A DNA stretch of 64,000 bases from the NCBI GenBank assembly GCA_033065855.1, contig JAVXUO010002858.1, forward strand, positions 310,001-374,000, written 5' to 3'. This DNA comes from Escallonia rubra. Lineage: Eukaryota; Streptophyta; Magnoliopsida; Escalloniales; Escalloniaceae. This document shows positions 1 to 64,000 of this stretch, one piece after another (the stretch's first letter is position 1; each line of letters starts with the position of its first letter). A program made the position numbers and the translations under genes. The notes under the pieces are model-generated. The model saw only the letters and a program-made list of their open reading frames with translations. It did no database searches and was not told the DNA's origin.

Positions 1-1512
1 CTCTTGTCCTACGGCTAAAACACAGAGAGGGATACAACCGCCTTCTTCCTCCACACCATTTCTGTAAGTTCTTCTATCTTCTCATCTTGTAATATTTTTC
101 TTCTATTTTATTGCAAATAGCTAACTCTACTTGTACTGTAATTGTCATGCTTACCTGATTCCAAAATTTTGTTTAATTAACTAATTATTAGCAATGTAGT
201 ATCTGAATTGCAGTATCATTTTTGTTCAGCCTTGATCATATATTCAATTCAGGCTTCATAGTAGGACCAATGGAAGTAATAATTATCCCACTTAATTTTC
301 ATAAAGGCTCCTACGTCTAACAGGAAGATGGAATGTCTTTTTCATTTCTGTTCTTCAGTTTGGAGCCTTTGCTTTATTGATAAAGGAAAAGCTTTGTTTT
401 CTATTTGCAAGAGAATAAGGAGGGTCTGATAGTATTTCTCACAGAACGGAGAGCTTCACCCACAATTAGAGCGTCACTTTCTTCCGATCGGCACAAAGTC
501 ATCCATAGGCCACAATATAGGCATGACCAAAGGCAACAAAATAGTAGGCCAAGGCCAAGGCCTCGTTATGATAGGCGACGGGAGACGATGCAGGCAGAAA
601 AGAGAGAGCCGTTTTGGAGAGAGAGGCGTGGGCTCTGGACCATAAAGAGACTGCAATATAGTAACCAACTGCAATGAACAATCAGAATGTGTCAAAGCAG
701 TGGCGGTGGTTCGGCTCCAAATCAAGGAAGATTTCAGGGAAACAATGGCTGAGTATTTATTAGATTACCAAAAGTCAAAACTTGGAGCATTGAGCTAATA
801 TTTGTTGTCGGGTTTCCCTACGTTAGCATTTCTGTGTTTCTTAGGATGTATGGACTCTGTCATAATAAAGATGTGAATATTCTTAGGTGTTGGGGAAAAC
901 TTCTGTAGACTAGATATAATATCAGTCCATTTTGAAGTCATTACACAATACTGCATTGAAGTGCACTGACAATGCCAGTTGCTGCATCCCAAAGTGCACT
1001 TCATTCCAAGTTGTGGTTTGGTGCTTGTGTAGTTGATGCTAAGTCAGAAAGCAGTTTCTTCCCCTTGTATACCCCAGATCAAAATGTGGCCGGATGTCGT
1101 CCTTTTCTTCCCCTTGTATTCCAGTGGTTGTGTTTTAAGGGTTCTGATGGTGGTACCACAGATTGTTGGTTGATGGGTTTTCTGTTCTTTGCTACTCCGT
1201 CTTTTGGGTTCAGTGGGTGTGGTGGTGATCTTGCTTACAAGCCATAAGTGAGAGAGTGGTTGCAATGACATGAAAGTGTATTTGCCTATAAAGGACCAGC
1301 TTTGTTTTCTGTTTACAAGAGAACAAGGAGGGCCTGACATGATTTCTTATAAAATCTAGTTCTCTTTAAATAGAAGATGTATTAAACACTGTATCAAACA
1401 CTGTACTTGAGGTTCACAACTAGTAATATTATCCTACTTGCTACACTTAGAAATTCTACAGCGCTTTCGTTAATTTTACAAAGTAACAGTTTCATTTTAT
1501 TGCTTTTCTCAG
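1..1512 (+). other. Upstream part of PIF-A; possible 5' leader and intron of the Myb-like gene
   Basis: No convincing protein-coding gene is seen here; the short open frames match no family I recognise. A good splice donor (ctgtaagttc) lies near 63. A pyrimidine-rich tract ending in ctcag lies just before the ATG at 1513. A 5' leader exon at about 1-64 spliced to 1513 is therefore possible but is inference. A stretch of about 60 bp at 381-440 is repeated imperfectly at 1285-1346 in the same orientation. The left terminal repeat of PIF-A, expected to resemble GAGCCCGTTTGAG, was not found by eye, so that end is probably outside the window or lost. Confidence 0.35.
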
Positions 1513-1919
1513 ATGGAAATCCATGATGGTCTTAGCAATCAAGTTACCAAGGCTAGAGGAAAAGGAAAAATTCCTAAAAAAAAATAACCAAAGACACGTC
1601 TCAACCTAAAAAGAAAGATAAGGCACGTTAGGATGACTTTGCTAATAGAAAGTTTATTGAGATTTGTATGAACTAGATAAAAGGCGAAAATAAGCCTGGC
1701 ACCCATTTTAATAGAGATGGATGGGCTAATTTGGTGGGTGAGCTCAATGCTATGACTGGGAGGGAGTATGATAAGCTACAACTGAAAAATCATTGGGATG
1801 CGTTGCGAAGAGATTGGCAACAGTGGCACAACTTGATGCACAGGAAGTCTGGCTTAGGGTGAGACCCTGTTAGGAAGACCGTGGATACCACTGACGAGTG
1901 GTGGGAGAGAAAGATTACA
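1513..1919 (+). pseudogene. PIF-A Myb/SANT-like gene, first exon (5' part)
   Basis: The ATG at 1513 opens a basic N-terminus (MEIHDGLSNQVTKARGKGK). A Myb/SANT-like DNA-binding domain (Myb_DNA-bind_3 type) then follows from about 1625, recognisable by FNRDGWANLVGELN, LKNHWDALRRDW and DEWWERKIT. In this superfamily such proteins bind element ends and partner the transposase. The reading frame changes at the A-run near 1580. There are in-frame stops near 1630, 1676 and 1861, so it is a pseudogene. Coding sequence stops at the Gypsy insertion at 1920, and the last few exon codons and the splice donor (gtaatt, near 18145) lie on the far side. Confidence 0.8.
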
Positions 1920-3734
1920 TGTCATGCCCCCGACCCTGAGGCGGACCTACATATACTGTTCCAAAATAATCCTCCTTACCAGAAATATATCCTTAAAATA
2001 TTTTACAAAAGCATAACCTCGACGAAGTAATCAGGGCTCTAAATATATCCCAAATTAAAAGTATTTGCATTCATCATCGAAGTCTAATAAATACAGCGAA
2101 AATTTGATAACAATAGTTACTTCCCAGACATTGGGGTTACCAAAAGCTACTTAATCAAACTATTACAAAATCCTTATTCTCAAGTGACTGAAGAGAGCCT
2201 AAAATTTAAGAACCACTCCAAGCTCATGCATATAGCTACCTCCTCTACCGTTGTCCTAAGTCAATTACCTGAAATGGGAGGAGAAGGGGGGTGAGCACAA
2301 AGCCCAGCAAAGATCACACAAACACACCCACGGAATACAACGCATGTATTCAATAGCATGTAGCTGAGTCAAAACAAAACATATCAAAACGAAGTGCATA
2401 GACGAAAAATAATCTTAGCACAACAAATCTCATTTCGGGATATTAACCCATATCAAAGATCAAGTCAAAGTCAAAGTGTCACATTCGAATAATTGAACTA
2501 ATAACCAAATACGATACAATCACGAAATTCGTGACTGTAAAGCACATTAACCTAATTACGTGAATGTTCCAAGTTCAAAGTTGCATATCGGTAGCAATTG
2601 TCATATCATGTCATGACACCATATTAACCTAAGTACGTGAAGGTTTTAAACATTAGTTCAATTCAAAGGAGTCAAATAGACATCAAAGTATCTCGAAGGC
2701 ATTGTAGTAGCAAAGCGTCAAAACTTTGGATTTCAAAAAGGGTAGCTAATCGACCTCATAAAATATTCAATTTTACACTCAAAATGAAGAGAATGAAAAT
2801 GCGAATTCAATTAAATTCAAAACGCTGAAATATGAGTTCGTATGCATTCGGAATTTAAATATGTATGAAACAAAAGCGAAAAGAAGATGAATGAAGTTAG
2901 GGACCAACCTCTGTGACACGTGGCAAGCCACCTAACAGCTTCCCACGTGATGAATAATGGAAGAATAGGGCATGGAAGCTTCCAACATGATTTCTGTGTA
3001 CATGTTCTTAGCTTTTACCACCCTTAATGATTACAAAGAAATAAGTACAGTAAATAACTAGGCAACAATATAATGGGTGTTAAGGGCACACGACACTTCA
3101 CACAGGCGAGATACCACAGAGACAAACAAAGGGTTTTCGTTATGCAGTTGAGAGATTGAAAATCCATTGCACTTGATAAAATTTGGCGCATCTGACGAAG
3201 CAGTTAACAAGGTAGCGACAAATTTTTTTTTTAGAAAAACGATCCAACGAAATTCCAATCAAATTCGGGATGAAAAGATCATTATCAAATTCAATAGAAG
3301 TGGTTGTAATTCATGTAAACCCTTACCTCACATCTACACATTAATCTTCAGCAAATCGCGTAAGCTTTCGAAAATCTCAAAACCTAAATATTTTAATTAA
3401 TCCACGAACGTTAAACTCTTAACAAGCACAATTCTAATATGATCTAATTCATCCTTATATTCAAAGTGGGTTCAAGATTATTTACCAATAGTGCGTAGAA
3501 AATTGCAATCCTCCAAAACCCTAATTTTTCCCTTCTTCTATTACTCTATAAGCCAAAATTCAATGTGTATCGAAACAGACTTGGTTAGCCCTTAAAAGTC
3601 TCTAAAATTGGTAAATAACTAAAAGACCCTTAAAGATGTATTACTAATTCAAAAGTAACCCAAAAAATGACTAAATTACAAAGGTAATCTAAAACATAAC
3701 AATAATTTAATTACATATTGTTTAGGGTCTTACA
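1920..3734 (-). repeat. Gypsy fossil LTR, left copy (3' LTR)
   Basis: It runs from tgtcatgccc to gggtcttaca on the plus strand, the TG...CA form of an LTR. It aligns along its whole length with 8484-18139 once the CACTA insertion is removed. Because it has no CACTA element, it preserves the empty site (gcattgtagtagc, around 2709) that proves the 3-bp duplication of the CACTA insertion in the other LTR. The purine-rich tract that primes plus-strand synthesis lies just inside, at about 3735-3746 (agtaggggatga on the minus strand). Confidence 0.92.
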
Positions 3735-3828
3735 TCATCCCCTACTTATAAAAATTTCTTCCTCGAAATTTATGTACATCAAGTCATCGAATAAGAACAA
3801 ATACTTCTTTTTTTATGGACTCGAGTTC

Positions 3829-6800
3829 TCACGTGGCCTCCTCGACATCGTGGTTCCTTGAAAGCACTTTAACCAAATGTATAGTCTTTGTACGCAAAAT
3901 CTGATCTCGCTTGCCCAAAATCTCGACAGGATGTTCCTCCACTGATAGGTCCTCACGAATAAGTGAAGGCTGGTACTCCACAACATGGGATGAGTGACTC
4001 ATCCCATGTTGTGTAGGACTCATCATGAGTGACTCATCCCATGTTGTGTAGGACTCATCATGTGTAGGACTCATCATGAGTCCTACACATACTTCCTCAA
4101 AACGGACACATAAAATACATTATGCACATGAGACATATCTGGTGGCAAGGCAACACGATACGCAACAGGGCCAACTGTATCTAAAACCTCATAAGATCCA
4201 ACATATCTAGGACTCAACTTTCCCTTTCTTCCAAACCTCATCAAGCCCTTCCATGGTAAAACTCGCAAAAACACATGATCGCCAACATCGAATTCTAAAT
4301 CACCAACGCCGAACTCTAAATCACGACGTGATTTAGAGTCGGCGTAGCTTCTCTGGCGACTCTGCACTGCACGCATACGATCCTTAATTAACTGTATCTT
4401 GTTTGAAGTATCTTGAACAACCTCGGTTCCAGATAAGCTTTGCTCATCAACCTCGTACCAACATGTATGTGATCAACATATACACCCATATAAAGCCTCG
4501 AATTGAGCCATCTCAATACTTGCTTGATCACTACTGTTATAGGAAAATTCAATCAAAGGCAAGTGCTCATCCCAATTACCTTGAAGATCTAACGAACAAG
4601 CATGTAACATATTCTCCAGGGTCTGAATAGTACGCTCAGACTGACCATATGTCTGTGGATGAAAAGCTGTACTGAAATCCAGACAAGTGCCTAAAGCCTT
4701 GTGCAGACTAGTCCAAAAACGAGATGCGAAATATGGGGTCTCTGTCAGATACAATAGATACTGGCATCCCGTGTAGCCTAATTATCTTATGAATATATAG
4801 CTTAGCCAACCTCTCAGTGGTATAGTTGGCACAAATAGTAAGGAAGTGTGCGAATTTGGTCGTACGATCAACAATAACCCAAATTGCATCATGTTTACAT
4901 GAGGTCCTCGGTAAGCCAACTACAATGTCCATGGTCACATGCTCCCACTTCCACCGAGGAACCTCTAGTGACTGTAATTTTCCTACAAGTCGCTGATGCT
5001 CGGCCTTAACCTGCTGACAAACCATACACCTCGATACAAAATCTGCAATCTCCATTTTTATACCACTCCACCAAAATTTCTCATGAAGATCTCTATACAT
5101 CTTAGTACTACCAGGATGTACAGCAAAACCTGAACCATGAGCTAACTTCAATCACTCTGCCCTCAATTCTGAAACTGCTGGGCACACAACCTTGATCTTA
5201 TCCTTAAGGTACCATCATCCTCGAGATGAAATCCAGGTCGCTTTCCAACCTTCACTACCTCTTCAATACCAACCAAGTCTGGGTCACTCATCTAGGAAGA
5301 CTTGATTCTCGTAATAATGGAAGGCTCGACCTGCAAATATGCCAACTGTCCATCTGAACCACCAATTCAAATCTCTAACTCCAAATTCTGTAACTCTGTT
5401 AACAACTGCGGCTGACGAGTAATCAAAGCTGCCAATTTGCCCAAACTCTTTCTACAATGCGTTAGCCACCATATTAGCTTTACCTGGATGATAATGGATC
5501 ATGAAATCATAATCGTTCAGTAACTCAAGCTAATGACGCTGTCTCATATTCAGCTCCTTCTGTGTGAACAGATATTTAAGGCTCTTGTGATCCATATAGA
5601 TCTCACATGTCTCACCATAAATATAATGTCTCCAAATCTTAAGTGCAAACACAACTGCGGCCAGCTCTAAGTCATGAGTAGGGTAGTTCCTTTCATAATT
5701 TTGCAACTGGCGTGAAGCATATGCAATAACCTTTCCATGTTGCATAAGAACACAACCTAACCCCTTCAAAGAGGCATCACTATAAATAACGAAACCAACT
5801 GAACCAGAAGGTAGTGCGAGAACTGATGCTGAAACCAACCGGTTCTTCGACTCCTGAAGACTATTCTCACAGGCCTCTGACCAAATAAACTTAACTCATT
5901 TCTGAGTCAACTGAGTCAAAGGGCTAGCAATGCTTGAGAATCCCTCAACAAAATGACGATAATACCCAGCTAGTCCCAGAAAGCTACAAACTTCCGTCAC
6001 AGAAGTTGGCTTACTCCAATTCACCACGGCCTCTATTTTCGATGGATCTACAGAAATTCCATCCTTTGTCACCACATGACCCAGAAAAGATACTTGCTCT
6101 AGCCAAAATTTACACTTCTTAAATTTTGCATAGAGCTTCTGATCTCTTAGTATCTGTAAGACTTGTCTCAAATGCTGCTCATGTTTTTCCCAACTTCTTG
6201 AATTGATAAGGATATCATCAATAAAAATGATCACAAACTGATCAAGTAATCGTTTGAACACCCTATGCATCAAATCCGTAAACGCGGCATGAGCATTAGT
6301 TAATCCAAATGGCATGAAAAGAAACTCATAATGCCCATACCTCGTTCTAAAAGCAGCTTTAGGGATATCCTCTTTCTTGATCTTTAATTGGTGGTAACCA
6401 GATTTGAGATCAATCTTCGAAAAGAATTGGGCTCCCTGTAACTGATCAAATAAGTCATCTATCCTTGGTAAATGATACGTATTCCTCACAGTAATGCAAT
6501 TTAATTCGCTGTAATCAATACACATTCTCATAGACCCGTTCTTCTTCATAACAAATAACACAGGTGCACCCCAAAGAGAAACTCTTGGATGGATAAAACC
6601 CATATCTAACAAATCTTGAAGCTGAACCTTAAGCTCTTTTAGCTCCGCTAGAGCCATATGATACGGGGCCTTAGAAATAGGAGCTGCCCTTGGAATAAGA
6701 TCGACACAGAATTCTATTTCTCTATCTGGAGGAATCCCTGGGAGATCTTCCGAGAACACATCTGCAAATTCCTTCACAACGGGAATACTATCCAAATATC

Positions 6801-7311
6801 CATTAGACAAACGTGTATCATGAACATGGGCTTAGAACCCCATGCAACCCTTCTTAAGAAGCCTTCTAGTTGTTCATGCTGAAATAGTGCAAGGAGGTGC
6901 AACAGATCTAGAACACTGACATACAAACTCAGGTATACTGGGAATACAAAACACTACTTGTTTCAAGTAGTAATCAACTCTGGCATGATAGGCAGCCAAC
7001 CAGTCCATGCCCAAACTCACATCAAAATCATGTATCTCTAACGGTATAAGGTCTGCAGGTAGATCCCTATCACCAACTCGCACATTACAAGATCTATAAA
7101 CTAAGGAGGCATCAAAAGAAACTTTGACTGGAGTACTAATAGAAATCCCACTACCTAGAGATTGTAACTCAGTACCAAGCTGACGAGCAAAATATGTAGA
7201 GACATACGAAAATATGAAACCAGGGTCAATTAAACAATAGGCTCTAGATGAACATATGCAAAATTTACATGTCACTACATCGTTAGATGCAGTGGCATCC
7301 TTCTCTATCAA
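3829..7311 (-). pseudogene. Gypsy fossil pol region
   Basis: In coding order on the minus strand the fossil shows a retropepsin-like protease region (about 7311-6874), reverse transcriptase with an FIDD-type active-site motif (about 6810-5896), RNase H (about 5838-5400), a zinc-binding and catalytic integrase region (about 5200-4450), and a C-terminal part (about 4376-3829) like the GPY/F plus chromodomain tail of chromoviruses. The order protease, RT, RNase H, integrase is diagnostic for Ty3/Gypsy. It is broken in several places and is described only as a fossil. Confidence 0.9.
3979..4344. repeat. Cluster of three near-perfect palindromes in the Gypsy 3' region
   Basis: Three inverted repeats lie close together: 3979-4013 (17-bp arms, 1-bp centre), 4060-4090 (15-bp arms, 1-bp centre), and 4307-4344 (arms of 18-19 bp with one extra base). 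The first two are linked by direct repeats of gactcatcccatgttgtg and gtaggactcatcatg. They look like local snap-back duplications added after the element was copied. Confidence 0.85.
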
Positions 7312-7314
7312 GGC

Positions 7315-8330
7315 ATAAGCTCGAGCCCGAGTAGTTGCTGCCTGATTAGTTCCTGGTAACTGGTTCTGTTGTCCCCTACCCTAAATAAATTGGGGCTGGA
7401 GCGGCTAAGGGTAATCCCGGATCTTGTGTCCCTGCTGATGGCAGTTAAAGCATGACCACTCTCCCAATAACAAACACCATTATGATTCTTCCCACAAGTT
7501 TTGCAAGCTACTGTTGGCTTCTGAGTATTCCGATCAGGTTCCCTGATAGCCAAGTTATTGTTCCTCCTCTTAGGCTGCTGAACCACATCCTTACCCTTGG
7601 AGCTACTCTCTTCTCTTCCTCTTTTCGCCTCTGATCCCTATAATACTTGCGCCTGGCCTCGACGTCTTTCTCTACCCTCTGAGCTTTATCCAAAACCTGC
7701 CATACGTGTCTAAAGTCACGGCTGTCAAGAACTTTTGAATGCCATACTTTAGTCCATCCTTAAACCGTGTTGCACGTCTGTCCTCAGTATCTATGACATA
7801 TGCTGCAAACCTTGAGAACCTGGCAAATCTGGCCTCATAGTCCTTGACAGTTTCATCATCTCCTTGTTCCAGTTTCAAAAATTCCTTTACCATATCATCC
7901 TTCACGTTTATGGGGAAATATTTGTCAAGAAATATCTCCTGGAAATGATCCCAAATTAATGCCTACTCCTCTTCTGTAGTTAGAGTTCTCTCGACCATCT
8001 TCCACTACTGGTTAGCCTCGTTCTTCAACTGGTACACCGCAAGGTCCACTTTTTGACGATCGGTGATGTTCAGAAGCTTAAACCTCTTCTATAACTTACT
8101 AAACCAAGCCTCTGCATCCTTTGGCTTGTTTGCACCAACAAATGTCGGACAATTTAAATGGTTAAATGCCTTGATTGTATCAGCAGTTAATGGAGCTGGA
8201 GGGGCGTTTGCTCCTGGGTTGCCCTCGGCGGCACCATTACCAGTTAGAATATTACCCCTACGACCCCTCTACTACCATCTCTAGTTGGACGTGGCGGCAT
8301 AGTTCCCGAGATAGCGAACAACTTATAAGA
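7315..8330 (-). pseudogene. Gypsy fossil gag region
   Basis: This minus-strand stretch matches the retrotransposon gag style of plant chromoviruses. It has a helical capsid-type region (about 8250-7670) and a basic tail with a zinc-knuckle-like cysteine/histidine cluster near 7470-7520. It lies between the primer-binding site and the protease, as expected. It is broken and is not a host gene. Confidence 0.85.
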
Positions 8331-8467
8331 TCAAAACTATAGTATAAGCACTTTGAACAAAAGTACGCAAAAGCTAGACTTTTCTAAAGTACATTTGAAA
8401 TGTCATAAAATTCATCTCAAATCATTGAAAGCTTAAGTCTAAGAGTTTACATAATCTTAAACCCTAG

Positions 8468-8479
8468 GCTCTGATACCA
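8468..8479 (-). other. Primer-binding site of the Gypsy fossil
   Basis: On the minus strand this reads tggtatcagagc, the usual complement of the 3' end of initiator tRNA-Met in plant retrotransposons. It lies 4 bp inside the right-hand (5') LTR, the correct position, and so confirms that the element is read on the minus strand. Confidence 0.9.
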
Positions 8480-9285
8480 AATCTGTCACGCCCCCGACCC
8501 GGAGGCGGACCTACATATATTATTCCAAATAATCCTGCTTACCATAAATATATCCTTAAAATATTTTACAAAAGCATAACCCCGACGAAGTAATCAGAGC
8601 TCTAAATATATCCCAAATTAAAAGCATTTACTTTCATCCTCAAAGTCTAATAAATGCAGCAGAAATTTGATAACAATAGTTACTTCCCAGACATTGGGGT
8701 TACCAAAAGCTACTTAATCAAACTATTACAAAATCCTTATTCTCAAGTGACTAAAGAGAGCCTAAAATTTAAGAACCACTGCAAGCTCATGCATATAGCT
8801 ACCTCCTCTATCATTGTCCTAGCTCAATTACCTGAAATGGGAGGAGAAGTGGGTGAGCACAAACCCACAAAGATCACACAAACACACCCACAGAATCCAA
8901 CGCATGTATTCAATAACATGTAGCTGAGTCAAAACGAAACATATCAAAACGAAGTGCATAGACGAAAAATAATCTTAGCACAACAAATCTCATTTCGGGA
9001 TATTAACCCATATCAAAGATCAAATCAAAGTCAAAGTGTCACAATCAAATAATGGAACTAATAATCAAATACGATACAATCACGAAATTCGTGACTGTCA
9101 AGCACGTTAACATAAGTACGTGAAGGTTCTAAGTTCAAAGTTGCATACCAGTAGCAATTGCCATATCATGTCATGGCACCACGTTAACCTAAGCATGTGA
9201 ATGTTCTAAACATTAGTACAATTCAAAGGCGTCACATGGAAATCAAAGTATCTCAAAGGCACTGTACACTACAAGAAAAACAATA

Positions 9286-9610
9286 TTTAGCGACAGACTT
9301 TTAGCAAACCGACAGTATTTCATCACTAAAAGTACCCTTTAGCGACGGATATTTAGTAACGAATTTATAGCGATGGAATTTCCGTCGCTAAAAAGTTTTT
9401 CGAATTTTGGAATTATTTTTGTAAATTAAATTAGCGACAAAGTATTTACGACGGATAGTAATCCGTCTCAAAAATAAATATTTTACAATTTTTTTTAAAC
9501 TTTGGCAACGGATTATGATCCGTCGCTTAATATCTGTCGCCAAAAAATTTTAAAAATTTGAATTCATGACATTTAGCGACGGGTTGTGTCCATCGCTAAA
9601 AGTCCAAACA
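9286..9610. repeat. CACTA left subterminal repeats
   Basis: Many direct and inverted copies of a motif close to tttagcgacgga or tccgtcgctaaa occur here. Such subterminal arrays bind the TnpA-type protein in the En/Spm family. The matching zone is at 16720-17110. Confidence 0.85.
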
Positions 9611-10019
9611 AAAAAAATCCCTAATCTTCTTCCCCCCCTGCCGCTTTCTGTTTTCTCTCTCTCTTTCTTACCGCTGGCCACCGTCCTCAGTCCTCGCCAT
9701 CGCACATCACAACCATCACCGCTTCGTCGTCCTCCCTCATTGCGAGCAAATACCCGTCCCCCACCCTGCAATCACCTCGCGGGAGAAGCGACCGCCGCTG
9801 CCTACCACTTGCCACTACCGCCGCGCCTCCACTGCCCCCACTTGTACGTATCATTGTATACTTTATACATGTATGAATAATTACAAGTTCGAATTATATG
9901 TTATATATGCTATATATTTTTGTTACATATGCTTTATACATGTATGAATAATTACATGTTATAATTATATGTTGTAAATGTTATAATTATTGTAATTGTT
10001 ATAATGTATAGTTGTATTG

Positions 10020-10985
10020 ATAGTTAGAAAAAATTAACCATTATTAACCTTAATCAATCTGAATAAACCTAATCAACCCTAATTAAACATGATTAACCAT
10101 AATCAAACCATAAATAAATCCTAATTAAACGTAATTAAGCCCTAATTAAACTCTAATACATCTCTAATCAAACTCTAATTCATCCATAATTAGCCTAATA
10201 AACCCTAATTATCCTAATTAGTCTCAATTAAACCCTAATTAACCTAATTAAATCCTAAGAATAAGCACAAAGTAAACCTAATTAAATCCTAATCAACCCT
10301 AATTAAACCTAATAAACATATGATTAACCTTAATCGACCACTAATTAAATCCTAATTAAACGTAATTAAGCCCTAATTAAACTTTAATACATCCCTAATT
10401 AACCTAATAAACCCTAATTAGTCCTAATTAAACCCTAATTACACCTTAATAATAAGAAAAAAGTAAACCTAATTAAATCCTAATCAGGGTTAAACCTTAA
10501 TTATCCTAATTAAACCCTAATACATCCCTAATTAGCCATAATTACAACATAATTACCGAAATTAGGCCCTAATTAACTTAATTAAACCTAATAAACCTAA
10601 TTACCCTGCGTAACCCTAACTAAACCCTAGTACATCCCTAATTAATCCTAATAAGCTCTAATTAACCCAATTTAAACCCTAATACATCCCTAATTAGCCA
10701 TAATTACAACATAATTACCGAAATTAGGCCCTAATTAACTTAATTAAACCTAATAAACCTAATTACCCTGCGTAACCCTAACTAAACCCTAGTACATCCC
10801 TAATTAATCCTAATAAGCTCTAATTAACCCAATTTAAACCCTAATACATCCCTAATTAGCCATAATTACCCTCAATAAACCTATTAACCCTAATTACCCT
10901 ACTTAACCCTAATTAAACCCTAGTACATCCCTAATTAGGGCTAATAAGCCCTAGTACATCCCTAATTAATCCATATTCCACTGAG
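10020..10985. repeat. AT-rich CCCTAATTAA array (telomere-like) inside the CACTA element
   Basis: Nearly 1 kb is built from variants of cctaattaa and aaccctaatta, resembling a degenerate CCCTAAA plant telomere repeat. Within it a 162-bp block is repeated exactly: 10511-10672 and 10673-10834 look identical, and a third partial copy runs from 10835 to about 10868. There is no coding potential. It lies between the left subterminal zone and the transposase gene, where CACTA elements carry leader or intron sequence. Confidence 0.85.
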
Positions 10986-11201
10986 AAACGTGAGTCGGGC
11001 CCCCGCATTAGGAATATTCATCGTTATTTTGTGAAGTCCATTGACAATGAGTTGGTTCAGCTCGTCGCCAATGAATTCAAATTAAAGTAAAATTGGTAAT
11101 GTATGTAACCATCTTTCCGAAAATTTGAAAATTTGAAAAGATGGTTGCATATGTTACCATTTTTCAAACACATGCATGCATAAAAACTCTTAGTTCTCGT
11201 T

Positions 11202-11244
11202 CAAAGGTACTCATTACAAAGTAATGCTTTGTAATGAGCCTTTG
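11202..11244. repeat. Perfect-stem hairpin upstream of the CACTA transposase
   Basis: The arms ctcattacaaag and ctttgtaatgag enclose the loop taatg, and the outer caaagg/cctttg pair extends the stem past a 2-nt bulge. A second, looser hairpin lies at about 11114-11148 (aaccatctttcc with aaaagatggtt). The role is unknown. Confidence 0.7.
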
Positions 11245-11703
11245 GATATCCAATTTGGACAATTTGACAAAGCTAAGTGTTTATAAAACAGTGTATTGAC
11301 TCATGCTCTGTGTTTAATGTCGTGGATATTTGGTACATGTTCTCCAGTGTTTCTCCGGATGCATACAGATCTGGTGTTCTAACATCCTTTAATTCTTGCA
11401 AGAGCAAGATTAGACGGATGTTAGAATACCTAATCGATGTCGTGTACTTGGAGAAATACGGGAAGGTGTTGCCGAATTTTTCGCAGACATAGGACTAAGC
11501 ATGAGTTGGTAACTGTTTTATAAACATGTGCTTTTCTGAATGGGATATGACCCACTACCTATTAGAGAACAGAGGGGATATATATGGACATGTTGTCACA
11601 TGCATGAATTCATATTTACATCAACCCTGCCTAATTATTGGTCATAATTTAAGGTGGTATATAGTACATAATCTTAGTCGTCATCTCGGTCGATCGAATT
11701 TGG

Positions 11704-14367
11704 ATGAAAAGGAAGAATGATGATGATTTTGAGGATCGCGTCGACAAATTTCTCGACTTCGCTTACTCGCATCCTGCACATGTTGACTCTGGGACGATAA
11801 GGTGTCCGTGCGGTATATGTGAGTTGTTGCATTGGAAAATGAGAATGGTGGTAAAATGGCATCTTTGTTGGTACGATTTTATGGGGGGATACACAAGGTG
11901 GACGCAGCACGGGAAAACGATAGTATTGTCATCCAACCGGGCTTAGGGAGAAGGCACCGAGATATGATTATAGATGCTGGGCATGGGGTGACTACCCTGG
12001 CGATGACAGTCCCCAGCAGCCAAACGAGGGTGCTAATCACTTTTATGATCTGTTGAGAGTCGCGGAGGAGCCGTTGTGGGATGAAGTCCAGAAACACACA
12101 CGACTGTCTGCGGTTAGTCGGTTATTACAGTTAAAATTGAATCACGGGCTAAGTGAGAAAGGATTTAACGAGTTTGTTACTTTTATGAAAGAAATTTTAC
12201 CGGAGAGTGAAAAGCTACCCCCGTCGTACCATGATGCAAACAAGATGATGAGGAAACTTGGATTGAGCTATGAGCGGATAGATGCGTGCAATAATGACTA
12301 TGTATTATTCTGGAAAGAGAATAAGGACTTGACACGGTGTCCAGTATGTGATCATTCGAGGTATAAACCGGATAAAGAGAAGAAGAAAAATATTGCATGG
12401 AAGGTACTGTGATATTCTCCCGTTACCCCAAGGCTTTAGAGGATGTACTACTCCTCCAATATGGCTGAACACATGAGGGCTCATTGTGAGACTCTTAGCA
12501 ACGATACCGATGTGCTGACACACCCAGCTGATGGAGAGGCGTTGAAGAAGTTTGACCGCAGGCATCCAAGCTTTGCTCAGGAAGTTCAGAATGTTAGACT
12601 TGGTCTGGAAACCGATGGGTTCAACCCTTTTGGCTAGTCTAGCACGTCTTACTCCACATGGCCTATCATTATTGTCCCGTACAGCCTTCCACCAGGCATG
12701 TGCATGAAGGTGCTTGAGAAGAACATTTGAGACTTTAACTGAATTTTTTGCCTTCTGGGGACTGTTGCCAAGGGTTGTATGCGAGACTTTAACTGAATTA
12801 TCTCATTTCTTTCGGGATATCTGTTCTTTTACAATCTAGGTGAGTAACATAGAGGTGCTTGAGAAGAACATTGTGTTGACAATTTGCAAGCTCGAGAAAA
12901 TCTTCCCACCGTCATTCTTTGATTCAATGGAGCATTTTCTCGTGCAATATCGGTGGATGTATCCATTTGAGAGGGATTGCTTTAACTCTATGTTCTTCGT
13001 TTACAGGTAATGCAAACACTGATTCATTGATATTCCACCTAACTCTATTCGTTAAACTTTTAGCTTCATGTTCCACTTAAAGAAAAAAGTTCGTAATAAA
13101 GCTCGTATTGAGGGCTCAATTACTGAGGCTTAGGTAATGGAAGAGCTTGTAAACTTTTGTAGCCAATATTTTGGACCTAATGTTGATACAAGGTTAAATC
13201 AACTAGCCAAAATGAGCCCGGAGTCAGCACATATTTGGAAGGGCAATTTTCAATATTCAAGCAGTCAGGTAGTCCGTTCGGACGAACGTATACTTGGTGG
13301 CTAACGGATGTAGACTACAGTACTGTAACAATATATGCCCTTCTAAATTGTGATGAAGTTTCAGCATTCGTTGAATAAGTTTCTGACTTAAGATACTTAC
13401 TGTACATAATTGAAAATGTGTGATCAGTGGTTTAACTCTCTCGATTCGCAGTGAATTCGATGTGAAATCTTTAATCATTGATCCTGCTGGACTTGACTCT
13501 TATTGGAAATCACAATTTGTAGAGTGGTTCAAAAGATGGGTAAGTCTTTAACCAAAATATAATGTGTTTCATATGCCACTCCATACGTGGTTTATTAACT
13601 TTCACCCTCTTATATAATATGTTCAGTCAGTCGATGCTCCAGTAGCCTCCTGGTTGAAATTACTAGCTCAAGGCCCTAGTAAACAGGTAGCCAGTCATGG
13701 AGGTTATATCATCAATGAGTTTAGGTTTAACGTAAAAGATGATGACCGGACAAAACAAACCCAAAACAGTGGACTCTTGGTCAACGGCGACAGGTATGAC
13801 GAGAATTGCATGGACTTTTATGGAGAGCTGGATGAGATTGTTGAGCTAACATATCTGGGTTCCCAAAACCGCCTGGTAATGTTCAAGTGTACATGGTTCG
13901 ATGTCACATGCAGCAGATGAATCTGTGTTAGCTCACAGGGGATTGTAGATGTCAACGTTAAGTCAAGACTTGCATCAGACGAGCCGTTTGTGTTTGCTAG
14001 TCAAGCTGCACAAGTCTTTTATGCGGAGGACATCGCAAATCCCAAATCTCATTCGTATATAATTATCAATTCCAAGAAATTACCCGTGGAATATGACAGT
14101 AAGGTAGACACCTTTCAAGCAGACCAGACACCTATTTTAATACCTGTTGAGGTGGACGACGAGGATGACGATTTCTCTCTTCAACCAATAGTTGATGTAG
14201 GAGAAGAAGTCGTAGATGATGACGTGGAAGACGTAAAAAATGTTGAAGATGATGAGGCTGAGTCTACTGGCGAAGAGGAAGAATTACTCGGTGAAGAGGA
14301 TGACAAGTCTTAGGAAGAAGAGGATGACGAGTCAGACGATGATGATGACGATGATTCCCAAAATTAA
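11704..14367 (+). pseudogene. CACTA transposase gene (TnpD type), catalytic core missing
   Basis: The ATG at 11704 opens a transposase-associated domain (IRCPCGICELLHW, residues about 33-45). Further N-terminal sequence follows to 12637, ending in LETDGFNPFG, a hallmark of the Transposase_21 family just before its DDE core. The sequence then jumps to the far side of the core: fragments near 12730-12840 (HFFRDICS-like), a DUF4218 region (VQYRWMYPFER, about 12945-12975) and a DUF4216 region (NGDRYDENCMDFYGELDEI, about 13785). An acidic Asp/Glu-rich tail runs to about 14367. Several hundred residues of catalytic domain are absent. Stops also occur, for example after WKVL at 12410, after NPFG at 12635 and in the acidic tail at 14311. 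Small introns are likely near 13010, 13390 and 13545. The gene cannot make an active transposase. Confidence 0.88.
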
Positions 14368-14540
14368 TATGATTCACTTGTACTGCTGTAACATGCATTC
14401 TTTTAGTACTCGGTTCATATATATATATATATATATATGTACTCGGTTCATTTATATAGTGTTGTAACATGATGTGGACTATACATTGTTTTGTATGTGT
14501 TAATTTCTTTAATTTGGACTTCTTGTACACGAAGTCAGAC

Positions 14541-16536
14541 ATGGATAGATTACAGGCCATCCGTGGTCGCGGGGGACGCCGAGCTGCGTCAACCCTAGTG
14601 GCTCCCACCTCGTCATTGCCTGCTGATGATGAGGCACATAGTGCCCACGTCCAGCAGGCGGGGGCCCAGTCCTAGCCCCAGCCGCAGACGTAGCCCGAGC
14701 CCGAGCCCGAGCCGCAGCCGCTGCCCCTGCGCCAGTCCCAACTGCTGGTCCAGCCCCGGGCCAATTCCTCCCACTCGCCCACTAGTTCTCCTTCTTCTGT
14801 GGGTTCTACCTTAGGTATGCTTGATAACGGCGTTTGGTCATAATGCTAGACTGGTATTTCAATTATATTTGATATGTATTACTGTTGGTGTTTTGTAGGA
14901 TCTCGACGAGGCCGTGGACCCACACGTGGGGTGCACATCGACCCCAGCGTAAACAGCGAGTTACTCTCACCCAGGAGGGCTAGTAAGTAAAAAAATTACA
15001 TAATGCAGTGAAAATTACATAATGTAGGGCCGATAACTATTACTGTCCACTTGTTTAATGTATTTGAATGTTGTTTCTCTATCAGGATCCTGGAGACTCC
15101 AGCGAAGACGAAGATCGGTGTCCTTGTGAAGGGCCAATTCTTCGAGCCACGCCTATACTGGAAGAACTAGGATGCCACGTCGATGGATTCCTTATGGGAG
15201 GAGTGGTTGGTATGGTTTTTAGCCTTGTGTATCAATCATTATTTGTTTAATTAGAACATGATTTTTCATTATTTGTTTAATTAGAACATGATTTTAAATT
15301 AATCGTATTGATTGTGTAATTGGATGCCTTGTAGGAGGGGTTCGAGTTTGAGTCGCCTGAGCAGCAGGCGTTGGGGCGGCAGGTTTTTTTTTTCCTACAA
15401 TGGAAAAAATTACCGGCGATGGATGCACGACGCACGGGAACAAAGGCGGAAGATGGCACTCGAGGGTGCCCCGATGGAGGAGTGGAAGGGATTTCCCCCT
15501 CATTGGATATCGCCAACAGTATGGGGAGCGATGGTTGATATGTGGAGGACTAATACGTCCTGGGAGGTCAGGAGTAAGAGTGGGAGTGAGAACAGATAGG
15601 GACAAAGATCCCACGCACAGGGGGGGAAGGGTCGGTGACTCACGACGTCCTCCGGCACAAGAATGCGATTAAGCACCCGAACCTGGCGCCAAATGAGGTA
15701 TATGCATTGACGTACACTGAGACGCATGTGAGGATGAGGGATAAGGACGAGCAACACCAGGCAGGGGACTTCGTTTCATATATTTCCCAACAGATCGATG
15801 TTAGTTACGAATTAATTTGTTTAGTTTGTTAAATTTTGGCCTTTGTATTTGATGTTTGTCGCCTTAGTGTTTTCAATGTCAAATCACTATTTTGCAGGGC
15901 TCGCATGAACAGATCAGGGGGTCTGGGCAGTACTCCGGACAACCATCAGCGTCCACGAGTACGGGCACGAGTATTAGGGGATTGAAGCGATGGCTGGATA
16001 CACTGGGGGTCATCAATAGGCCGAAAGGCCGTGTACACGGCCTCCCCGGTACGACTGCACGTGTCCTGGTAGGAGTGTCACCACCCCCTGCTGCCCCTCC
16101 ACAGATGCAGACACCGATTGTGGGGCGATCACCATTACAAGAGGACGAGATCCGTCGCATTGCTACGGAGGTGTTTAGGATGATCGCGTCGAATAATCAG
16201 GTACAACCACTATATACGTTGAGTAAACACTTTATACGATTGCTATCAAGATTAATGCGTCTGTGTCTTTACGTTCAGGGCAATGCTGCTGGACATGCCG
16301 ATGGATATGCCGAGCCTGATCTGCCTCCCAGTACACCTGTGGACAAGGACGATCAACAAGCTCCAGATCTGGGACTCGCCGATCCCTTATCAGCCCTTCC
16401 CTGGCCTTCTAGCTGTTTGTATCCCGCTCCCATGCCCCCCCATGAGCGCCCCCGACTTGTACTCCCCTCCCCTCCCCAACTCTATTGTTCCCCGCTCCCA
16501 TGCCCTCCTGAACTTTGTATACATTTTATTTTTTAA
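14541..16536 (+). pseudogene. CACTA second gene (TnpA-like, Ptta/En/Spm family)
   Basis: The likely start is MDRLQAIRGRGGRRAAS at 14541. It is followed by a proline/serine-rich stretch (about 14650-14815). The core conserved in plant Ptta/En/Spm proteins comes next: EWKGFPPHWISPTVWGAMVD (about 15480-15540), KNAIKHPNLAPNEVYALTYT (about 15660-15715), then RGLKRWLDTLGVINRPKGRV (about 15975-16035) and an EDEIRRIATEVFRMI segment (about 16143). In En/Spm the TnpA-type protein binds the subterminal repeats and assists transposition. Introns are likely at about 14815-14898, 15205-15334, 15797-15898 and 16200-16278. There are stops after GAQS (14673) and SENR (15597), so it looks damaged. It follows the transposase gene in the same direction. 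Confidence 0.75.
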
Positions 16537-16719
16537 TTTTTATAGAATTCATTCTTTTTACATGTGTTGTCTGTTTTAGGGTTAAATAATTGCTGATGTA
16601 TCAGCAAATATTTAACCCTAGTGTGCATTGAGAATTATTTGCTGGATTGAGATTATGTTTGTTGAGAATTTGTAATTACAGGTTTGGGTATTTAAAAAAT
16701 AAAAAAGAATTAAAATTTA

Positions 16720-17110
16720 GTTTGACTTTTGGCGACGAATTTCAGTCCGTCGCTAAAAAGTCTAGCTAGAATAAATGGTTCTTCAGCAACAGAAATTATG
16801 TCGCTGAAAATATTAATCGACAGACTTTTAGAGACAAATAAATTTGAAATTTTTAGTAACGGATAATCCATCTCTAAAAATCTGTAGTCAAAACTTTTAA
16901 CGACGCATTTTTTTCGTCGCTAAATATTTTACGCAATAAATTATTTCTGAAAAAATAAAAAAAATTTCAAATACAGAAAATACAGTTAGCGTTCGTTGTT
17001 CAAGTTCAACTTTAGGGGACTGATTTCAAATTTTCGTTGCAAAACTTTTAGCAACGGGGTTGTAGCCAACAGACTTTTAGCGACGGTGGAAATGTTAGTC
17101 GTTAAAAGTC
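16720..17110. repeat. CACTA right subterminal repeats
   Basis: Multiple variants of ttttagcgacgg and ccgtcgctaaa occur, mirroring the left zone at 9286-9610. They are probably binding sites for the element's TnpA-type protein. Confidence 0.85.
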
Positions 17111-18255
17111 ATTTTTCTTGTAGTGGTAGTCGCAAAGCATCAAAACTTTGGATTTAGAAAAGGGTAGCTAATCGACCTCAGAAAATATTCGATTTTACAC
17201 TAAAAATGAAGAGAATGAAAATGTGAATTCAATTAAATTCGAAACTCTGAATTACGAGTTCGTATGCATTCGGAATTTAAATATGTACGAAACAAAAGCG
17301 AAAAGAAAAAGAATGAAGTCAGGGACCAACCCCTCTGTGACACGTGGCAAGCCACCTAACAGCTTCCCACGTGATGAATGATGGAAGAACAGGGCATTGA
17401 AGCTTCCAACATGATTTCTGTGTGCGGGTTCTTAGTTTGTACCACCCTTAATGATTACAAAGAAATAAATACAGTAAATAACTAGGCAACAGTATAATGG
17501 GTTAACGTTAAGGGCACACAGTGGCGAGATCAATGAAGGGTTTTCGTTATGCGGCTGAGAGATTGAAAATCCATTGCACCTAATAAAATTTGGTGCATCT
17601 TACGAAGCTGTTAACAAGGTAGCAACAAAAAAAAATTGAAAAACGATCCAACGAAATTCCAATCAAATTCGGGATGAAAAGATCATTATCAAATTCAATA
17701 GAAGTGGTTGTAATTCATGTAAACCCTTACCTCAAATCTACGCATTAATCTTCACCAAATCGCGTAAGCTTTCGAAAATCTCAAAACCTAATTATTTTAA
17801 TTAGCTCACTTACGTTAAAATCTTAACAAACACGATTTTAATATGATCTGATTCATCCTTATAATCAAAGTGGGTTCAAGATTACTTACAAATTGTGCGT
17901 AGAAATTTGCAATCCTCCAAAACCCTAGTTTCCCCCTTCTTCTATTTCTCTGTAAGCCAAAACTCAATGTGTCGATAAAACAGACTTGGTTAGCCCTTAA
18001 AAGTCTCTAAAATTGGTAAATAACTAAAAGACCCTTAAAGATGTATTACTAATTCAAAAGTAACCCAAAAAATGACTAAATTACAAAGGTAACCTAAAAC
18101 ATAACAATAATTTAATTACATATTATTTGGGGTCTTACGTTGCGGTAATTGATTCCCAATCTAATATTGCACTACATCTGCAATCTGCTTATAGACATAA
18201 ATACTTAGTCAACGCAGTCTTTCATTATTACTCAGCTTAATGTCTTTGCTTGTAG

Positions 18256-18946
18256 AATAATCCGAACTTGACTAATTAAGTTCAGATACAAGAACTTGGA
18301 TATCTACAAGAACTACTATGATCCAATGTTTAGGGACATAATTGCGACCGATGAAAGAGCATATGCACCCAGCCAAGGCTTCCCTCCTCAGGGTCTGGTG
18401 TTGGTTCAATGAGATTTGGTGTTGATGATATTGATGATGAAGATATCATTATTGGAGGAGAAGAAGGTGATACTGATGATGTCCAACCATTGGTGGGTGC
18501 TAGCTTGGATGGTATGACTACAAATGTGAATACAAATGGGCCACAAATTGTGTTTCGAGAGCTTCCCAAGAGGTCACCACCTATAACTGAAAATCGTAAC
18601 AATAAGCGAAAGAATGGTAAGGTTTCAAAGTGTAGCTCATTGAGTGATCAAATTGATGGGATACTCACACTGCTCTTAAACAAGAATAGTGAATCCCAAT
18701 CTTCTAATGCTCTTACTATAAAAAAATTGCATGCGAGTACTAGGTGAACTCCCAACAGTTATAAAGGGAACTCCACTGTGGAACTTTGCATGTAATTTGT
18801 TTATGAAGAAAGAAGCAAGAGAGGTGTTTATGAGTCAACCATGCCCTGAGACCCAGCTATCATGGTTGGATTATAACTTTAACCTTGCCAAGCCATCTCA
18901 ACCAATCCCTTCCACATATTACCCTTCATATTTCCCTTCTTTGTAG
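18256..18946 (+). pseudogene. PIF-A Myb/SANT-like gene, second exon
   Basis: An acceptor (cttgtag) at 18255 precedes sequence that continues the Myb-like gene interrupted at 1920. FRYKNLDIYKNYYDPMF and RDIIATDERAYAP are the conserved stretch that follows the SANT-like domain in these proteins. An acidic, serine-rich middle comes next (VDDIDDEDIIIGGEEGD, about 18424-18475). A C-terminal helical part ends at 18946 (FMKKEAREVFMS, WLDYNF). There is a frame change near 18275, a stop near 18410 and another at 18745. This is therefore a decayed second exon of the same PIF-A gene, separated from exon 1 by 16 kb of inserted DNA. Confidence 0.8.
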
Positions 18947-19198
18947 GTTTTTTTTTTTTTTTTTTTGTCTTTTTTGTATCACTTAAGACACATTTTTAAA
19001 CTTATTTGTTGAGATGAGTACTATTTTAATGTAGTTGTGTTTGTTGTATGGATATTAAGTTATCGAACTTCTTAAATTTGCTTATATGTGAAGATTTGAA
19101 ACTCGTCAGAGACTATATATATGTGCTATATGTTTTCCAGTAAGCAGTTCATTTTGCAAGCATATTTAGTGCCACATATGTGATGAATGCAGGCTTAG

Positions 19199-20671
19199 AT
19201 GGAGTTCTTTGGGGAGACATCTATGAGCTTCAATAGAGTTTTTGGGGATGATAAAAATAGTGACGAAGAGGAGTTAGAGCATGAAAAGCATTTTAAGGAG
19301 GAACATAAATGCCTATTAATATGCAATATAGTTGCCGAGGGCATTATTATGAGATTTGAGAACAATTATCTCAAAACACCATGTCGAACTTCACAACGCA
19401 CATGAACGAAATTCATACTTGAGATTCTTGAAGGGAGTGAAACCCGTTGCTATCAACTTTTTCGCCTTCACCGAGAAGTTTTTTTTTTATAGTTGTTCGA
19501 TGACTTAAAGACATGTTATGGTTTAAAAGGTAGTCGTGGTAGGATGATACATGACGAGGTTGGCATTTTTTGTTCATTCTAGCCCACCGGGTTGGGAATA
19601 GATTGGCTCAAGATATGTTTCAACACTCTGGTGAGACGATCAACATACATTTTCACAAAGTGTTGGATGTTGTATGTAAGTTATCAGAGGATATAATTAA
19701 GCCTGATTCTAACTACAATGGCGTGGTTCCTGAATACATACGCACGTCGAGTAAATACTACCCTTTTTTCAAAGTAAGTGTATTGTTCTTCGCGCTTATG
19801 ATTTTTAAAGCATGGTTTTAACTTATTATTGATTTTGATAAGATGCACTTCAATGTTATTTATATATTAGGACTGTATTGGAGCCATTGATGGTACGCAT
19901 GTCAAAGCTAGACTCCCACAAGACAAACAAGCCAAATATATTGGGAGAAAGGGATTTCCTACACAAAATATCATGGCTGTTGTTGATTTTAACATGTGTT
20001 TCATATTTACATGGGCCGGATGTGAGGGAACAACTCATGATACTAGGATATTTGGAGAGGCACTTCGGAGACTAGAACTTAAGTTCCCACACCCAAGAGG
20101 AGGTTAGTATTTATAAGCTTTAGTTTTTTATGAATATTTATAAAGACTTCATAGGTAATGAAGATGCTTTCACTTCTAATCTTATTTTGTAGACAAGTAA
20201 TGTGTTGTCGATACTGGTTATCCAAACATGAAAGGTTACTTGGCTTTATACAAAGGCCCCAACATACGCTACCATCTCCCCGACTTTCGTCGAGGTAATC
20301 AAGGTCACGTATTCCTAGAGGACGTCAAGAGAAGTTTAATTACTTGCACTCTTCATTGAGGAATATAGTTGAGCGTACGTTTGGGGTGTGGAAGGCGAGA
20401 TGGGCAATACTGCATGATATGCCATACTATGACTTTGATGATCAACTCAAGATTGTTCTTGCATCAATGGTTGTCCACAATTATATTAGAAAAAAAGGGT
20501 AGCTTTGACAATGCATTTGATATTGCTGAACAAGAACGGTATCCTCCAAATGATGCAAATGACAGATATGATAACAAAGAAAGAGGCACTCCATTTACCG
20601 GTGTTATAGGAGATGACATTTACATGACCAATGTTCGTGATGCTATATGTGATGCGATTTCTGCTAGATAA
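19199..20671 (+). pseudogene. PIF-A transposase relic (DDE_Tnp_4 / HARBI1 type)
   Basis: There are three exon-like blocks. Block 1 (19199-19773) starts MEFFGETSMSFNRVFGDD and ends EYIRTSSKYYPFFK. Block 2 (about 19871-20102) starts DCIGAIDGTHVKARLPQDKQ, with the first catalytic Asp in DGT and the second in THDTRIF. Block 3 (about 20193-20671) has NIVERTFGVWKARW, with the catalytic Glu, and ends RDAICDAISAR. The two introns fall at the same codon positions as in the intact PIF-B transposase at 30777-32182, which supports the gene model. Frame breaks occur after TSQRT (19403), near 19560, at the start of block 3 and near 20300-20390, so the gene is dead. All three DDE residues are still recognisable. 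Confidence 0.88.
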
Positions 20672-21080
20672 TCTTTTTTAGCTTAAGATAAACTTTATTT
20701 GTAATTTGGGGATGTTATCGTACTATAAGCAATAACGTGAGATTGTTTGTGTTTTTAATTTAAAATAAAAAGTAACAACTTCTGTAGGTGAGTGAAAATA
20801 GTTATTTTCATAATTTATTTGCGCATTATAGTTATTTACAAATAAAAGTTATGTTAACGTTGCTTGGATATTAGAAAATTGTTTATTATGTGTCCTCTAT
20901 GATCATTTTGTCATAGTAAAATTGATTTAAATACTTTTTATACAAACACTTCATAGATTTAATCTAGTTTACAACTACTTTTGCCAAACAGCAAACTGAT
21001 TCTGATTAAATCAAATTTTAAAAACTAATTAAGATTTAAGCTGAATTTACTTTTTTTAATCAATCTCAAACGGGCTCTAA

Positions 21081-22170
21081 ATGTTCTAGGATGTAGAAAC
21101 CGAATATACCTTTAAGATAGTTATTTATTATATAATCTTTTTTAGTTTGTGTCATTTTTTAAGAATTTTTCTCATAGTACCAAGTATCACTATTATACAT
21201 AGGTAGTCAACCTAGCACATGAGATGCACGTGCAAGAATAAAGTCAATAATATGATTTTGTTAAAAGAATCAAGCATCACGTATAAGTATTTATTATCAC
21301 ATTCGCTAAAATATATTTTAAACAACATAAACCAAACATAAGTAGTTATTTGCTGTTGAAATTTTTGTTTTGTATCATTTTTCAAAAGAAAAAAAGAAAA
21401 AAAACTATAGAATGTTAAGTGACAACATTCTATTTAGGTAGTGGTAAGCAAAAGTGTCATTCTCTTTTTATAAAGTATAGATAGATAGATGAGGCTTGAG
21501 CCACATATTTTTTTTTTATTTTTGGTACCCAACCATGTTAAAATAATGAGGACCAATGAATTGGACATTGGAGGGCCAAGTGATAGTGACCCACCTCCTT
21601 TTGAAAAAGACAATTTTTTTTGTGATATTTCTAACGTCTGCATCCGTTAAGATTAAATTAATATGGGTTGAAAAAACAATTTGTAAGTCCTGAATTAGTA
21701 CGTAACGTGGCATTTAAGCTGGATTTAATTTGTACTTTTAAGGCAAAATTGTAACGGAGCCCAAAAATCAATAGATACTAATTCCTTCAATAAAGGAATG
21801 CCTATAACAAATTGATATGAAGCGGAAGTTTATACAGGCCATCTGATTCGTGTAATGCAACTTTCCCATCTGACTGTAGTTTGTCGCCTAAAATGTGTTA
21901 CTGTCGGTCATAATTTTGGGCCTGGATCACTGGTTTGGGACAGGCAAATATGCAAAATCTGTACCAATCAAGGCAACAATAATTAGCTGCAAGCCTCCTG
22001 TTGCTTTAACATGACGCACCTTATTAGATTTTGGTGAAAACTGATCATTTCTTACTTCACGTGATAAAGTATTTACGCTTGGCTGGCTGCACTATAGACT
22101 CTTGCAGCATTAGGAGAAATAAGTTTCTCTCATGACTGGATTAAATTGGAGGAAAAGGAGAATAAAAAGA
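21081..22170. other. Intergenic stretch between PIF-A and the ACR9-like gene
   Basis: AT-rich DNA without a convincing gene. The longest open frames are under 75 codons and match nothing I recognise. It should contain the polyadenylation region of the minus-strand gene that ends at 22299. Confidence 0.6.
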
Positions 22171-22370
22171 ACTGTACAATGGTGGCGCCTATCCTAGCTC
22201 AATCCCAACCCATCAACTTCTTTGTAACATACTCCTTGTTCTCCTTCCTTGGCCAAGAACAACCATCTAAACTGTACAATGGTGGCGCCTATCCTAGCTC
22301 AATCCCAACCCATCAACTTCTTTGTAACACACTCCTTGATCTCCTTCCTTGGCCAAGAACAACCATCTCC
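22171..22370. repeat. 100-bp tandem duplication at the end of the ACR9-like gene
   Basis: The segment starting actgtacaat at 22171 is repeated from 22271 with an offset of exactly 100 bp and only a few differences. It contains the last roughly 20 codons and stop of the ACR9-like gene plus the start of its 3' untranslated region. Translation stops in the right-hand copy (22299-22301), so the left-hand copy is now untranslated trailer. Confidence 0.9.
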
Positions 22371-25300
22371 TTCGTCAAGAAGCACCCGGTAAACTTCCCA
22401 TTCGCGATCATGAATCCTATGCCTTCCAATCTCCACCTAAGAGAGCATAAGATGGAAAAGAGAAACCAAAACGAAACATTCTTAATTAGCTTGTACAGTT
22501 GTTTGTGCATTAAGGAAGACATTCAAGAATGAATAAGATAAGATGCAATACCGAGAAGATGCGTGTGTTTAGAACCTTGAGAGCAAGGGTGATATCATAA
22601 AAGACTCGAGGCCGGCCTCTACCAGATAACTCGACAGGGTTGGCCACTAACAACTCGGTGTCAGGGCCTCGACTCACCATGTCCACTCTCAGAGGGCGGG
22701 CGAGCTCCATTCTTAAGCGAGAGCACAATGAGTTTTGCTTTTCAGGGTCTACTATCTTCTTGCCATCCACTTGCATTATGAAAAAATCCAACTCACAGTA
22801 CCCTTTCGGGTTTGCAAAGAATCGCCCGTAGGAAATCTGACGGAAGGCAATATAAATGTTATAACTTTTGAATTAAAAACCACATTCAAGAAATGGAAAT
22901 CAAACACATATTTTGTGCCAAACTAGCGTTAGGTGAATATCATTGGTCCCATTTGTTCACAAATTTAACCTGCTGTTCTACAGTAACCCATTTGATGTTT
23001 TGCAAACACAGGGTAAGAAATGTTTAAAATCAAGTTATCCTGAAGAAATATACATTAGCAAAGATATGAGATGCTTTCCTTCATTACGAAGAATTTCATA
23101 CTCACGGCTTTCAAGGTGGATGTCCATTTTTTTCTCGTAAAAGGAAAACTACAAAAGGTTCTTTTAGATATAAATCTAGTACCTGGATGTTGTAATCTTT
23201 TAGAGTTCTCATGATGTCATAAATGAGACCTTTGTGATCTCGACAACGGATGTGAACAAGTGTATGCGAGGGGCTGAGGCTGTTGTCCACAGTGATGGAA
23301 ACGTCGGAGGCAAGGACCCCACTAGGGTGTTCCTTGGCCAGCTCCAAACTGAACATGTCTTCTGTAATTGCAAATGGAAGAAATGAGGACCCCTGTGGAC
23401 ATGCAGTAACATCAGGACCAGCTGGTTCAATCTCACAACTTATCATAGCATCCTTGAGTACGGCACTTAACTGACTTCTTGTTTCTTCTTGTCGCTTCTT
23501 GGTGTGAAGAAGTTCTCTGAGTTTTGGGGGGGGAAAAAACAGAAAGAATGACTTTAATCTTAAGCTTTAAGTGTCATTGATCTCGCTCTCTCTTATAAAG
23601 TGCACCTTTACGGTAATAACATAAAGAGACCACTAGAAAACAAACGCCTGGAAATAAAGTAGATGAAGAAGGGACTAAAAGAGGTTTTATCATATATCAG
23701 GTGAATACTTATGATTCCTACAAAGGATTTATTCATAATAAAGCATACATGAATCTTAAAATCCATGAAAAACTTGAAATTACGTCTTGTGTAAATTCTC
23801 TTAATAGAAAAGGAGCTAATTTAATGAAATATGTCTTAAGAAGACAAGGAAATGAAATATTTCAGTGCTGAACGATGAATGGCAGCATTTTAAAGCAAAT
23901 TATTCTGACATGTATTTCAGTATCAACTTTTAGTTATCATGGTATACGTGAACATGACAACCATATTTTTTCTCATTCATATTTATTTATATTCACATTT
24001 AAAGATGCAAAGAAAAAATAAGAAAAGCTAGCGCGAAGTAAAATTTTAATGTATCACAGAAGTACAGATGAGAGAATCCCACCTGGGACACAATCTTAAA
24101 TCTACTACCAAGGAAATGGTATGTAGTATGTAGGCCATGCTGTCTCTTAAACTGCCTAATCAAATGATTCCCGACATTTAGGTATATCATCCAGTTCCAA
24201 CTACTTCTGAGCAGGCCCATCTTGGGCGATTGATGTGGTTCAAATATTTAAATCAACGGGAGAAATCTGGTGATAAAGGTTTCCTTCTTGTTATAGTGCA
24301 CTCCTTGCACAACAATGCCAGCCTGCATCTCATTCCCAAGGAGGATCTCTACTGGTTATTTGCTACTATATGAAGGGCACATGCAATGAGCAACTACTTC
24401 TGAGATTACAAGGAAAAAAGGCAGTCCTTTGAAAATTACGAAGTAAGAAATAACATTAAACCCAAGGCACTTGTATGATTCCAGACAAACTCATAAAGGA
24501 CGGACAAGAACCAAGAAATAGTTCAATTTAGTAGACTGCACATGGGAGAGTAATTTATTTAACTATGACAAACCTCGTGTCTGTGACAAAGAAGAGATCC
24601 ATCACTCTCCCATCCGGTGCCGTTGATACCTTCACTCTCTTTATCGTAAGCTCCAACTCATAAAGAACCTTGGTAACATCTACAGATAAGGATCCCAAAT
24701 CAAACAAAGAAAGAGGCAGGAAGAATAAAAAAACCTATAGAAAATTTGAGGATGTCTTGGATGACTTGGTAGACAACAAAGACTAATTTTCAGATACCAC
24801 TCTCCTAGCAATCTAAACATCCTGAGTTGTTCATACAGATCAAAATGGATTGTGGACACTAAAATAACCATCATTGTGCCACTAATCGCAAAGCGTCCTT
24901 TGCTGAAGACCATGAAAGAAAAGCATATTCCTTTCAAGAAATATAGGATATTCAATTCCAAACCACACTTAACAATTTAACATAACAATCATAAAGTCGA
25001 ATAAGATATATAAAACTTTCAGTTTACTGGAAAAGCAAATACAAATAAAAAAATCAATACAAGGAAATCTTGACTCTAGCTTCTACAAAGAGTTGACTAC
25101 TCCAAAATACCTGCATATAATTTGCCCAGAAAGTTAAACAGTGGAAGCAAAAACATTACCATGTAAGATGCCTTTTCGGTCGTAGTAACACCAAAACTTC
25201 AATAAGAACACATCTGGTGGCTTTGGCTGTTGAAATTCTGGTCTGTAATAGTAAATTTCTGAAACTGCCGGTGTACATGACGGACATACTTCTACTAATC

Positions 25301-26219
25301 TCTTCTTTAACAAATTCCATTTAGTTGTTGGCGTTCCCACTACCCAGAATACCAAGTAGCACCATTTGCCATCTGTTGAAACATCTATACCAACAACATA
25401 TACGAAACACAATGAGAATCTAATTCCTGCTGTTGTTCATAGAAGTATCTTGAATCTAAGAAACTTCAACACAATGAAGTGAAATGAAAAATGACCCTTC
25501 GTAAAAAACTTCACTAAACCTTAAATTCCCGAGAAAGAAAACAACTGAAAACAAGATTGGAGATAAAATTAAAACAGAAATCACCCATCTTTCCTTTTGC
25601 TGGAAATCTAGTTAGTAATCCCAATTTTAAGCGAGATTGTAAATCCACAAACATGTTTGATTTTGCTATAGGTCGTTGACATCCAATTAGCAATTCCATT
25701 ACTATCCTAGAAAATGGCAAACGCACAGAGTCATACACGAACACACACACACACACAGAGTGGGGGAGAATTCATTCCTCCATATTTTGAAAAGTGCTAA
25801 ACATCTCAACACCCAATTAGCACTTTCATGAATTTCAGAATCAAATACGCGCGCGCGCGCGCGCAGAGAGGCAGTGGAATATTACGGATGATTCCACCTT
25901 ACTATCTCAGATCCCACCAGAACTTTCTCAAGAAAAGACCAAAACAAAACGAAAATTCAAAATTCTCACGCATCCATCACATGTTTGGCCAAATACCTCA
26001 ATTTTCGCCAGGCAAAATTCCACCTCCAACAATAAGAAACAGCAAAAAGCAATAGGGAAGCATACCTCCTCTGGCAATGCTGAGGCCAAAGAGCAGTATT
26101 ATCCTGCACAAATCACACCCAAGACCAGTCTTGTCCGGACAATTCACCGTGACCACAGTTTCTTCACCTGCCCTTTCACCTTGTTTAATCAAAACCGCAT
26201 CCTCATACAGAATACCCAT
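22299..26219 (-). CDS. ACR9-like: ACT-domain-repeat protein, ACR9/ACR10-like (six exons, 413 aa)
   Basis: A plant ACT-repeat (ACR) protein, thought to sense amino acids or related small ligands; no catalytic domain is present. Exons on the minus strand are 26219-26066, 25384-25160, 24679-24574, 23516-23183, 22836-22552 and 22436-22299, all with GT-AG introns and compatible phases, giving 413 residues with no stop. The start is MGILYEDAVLIKQGE. Four ACT modules are visible: about 20-95 (VNCPDKTGLGCDLCRIIL, DVSTDGKWCYLVFWVVG), 110-160 (VFLLKFWCYYDRKGILHDV), 247-325 (TLVHIRCRDHKGLIYDIMRT, ISYGRFF) and 335-405 (DTELLVANPVELSGRGRP). The C-terminus is KKLMGWD. From memory, length and motifs agree closely with Arabidopsis ACR9 (about 411 aa). 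Nothing looks broken. It is the only clear host gene in the window. Confidence 0.95.
25740..25864. repeat. (AC)n and (CG)n microsatellites in intron 1
   Basis: A run of AC dinucleotides (about 25740-25757) and a run of CG dinucleotides (25848-25864) lie in the first intron of the ACR9-like gene. Alternating purine-pyrimidine tracts can adopt Z-DNA, but nothing here shows a function. Confidence 0.9.
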
Positions 26220-26345
26220 TTCTCTTTTCTCTCCTCCTCCTCTATACTCTGCTTTTTTCTCCCCCCTGTTCAAACAGAAGTGGGTGTAAACACACGGACA
26301 AAGCAGATAGGGGGTACTTTTCCCTTCTGTTCCCTTGTCATTCTC

Positions 26346-26353
26346 TTTATATA
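26346..26353 (-). promoter_or_regulatory. Probable TATA box of the ACR9-like gene
   Basis: On the minus strand the sequence reads tatataaa, about 127 bp upstream of the ATG at 26219. Transcription would start near 26315 and the leader would be about 95 nt and pyrimidine/purine rich. The Mutator-like element begins only about 60 bp further upstream. Confidence 0.6.
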
Positions 26354-26414
26354 CCTACCAAATCAGCAGAGTGACAAAATCGGAGATGCCGTCAAAGAAA
26401 GATCAAAGTTTTAT

Positions 26415-27747
26415 GGGTAAATTACACTAAACACTCATGAGGTTTTACGTAATTATACTCAACTACAGCTATTTTTAAAAATTATACTCAGCTCAAAAAG
26501 TAACTTTTTCTCTTACGGTGTTAATGGTGCAATGCAAAAAGACATGAATGCCCCTCAGACTGTTTTCTTGGAATTTTGGAGGGAAAACTTGTTTTTGGGA
26601 ATTATTGGAAGGACTTCCTGCCTTCTTCTTCTCTCCCCCTGAGCCCCATGGCCGCAACAGCCCCTTGCCCCGCCGCCCTTCCTTCAGCATCTTACGCCGG
26701 CACCCTGTAGCGCCCCTTCCCCCGTCAGCACCCTGCAGCGCCCCTTCCTTCGGCATCTTCTTCTCTCCCCTCGTCCCCCGCGGTCGCAACAGCCCCTTGC
26801 CCCGTCGCCCCTCCTGCTGCAACAGCGCCGCGCCTCACTCTCCGCTGACAGCACCCCTCCCCCCGTCGGCGACGCCGACCCCCCTTCTTCCTTCTTCTTC
26901 TCTCCCCTCGTCCCCCGCGGTCGCAACAACCCCTTGCCCCGTCGCCCCTCCTGCTGCAACAGCGCCACGCCTCACTCTCCGCTGACAGCGCCCCTCCCCC
27001 CGTCGGCGACACTGACCCCCCTTCTTCCTTCTTCTTCTCTCCCCTCGTCCCTTGCGGTCGCAATAGCCCCTTGCCCCGTCGCCCCTCCTGCTGCAACAGC
27101 GCCACGCCTCACTCTCCGCTGACAGCGCCCCTTCCCCCGTCAACGACGCCGACCCCCCTTCTTCCTTCTTCTTCTCTCCCCTCGTCCCCCGCGGTCGCAA
27201 CAGCCCCTTGCCCTGTCGCCCTTCCTGCAGCATCTTAAACCGACGCCTCACTCTCCGCTGACAGCGCCCCTCCCCTCGTCGGCGACGCCGACCCCCCTTT
27301 TCCTTCCTCTTTCTTCTCTCCCCCCGCAGCCGCAACAGCCCTTTGCCCCTCCTTCTACATCCCACGCCGGCAGCGTCCCTCCCCCCGTCGGCGCCCCCCT
27401 TTCCCCCTTCCCCCTTCCTTCCTCTTATCGCAGCTGCAACAGCGTCGCACCGCCACCCGCCAAACCCATTAGCTTTTAGATTCAACCCTAATCTTCCTTT
27501 TTTAATTGTTCTGACCAAAATGCCCTTCTTGTTTGAGTAAAGGACAAAGGATGGGGTATTTTGAGTATGAAAATTGCATAAAGTGATGTGTCAAAGAATC
27601 TTTTCACGGAGTTGGGCATGCCGTTAAATGTGTGTAGTTGTGTGTAATGCGGGTACAAACCTCGGGGGAGCGGAGTGTAATTTTTAGAGATAGCGGTAGT
27701 GGAGTGTAATTACGTAAAATCTCAGGGGTGTTTAGTGTAATTTACCC
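26415..27747. mobile_element. MULE-1: non-autonomous Mutator-like element, 1333 bp
   Basis: Long inverted ends start GGGTAAATTACACTAAACA on both sides and stay alike for about 100 bp. They are flanked by an exact 9-bp target duplication, aagttttat (26406-26414 and 27748-27756), the length typical of Mutator. There is no transposase. The interior is a GC-rich tandem repeat (separate entry). The element sits just upstream of the ACR9-like promoter. Confidence 0.95.
26634..27320. repeat. GC-rich 137-bp tandem repeat inside MULE-1
   Basis: A C-rich unit containing tcgtcccccgcggtcgcaac recurs at 26771, 26908, 27045 and 27182, a constant period of 137 bp, with partial units on either side. Long open frames run through it, but 137 is not a multiple of three and all frames are open because AT-rich stop codons are rare. 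It is therefore not judged coding. Its origin could be a captured GC-rich gene fragment that was later amplified. Confidence 0.9.
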
Positions 27748-27756
27748 AAGTTTTAT

Positions 27757-28256
27757 TAGTTCTTTCTCACTCTCCCCACTTTCTTGGAAATTGCTTTTCT
27801 CCTTTCCATTTCTCGGACAATCTGGTTTAGACTTCTTGGAAATATGTTACCATTTGTCATCTTTAACTCGACAAAATTCTTTTACCGACAATTTTGGACA
27901 TCAAGCTGGATCCAATTTGGTGTATTTTACCTTACTTTATTCCTAGTGTAATCAGCATCTAAGAGTACCATATGAGTCCAAAGTTTGAACAGCTCATTAT
28001 TCACAGGCACGTGGAACACAGATCCAAGCTCCAGCCTATAATTAATACTAGTTCAAAGCGGATCAGATATACGGAGAGTTATGGCAAGTACTTGTATGAG
28101 TGCTTGACTTTTGAGATTCTGTCATGTGAATTTACAGTTTTTTTTTGGTGTTTTTTTTTTTTGAATTTTAAATTGTACCCCATTAAAAGTTATCTCGTTA
28201 AAAATCTTAAAATCTACTTCTAAGAAATTAATCCAAGATTTTTCTCATCTAATTGA
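27757..28256. other. Intergenic stretch, nothing recognised
   Basis: AT-rich DNA with only short open frames. It lies between MULE-1 and the small inverted-repeat element at 28257. Confidence 0.5.
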
Positions 28257-28605
28257 GGCCCCGTTTAACGCTCATTATTTTTCCAGTTTTGAAAATTGAA
28301 AAAAAAGCGCGTTTGGTAACCATTTTTTTTTCCTTCTCCAATTTTTAAACTGAAGAAGAAAAAACTGGTTTTTTTTTTGAGACCACCACCGGCCACCGCA
28401 AACCACCACCTCCGCCACCACAAACTACCACAAAAAAAAATTTCAAAATAAAAACTGGGTTATCAAACACAAAAAAAAAAAAAAAACTCAAAATAAAATT
28501 GGGTTATCAAACACCCACTTATTTTTTGTAAAAAAAAAATTAAACTGCTCTTTAATGTTTTTTTTTTAAAACTGAAAACCAAAAAAAAATATTGCCAAAC
28601 GAAGC
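28257..28605. mobile_element. Small Tourist/PIF-like MITE, complete only in copy 1
   Basis: The ends are ggccccgttta at 28257 and, inverted, ggcttcgtttgg at 28605. The right flank is tta and the left tga, roughly the 3-bp TWA target of PIF-derived MITEs. The centre holds CCACCG-rich simple sequence and T/A runs. The same element recurs without its left end at about 42125-42547 and 47882-48232, because the junction of the surrounding tandem triplication falls inside it. Confidence 0.55.
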
Positions 28606-29100
28606 CTTAAATGCCTAAAAACCAGTTTTTGGTTTTGAGGCAAGTTTTAGATTGTTGACTAAGTAACCCCGTTCGTTTAGAGTATTTGTTTTCTGTTTTT
28701 GTTTTCCATATTCTTGTATTCAGTTCCAAAATTTGATCGTGTACTTTTATCATTTTTTCAGTTTTTCGTTTTTACTTTTTTCAGTTAATCTTGTACGTTT
28801 ACCATTTTCATTTTCATTTTCAGTAACTTTCTTGAATCCATTCTTGTATGTTTAGCATTTCCTACACTATTTGTACCCATATTTTCCCATTTTAACCCTA
28901 CTTTTAACCAACCAAATTATTTTTATACCCTCTAAATCTTCTCATTAACTCCTCCATACTAGCCTTTTAACATTTCCCAATAAGTTCATTCTGACCGACT
29001 TCGTTTGTCTGCAGATTCAGACTTCCCCTCTCCCTTTCCCTTTCATTACTTTTCTCTTCTTCTCTCTCTTCTCTCAATCTCGCCGCTACTCACAGTGACT

Positions 29101-29190
29101 CCCCCCACGGCGACCAAACCTTCATCCCCCCCACGGCGGCCAAACCTTCATCCCCCCCACGGCGACCAAACCTTCACTCCCCCCACGGCG
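29101..29190. repeat. 26-bp minisatellite
   Basis: Four copies of a unit containing cccacggcgaccaaacctt, with acggcg at 29107, 29133, 29159 and 29185. It lies in the left non-coding arm of PIF-B. Confidence 0.85.
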
Positions 29191-29268
29191 ACAAACCAGA
29201 GGCCATGGCTCCACCTCACCATCCACCTCACAGTGCACGAAACACCCTCCGTCCACCGTCTCCACCAG

Positions 29269-29460
29269 TGGCGGAACTACGTTCACCTCCTCACTTGGTC
29301 TGTGAGACTGCAACTTGCCCTACGCCGGCCAACCAGACAGGTAGGCGGACTAGCAGACCGCACCATCGCAGACACCACTTGGCCATTTACCGGCGACGGG
29401 CAACGACGATGGAAGGCCAGCTCAAATCTGGAATGAATTGAGGCGCCGACTGCCGGGGTG
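29269..29460 (+). repeat. hAT-like inner end, left arm within PIF-B
   Basis: It starts cagtggcggaactacgtt, a terminus like those of plant hAT elements, and continues with stretches such as gcaacttgccctacgccg and gaggcgccgactgccg. These reappear inverted at 35285-35541. No matching 8-bp target duplication was found outside the pair. Confidence 0.6.
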
Positions 29461-30776
29461 GTCTCGTCAGATCTGGAACCGTCAACCGAAGAAGCAGCGA
29501 CTGCAGGGGTGGTCTCTTCTCTGTGAATCGAATTTTTTTATACGTTTTTTTGTGCTCCTTAAGACCAAGCAATTGGAATATGTTTTCGTGTAGACATTTG
29601 TGTATGCATCAACATATACTTAGTGCTATTCCTCGGATTTCTCACTCCAGGTTAGAGTGGGCTAGAAATCTGATTCTAAATGTTTTAATGCTTGGGGTGA
29701 GGCATGTGAAATATCTGTAAACATTTTTGCAATGCGTGAATTATCAAGTTGGATTTGCTTACAATTTAGAGTAGTCTGCTTTATGCCGTTTCTGTTTGCT
29801 AAGGCCGAAGTACTGGGTGGGTGACGTTTTAGCTAGAAACCCTTATTCTCAACCAGAAGTCTGCGAAAAATCTTTGTATACCTCATCAATGTTGAAATTA
29901 TCAAGCCCAAATTCATATGACAGTTGTACACCCTCTGTGCAGCGTTAGCGTTTCACTTCCACTGGAAACAAATGAAGCTTAAATAGTTAAAAGAAGCTAT
30001 GTTGCAATTGCTATAGCTATTGGTAGACCATGACAAGTAGAATCAGCTCATGGGGTGTGTTGTTGCGAGTGGTGGGTGCGATTTGTTGATGGTAAGCTTG
30101 ATAGGTGGTTGCAGTGGTGGTGGTGAGCGTCTTGATGTGGTGGTGTATTGCGTATTGCTTCCAGTGGTTGCAATGCTGGTTGCTGATGAGGACGAAAAGG
30201 GAGGTAAAACTGGATGAAAGAAGTAGGATTTCATTAGAGGACTCCGCTCAGATTCTTCTCAGTTTATCTGCAAAATGTTGTCAGATGGCATATTGTAAAT
30301 TGTAATTTGATGAAGAATGAGTGAGAGCTAGTAGACTGAGTCGCAGACTTACCTTGCCTTATGGTTTGTGTGAGTACTTACAGTGAGTAGAGGAAGCTAC
30401 CTTCCCATATCAGAATTTGATTTCTTGTCAATTTGTTTTAATACAGTTTTGTTAGATTGCACAGACTTTGCATACTTTACCAACGAGAAACGTTGTTCTG
30501 AAAAATTAGGGTAGGTCAGCGGGTCGGGGCAGATCAACGCAAGTTGTTTCACAGTTACAATTTCGCGGGCCAAAGTAGCGTGACACATAAGGCCACGAAT
30601 AAAAAATGAAAACACATACAGGCTAAAAAGCCAGTGAACATTCTAGTTTGACGCTATCAAGCATTGTCATAATACATATAAAAATTCATAATAAAGCATA
30701 CCCAAATTAAAATCATAAAACATACTGGCCATAGCTCTATGACAATCAATAAGTAGCTGTAACCCAATAATCACAT
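29461..30776. other. PIF-B left non-coding arm
   Basis: Downstream of the transposase stop. There are only short open frames, some made of GGTGGT-type simple sequence near 30050-30190. No gene is recognised. Confidence 0.5.
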
Positions 30777-32182
30777 TCAATGGCGGCGATTAGTAGCAAC
30801 CATATGATCCCTCCATATATGATCAGCCAACCCATCCCTAAAGTTGGCCATGCGGTTACACGCTGCTTGCGACAAGTCGGGAGTTGCAAAAACAGTTGCC
30901 TCATCCCCAAGTACGCGAGTCCCTTCTGCCATGTACTCGTTGAAAAGAGGGTCGTCTGGCGTATTCAGGCGGATGAAGTTATGCAAAACAAAACAAGCGT
31001 TGACGATACTGTTTTGCCTGATCAGGTTGTAGTTCGACATTAACTTTAAAATTGGAAATCTGGCCTTTAGAGCTCCGAAGCATCGTTCAATAACATTACG
31101 CAAAGATGCGTGTCTGTAGTTAAACATTTCCCTAGGTCCTCTCGGTGCATTCCTTGCTCCCTCAAAGTCGTGAAGGTGGTAGCGCTCGCCACGAAATGGG
31201 GCTAAATAACCATCCACATTACTGTATCCACTGTCGACGACGTAATATTTATCTGCAAACCAAAATTCGTGTATCGTCACATTGTATTTTGACTTTAAGT
31301 AATGAGAATATAATCATAATGTGGTAACTCATTTTCTTACTCGGAGGGGGTCGAGGGAATTCAACCTCCGCTGATGTGATGACCTCGGCATGAACTCTTG
31401 AATCATTCGCACTTCCCTCCCATCCCACATTGACAAATGTGAACATCATGTTAAAGTTACATGCAGCCATCACGTTTTGGGATATATTCCCTTTTCTTGA
31501 ACGAGATGCATTCATCTTCGACTTGGGGACAACGGCCGCCACAATTGTACCGTCAATCGCACCAATGCAATCCTGTAGAAACATTGCCAGATTAAATCAC
31601 GTTAATAAGCGGCCCAACATTAATCTGAATTACGAAAACCATAGCCATAACTGAAGGTTATACCTTGAAGTACGGGTAGTACTTTGAACTGTTTCGTATG
31701 TGTGGATCGACGCCGTCAGTAGCCTGCGGCTTTATGATTAACATTCCAAGATAACCCAAAGCCCGAGCAACACGCTTAATGGTTCGTCGTATGGTATCAA
31801 GGGAGCGTTGAAACCGTTCACTCAGTTGACGCATTCGTTCTGTGTGACTAACACAATTCAAGAAAATGTCCAAAGCCTCTTCAACACCGACGTGAGTGTG
31901 TGCGTCATCAATAAGCCATCCGTTATTCCTAAGAGTCGCTGCCAACGTTCTAAATGCATCTGGATACATCCTCATTACATTATACATTCTAGACGGATGA
32001 CCATTTAATAATTCTTGCACATGATCACTCCCAGAGAGTACAGATGTATACATAGGCCTTGGGACCCTATCTAATGCTGCACATCTCCGTTCTATTTCCT
32101 CTAACATGTAAATGTCATGAAGGTGATCTGACGATGACGTGTCACCATTATCCCATGTAGCATTGGCTTGCGAAGATGACAT
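30777..32182 (-). CDS. PIF/Harbinger transposase, intact (three exons, 408 aa)
   Basis: DDE-type nuclease of the DDE_Tnp_4 / HARBI1 family, expected to cut and rejoin the PIF-B ends. Exons on the minus strand are 32182-31664, 31572-31341 and 31252-30777, with GT-AG introns and matching phases, totalling 408 residues without a stop. Exon 1 encodes the N-terminal helical region (MSSSQANATWDNGD to SSKYYPYFK) with a helix-turn-helix-like segment around TIRRTIKRVARALGYL. Catalytic residues are all present: Asp180 in IGAIDGT, Asp230 in SANDSRV and Glu306 in LRNVIERCFGALK. Length and intron positions agree with plant PIF transposases and with the PIF-A relic. It lies 303 bp downstream of the Myb-like gene in the same direction. 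Activity cannot be judged from sequence alone. Confidence 0.93.
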
Positions 32183-32485
32183 TGCAGTATAATAACTATG
32201 AGAATGGTAACTTCAATAACCTGTTACTAAATGAACAATATATTTGTCAAGCATCTTGTTTACACATACATGCATCCTAATATAAGATAGAACATTGCAT
32301 AAATTTCAAAGAGTCAATGTTAACATTGCATAAAAACCATAATCTATCACACCGATGGTTCCAAAATTACCACTGATACACAACAGTGGACTTGCCCAAC
32401 ACAAGGGTTCAAGTAGTAAAAGTAGCAGAAACTCACACATAGCATGACTTGCGAAAAACACAGTTCATCATTACCAAACACAGAA

Positions 32486-33480
32486 CTAGGGAACCAAAGA
32501 TGCCAACAACTGCAAACGGCGATAATCAGGCATTTCAATGAATATGATGCGGTTATCCCTCTCTTTAAAACATTGCGATGCAGCCACGTATTGCTCACCA
32601 GGAATGTCCGTAATTTGATTGAGCTCCCGCATGCACCTCGTCGTGTTGTACACATCATCGACCGAGTCTTGTTGGAATCTGGAGTTGCCCTCTCGCTGAT
32701 ATTTCTGTGCTCTGGCCTTGGAGCACTCCGTCCAAGCATCAAGTGCAATGTCCATTTTCACCGACTTGGACTCCTTGCTAGAACGCGCGGTATCGGGGGT
32801 ACCCTCTGACCTACGTTTCGTCCCCACATCCGTAACATGAATATCATCATCAAGGTCAATAGTAGCACCCCTCCTACTAGAACCTCCGACATACTCATGG
32901 TATTGCTCATTCTCCTCAGCACTATTCAAAGGTCGCTGCGTTGATGAACGTGCCAATTTACCAGTTGCCGTGGACTCCGCGAAAATAAAGGCCAGATTGT
33001 CGTAATTTGCACACCCCTTCCCTCGGAACTGCTTGGCCCCTTTGTTCGCCTACATAAAATTTGGTTATACGGTATAGTTACTATGGTTATAAGGTATAGT
33101 TAAGATGAGTGTAGTACCATTAAATAGTTATCCCAAACGTCGTCCAGAGCAGTGCATGTCTGGGTTGCGTGATCCCATCCAAACCCAGTGTGATCCCGTA
33201 ACTTGGTAAACTCGCGATACTTCGCACGTAGCCTATTGTACTTTGATTTTAACTGTGACCGTTTGAACATAGTGCCGACCCCGGCAAACATGTCATTCGC
33301 AATCTCACCCCACTGTTTCGGGTTAAATGTGGAAGACTGATGGGGACGTTTCTGTTTTAGCTCCGCCATTAAATTGACAAATAATGTTTCTACACGCAGA
33401 GGCCACAAAGCTTCTTCGGCTTTTTCTTCGGCGGTAAGTCCATCTCGAAGACTAGAAATGTCCACAAACGAATCGGCCAT
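32486..33480 (-). CDS. Myb/SANT-like protein of PIF-B, intact (two exons, 308 aa)
   Basis: The accessory DNA-binding protein of plant PIF/Harbinger elements; in related systems it recruits the transposase to subterminal sites and helps nuclear import. Exons on the minus strand are 33480-33118 and 33049-32486, phase 0, giving 308 residues. The Myb/SANT-like domain (Myb_DNA-bind_3) spans about residues 28-118: FVNLMAELKQKRP, FNPKQWGEIANDMFAG, LKSKYNRLRAKYREFTKL and DDVWDNYLM. After the splice comes a conserved segment (ANKGAKQFRGKGC, YDNLAFIFAESTATGKLA), then an acidic, charged linker. The C-terminus is helical (IIFIEMPDYRRLQLLASLVP). Nothing is missing for the family. Confidence 0.92.
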
Positions 33481-33818
33481 CTACAATTATGCACGTAAAC
33501 ATAGTTACACGTCTCATTTGTCCGGTCTCATGTCATGTAGCTACTTTACATCATGCAATAGTATATGATAACGTCACATTGTATTTAATTGCTCTAATTG
33601 AACGAGTGTGTGTCGGCTTCAACAGAAACACGGGCTATACAGTCGTGCATGTCTAATGTAAATATGTAAGATAACAGTATACAGTACGCAATGATTAATG
33701 AAGATACTCAACAGTAATGCAGCGTACAAGAGTCTAATAACAATCTTCACAATAAGTGTTCAAAGCACATTGAAGCATATAACAGTACAGTACACGTCTC
33801 ATTAACAACAAATGACAG

Positions 33819-34178
33819 CTAGAAGGATGCGGGTTCACTTCTTGGGCCACTATTGGCCCTCATCCATGCCATCGGAGGCATTGGGGGGAAGGGTGCTAGA
33901 GATTCGTCGTGCAATTGTGTTTCGATTGGTCCACCAAATCCTTGCGAATGAGTTGCTAGGTCGGCCATGGGAGACACTGCCGGAAGGGGTTGTTCAGGAG
34001 GTTCAACATGTCTTTCCCAACGAGATTTGTAAAGTACATAAGCAGTACTGGCGTCACTACGTTTACGGTATTTTTTAAAAACGCAGTTACGAAATCCCGA
34101 CACTTGCAGTTGACATTCTTCCCATGTGTCGTAAATGCCGGGCACTCGACCGACAAATACAACGTACCAGCTTGGCAT
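33819..34178 (-). CDS. RNase H1 N-terminal (hybrid-binding) domain protein in PIF-B, 119 aa
   Basis: A single-exon frame starts MPSWYVVFVGRVPGIYDTW. Residues 3-50 match the RNase H1 N-terminal hybrid-binding fold (Pfam Cauli_VI / RNase H1 N-terminal family): the WYVVFVGRVPGIYDTWEEC core, QVSGFRNCVFKKY, then a helix with RSDASTAY. In RNase H1 this small domain binds RNA-DNA hybrids or double-stranded RNA. No catalytic RNase H domain follows; the rest is a proline-rich, probably disordered tail (about residues 57-119) ending SGPRSEPASF. The gene lies 338 bp upstream of the Myb-like gene in the same direction, inside the element. It could be an accessory protein of PIF-B, a captured host gene or a chance passenger. 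Domain identification is fairly sure; the role is unknown. Confidence 0.8.
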   Translation of the reverse strand: MPSWYVVFVGRVPGIYDTWEECQLQVSGFRNCVFKKYRKRSDASTAYVLYKSRWERHVEPPEQPLPAVSPMADLATHSQGFGGPIETQLHDESLAPFPPMPPMAWMRANSGPRSEPASF

Positions 34179-35284
34179 TTATTATCCCTATCATAAAAAA
34201 GGACATATACAACATGAGATTCATTAGCTTTTAATGTTATGATTAAACCGTAATAAACATCGGTACAGTTTTTAGAGTTTCCTGCAGTTCCTAACAAAAG
34301 AGAAATGCAATAAGGTTTTTGAAACATTAAACAGAAAAATTGAAATTGTTTCCACGCATTCTTGATAAAATAAGCATTAGAGTTTCATGCTCAGGGGTCA
34401 ATAAGCATGTGCTGTAACGGCTCATCTCTCATACGAATATGAAATAGGTGCCTGCTCCTTATTTCTCAAAATAGATTATGAAATAACACCATTCTCTGTA
34501 ATCTATGTTTGATTCTTCATTAAAGTTACAGAAGTTCTTTTACTAGATTCTCTCATGGTTATGATTATGGTGTTCAGGCTTGCCTGTTCATCTAGATATT
34601 GTTATTTGTTGCAAATTTTGTGTACTAAACCATTTTCTGTATAGTTTTAACTGATGGCTCTACACTTCCCCCTAAGATGCTCTCAGGCTGATCCTAGAGC
34701 TCCAAAACTACTAGATTCCTCACTGCACACATACTGAGAGTTATGGATGCCCCATGAAGAAGCTACAAACAGCAATGGAGCAACCCTCCAGAACCCAAGG
34801 CACTAAATCAGTCGAGCCCTAACCAAAGTTTTCTGCTACTGTTTCTTAACTGGGGTTAAGCTGCAAATCAAATTCATCGAAAGTGATATGCGGTTGGTGT
34901 TCGACTCTGCTCATCCCTGAATTGACCCATAAGCCTAGAGCTGTGTTTCTTAACTGGGGTTAAGCTACTGTTTCTTAGCTGGAAGGCATGAAACTTCTTC
35001 TTAATTGAGAATTGTAGACGATTAGAAACAAATTCACCTAAAGGGAGCTAGAGGCTGATTTCAGAAGTGCAATCACAAGCACATGACCACAGCATAACCG
35101 ATCAAGAACTAAAGAACAACCCCACCACAAACAAGACAAGCCTCACAACCCATGACCACACCTTCTGCTCGGGTGAGCTATCAAAACCCACCAAAAAATT
35201 CAATCGTGATTGCTTCAGGAAACAAGAAAAAGCAAAAACCCAACTAAGATTTGATGCCAAAAATGAAGGGTACCCATGAATCGG
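34179..35284. other. PIF-B region upstream of the three genes
   Basis: AT-rich, with only short open frames and no recognised gene. Promoter sequence for the minus-strand genes should lie here, but I see no distinctive site. Confidence 0.5.
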
Positions 35285-35541
35285 CAGTCGGCGCCTCCAA
35301 TCGTTCCAGATCTGAGTTGGCTCCACTCGCTGTCGACCGTCGGCTGTCCCCGGTGAGTGGGTGTTTACAGTCTGCCCGTCTAGGACTAGGAGAGTGGGAA
35401 TGGGTGAGAGAGTTGAGCGGCCTAGGGCAAGTCGCAGAGAGTGAGAGAGAGAGAGTGACTGAGATGAAATGGAAAAAAAAAAATTCAAAAGTTGAGGGGG
35501 TACATCAGCCCCCCCTCGTTCCAACGTAGCTCCGCCACTGA
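35285..35541 (-). repeat. hAT-like inner end, right arm within PIF-B
   Basis: Read on the minus strand from 35541 it begins cagtggcggagctacgtt and continues with a G-rich stretch (gggggggctgatg) and an A/T run. The same layout (aaaaaattcaaaag, a G-run, cagcccccc) ends the complete hAT element at 57602-58721, so it belongs to that kind of terminus. It is the inverted partner of 29269-29460. Confidence 0.6.
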
Positions 35542-36931
35542 CCACACAGGCGCACCCAAGGCCGCCAACCGCACGAAGGGCCACTACAGGCGACAGCCTT
35601 CGGCTGCCTAAATCAGTCGCGCACCCAAGAGCCACCCACAACGACACCGGCAACCACAGCGGCAACTGATCCCCGTTCCCAAGGGCTACACAACATACAC
35701 ATACAATCTCGCACGCCGAGGGCCATTAATGGCCCACCCACGGCCGCCGTCGGTCCAGTCACGCCACCACTGCCTGTCGTCCATCCAACGGAATAAGCTA
35801 CTTCTACTTCTTGTTAAATAGAAACGGAGGAAACGGAGGAAACCATCTTCAATCAATCAACCCACAAACAAAAATCAAAGAGAAAACAGAAACAGCAAGG
35901 AGAGTAGCAGATCGATCGACTGAAGAATAAAGTGAGAAATTGGTAAAAACCTTTGACAACTGTGCAGGCGATAGGACGTCGTTCTCTCCGGTCACGGATC
36001 GTTGGGTGCTTGTTAGGGAGATGATAGGTACTCGGCAGGAGGAAAGAGGCTCGGTTTTGACAGATCCACTGGATGGAAGGGAAATGTGTAGCTGAACTGG
36101 AGACGGCGTCTCCGTTTTCTATGTGACGTGTCTCCGGCAGCTAAGGGGAACAAGCGTTGAGTCGACCGCAGCTTCTATAATTTCTTCGGCAGCTTGAGCT
36201 TGAGAAATGGAGTGAGAGAGTGTTGGGGATCTGCTCATTGAAAATATGAGATGTGCAATGAATAACAGGCAGAGAGGGAGGGGGAGAGAGGAGAGCTGTG
36301 ACGTGACTAGGCATGTAGGCTTCGTAGAGCTTGTAAGAGAGAACCGTGAACAGTGGAAACCCATGCCTCACTCTTCAGAGTTTTCTTTGACAAGAGTTCG
36401 GCCGACTGAGAAAAGGTGAAAACACCTCAAAGGTGTTTTCACGTTTTCTACAATGTTCACGATTTTTGGATCCGATACAAATACAAAAAATGGTAAAAGT
36501 ACACGAAATATTCTGTTTTTTCGTAATCATTACAAAAAACGGAAAACAAAAACTCTAAACGTACGGGCCCTCAAAGTTTTAAGTTAAAGGATCCATTTTA
36601 TTAGGAGATTAATTTGTGATTCAAAACTTTTTGAATATCAGATTCAAAGAAGCAAGTCAGTAAAGCTTGTACGTTAATTGGTAGGCGTTTATGATTTCTG
36701 ACCAAAGCTTATGCCACCAACCATAAGGCAAAAACAATTGTCAAAATCAATTGTCCTATCATTTCTCTACACAATCTTGTTTGTTTTGTCTTAGTAGTTG
36801 CAAGTTTCAAACACTACTAATTTTGATCATGTGTGTTGCATGCGAGAGTAACAATATCAAAGTATTTATTGAGATATATCTTACGTGTATGCTTAATAAG
36901 AATAACAAATTTTCTAGTGACAAAAAAATAA

Positions 36932-38179
36932 GGGATAATATCACTTATATCCCTGAGTTTAGGGGTAAATTACAGACGAGGACACAAGTTAGCGTTTATA
37001 TCACTTCTGTCCTTTGACCAGACATAATACAAACGGTGTTAAAAATTAGTGTAAAATGACATGATTGCCCTTAGATTTGAGCTTTTGATCCTTTGACATG
37101 ATTACCACCGTATCTCACCACTTTTCTCTTTCTACTTTTTGCTTAAATTACCTCTTTGTATTATTGACTACCACACCATGAAAATCAAATGTCACCACAA
37201 TTTTCGAACTTTGACCACCACTGTGAAAATCAAATGTCACCACAATTTTCATACTTTTTAACTAACAGCACCAACAAAAACATAAGCATCAAACTCAAGC
37301 CCAATTAGAAGCATCAAAGTCAAATAAAAAATCGGTTCTGTTGCAAAAACCTAAAACCCAAATTGGAGTTGGTGCCATTTTGCGAGTCTATTACAATGGC
37401 AGCATAGTTGACGAGGAATAGTCGCGGGGTTGGGCGATGGGATATGGTAGTGGTGGGTCGATGGGATTTGTGGTGGTGGTGGGTTAATTTTTTGGTGTGG
37501 GCTGGGTGTGATGGGTGTCAAGGATGGTGATTGGGGGTTTGTGGTAGTGGCGGTGGTGAGTTTCTGGGAGGTGGAGGGCTTAGTTGAGGTGGAGGTCAGA
37601 GGCTGAACGAAGGTGGATGTGGTAGGCCGGAGGTCAGATCTGGTAAGATTAGGAAGACTCGACGAGGAAAGAGGGTGTAGTGTGGTTGTGCGTGGTCTGG
37701 GCGGTAGAAATGGAGGGTCACCGGCTGTGAAGGTTGGCTGCCGGCAAAGGCCGGTGATGGGGCTGAGTATGATATAATAGAGTGAGGACGTGGTTGTGAT
37801 ATGGCTATGGTGGAAATGTAGGGTTATCGGCGGTGGAAGCTAGCCGGTGATGGAGGTCGAGTCTGATATGTGAGAAAGGGAGAATGAGCTCGTTAAGGTT
37901 AGAAGGGAGTGAGAAAAAAGAAAAAAAATAGAATTATGTATTTCTAATCAAAAGGACGGAAGGAGGAGATGTATAAAATATGTATTAGGGATAGTATTGC
38001 CATTTTCAAAATACAATATTACCACGTCAGCAAAAAACGTTAGTTAGGGTCACAGAACCCTAACGATGGTCATATGTGATACAAAATGTTTACATTTTGG
38101 ATACGAGTGCAAAATTTTAAAACTTACGTCTTTGACTGTAATTTACCCCTAAACTGAGGGATATAAGTGATATTATCCC
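36932..38179. mobile_element. MULE-2: non-autonomous Mutator-like element, 1248 bp
   Basis: The inverted ends begin GGGATAATATCACTTATATC and match for more than 40 bp. The 9-bp target duplication aaaaaataa (36923-36931 and 38180-38188) is exact. The empty site survives in copy 3 near 51130 (gacaaaaaaataattaaa). There is no transposase; the interior is G-rich on the plus strand with GTGGTGG-type simple sequence. Confidence 0.95.
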
Positions 38180-40074
38180 AAAAAATAATTAAAAATTTAT
38201 TTCTACCTTTCTATATTAGTTCTCCTACAAATTTATGTCGGTAGAAATGAACTTGAGTAGTAATTGTTAGCTTTTAGTAAGAAATGAAGATGGAAAATAA
38301 TATATGAAGTTGTAGAAATAGTCCCTCTTAACTAATAGCAATTATAGTGATAATACTAACATTAATAACCCGTGTGTTGAGATTTCTATTACTCAAGGTC
38401 ATCAAAAAAAGAGTAAATATACATGATGAATAATTGAAAATAAAATAGGAGTGTAAACTTTATATGTAAACTTGTAATGAAATAAAGAAACGAGATTATG
38501 GTAGTTAGAGATAAAAACTGATGGAGAATATTGAGTTTTTCTGAATAATAAAAAAATTAAGATTAAAAGAAATATATAGAGAATCACTTTGACAAAATTT
38601 AATAATTAATGGAATTGCAAAGATATAAATAAAAATTTTGAGTGAGACATGTTGACGTAGAAGAAAGAGAAACGTAAAATCTATATAATTAGTTGAATTT
38701 TAGATGGCAAAAAAGAAATCAAATCAAATTGAATAAGAAAGGAGGAGAGATAAAAAAAAAAAAGGAAACCAAATCATTATTACAAAGGTAAGCAAATTCA
38801 ACATGTTCCAAAAAGTTAAACTAGGAAAGGTCCATACAAGCGATCACGTGACAACATACCTTCACTTTTGACGTTTCATAAATATAGAATTAGATTTCCA
38901 CAAGTACATAATTACACACCCAAGTTAATTCTAAGTAGGCCTTTGAACTCTTCATTCTCACATTTTCCCAAGGACCTCATCTATTTATTACTTGATATTT
39001 TCTAATAAAAAAACTATTCGTTCTCCTATTTGACAAATATTACGTCATATTAACTTATCAACTCATCAGCCTACGTCGTACTTAGCATACTATATTGGGA
39101 CAAGACATAGCACACTCCGGGCAAAATATGATCTCCTTCATGTCGTATGAAGGATGGACATAATTTGAAGAGTCGAACAGATTGAAGGGTTTCAATTTCT
39201 TAGACTAAAAGAAACATGAAGATGGCATCCAGAAAAAAAACGAAAGCCTTGTTTTCCCAAGTTCAAAAATGTGCTTCACAATGTTCATAGACCAATATAA
39301 TAAAACTTCACCTTTTATTCTCGTCCTGATGTACTGAACTCGTATATATGACAAATCACGAACAAGGAAGATGTGTATGCTTTAACAAAAAGCAAAAAAG
39401 GGAAGATGTTTGTCTGCTTTGGGTCTGAAGATCGTCCAGAGACCATTGATGTCTCCCCGGCTTGGACCCCCCCACGTACTCTTTTAAGTGAAGAATGCCT
39501 TTATTGCTTGTAAAGATACTTAGGAGACACTCTAATGTGGGGAGTTCCTTTGCCGAGCAAATTAATTTTCCCTGTGACTTGATTTATTTCTTTGCAAGCC
39601 AACGGACGAAGTCAAGAATTGGGGCAGCGTTTGACAGATGAAAACGAAGTTATGCACAAGTTGAATGATGTATCTTAAGGACGAGCGTGTATGGAATGGT
39701 CTCAGATCACTAGTTCGGATTATTTATGACCGCTGATTAAGAAATGATTGATGTTACACGATCTAATACGCCTTGGTTCCTAAGATTGACATTGATTTCT
39801 AGAAGGCTGATGTGACATAGTAAAAGAAAAAAAGGACGAAAGAGTGTTTTCCAATATTAAATGGTCATAGTTGCCAAACTACACAATTTTCTCTACCAGG
39901 GGACTAAGTTCATTCTTTCCTTTATTTCATCTTTCACTTGTTTTCTTTTTAATATATGAGGAGTGTGAGTGAAAGAATGGCTGTACCTTTAATAATATGG
40001 TTTGAATACCATTTATGAAACATGAAAATGCTTATTCTTCTGTTGGTTTATCTTTTTTTTTTTTTTTTTGAGGT

Positions 40075-40838
40075 AGAAGAGTAGGAAATATATACCAGAT
40101 ATCAAACAGTGGAATGTACAAACGGAAAGAAAAACACATGGTGCCCAGATATTTCTCGAAACTTGAGGATCCTGTGAACTCAAATGCCCTCTCAATGAGC
40201 AGGCGTTTCTCCAAGCTAGCATTAGGACTAATGACCAGGGAAGATTTTGCCCAATTGACACATTGTCCAGAAAACCAGCAGTAATCATATAAGATTCGTT
40301 TAACAGGCTCGATGTCTGTCAGCGCTTCTTTGGATAAACGAAGAAAGAGGAAGATATCGTTGGCATATAGAAGGTGTGAGACCGATGGTGAGTATTTCCT
40401 CGCCTTAATGCCCTGAAAGAGTCCTCGCTGTTCTCCTTGGAGGAGGCTGGCCGAGAGAGTCTCCGCACAAAGCAAAAAAAGATAGGGAGATAACGGGTCG
40501 CCCTGACGAATACCTTGAGTGGGGGTGAAGAACGGAGTGGGGGCCCCATTGACCAGGAGGGAGTAAGAGATGGAGGAAAAGCATTGGTGGATAAGCTGAA
40601 TCCAGTGCGAGGGAAAGCCCAGAACCGAGCAGATACCGTGGAGAAAGTCCCAACGGACCCGGTCAAAAGCTTTACTCAAGTCCAGTTTCAGTGCAACTAG
40701 GATGACTCCCCCTTTTGTGCGCTTGCGCACACAGTCAGTCAGTTCTTGTGCAAGTAAGACATTGTCAGCAAGAGTACGACCAGTTAGAAAAGCATTTTGA
40801 TAGGGCGAAACCAAGTCGGTCATCACAGGCCTACTACG
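40075..40838 (-). pseudogene. LINE reverse transcriptase fragment
   Basis: L1-type RT in one open stretch: MTDLVSPYQNAFLTGRTLAD, LDLSKAFDRVRWDFL, GIRQGDPLSPYLFLLC, HLLYANDIFLF and CVNWAKSSLVIS, ending around KYLG. After that the sequence jumps to the 3' tail, so the region beyond the RT thumb is missing. The YADD active site reads YAND, so the first of the paired catalytic Asp residues is lost. The open frame extends upstream of RT only by reading the antisense of the inverted part. Confidence 0.9.
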
Positions 40839-40849
40839 GAAGCCTCTCA

Positions 40850-41345
40850 TTCCGCTTTTCCCTTCCCCTCTCGCTTTGAGGCCATGTGGCTGGCTTCTCC
40901 GCAATGTTTACCCGTAATCAGGGAGCTTTGGACTGGCTTCGTCATGGGCTCTCCACTCTTTCAGTTAATGCGTAAGCTAAGCCTTGTGTTGCATGCTTTA
41001 AGCTCCTGGAGCACATCCACCTTCGGACGCCTTGAAGGTCAGATCAGATCGATCCAACTCCGGCTTGCTCAGAGTCAGTCTTTGGAGGAGGACTCTCATG
41101 TGCCCAGTCCTAATGAGTTATTTCTGCGTCACCGTCTAGACTTCCTTTTAACTTGTGAGGACGTCTTCTGAGCTCAGAGATCCAAAATTACTTGGCTGGA
41201 AGCCGGAGATCGGAACTCAAAGCTCTTCCATGCCTCCACGATCATTCGTCGACGGAAAAATTTTATCACTTCGCTTACAGATGTCTCTGGCCGATGGGTG
41301 TCTAGCGAGACAGACCTTCGCTCATGCCTGCGGTGGCTGACATGC
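40850..41345 (+). pseudogene. LINE segment upstream of RT, inverted
   Basis: The plus strand encodes the part of an L1 ORF2 between endonuclease and RT: RFEAMWLASPQCLPVIRELW, FGRLEGQIRSIQLRLAQSQ, RHRLDFLLTCEDVF and, in another frame, WLEAGDRNSKLFHAS. It ends around SGRWVSSETDLRS. About 130 residues between this and the RT fragment are missing. A short segment containing atgcctgcggtggctgacat is duplicated at about 41325 and 41440. Confidence 0.82.
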
Positions 41346-44300
41346 GTGCCCGTAGTGAGGTTCAACAGCGTACCAGGCGGCTGGTTAGGTGCTTGAAGTT
41401 CCAGAATACGAAGACGCTTCAGTCCTTTCAGGGAGTCTATGCCTGCGGTGGCTGACATGCGTTTTTCTTCATAAACTAAAAAATTTATTGTGGAGTGTGC
41501 CCTTTTTTTCTCATTAGACTTTATGAAGGTAGCAGTCAGTGTCCTCACAGTGTCCTAGAAAATGCTTAGGCTGCAAGTGAGATAAGTATTCATGTTTAAA
41601 TTAGTGGATTTGTCGGTATATTGTGGCTAAATATTGTGATGAATCCTCCAAGTCCAGCAGTTGGTTAACTCTGTTGATTAAGTACTGTGAGGAGGGCTAG
41701 TGAGAGAAGAGGTGCTAGGGGAGTGCACTTAGCTGCTTACTTTTAATGATACACAACACTTGTTCGATAGCTGAGGCAATTGATCCTAGAGTCTCTAATC
41801 GTGGTATTGTTCTTGTAATCATTTTTTGGGGCAATAAAGGCTATTGTTTGAGTTAGCCTCTCCCCTTGAGCAAAGCTGCAAATCCAATAGGGTGTGCATG
41901 TGGTGTAGTACATCTCACTCCGCCCAATCAGATACGAACGGAGGAATCAACGAAAGAATAAATCCCAAGCTTTTTTAAACACTTAAATGTCTATCTTATG
42001 TTCGTTTTTTTTTTTTGTGTGTGTTCTGAAGAGTCTTTAGCGGCTCTTATAAAACTTGATAAGACTTTGTGGATGCTTTTTTGTATATTTTTTTTTGTGT
42101 ATTATCGAAAAGTGCACTTAGTTTTGGTACCCATTTTTTTTTCCTTCTCCAATTTTAAGAACTAGTTTTTAAACTGAAGAAGGAAAAACTTGTTTTTTTT
42201 TTTTTGAGACCACCACCACCACCCTCCCACCGCCGGCAGCCACCTCAGGCGACCACCTCCGGCGACCACCGGCAGCCACCAGCCACTGCCGGCCACCACC
42301 GCCGGCGACAACCCCTGGCAGCCACCAGCCACTGCCGGCCACCACCACCGTCGGCCACCGCTACGTCCCACCACCGCCACCACAAAATAAAAACTGGGTT
42401 ATCAAACACAAAAAAAAAAAAAACTCAAAATAAAATTGGGTTATTAAACACCCATTTGTTTTTTTGTAAAAAAAAAATTTAAACTGCTCTTTAATGTTTA
42501 TTTTTTAAAAAACTGAAAATAAAAAAAAAAAATTTGTCGAACGAAGCCTTAAATGCCTAAAAACCAGTTTTCGGTTTTGAGGCAAGTTTTAGATTGTTGA
42601 CTAAGTAAGTAAAGTTTTAAGTTAAAGGATCCATTTTATTAGGAGATTAATTTGTGATTCAAAACTTTTTGAATATCAGATTCAAAGAAGCAAGTCAGTA
42701 AAGCTTCTACGTTAATTGGTAGGCGTTTATGATTTCTGACCAAAGCTTATGCCACCAACCATAAGGCAAAAACAATTGTCAAAATCAATTGTCCTATCAT
42801 TTCTCTACACAATCTTGTTTGTTTTGTCTTAGTAGTTGCAAGTTTCAAACACTACTATTTCTACCTTTCTACATTAGTTCTCCTACAAATTTCTATCGTT
42901 AGAAATGAACTTGAGTATTAATTGTTAGCTTTTAGTAAGAAATGAAGATGAAAAATAGTATATGAAGTTGTAGAAATAGTCCCTCTTAACTAATAGCAAT
43001 TATAATGATAATACTAACAATAATAACCCGTGTGTTGAGATTTCTATTACTCAAGGTCATCAAGAAAAGAGCAAATATACATGATGAATAATTGAAAATA
43101 AAATAGGAGTGTAAAATTTATATGTAAACTTGTAATGAAATAAATAAAGAAGATTATGGTAGTTAGAGATAAAAACTGATGGAGAATATTGAGTTTTTCT
43201 GAATAATAAAAAAATTAAGATTAAAAGAAATATATAGAGAATCACTTTAACAAAATTTAAGAATTAATGGAATTGCAAAGATATAAATAAAAATTTTGAG
43301 TGAGACATGTTGACGTAGAAGAAAGAGAAACATAAAATCTATATAATTAGTTGAATTTTAGATGGCAAAAAAAAAAAAAATCAAATCAAATTGAATAAGA
43401 GAGGAGGAGAGATAAAAAAAAAGGAAACCAAATCATTATTACAAAGGTAAGCAAATTCAACATGTTCGAAAAAGTTAAACTAAGAAAGGTCCATACAAGC
43501 GATCACGTGACAACATACCTTCAGTTTTGACGTTTCATAAATATAGAATTAGATTTCCACAAGTACATAATTACACACCCAAGTTAATTCTAAGTAGGCC
43601 TTTGAACTCGTCATTCTCACATTTTCCCAAGGACCTCATCTATTTATTACTTGATATTTTCTAATAAAAAAACTATTCGTTCTCCTATTCGACAAATATT
43701 ACGTCATATTAACTTATCAACTCATCCGCCTACGTCGTACTTAGCATACTAAATTTGGACAAGACAGAGCACACTCCGGGCAAAATATGATCTCCTTCAT
43801 GTCGTATGAAGGATGGACATAATTTGAAGAGTCAAACAGATTGAAGGGTTTCAATTTCTTAGACTAAAAGAAACATGAAGATGGCATCCAGAAAAACGAA
43901 AGCCTTGTTTTCCCAAGTTCAAAAATGTGCTTCACAATGTTCATAGACCAATATAATAAAACTTCACATTTTATTCGCGTCCTGATTTACTTGAACTCGT
44001 ATATATGACAAATCACGAACAAGGAGGATGGGTATGCTTTAACAAAAATCAAAAAAGCAAAAAAAGGAAGATGTTTGTCTGCTTTGGGTCTGAAGATCGT
44101 CCAGAGACCATTGATGTTTCACCGGCTTGGACCCCCCCACGTACTCTTTTAAGTGAAGAATGCCTTTATTGCTTGTAAAGATACTTAGGAGACACTCTAA
44201 TGCGGGGAGTTCCTTTGCCGAGCAAATTAATTTTCCCTGTGACTTGATTTATTTCTTTGCAAGCCAACAGACGAAGTCAAGAATTGGGGCAGCGTTTGAC

Positions 44301-45412
44301 AGATGAAAACGAAGTTATGCACAAGTTGAATGATGTGTCTTAACGACGAGCGTGTATGGAATGGTCTCAGATCACTAGTTCGGATTATTTATGATCGCTG
44401 ATAAAGAAAGGATTGATGTTACACGGTTCAATACACCTTGGTTCCTAAGATTGACATTAATTTCTAGAAGGCTGATGTGACATAAGTAAAAGAAAAAAGG
44501 ACGAAAGAGTGTTTTCCAATATTAAATGGTCATAGTTGCCAAACTACACAATTTTCTCTACCAGGGGACTAAGCTCATTATTTCCTTTATTTCATCTTTC
44601 ACTTGTTTTCTTTTTAATATATGAGGAGTCTGAGTGAAAGAATGGCTGTACCTTTAATAATATGGTTTGAATACCATTTATGAAACATGAAAATGCTTAT
44701 TCTTCTATTGGTTTATCCTTAATGATGTACCTTTCAACCTTTTTTTTTTATTCATAAAATTTAAAAAATTTATTGTGGAGTGTGCCCTTTTTTTCTCATT
44801 AGACTTTATGAAGGTAGCAGTCAGTGTCCTCACAGTGTCCTAGAAAATGCTTAGGCTGCAAGTGAGATAAGTACTCATGTTTAAATTAGTGGATGTGTTG
44901 GTATATTGTGGCTAAACATTGTGATGAATCCTCCAAGTCCAGCAGTCCGTTGACTCTGGGGATTAAGGACTGTGAGGAGGGCTAGTGAGAGAAGAGGTGC
45001 TAGGGGAGTGCACTTAGCTGCTTACTTTAAAGGGATAATACTATTTTACTCCCCTGAACTATCCCCGTTTTGTTATTTTGGTCCCTGAACTTTAAAATTC
45101 GTTAAATCAGTCCCTGTACTTTGCATCGTCATTAATTTAGTCCCTCCATTAACAAATCTGTTAAAACTCGGGGGTATTTTAGTCAAATAATAAAAAAATA
45201 TGGGATAATACCATTTTAGTCCCCTGAACTATTCCCGCTTTTTTATTTTGGTCCCTGTACTTTAAAATTCGTTAAATCAGTCCATGTACTTTGCATCGTC
45301 ATTAATTTAGTTCCTCCGTTAGCATTTCTGTTAAAACTCGGGGGTATTTTAGTCAAATAATGAAAAAATATTTCATATCTCTTCCCTTTCTGCTTTCCCC
45401 CAACCCATACCA

Positions 45413-45432
45413 CCCCCCCCCCCCCCCCCCCC
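45413..45432 (+). repeat. Homopolymer C tract (20 nt)
   Basis: Twenty consecutive C bases inside MULE-3. Such runs are unstable and prone to sequencing error, and the G-rich strand could fold into a quadruplex. Confidence 0.9.
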
Positions 45433-45806
45433 GCCTTTCCACCGTTGCTACCACCACCATAAACCCACCATCACCACCAGCCATTCAAGCACCACAATTC
45501 TCAGCCACCAGAAGACCTGTTCATCATACCTACCATTAACCCCCCACTCTCCCCCGTTCTTCTTCCCCCACATCTGCTGCGACCACCGTAAATCAACCAT
45601 CACCGCTTCCGCCTTTTCTCTAGCAATTGGTGGAATGCATAAGCCCTCCATAAAGATGGGTGACCTTCCTGGGTTTCCTTTGCAGATTCTTGTTATTTTT
45701 CGTTGCAGATATGAGAACGGAAGGAATTGGGTGGGCTTCCTAGTTTCCTTTGCTGTAATTGGGGTGTTGGTGTTAGGAGGGAGGAGGAAGGGTATGTTAA
45801 ATCAGG

Positions 45807-46953
45807 GGATTAAATGCACATAAAACCCCATACTTTGGGGCCTTTTACACGGAATACCCTAAGGTTTAATTTTTGGTTCTCACCACCCCATACTTTCAGT
45901 AATGTGTTCCACGCACCATTTTAACGGTCAAAGTCACCTTTGACCAAACGTCGGTTAGTTTTTGAGGGATAAAATAGTCCATTTGTTATTGTCCCCTCTA
46001 AAACCAAAACCAAAACCAAAACCTAAAAAAAAACCTAAAACTGAACCAAGAACCCCCACCACCATCACCAAACCATGATGCCTCCACCATGTGCACTGGC
46101 GTCACCACCACACCACCGCACCACCACACCAATCTCATCACCGATGACCACCACACCACTTCCTATCTCAATTTTCATCGCCATCGCAGCGCAGTTACCG
46201 GCCCAGCCCATACCGGTTGCCTCCCCCGCAGTCCACACCGACTGCCACACCCCAGCAGCCACAACCCTTTACATAGCCGCCACCAACACACCAAATCCCA
46301 TCATCACCGACCTCCACTCCACTCTTTATCTCCCCCCTCCCCCCGATGGTCACCACTACCGTAACCCACATCGATCGCTCACCACGAGAGCCTGCAAAAC
46401 CTTTGAAATCTCAGCTGAAATGGGCGTCGTCTTTTGGTGTTGTTCGCGGATCTGGGCTCCATATCGGGTGCCATCACAGATCTGGACTCCAGTAATTTAG
46501 GGTTCAACAATCAGAAGATGTGTCGTCCGGCTATGTCGTCGCCGGTGGGTGGTGGTTCTTCCATGGCAGTGATTTCAGGCTGCTTCGATTTTTGTAAAAA
46601 AGAGGTATTGTAGATCGCGTCACTGGAAGATGGAGGAGGTGGATGTACTGTTGTCGTGTCGTTGCCGGGAGGTGGAGGGCGTGGAGGAGTCCTCTCATCT
46701 AGCAGATGAAATGAGAGAGAGAGAAAGAGTCTGACATGGAGAGAAAATATTAGGTCAGCAGTGTGTTTATGGAGGAAGTTACATTTATGCCCTTTGGCTT
46801 CTAACAGACATCCCAAAAAAATTGACTAAAAACTGTCAAATGGTGCTATGTGCACCAAAATTGAAAGTTTGGGGCGGTGGGAATCAAAATTCAAACCCTA
46901 GGGTGTTCCATGTAAATGACCCTAAAGTATGGGGTTTCCTGTGCATTTAATCC
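45807..46953. mobile_element. MULE-4: Mutator-like element nested in MULE-3, 1147 bp
   Basis: The inverted ends begin GGATTAAATGCACA and share ACCCCATACTTT and CACCCTA-type blocks over roughly 100 bp. They are flanked by an exact 9-bp duplication taaatcagg (45798-45806 and 46954-46962). The interior is CCACCA-rich simple sequence without a credible gene. Confidence 0.95.
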
Positions 46954-49129
46954 TAAATCAGGTAAGGGATGTGCTATGTGGTGAGTCATATGTAATTGTA
47001 GTGGAAGATGATTGATGGGCTTAGTTTTAAAGGGATGAAATTTGGAGTTCATGATTTTGGTGGTGGCTGCTAGGATGGAGAAGAGAGGGAGGAAAGGAAG
47101 ACGGGGAAGGGAGAAGAGAGAGAAAGGTAAGGGGGAGAGGTTGAGGACTATAAGGCTAGGGCTTGACTGAAATATCCCTAAATTTATAACAGAAATGCTA
47201 ACGGATGGACTAAATTAATGACGATGCAAAGTACATGGACTGATTTAACGAATTTTAAAGTACATGGACCAAAATAAAAAAGCGGGGATAGTTCAGGGGA
47301 CTAAAATGGTATTATCCCATATTTTTTCATTATTTGACTAAAATACCCCCGAGTTTTAACAGAAATGCTAACGGAGGGACTAAATTGATGACAGCACAAA
47401 GTACAGGGACTGATTTAACGAATTTTAAAGTTCAGGGACCAAAATAACAAAACGAGGATAGTTCAGGGGAGTAAAATTGTATTATCCCTACTTTTAATGA
47501 TACACAACACTTGTTCGATAGCTAAGGCAATAGATCCTAGAGTCTCTAATCGTGGTATTGTTCTTGTAATCATTTTTTGGGGCAATAAAGGCTATTGTTT
47601 GAGTTAGCCTCTCCCCTTGAGCAAAGCTGCAAATCCAATAGGGTGTGCATGTGGTGTAGTACATCTCACTCTGCCCAATCAGATACGACGGAGGAACCAA
47701 CGAAAGAATAAATCCCAAGCTTTTTTAAACACTTAAATGTCTATCTTATGTTCGTTTTTTTTTTTGTGTCTGTTCTGAAGAGTCTTTAGCGGCTCTTATA
47801 AAACTTGATAAGACTTTGTGGATGCTTTTTTGTATATATATATTTTTTTTTGTGTATTATCGAAAAGTGCACTTAGTTTTAGTACCTATTTTTTTTTCCT
47901 TCTCCAATTTTAAAAATCAGTTTTTAAATTGAAGAAGGAAAAACTTATTTTTTTTAGACCACCACCACCACCCTACCACCACCCTCCCACCGCCGGCAGC
48001 CACCTCAGGCGACCACCGGCTGCTGGCAGCCACCTCCGGCTACAACCGCTGGCAGCCACTAGCCACCGCCGGCCACCGCTACGTCCCACCACCGCCACCA
48101 CAAAAAAAAAAAACTCAAAATAAAACTGGGTTATCAAACACCCACTTGTTTTTATAAATAAAAAAATTTTAACTGCTCTTTAATTTTTTTTTTAAACTGA
48201 AAACCAAAAAAAATATTGTCAAACGAAGCCTTAAATGCCTAAAAACCAGTTTTCGATTTTGAGGCAAGGTTTAGATTGTTGACTAAGTAAGTAAAGTTTT
48301 AAGTTAAAGGATCCATTTTATTAGGAGATTAATTTGTGATTCAAAACTTTTTGAATATTAGATTCAAAGAAGCAAGTCAGTAAAGCTTCTACGTTAATTG
48401 GTAGGCGTTTATGATTTCTGACCAAAGCTTATGCCACAAACCATAATGCAAAAAGAATGGTCAAAATCAATTGTCCTATCAGTAAGAAGATAAATTTGGC
48501 CTTACCTAATGAGTTTGCTTGTTGTCTTAGAAGTTTCATTTCTCTGCACAATCTTGTTTGTTTTGTCTTAGTAGTTGCAAGTTTCAAACACTACTAATTT
48601 TGATCATGTGCGTTGCATACGAGAGTAACTAGGGCTGAGCACGGTTCGGTCGGTTCGGATTGGAGGTTGGATACCAAACCGAACCGACCAACATCGGTTT
48701 GGGAAAAAATAAACCGAACCGTAGTTGAACGGTTCGATTTGAACGGATTAGATGGATCGAATGGTTCGGTTTAAACGGATAAAATCGGTTTGGGCTAGAT
48801 TCCATTCTAGGCCCAAAATAACTAAAAATTTGTAACAAAACTCAAGTAATTCAGCAGATCTTAGCTCATAAGACTATAATTCTAATTAGATTACATAACA
48901 TCCAAAGAAAATAACTCATTACACACAAATCATTACATAGCATTTATTAAAATTCTAATGAAAATTACATAACATTCAAAAGAAAATAACTCCTTACATA
49001 GCATCTGTTAAGCTTTAAATCAAATTACACACAACAAATATATCCATCAGATTAACTTAAAGAAGAAAGAAGTCATCTTTAGTCTTTAAACCAAACAAAC
49101 ATCTTCAAAACCTTCATTGCCAATCAACC

Positions 49130-49887
49130 TTCAACCAGCATATAATCTATATTTCTGAAAAAATGCAATGAAAGAAAAATCAGTCACGCAAAGGGCGAAA
49201 ACACAATGGAAAAGGTACAAATCGATGATAAAGGATGCCAAAGATATGGCAGAAGATTTGGTCGTGGAACATTTTGGTAGTCCTCAAGAGAATGTTATGT
49301 TGGGTACCTTATCAAATCTATTAAGAGGACACTTCCACTGTTCCTTGTCAAAGTGAAAATATGCTAAGCATGGAGGAACTTCTAAATCTATGTTTCAAGC
49401 ATTGCAAACCAACGTTATACCTACTGCTACCAAGCTACCAAGCTACGAGTTTTTAAATTCCTGGGAACTGTTGTCCATATACCTACCGCTATTAACATTT
49501 TCTCAGCCACAGTCGCAGTCAACATCCAATGAGCAATTCATACAACATTTGCTTAAAATTCTGTTACATTGATAGAGCACACAGCTTTTGCTGCGCTATC
49601 AAGGACTTTCTGTTGTATAAAACTATGGCTTGATCCAAAAGATTGCAAACCAACGTTACACCTGTATTTTCAGTTCCTTCTAAAATGATTTATTTTCCAA
49701 TGATGCTGTTAGAAAGGGCATTTAAAGGGCATTCTATTTATATCTTTCTGACTTCTGCATACATTATTTTAGCTGATCCATGGTTACGAGCTAGAACAAA
49801 GCAGGGAAGCAAGTGAAAGGGAATGAGAAGTTCAACCAGCATATAATCTATATTTCTGAAAAAATGCAATGAAAGAAAAATCAGTCA
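49130..49887 (+). repeat. 57-bp direct repeats inside hAT-1
   Basis: A 57-bp segment starting ttcaaccagcatataatc occurs at 49130-49186 and again at 49831-49887 with no difference seen. The 644 bp between them are not repeated. This could mark an internal insertion or a gap-repair event. Confidence 0.85.
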
Positions 49888-50340
49888 TTAACATTTCTTT
49901 TGGTGACTAAAGTGTGATATAAACAACCAAAGGATTATATACAAATGGCCAAATGATTACATACAAACTGACATTATAGGTAAAGAATAGAATCTGCCAA
50001 AGGATTACATAGATTGACATTATTTAGGATATGGAATGAGCTTCCAATAAACGAACTTAATCTCCAGCCGTGTAAATTGCATCCATCGCTAGTCATGTTA
50101 TAGCCCACAAAACTATCATTTTGAATCCAACGCTAGTCACTGTGGATAATAGATAAACATAAACCTTAGCATTAAAAACACACACACACACACACACAGA
50201 GGGAGGGAGTGTGTTCTATCAATAAATACTGCACTAGATTTCAATAACCAAAACAAATGGTACAAAGCTATGTGATGCTAACCGGAGGAATCTAGAAAAG
50301 GGGAGACATTACCTTGGAGGCTAGAGGAAATAGGAGGCAA

Positions 50341-50680
50341 CGGCAGGAGGAGATACAGATGCGCAGCTGTGGGAGGTTGAGATGGCGACTGGAGAAGGCG
50401 ACGGCTGAAGAGACGACGCTGAAGAAGGCGCTGCCGTGGTGGAGACGCTGCCTTGGTGGAGGAGCTGCCGTGGTGGCTATGTTGCCTTGAGAGTTGAGAG
50501 TTGACGGCAGGAGGAGACACAGATGCGCAGCTGTGGGAGGTTGAGCCATTGAGATGGCGATTGGAGAAGGCGGCGGCTGAAGAGACGACGCTGAAGAAGG
50601 CGCTGCCGTGGTGGAGACGTTGCCTTGGTGGAGGCGCTGCCGTGGTGGAGGTGCTGCCTTGAGAGTTGAGGGCTGAGCTG
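50341..50680. repeat. 163-bp GC-rich tandem duplication inside hAT-1
   Basis: The block starting cggcaggaggaga at 50341 repeats at 50504 with a few substitutions and small indels. It contains gctgccgtggtgg motifs and runs of gaagaaggcg. Its open frames are judged low-complexity rather than genes. Confidence 0.8.
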
Positions 50681-53059
50681 AGGCGTGGAGTGTGAGGTTG
50701 TGGTCCTTGGGGAGCAAATCTGGGAGTGGGGCAGTGGGCGGCGATTGAAGAAAAGATGAATTAGGATTTAGGGTTAGTGACTTAGTGGGTTACTGATATT
50801 TTATATGAAGGGTTAAGTTTAACTACCTAATTCAGTTAAAACTAACTGGGGTTAGTCTAAAAAAAATTATATATTATACTGTATACGGTCGGTTCGATTT
50901 AGATCGGTTTCAAAAAAATCAAACCGAACCGGACATGCGGTTTGTGAAAAAAAAAAAATCAAACCAATTGTTTATGCGATCGGTTTGAAATTTGTCGGAT
51001 TGGTTGGTTCGGTTTTTACGGTTGGATTAGTTTTTACGGTTTAAATGCTCACCCCTAAGAGTAACAATATCAAAGTATTTATTGAGAGATCTCTTACGTG
51101 TATGCTTAATAACAATAACAAAATTTCTAGTGACAAAAAAATAATTAAAAATTTATTTCTACCTTTCTATATTAGTTCTCCTACAAATTTCTGTCGTTAG
51201 AAATGAACTTGCGTAGTAATTGTTAGCTTTTAGTAAGAAATGAAGATGAAAAATAGTATATGAAGTTGTAGAAATAGTCCCTCTTAACATAGTGATAATA
51301 CTAACAATATTAACCTGTGTGTTGAGATTTCTATTACTCAAGGTCATCAAGAAAAGAGTAAATATACATGATGAATAATTGAAAATAAAATAGGAGTGTA
51401 AACTTTATATGTAAACTTGTAATGAAATAAAGAAACGAGATTATGGTAGTTAGAGATAAAAACTGATGGAGAATATGGAGTTTTTCTGAATAATAAAAAA
51501 ATTAAGATGAAAAGAAAAATATAGACAATCACTTTAACAACATTTAAAAAATAATGGAATTGCAAAGATATAAATAAAATTTTTGAGTGAGACATGTTGA
51601 CATAGAAGAGAGAGAAACGTAAAATCTATACAATTAGTTGAATTTTAGATGACAAAAAAGAAATCAAATCAAATTGAATAAGAAAGGAGGAGAGATAAAA
51701 AAAAGGAAACCAAATTATTATTACAAAGGTAAGCAAATTCAACATGTTCGAAAAAGTTAAACTAAGAAAGGTCCATACAAGCGATCACGTGACAACATAC
51801 CTTCAGTTTTGACGTTTCATAAATATAGAATTAGATTTCCACAAGTACATAATTACACACCCAAGTTAATTCTGAGTAGGCCTTTGCACTCGTCATTCTC
51901 CCATCTTCCCAAGGACCTCATCTATTTATTACTTGATATTTTCTAATAAAAAAACTATTCGTTCTCCTATTCGACAAATATTACGTCATATTAACTTATC
52001 AACTCATCCGCCTACGTCGTACTTAGCATACTAAATTTGGACAAGACAGAGCACACTCCGGGCAAAATATGATCTCCTTCATGTCGTATGAAGGATGGAC
52101 ATAATTTGAAGAGTCAAACAGATTGAAGGGTTTCAATTTCTTAGACTAAAAGAAACATGAAGATGGCATCCAGAAAAACGAAAGCCTTGTTTTCCCAAGT
52201 TCAAAAATGTGCTTCACAATGTTCATAGACCAATATAATAAAACTTCACATTTTATTCGCGTCCTGATTTACTTGAACTCGTATATATGACAAATCACGA
52301 ACAAGGAGGATGGGTATGCTTTAACAAAAATCAAAAAAGCAAAAAAAGGAAGATGTTTGTCTGCTTTGGGTCTGAAGATCGTCCAGAGACCATTGATGTT
52401 TCACCGGCTTGGACCCCCCCACGTACTCTTTTAAGTGAAGAATGCCTTTATTGCTTGTAAAGATACTTAGGAGACACTCTAATGCGGGGAGTTCCTTTGC
52501 CGAGCAAATTAATTTTCCCTGTGACTTGATTTATTTCTTTGCAAGCCAACAGACGAAGTCAAGAATTGGGGCAGCGTTTGACAGATGAAAACGAAGTTAT
52601 GCACAAGTTGAATGATGTGTCTTAAGGATGAGCGGGTATGGAATGGTCTCAGATCACTAGTTCGGATTATTTATGACCGCTGATTAAGAAAGGATTGATG
52701 TTGCACGGTCCAATATGCCTTGATTCCTAACATTGACATTGATTTTTAGAAGGCGGATGTGACATAAGTAAAAGAAAAAAAAAGGACAAAAGAGTGTTTT
52801 CCAATATTGAATGGTCATAGTTGCCAAACTACACAATTTTCTCTACCAGGGGACTAAGCTAGGTTTGTTGTGTGCACATTCTTTCCTTTTATTTCATCTT
52901 TCATTTGTTTTCTTTTTAATATGAGGAGTCTGAGTGAAAGAATGGCTGTACCTTTGGAAAAATGGTTTGAATACCAGTTATGAAACATGAAAATGCTTAT
53001 TCTTCTATTGGTTTATCCTTAATGATGTACCTTTCAACTTTTTTTTTTTCCCATAAACT

Positions 53060-54630
53060 TTAAAAAAAATTATTAACAAAATAAATTTCTGAAAGTGAAA
53101 GGTGAGCCGTAAATTTGTCCCAGCTATATTTAATCAAGGAAGAACATGTGTACATCTTTTTGACAGCCATACCATATATGAGTACCGAAGGTGTTCACCA
53201 GACACAACACCAGTTCTGATGAATCAAATAGCAACATTTTCATCAATTTACAACAATATATGGAATTGAAGTTGCCTATAGTGGAACAAGTGATATTGCA
53301 TATAGAGAAGTTGTTGATAACGTATTAGTAGTGTTTAACACTGAAGTTATGCAACAAGCATTTGTTTGGTGTGTTGTTTCTCTTGTCTAGTTTGGTTTAA
53401 ATGCTGCCTCACTCGGCTCTTTGTTTGCAGAATTCATTACCTTTTAGCCTCTTCTCCTCGAGATGTGAGTATATTCTACTTAAGGGGAGTCATGTTATTG
53501 CTTGTGTGTGTGGTTGCTCGGGTATTTCAAGATTTTGGGTGATAGTTTCACAGCCCCATATAGGTCCACTGAGATAATCTGTATATATTTCAAAATTGTC
53601 TTAAAGAAAATATTGAAGTTATATTAAGAGCTCATTGTACAACCTGACAAAAACTACTCCCCCAAAAATCAGGAATAGTTGTAAGTGTTTTATGTATTGT
53701 CAGGTTAATTAGTTTATCACATAAAGCAGGCTTGAAATAATTTTATAAATACATGCTCTATTTTAACTGTTTGCATTGTTGTTATGAGCGATAATAGGAC
53801 TTTATGGGGGCACTAGATGGAACTCACATCCGTGCAAAGGTTTCCCAAGATATCCAAGGGAGGTTTTCTCGCAGTCGAAGGGGGGAACAACAAATAATGT
53901 CCTATGTACAATCAACTCAAATTTGAAGCTAACTTATATATTCGCGAAATAGGAAAGAAGTTCGCATGACTCTCTATAGACACCTCATTTTTGTAGGCAT
54001 TTTTAATTAATCAAATAATGGACTTATACTAATTATAAATGCATTATTGAGTGCAGGCTTAACGATGTATTTCAATTATTTAATCCAGTCTAGTTTTATT
54101 TAATTGACTTGGCCGAGTTTAATTGTTCAGTCCAGTCCAGTGCATTGTCAAGTCCATGGTCTAGATTATCTTGATTGATGTATTTTGTCTGGATGATTTT
54201 GGAAAAATAATCCATAATTTATCCTTGATGTAGAGATCAAATCAATATATTTTATGCTTAAGAAATGACTTATCCCGAATCTGGTACATCTTATTTGTGA
54301 TTCCAGAGATAATTACCGAAATTAGGATCAGATAATATCCAAAATTTGGAAAAAAAAAAAATTTAATTAATGGGGTGAATTGGCTGGTTTTTGACTAATC
54401 TGACTTTTGTCAATCTGCTATTTTATCACTTATTCTGACTTATTTCCAGTCATGAAGATTGACAATCTTATCAGATTCTGCGACCCTGAGCACTATAAAA
54501 AAGGCGACATGGCCTCCATGTGACTCCTACCAAGGCCCAAGCTAAAATTCAAAACTGGTCTGAATTTAGTTGGATGGGCACGGCACGTCTAACTCCCATA
54601 CAAGCCTATAAGCTTAGTGTGGGTTCTTCC
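53060..54630. other. Copy-3-specific DNA holding a PIF relic
   Basis: This stretch is absent from copies 1 and 2. Apart from the transposase fragment at 53798-53890, no gene is recognised. A segment near 54490 (actataaaaaaggcg) resembles a promoter core, and the 54020-54520 stretch could be remnant repeat DNA, but I cannot assign it. Confidence 0.45.
53798..53890 (+). pseudogene. PIF/Harbinger transposase fragment (start of exon 2)
   Basis: After an acceptor-like ataatag the frame reads DFMGALDGTHIRAKVSQD then GRFSRSRRG. This is the beginning of the PIF transposase core with the first catalytic Asp. The exon starts at the same residue as in PIF-A and PIF-B. Sequence beyond about 53890 is no longer recognisable. 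Confidence 0.7.
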
Positions 54631-55322
54631 AACTGTGGAGTGTGCCCTTTTTTTCTCATTAGACTTTATGAAGGTAGTAGTGTGTGTAGAATTTGGAAGT
54701 GTAATACTCTTAACTTGCTAGGAAATGCTTAAGCTGCAAGTGAGACAAGTATTCATGTTTAAATTAGTGGATGTGTTGGTATATTGTGGCTAAATATTGT
54801 GATCAATTCTCCAAGTCCAGCTGTTGGTTAACTCTGTTGATTAAGTACTGTGAGGAGGGCTAGTGAGAGAAGAGGTGCTAGGGGAGTGCACTTAGCTGCT
54901 TACTTTTAATGATACACAACTCTTGTTCGATAGCTGAGGCAATTGATCCTAGAGTCTCTAATCGTGGTCTTGTTCTTGTAATCATTTTTTGGGGCAATAA
55001 AGGCTATTGTTTGAGTTAGCCTCTCCCCTTGAGCAAATCTGCAAATCCCAGAGGGTGTGCATGTGGTGTAGTACATCTCACTCCGCCCTATCAGATACGT
55101 ATGGACGAATCAACGGAAGAATAAATCCCAAGCTTTTTGTAAACACTTAAATGTCTATCTTATATTCGCTTTTTTTTATGTTGTGAAGAGTCTTTAGCGG
55201 CTCTTATGAAACTTGATAAGACTTTGTGGATGCTTTTTAGTATATATATATTTTTGTGTATCAATTTACTAATAAAAAAATTTAGTGACCTCCATATATA
55301 TTTTTAGCGCCCTGGAGTGAAA

Positions 55323-55338
55323 TCCTGGTTCCGTCACT
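55323..55338 (-). repeat. Isolated hAT-like terminus
   Basis: On the minus strand this reads cagtgacggaaccagg, like the ends of hAT-2 and the inner ends in PIF-B. It abuts the left edge of the gag fossil. No partner end was identified. Confidence 0.45.
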
Positions 55339-55944
55339 GTTGATGCCTTAAATCTTTCCAAAAAATCGTTTGACTCTTTCTCCTACAAACTGCTTTACCT
55401 AGCCAAATCTGCTAAAGAGATTTCTGGCTCCATCCTAAAAAATTGTGCACGGAACAAATCCTTCACGTCTCTCCATGAAAACACATAATTTGATGGGAAA
55501 TTAGTGAACCAAGAGAAAGCCACCCAAAACAACGGATGCTAAAACCATTTCAATTTTTTTTAAACTCAACCAAGCTCACCACATTGAAAAGTAAACCTAG
55601 CAATGTGTTCAAATTGTTGACTAATTTCCTTCGCCATGAAAGAGGCTAAAAGTTTGTATTTTCATTCCCCTTGGAATTTCCCCCAGATAGACAATAGCAG
55701 GATAAGGCTTTCGATACATTGGTCTATCGATAGGTCTATAACCCTGATCTGCCAATACTTGGTTGAACGCGTCATATGGTTGAACTATCATTCTTTCTCC
55801 TACCATCCCTCTATCACCAAGACAATCCTTCTTGCCTAAATTATTGGTCTCCTTAAGTGCAAGATCTTCAAATCGAGTCACTCATTTTGATCCTCTCTTA
55901 TAAGAAGGAGTATAAGCATTTTCATTTCTTTGATTATTGTAATT

Positions 55945-57259
55945 GGGCAAAACTCAAAACTGTACCCTCAAGTTTACATCCAGTATAACTTTAGTACCCA
56001 AGTTTGAAGGTGCACCAAAGAAGTACCTAACTTTGAAATAACGTACCAAATCAGTACCTCGGCTGACGGACAACGGATGCCGTTAGAAAGTCAGAAGGGT
56101 AGGACTGTCATTATGAAAAAAGGACATAAACCATGTCCCTATGACCACGTGGGCCGCCCTTTCTTACGTTTCCAATGCAAATTAATTCAACTTATTGTTC
56201 TCTCTCTCTCTCTCTCATATGGTGGCCGGCATCAAGTCCTTCGCTGACAGTGGCAGATCCTTTGATCTAAGCTCGCCTCCCACCTTCCCCCACCATCAAG
56301 TCCTTCGTCGGCAGTGGTAGATCCTCCGATCTAAGCTCGCCTCTCTCAAGTGTGAGATCTGACACAATTAACAACTTTCACAGTCGGCATCAAGTCCTTC
56401 ACTGGCACGTTCATAACCCTTGATCTAGTTGACACATTACGATCACTATTGTAGCAATCACCGTTCACGTCCTCTAATCACAACCACAAAAATCCACACC
56501 CAAAACTAGTTGCCCTACAAGCTTTAGATAAAAATTACAAACATTCCAATTAATTCATCAAATTTGAACCTTTGTCGCCACAACACCATCTAACTGCCAC
56601 ACCTTCTGGCACCTCAACGTCAACACCGACGTGTTCTCGGCGACGACAGAGAGCCTCATGGGCACACCATGGCTTGAACCCATATGGAAATAAAAAGGGG
56701 ATCTAGATCAAATCTGAAGTGGAAGTGGGTCTCGTCGGTGGCGGGAGGGGATGTGGTGAATTGTGAGGTTGCACTACTTGGTGGTGCGGAAAGGAGATGG
56801 TGTTGTGGCGGCAGAGACTTGACCAAGGAAAGTTGATGGGTTGCTGCGACGGTGGTGGTGGTGAAAGCCGGTGACAATGGTGGCCGGCGATGGAAGCTGT
56901 TAGTTGTGTCAGTCATGGCTTAGATTTTCTTACTCTAATTATGATGGTTATATATATATATATATATATATATAGGGTGAGGGGGGGAGAGAGAAAGAGA
57001 GAAATAAGTTGAATTAATCAATTTGCATTAGGAACATAAAACAGGGTGGCCCACGTGGCCACGACAACAGAGTTTATGTCATTTTTTTCATAATGACAGT
57101 TCTACCCCTCTGACTTTCTAACGGCATCCGTCGTCCGTCAGTCGAGGTACTGATTTGGTACGTTATTTCAAAGTTAGGTACTTATTTGGCGCACATTCAA
57201 ACTTAGGTACTAAAGTTGTATTTGATGTAAAGTTGAAGGTACAGTTTTGGGATTATCCC
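55945..57259. mobile_element. MULE-5: non-autonomous Mutator-like element, 1315 bp
   Basis: The inverted ends GGGCAAAACTCAAAACTGTA and GGGATAATCCCAAAACTGTA continue in parallel for about 200 bp (CAACTTTAGTACC, GGTACTGATTTGGTAC on matching strands). They are flanked by the exact 9-bp duplication attgtaatt (55936-55944 and 57260-57268). The interior has no transposase, a (TA)n run at about 56950-56974 and CCGGC-rich low-complexity sequence. Confidence 0.95.
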
Positions 57260-57601
57260 ATTGTAATTCTATCCGTTACCATTTTTTGGTAATCAGATTG
57301 TATTCAGCCATGTTGCATGATTCTTTTCATGACCTTTTCTATGAACACCCTTATAAACTTCCATAAGACAAGGAATATGCCATCCGAATGACTTGAACTT
57401 AGGCCACTAAATTGTCTAACAGTAGTTTCAATCCTAATAGGAGAGGCTTTTACATTTGACATGTTATGAGGGTGCACTTAAGGAGCCTTCCCTTTTTGTA
57501 GTTTTGCATCCACTTTGCAATGAATGAAGTCTGCATTTGGATTTCTCCGTACAACTCCCTGAAGCATTTTTAACTTCAACTAATTTTCCATCTCTTCCAC
57601 T

Positions 57602-58721
57602 CAAGGGCGGAACCAGGAATTTTTTCAGGGGGTGTAAAAATTATATCGAATTCACCAAATTTTTTTATTGAAATAATATTAAAAATAGAGTACACTTAAA
57701 AAGCATATAAAAAGTATTATTAAGTTTCACGAGAGCCATTAAAGACTCTTTACAAGTACAAAAAAAAAAAAAGAAAATACAAATTATACTCCAAGTGTTT
57801 ACAAACGAAATTACTAAATTAATATTCGATGAGGCCCTGAAGATTGGTAGCACTTGATAATAACCTCGTTCCCAATAGTTTTGAGGATATTTTTCTCAGT
57901 CAAATTGGCTAACTTCTTTAGTTAAGATTTACCATGTCAACGAACAATTTCTCAGTAAATTACATGGTCAACCTCCTACAATTCACGAAGTATCAGTCAA
58001 ATTGGCTAACTTCTTTGGTTGAGATTTACCTTGAATGACACTAAATAGATTTTCATTCTGGGGTTAAGTTTCTCAGAAAATTTACTAGGATATTGTACTG
58101 ATGTTTTATTGTCTGAATAGATTTAACCTTGATTGTTAATATATACATATATATCTTATAATTCACAGCAACAATTCTCAAATAATCTCGCATAAAGTTT
58201 CATAGAAATTATAACTACACGACTAAGGTAAAAGGATTTAAATATCGATGGAAGAACACAAAAACACATGCCACTAACTGTTTAAGGATCAAATCACATA
58301 GTTCTGATTGTCATTCGAAAAGGCCCAAGGCGCACTTGCGTACGCTTTACATTTCGTTCCATTCCTTTGCTTTCTTCCAACTGTGAGACCACGGTAGCAG
58401 ACTAGCAGTCGAAAAGCCTCGTCGCGGCGTCGTCTGAGCGACTGAGCCTTCTTTCAATCATAGTCGCTGATCAGCGTCAGATCTGGTCGGAGTTCCAGAT
58501 TTGGTCGGAGTTCGTTACGGTCGTCGCCGTCGTCAAGCCGTCAACGGTCACAGTTACCGGCGGTCACGGTCCTCACGGTCACGATAAGAGAAAGAGAGAT
58601 AGGTGATTGTCGAGTGCCGACTGGTGTGGGGTCTCGGGAAACGGGGTGCAATTCCCAAAAAAAAAATTCAAAAGGTCAGGGGGTGCTTCAGCCCCCTTGT
58701 CACCACCTAGTTCCGCCCATG
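57602..58721. mobile_element. hAT-2: non-autonomous hAT element, 1120 bp
   Basis: The ends are CAAGGGCGGAACCAGG and, inverted, CATGGGCGGAACTAGG, flanked by the exact 8-bp duplication cttccact (57594-57601 and 58722-58729). A segment with ttggctaacttctt is repeated at about 57905 and 58002. There is no transposase gene. It interrupts the gag fossil. Confidence 0.95.
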
Positions 58722-59149
58722 CTTCCACTAACTTGGTATTCAAACTATCTTGATTACTAACTACCTTTACAGAAGCCATAGCTTGGCCATTTCAAGTAGT
58801 AATTAATTATGGCAATATAGCAGTTAAGCCCTGATTTGCTGAACTAACCTCGTTCATCAAATGGCTAATTGATGAACGACTCCTTGCCTTTACTTTAGTA
58901 TCTTTTATCACTATTGGTACTTTCAGTATTATCATTATTGACATTGTTGCCTACACTATGGTTGTTGCTCATAGCACAGCTGGCAAGAACATTCCTTGTA
59001 CCAACAACTTCATTACTACCATTGTTGGCAGCATTACCCTCAATGCCATTATTGGCTCCATTGATATTGTAACCATGATTACCACCACCACTCCTCGTGT
59101 GACACCTAGTGTATGGCACTTGCACATTCAGACAGTGGGCTCCATAACT

Positions 59150-59940
59150 CCATCAGTAACTATGTCACCTTCTCAGATGCAAAATGACGTAGACCCTTAT
59201 TATCTAGAGGAGAAAAATCTTCAACAGTATATTGATAATGCCAAAACAAATATCCTTCTTCAACTGAATCACAACAGTTTCCCTGGAGTAAAAATGGAAT
59301 TACTTCCAATATGAGAGCCAAGCTATTCAGCAGTTAACGTAAACTCATCCCCAAATTCAGTGAAGCAGAAGTGTACTGGTACTATTTTTCGCGCCTCTGA
59401 ATTTCCTAGTGACAGTGATGACGAATCTTCAGATCCAATCTCTCACTCGGTAACTGAAATACTGTAGCTAGCTCCATATATTGGCACTTCTGTTTCAAAT
59501 GCAAATATTGAAGATTTTGCTAGGATGGAGAAACGATATTCCATAGAGACAGGCGATATTGTGGAGGATTCTCATGGTAAACGCCTTCGATATACTTCTC
59601 CAACCTCCAACACTCCTTCATCAGGTTCTTCCCCTAAATTTTACTTTTTTTTTCTTCGTGAACTACATGCTATATATATGCTAATTTTCTTGCTATTATT
59701 GGGAACTATGGAATTTTCTACATGGCAGGGCAAAAACAAAAAAAACTAGGGTCTTCTCATTTGGTCGTAAACGCAAAATTCAGAAAAGTAATGTTGGTTC
59801 TTCCTTTGTTAGTATTGCTTTCTCTGAGGCCATACCTAGTAATACCGGGGTTCTTAGAAAATGAAAGACACTATATGGAGTTTTCCTTGTCAGTTAGATG
59901 GTTACCTCAGAGTGATGGAGACATTTGCTTGGAGCGGAAA
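59150..59940 (+). pseudogene. LINE ORF1-like remnant
   Basis: Short frames (LEEKNLQQYIDNAKTNILL near 59215, RYSIETGDIVEDSHGKRLR near 59534, a basic KTRVFSFGRKRKIQKS stretch near 59748) precede ORF2. They are compatible with the variable ORF1 of plant L1 elements. There is no clear zinc knuckle. The assignment rests mainly on position. Confidence 0.45.
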
Positions 59941-60074
59941 TATTGAACTTCATCCGGACCATATTGTGTTCTTATGGCTTCCAAAGTAGAGCGCCATCGG
60001 TGTTTGGCTTTAATGCCCTGTCATCGGGTTTTGGGACTTGCCCCTGAGCAATCCCTTAACCTTCAATTAATATT

Positions 60075-63000
60075 CTTTGCTGGAATTGTAGAGGTATAAG
60101 ACACCCTCTAACAATTCGCACATCTATCAAATTTGTCCGAAAGCATAATCTCGATTGTCGTTTCTTTCAAGAAACAAAGTCAACCGTTTCAAAGATCTCT
60201 AGTAGGTTTAGTAAACTTGGTTTTACCAACTCAGATGGAATCGATGCCTCTGGCATTCTAGGAACTAAAAGGGGTTTATTTGCTCATTTGAAAGGGAAAG
60301 TGGTTCGTAAAGATAAACACCTTATCCTTTTAGAATTCTCCTACTGCAATGATCCCCCTTGGCTGTTGGGGTTGATTTATGGCCACCCCAATCCTTCTAA
60401 ATGGATGAGGACCTGGAATCAGATATATACAGTCCTTAAAATTTTCAACCTACCCCTTTTTACTTGGGGGAGACTTTAATCAAGTCATATCACCTGTCGA
60501 CAAGATAGGTCTGCATCACCTCAGAACTCCTGGCAGCAATTTCTTACAAGATTTCCTTACAAGTAATTACTTGGTTAAATGTGCCTGGGTTGGGCCTACC
60601 TTCAAGTGGTGCAATAATCGTGAGAAGGAATTTTGCACCTATGAAAAACTCGATCGTGGATTCGCTAACTCTGATTGGCTTATCCGATTTCCTTTTGCAA
60701 AAGTTCACAATTTAGGCATTCAAATCTCGGACCATGCTCCCATCCTATTTAATATTTTCCCTCCTAAACCCTTTCTTCCAAGACAAAAAAAAATTGAAGT
60801 AATGTGGTTAAGACACCCACAAGGACGTCAGATTATCCAGGCAGCTTGGTCCACTCCGCTTTGTGGCTCGCCTATGTATAAAGCTGTTATGTGGGGCAAA
60901 CATATGATGACTTTACTGCACACTTGGAAGAAGGAGATGTTTGGGAATCTCGGCATGCAAATTTTGTATACTCAAGCGCAACTTATACACTTTCAAAGCT
61001 CATTGCCTTCATCTGACGCGTAACTTCTTGAAAAGCAAGCTCGTTTAAAACTTAATTGGCTTTTGGAATGTGAATAATTATTTTGGGCTCAAAGGGCGAA
61101 ATCTAAGTGGCTGACTCTGGGTGACCATAATAAAAAGTTTTTTCATGCATCGACCATTATTCATTGTCATAGAAATTTCATCTCCTCAATCCAAGATAAT
61201 GATGGGATTTCTTACACCTCTCACTTGGAAATTTCCGAATGCTTGGTCAAGCATTTTCAATCAATTCTATGCCCATCTTCGGTACTACAGCCTGAAACTA
61301 CCTCGTTTAGTTCTATTGCCGCCATATCTTCTTCCCTCACGGAAAGACAAATCAATTTACTTGACAAGCCTTTTACTGCGGAAGAAGTTAAATCAGCCCT
61401 ATTCTAGCTACCGTCAATGAAGGCCCCCGGCCTGATGGAATTCTGTCTTTGGTCTATCAACAATGTTGGGACCTTCTAGCTACTCCTTTAACGTCTGCAG
61501 TCCTATCTTTCTTATACTCCGGTCGTATGCTCATGGAAGCAAACAAATCCTTTATTGACCTGATCCCAAAATGCAATAATCCTAAACATCCTAGTGACTT
61601 TAGGCCCATCAGTTTATGCAATACTTTATACAAAATTATTGCCAAAATTCTCGCCAATAGAATTAAACCTCATATTAGTAGTCTCATATCCGAATACTAG
61701 AATGCCTTCATTCCGGGCAGACAGATCAGTGATAATATTCTTATAGGCCAGGAGCTAATGCAAAAAATCCAAACCTGCAAGAAATCTAAAACAGTGTTGG
61801 GCACCATCAAGATGGATATGAGTAAAGCATATGACAGAGTGCGATGGGACTTCTTGGAAGCAATTTGGCAAAAATTCAAATTCCCCGAGCGCATTATTCG
61901 GCTACTCATGACATGTGTATCAATGGTGTCGTATGAAATCTTGGTTAATGGTTCCCCAACTGCCCGATTTCAACCGAAGTGCGGATTACGCCAAGGTGAC
62001 CCCTTATCGCCGTGTATCTGTATATTCTATGTACGGAAGCCTTCTCATATACCCTATCAGCTGCAAATCTTCATGGAATAGTTCCTGGCATTAGAGCTGG
62101 TCTTCGGAGTCCGACAATCAATCATCTATTATTTGCTGACCATTCCTTAATATTTACCAAACTAAATTTCTCCTCATGTTCTGAGTTAAGAAGAATTCTA
62201 GATTCCTATTGCTCCGAGTCCGGGTAGCTGGTGAATTATCATAAATCCTCCCTCATGATCAGCCCTAATTCTACCCTTGGGGATAAGCAAATATTTCAGA
62301 ACATCCTGGGCATTTCATATTCGGAGAACTTTGGCCCATATTTGGGATGCACTCTCGATATTATTACTCATCATAAGACTTACTTTGAGGAGATTGTTCG
62401 TAGAGTACGAGATAAATGTGCGGGGTGGAAAGGAATACTTCTCAGTAAAGCAGGACGTGCCACCCTTCTTAAATCGGTACTCTCTTCCATTTTAATTTAT
62501 CATATGTAGGTAAGTTTATTCCTTCCTCAATTTGTCATGAGCTAATATATATCATGAGCAATTTTTGGTGGTTGGGTGACGAATCTCGGAGATCTATTCT
62601 CTGGATCAACTGGCACGCCTTGTGTGGTTCAAAAGCACAAGGTGGTCTCAGTTTTAAAGATCCCTACCTATTCAACCAAGCTTTGTTGGCAAAGACTTCC
62701 TGGATGATGTCAAAGGATCCGGATGCTCTAATCACACGGGTGCTTTGTGGGAAGTATTGTGTTCGGCAGAACTTCTTTTCCTCACCACACAAAGGTAACT
62801 TTTCATAGGGTTGGCAGAGCATTTTAGCAGGCCGCCAGGTTTTAATCCAAGGACTGAGATGTCAGGTAGGGTCAGGATCGCTCATTCCATTATGGAACTC
62901 AAATTGGATCCCTGATAACAATACCCCAATCCCGGCCAATTCTTATGATGGCCTTGCAAATGTCAATTATGTAAGTGGTCTTATTAGTAACCATCAGTGG

Positions 63001-63721
63001 AATCACGAGCTGCTGGCTAGGTTATTTCCTCTGGATCTCACAAAGAAAATTTCAACCATTCACATATCAACTTCTGGTTATGCAGATCAGCAAGTCTGGG
63101 GGCATAGGAAAGATGGCAGATTCTTGGTAGCGTCTGCCTATACCATGCTATACCAAATGAAACAGCGGGAGTTAGCTAATACTGGCAGGTGTAGACCAGC
63201 TAGTGCTATTTATCAAGAGCATGACTGGATTCGGTTGTGGTAGTTACCTCTTCCTCTGAAAATGATTTTTTTGGTTTGGCAGCTGATTTGGGATCGTTTA
63301 CCCTTTTATATGAAACTCCATTGCCTTTCTATCCTTCTTCCAATTTATGCCCTTTTGCCACTCTTTACCTGAAACTATTAATCACCTCTTCCATCGATGC
63401 AGTATGATCAAACCAATCTGGTTTGGCATTCTGTTGGGCATCAGAATTACTGATGTTACTTGTTCTCTTACGGTCTGGCTCTTGTCTTGGACTAGTGGGT
63501 CGCTACGGATAAAATCCCAGCTCATTCCCCGTATTTACATATTTACTACACTATGGTTTATTTGGATTCATCGGAATAATCTTACTTTTAGACAAATACC
63601 TTTTAACCCTAGTGCGGTCATTATGCAGATCAATCAAGTGACCTCCACCATTATTGCATACAAACACCACTCTCCCTTCTCACCCTATAAATTTACCCCA
63701 ACCCCGTTGCCCACCGATTAG
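60075..63721 (+). pseudogene. LINE ORF2 (endonuclease, reverse transcriptase, zinc-finger-like region)
   Basis: The APE-type endonuclease covers about 60080-60770: FFQETKS, GGDFNQ and SDHAPI carry its catalytic residues. The linker includes IEVMWLRHPQGRQIIQAAW. RT covers about 61420-62240: MKAPGPDGI, DFRPISLCNTLYKIIAKIL, MDMSKAYDRVRWDFL and GLRQGDPLSP. The active site reads FADH where FADD is expected, so a catalytic Asp is lost. The thumb and a zf-RVT-like region (WDRLPFYMKLHC, about 63288; a Cys/His cluster near 63350-63400) follow. Stops or frame changes occur near 60460, 61021, 61075, 61405, 61698, 62030, 62225, 62507, 62806 and 63240. It is clearly dead. Confidence 0.92.
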
Positions 63722-63829
63722 TGAGTATAACCACACACGTTACCAATTAGTGCTAACCTCAGCCTTATGTCTATGTATAAATCTGCCTAACATCTGTATT
63801 GGAATACACATCATTTTTTACCAAAAAAT

Positions 63830-64000
63830 TCTTCGTGCTGGTATCAGTCTTTGTTGCTTCAATAATAGTATGATACGCTGTGGGTCAGCTGCTTTCTCTT
63901 ATTATTCATCTGACTTATATACTGCATATGGCAAGGGGCTGATGATGGCTTCAAAATGGGCTATAGAACATAACATGTTACATATCACTCTTCTTACATG
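63830..64000 (+). pseudogene. LINE RNase H-like domain, partial at the window edge
   Basis: The frame IRCGSAAFSYYSSDLYTAYG followed by KGLMMASKWAIEHNMLHITL resembles the RVT_3-type RNase H module that ends ORF2 in many plant L1 elements. It is cut by the window end. Confidence 0.6.

Follow-up and report, generated by a model that had tools for sequence, protein, structure and literature searches.

Does a PIF/Harbinger transposon carry a selected gene beyond the two that such elements usually have? The question is raised by a locus of Escallonia rubra (GCA_033065855.1, contig JAVXUO010002858.1, positions 310,001 to 374,000 of the forward strand; this whole stretch of 64,000 nt is called the window here, and positions are given within it). 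A complete-looking PIF/Harbinger element at 28667 to 36570 contains, between terminal repeats, a transposase gene, a Myb/SANT partner, and a third open reading frame (ORF), all on the reverse strand. Most candidate autonomous PIF/Harbinger elements in published descriptions have two ORFs (PMC4482050; PMC7282668).

A PIF/Harbinger element with three genes

The likeness to PIF/Harbinger elements (PHIS superfamily, e.g., rice Ping/Pong) comprises a DDE_Tnp_4 transposase, a Myb/SANT partner, a short terminal inverted repeat starting with G, and a 3-bp TWA duplication, as this group is described in PMC4482050. The terminal repeats, which in this family start with G or A, have arms that are 91% identical. 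At the 5′ end of the coding strand (36535 to 36570), the repeat starts with GGGCCCGTACGTTTAGAG, which matches the genome (G000:C2197:346553-346570) at window positions 36553 to 36570, while the opposite repeat (28667 to 28700; inverted repeat I2, 33 nt, 91%), also recognized from sibling ends, stops at 28667. The limits given in the first-pass annotation were thus exact, with two first bases missing at the 28667 tip compared with the four sibling copies read. With up to two mismatches, GGGCCCGTACGTTTAGAG occurred 171 times, versus 2 times for a reversed control. The target-site duplication around the element reads TAA (28664 to 28666) and TCA (36571 to 36573; one mismatch to TAA). The only sibling with both ends read, C1994, is flanked by TTA on both sides, and in three siblings of which the 3′ flank alone was read, that flank starts with TAA, TAG, and GAA.

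Exon 1 of the transposase (31664 to 32182, from the ATG), exon 2 (31341 to 31572, with D180 and D230), and exon 3 (30777 to 31252, with E306) were joined by a splice reading into a stop-free frame of 408 amino acids. PF13359 (DDE_Tnp_4) matched the ORFs of exons 2 and 3 with E-values of 3.6e-6 and 1.5e-12, and the intact transposase with Asp180, Asp230, and Glu306 that had been claimed was recovered as such. The Myb/SANT partner had been read as a single ORF of 126 amino acids; the gene itself was confirmed, although it reads as two exons encoding about 308 amino acids. Exon 1 (33118 to 33480), with an acceptor-like TTGTAG directly before its ATG, holds the Myb/SANT-like domain (Myb_DNA-bind_3, PF12776, 2.7e-19; alignment), and exon 2 (32486 to 33049) is present in other copies. 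The in-frame junction between them (33480-33118/33049-32486; NYLM/ANKG) was taken by eye from the printed sequence. The element departs from the usual PIF/Harbinger capacity of two protein genes: in its E. rubra clade, a third gene, itself under constraint, lies upstream of the Myb gene. This widens the PIF/Harbinger family and does not exclude the element from it.

An RNase H1 hybrid-binding domain without a nuclease

The third gene (33819 to 34178, stop included) encodes a protein of 119 amino acids with an RNase H1 N-terminal (hybrid-binding) domain, matched by PF01693 with an E-value of 1.2e-16 (61 bits, against a Pfam cut-off of 21). This was the sole Pfam match over the cut-off, and no RNase H catalytic domain was matched in the ORF, in line with the nuclease-free protein that had been proposed. 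RNase H1 hybrid-binding domains were the top matches in both phmmer and Foldseek; sequence similarity to RNase H1 reached 4.1e-7 for the yeast protein and 1.4e-4 for the human one. A structure model of the domain alone (pLDDT, 80) had RNase H1 hybrid-binding domains as its six best PDB matches, with probabilities of 0.94 to 1.00 and a best E-value of 0.031 (none was ≤0.001); the full-length model was poor (pLDDT, 52) and was set aside. The likeness to the human (3BSU) and yeast (1QHK) domains therefore covers sequence, predicted fold, and binding residues: within the domain (residues 1 to 50; 34029 to 34178), W19, F34, K35, and K36 correspond in the alignment to W and FKK in human RNase H1, W19, K35, and K36 being the counterparts of W43, K59, and K60. 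Mutations W43A and KK59/60AA are reported to compromise hybrid binding by the human enzyme (PMC10639055; PMC6868509). In the alignment of near-full-length copies, 22 of 22 retained all four residues (6 of these copies have a stop or gap), whereas W and KK are missing from the decayed representatives of the most divergent families (L095, L099, and L096; E and C1503 copies).

Beyond the domain, the protein differs from RNase H1 by a linker of its own and a conserved C-terminal tail (residues 91 to 119; 33822 to 33908) ending in ...PPMAWMRANSGPRSEPASF. Segment by segment, dN/dS over nine pairs was 0.25 for the domain, 0.68 for the linker, and 0.23 for the tail, the last value coming from about five silent and five changing differences per pair. 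As far as its sequence tells, the third protein consists of a nuclease-free hybrid-binding domain joined by a free linker to a 29-residue tail with a constraint of its own.

Distribution of the three genes in the genome

The three genes were found together at no fewer than 32 loci of the E. rubra genome, belonging to several divergent families, and their order and direction were identical in 32 of 32. The searches scored the best candidates only, so every count is a lower bound; the co-occurrence lists also drop second pieces of one copy and leave out transposase places from one separate search. In six further copies (C1134, C3183, C3120, C2873, C1514, and C616), the trio is enclosed by both terminal repeats, and the most divergent trio copies are decayed. 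With 32 trios that agree in order and direction, and with the selection test below, accidental capture by the window copy alone is excluded. In outer PIF families, the third gene was undetected at the search thresholds, below which a decayed gene could fall. It would have been gained upstream of the Myb gene before the split of the present families of the clade.

One subfamily (F), nested inside a family having the third gene, is without it. It has three copies, two of which show 99% similarity over the Myb exon, with transposase exon 3 free of stops; the mutual similarity of these two ends beyond the 5′ end, and they therefore occupy different sites. Because F has dispersed in this way despite the loss, the third gene is not needed in cis, and its loss in a spreading subfamily argues against a strict or essential need for it. 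Subfamily F itself may have been served in trans, given that copy C159 contains stops and that C1803, as far as it was read, is broken off within Myb exon 2.

Purifying selection between families

Compared with intact copies of other families, the third gene of the window copy had dN/dS values of 0.37, 0.48, and 0.20 (P = 0.0024, 0.024, and 3.6e-7). In the two window-copy pairs having the Myb exon, this exon gave 0.47 and 0.50, so that between families the third gene and the Myb partner are under purifying selection of roughly equal strength. Pairs without the window copy showed weaker values (0.45, P = 0.016; 0.66; and 1.07 for L026 versus L030), with a pooled dN/dS among the other families of 0.67 for the third gene versus 0.39 for Myb; all these pairs have branches in common and are not independent tests. 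Against two family C copies, the third reading frame of the window copy had 0 gap columns in 360, while the adjoining spacer had 83 and 93 in 341. Within the young family A, 46 amino acid-changing and 17 silent changes did not differ from neutrality (P = 0.22), a pattern that is expected for idle copies and yet lends no support to selection. The dN/dS check suggested in the first-pass annotation thus found purifying selection between families (0.20 in the clearest pair), and among young copies such selection was not measurable. Neither of the two refuting conditions named in that annotation was borne out within this genome, as other PIF elements do have the gene in this position. Taken together, the data support a PIF/Harbinger clade with a third gene, under selection between families, upstream of the Myb gene, where known elements usually have two genes. 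Among the matches listed in our literature search, whose scope excluded Repbase reports and most subscription papers, no PIF/Harbinger element was described as having a gene for an RNase H1 domain.

Proposed function and alternatives

We consider that the third protein is best read as an accessory acting in trans (probability about one-half), its domain engaging hybrids or double-stranded RNA (dsRNA) and its tail docked to a partner, and probably helping expression of the element. It would be a two-ended adaptor. One end, the domain, would hold RNA:DNA hybrids (R-loops) or dsRNA from element transcripts; the other, the tail, would dock to a protein partner, for which the simplest candidates are the element's own Myb protein and its transposase, a host chromatin or RNA factor being the alternative. 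The accessory would act outside the cutting machine, since subfamily F lost the gene and still spread. The most likely benefit would be that the element is kept expressed, with hybrids or dsRNA shielded from the silencing machinery or transcribed copies marked. For this anti-silencing step, the model is an analogy, and a functional one only: VANC of VANDAL transposons is a transposon-encoded accessory that acts against silencing, with the difference that VANC21 is described as binding specific DNA motifs (PMC5735166). The wider proposal, a transposon clade with its own RNA:DNA-hybrid reader, in which a conserved tail connects a nuclease-free RNase H1 domain with the machinery of transposition or chromatin and R-loops or dsRNA of the element's transcripts guide protection or movement, has in our judgment slightly less than an even chance of being right.

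Instead of protecting expression, the third protein could serve in targeting, by anchoring the transposition complex at R-loops (those of promoters, for instance) and so choosing target sites or transcribed donor copies. In favor of this are the kept hybrid-binding residues and the tail, which is constrained in its own right and might provide the contact with the Myb protein or transposase; against it is the spread of subfamily F without the gene, though F could have been served in trans. We regard targeting as rather unlikely. The same spread weighs on a helper in replication or repair that would coat hybrids or structured RNA where excision leaves gaps and would aid host repair after transposition; only the binding residues of the domain favor it, no repair link was seen, and we regard it as improbable.

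Other explanations would deny the ORF a protein function of its own. The Myb ATG lies 338 bp beyond the end of the third ORF, acceptor-like sequences closely precede both ATGs, and the third ORF could be an alternative 5′ exon or an upstream ORF with a regulatory effect on Myb protein production. Before the third-gene ATG, this sequence is a block resembling a 3′ splice site (34179 to 34215; a T-run and then ATAG), conserved in families A and C, which are unalignable farther upstream; its AG is present in six of seven copies, C858 having AT. However, constraint reaches the final residues of the ORF, the stop is TAG in the same column in seven of seven copies, and an upstream ORF would need no hybrid-binding domain with intact binding residues. 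As for the exon, the single donor-like GT tried by eye, near the tail end, led into the wrong frame for Myb, and splice fusion to the Myb protein was rejected because the constrained tail reaches the stop. We give this explanation as a whole little credence. Least probable is a functionless, hitch-hiking fragment of a host RNase H1 gene, captured by accident. Capture of gene pieces by transposons does occur, PMC4289320 reports that a fungal Helitron took up a PF01693 gene, and the changes in family A look neutral; but place and frame are kept across families, the clearest pair shows purifying selection, and there are no in-frame gaps against family C, so that accidental capture is largely refuted for the families compared.

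If the wider proposal of a transposon-encoded hybrid reader is true, PIF/Harbinger transposons would have a third functional component, and R-loops would be linked with cut-and-paste transposition. Some plant miniature inverted-repeat transposable elements (MITEs) stem from PIF/Harbinger elements. PIF/Harbinger elements have also given rise to domesticated chromatin proteins, ALP1/ALP2 and HDP1/HDP2 (PMC7282668). A selected third gene would offer a concrete handle on how these elements meet RNA-based silencing or choose their sites of action, and its product is predicted to be a natural stand-alone hybrid-binding protein.

Other proteins with PF01693

The short name of PF01693 comes from the viroplasmin/transactivator of caulimoviruses, a viral translation factor that is much larger than the third protein. 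Its similarity to RNase H1 is described in PMC7102451. A search of IMG/VR for relatives of the third protein gave one match, 17 residues long. In the E. rubra genome itself, genes combining an RNase H1 N-terminal domain with a GRF-like zinc finger (C1068, C161, C2551, and C2976) have PF01693 domains 36 to 42% identical to that of the third gene. From the compiled lists, no PIF genes lay within 10 kb of them. Identity of the third gene with other PF01693 genes of the genome was rejected for L056, L063, L064, and L068 (4 of at least 20 places), which belong to the zinc-finger family and have a different binding site. The GRF-like genes differ in that their binding site has not retained the W, the F, or the first K, and the domain is followed by the zinc finger, which falls below the Pfam cut-off, and by coiled-coil exons.

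Structure of the element and its three genes

The element at window positions 28667-36570 (minus strand) is bounded by inverted terminal repeats that match at 91%, with the 5' repeat GGGCCCGTACGTTTAGAG reaching precisely to position 36570. Three genes are transcribed from the minus strand in the order third gene, Myb/SANT gene, transposase. The third gene (34178-33819) encodes 119 amino acids and matches Pfam Cauli_VI, the RNase H1 N-terminal domain, at 1.2e-16; the Myb/SANT gene, with two exons (33480-33118 and 33049-32486) whose junction was identified by eye, matches Myb_DNA-bind_3 at 2.7e-19; and the transposase (32182-31664, 31572-31341, and 31252-30777) matches DDE_Tnp_4 at 1.5e-12 and 3.6e-6. 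The spliced reading of the transposase, 408 amino acids long, has D180, D230, and E306 exactly as in the first-pass annotation, and the three-gene element claimed there was confirmed by the Pfam matches for all three genes and the inverted terminal repeats. All four structural features tested place the element among the PIF/Harbinger transposons.

The triplets flanking the window element, TAA and TCA, differ by 1 base. The sibling on contig C1994, the sole one with both ends read, has TTA at both sides, and in three siblings for which the 3' flank alone was read, it starts with TAA, TAG, and GAA. The terminal pattern, allowing up to 2 mismatches, gave 171 matches in the 566-Mb genome (where the window is C2197:310001-374000) versus 2 for a reversed control. 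Among the matches listed, both ends enclose the same gene set on C1134, C3183, C3120, C2873, C1514, and C616.

Inverted pairs of the terminal repeat also occur 0.3 to 1.4 kb apart at C848:314215-314528, C233:290143-291240, C731:27419-28837, and C1389:1763454-1764728; these are probably non-autonomous (MITE-like) derivatives. Far inside both ends of the window element lies a 40-nt inverted repeat (29416-29455 and 35282-35321; 88%), which may be a duplicate of a leader or of a region bound by the transposase. Elsewhere in the window (1644-1910, plus strand), another Myb_DNA-bind_3 match with two stops marks a decayed PIF-type gene.

Published descriptions give most candidate autonomous PIF/Harbinger elements two ORFs, one for a DDE transposase and the other for a Myb/SANT protein (PMC4482050; PMC7282668), to which the window element adds a third, selected gene. 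In a body of literature without Repbase reports and most subscription papers, no PIF/Harbinger element with an RNase H1-domain gene was found among the matches listed. A fungal Helitron is reported to have captured a PF01693 gene (PMC4289320). VANDAL transposons encode an accessory protein, VANC, directed against silencing (PMC5735166), which is an analogy in function.

The third gene as a regular component

We combined the match lists of genome-wide searches with the third protein, the PF01693 family, the Myb exon, transposase exon 3, and Myb_DNA-bind_3. Leaving out second pieces of a copy, and transposase places found solely in one further genome search, the lists contained at least 61 domain places, 170 Myb places, and 147 transposase places, all counts being lower bounds. 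At least 32 of the 61 domain places had Myb and transposase matches within 10 kb on the same strand, and all 32 trios had the order third gene, Myb, transposase. The conservation of order and direction that the first-pass annotation had proposed to count therefore holds throughout, within the Escallonia rubra genome. The other 29 places comprised 9 relatives of the third gene and 20 other PF01693 genes, the latter with no PIF neighbors in the combined lists. One relative (C1349, at a contig end) had Myb only, one (C1526) had an adjoining transposase match, and seven, including fragments and deletion products, had neither listed.

Among the 44 transposase places closest to the window copy, 29 belonged to a trio, 3 had Myb only, and 12 had neither. 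Myb-transposase pairs numbered 76, with the third gene present in 32 and absent from 44; 3 of the latter form subfamily F, and in the other 41, identity to the transposase exon of the window copy does not exceed 58%. At three loci (L098 on C1012, L100 on C1526, and L036 on C1393), deletion derivatives have the initial codons of the third gene adjoining or running into a late transposase piece. Two opposite-strand trios (L026/L035, C1852:345906-353016) have diverging third genes ca. 0.8 kb apart.

Selection on the third gene

Between the window copy (family A) and intact copies of other families, dN/dS values of the third gene were 0.37, 0.48, and 0.20 (binomial P values of 0.0024, 0.024, and 3.6e-7); the Myb exon, present in two of these pairs, gave 0.47 and 0.50. 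Pooled over all pairs of family A with other families, the values were 0.375 (third gene) and 0.395 (Myb). By segment (nine pairs), dN/dS was 0.25 for residues 1 to 50, 0.68 for residues 51 to 90, and 0.23 for residues 91 to 119. Against two family C copies, the reading frame of the window copy had no gap columns, versus 83 and 93 among the 341 spacer columns. The TAG stop aligned in one column in all 7 copies compared.

Within family A, 46 protein-changing versus 17 silent changes were not distinct from neutral (P = 0.22). Pairs among the other families gave weaker values (0.45, 0.66, and 1.07; pooled, 0.67 for the third gene versus 0.39 for Myb). All these pairwise comparisons have branches in common. 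Selection on the third gene is thus shown for the deep split between family A and the others, and not among young copies. The purifying selection across copies on which the first-pass annotation had staked the gene's role was borne out between the window copy and other families (0.20 to 0.48), but not within family A. Accidental capture, its alternative, is excluded within this genome, given this selection and the 32 trios alike in order.

The hybrid-binding domain

In a phmmer search of the PDB, the third protein matched yeast RNase HI (4.1e-7) and human RNase H1 (1.4e-4). Its W19, F34, K35, and K36 align with the human W and FKK, and the residue spacing of 16 and 17 fits W43, K59, and K60. 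In human RNase H1, W43A and KK59/60AA compromise hybrid binding (PMC10639055), and W43A/K59A/K60A combined with D210N serves as a catalytic mutant that does not bind (PMC6868509). The 22 near-full-length copies all retain W19, F34, K35, and K36; W and KK are lost in decayed copies of family E and C1503. The predicted structure of residues 1 to 55 had a pLDDT of 80, and its six best PDB matches were five human hybrid-binding domain chains and the yeast domain (probability, 0.94 to 1.00; E value, 0.03 to 0.24). The full-length model had a pLDDT of 52.

Decay, loss, and possible role

Identity of the third protein to the window copy was 59 to 80% in families B, C, and D and 49% in C1503, while in family E (C35, C1616, and C2443) it was 55 to 59% in the domain half and 75 to 76% in the tail half. 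Outside family A, open full-length third genes were found in B and C (L026, L030, and L031); those read in D, E, and C1503 were decayed. Subfamily F (C441, C1803, and C159) is without the third gene, and no significant match to it was found upstream of Myb in the two F copies that were read. Since their Myb-gene DNA is 90 to 92% identical to, and nested inside, gene-bearing family C, the absence represents a loss. The two copies are alike up to the element 5' end and unlike beyond, indicating separate insertions. C1803, as far as it was read, breaks off within Myb exon 2, and C159 contains stops.

With a head that binds nucleic acid and a constrained tail joined by a free linker, the third protein may be a two-ended adaptor. 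The residues of the head predict binding to RNA:DNA hybrid or dsRNA, and the constraint on the tail suggests that it should bind a protein. Families A and C share an acceptor-like block directly before the ATG, although their DNA further upstream is unalignable, so splicing may join the third gene to a shared leader; the AG of the block is lost in 1 of 7 copies (C858).

Subfamily F lost the third gene yet spread to different sites, so the third protein is not needed in cis. Because of this spread, we favor, rather than participation in DNA cutting, a predicted accessory role in element expression, in which hybrid or dsRNA would be shielded from silencing. The main rival to this expression role is targeting of the transposition complex to R-loops. 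Subfamily F offers a natural comparison for testing the role of the third gene.

Other PF01693 genes

A second multicopy PF01693 group comprises L056, L063, L064, and L068 (C1068, C161, C2551, and C2976) plus 16 more places. Each of the four members read has a GRF-like zinc-finger exon and then a coiled-coil exon after the domain exon, with no PIF genes nearby; unlike the third protein of the element, these four are without the W and the first K. The group may represent a separate gene family, mobile or duplicated.
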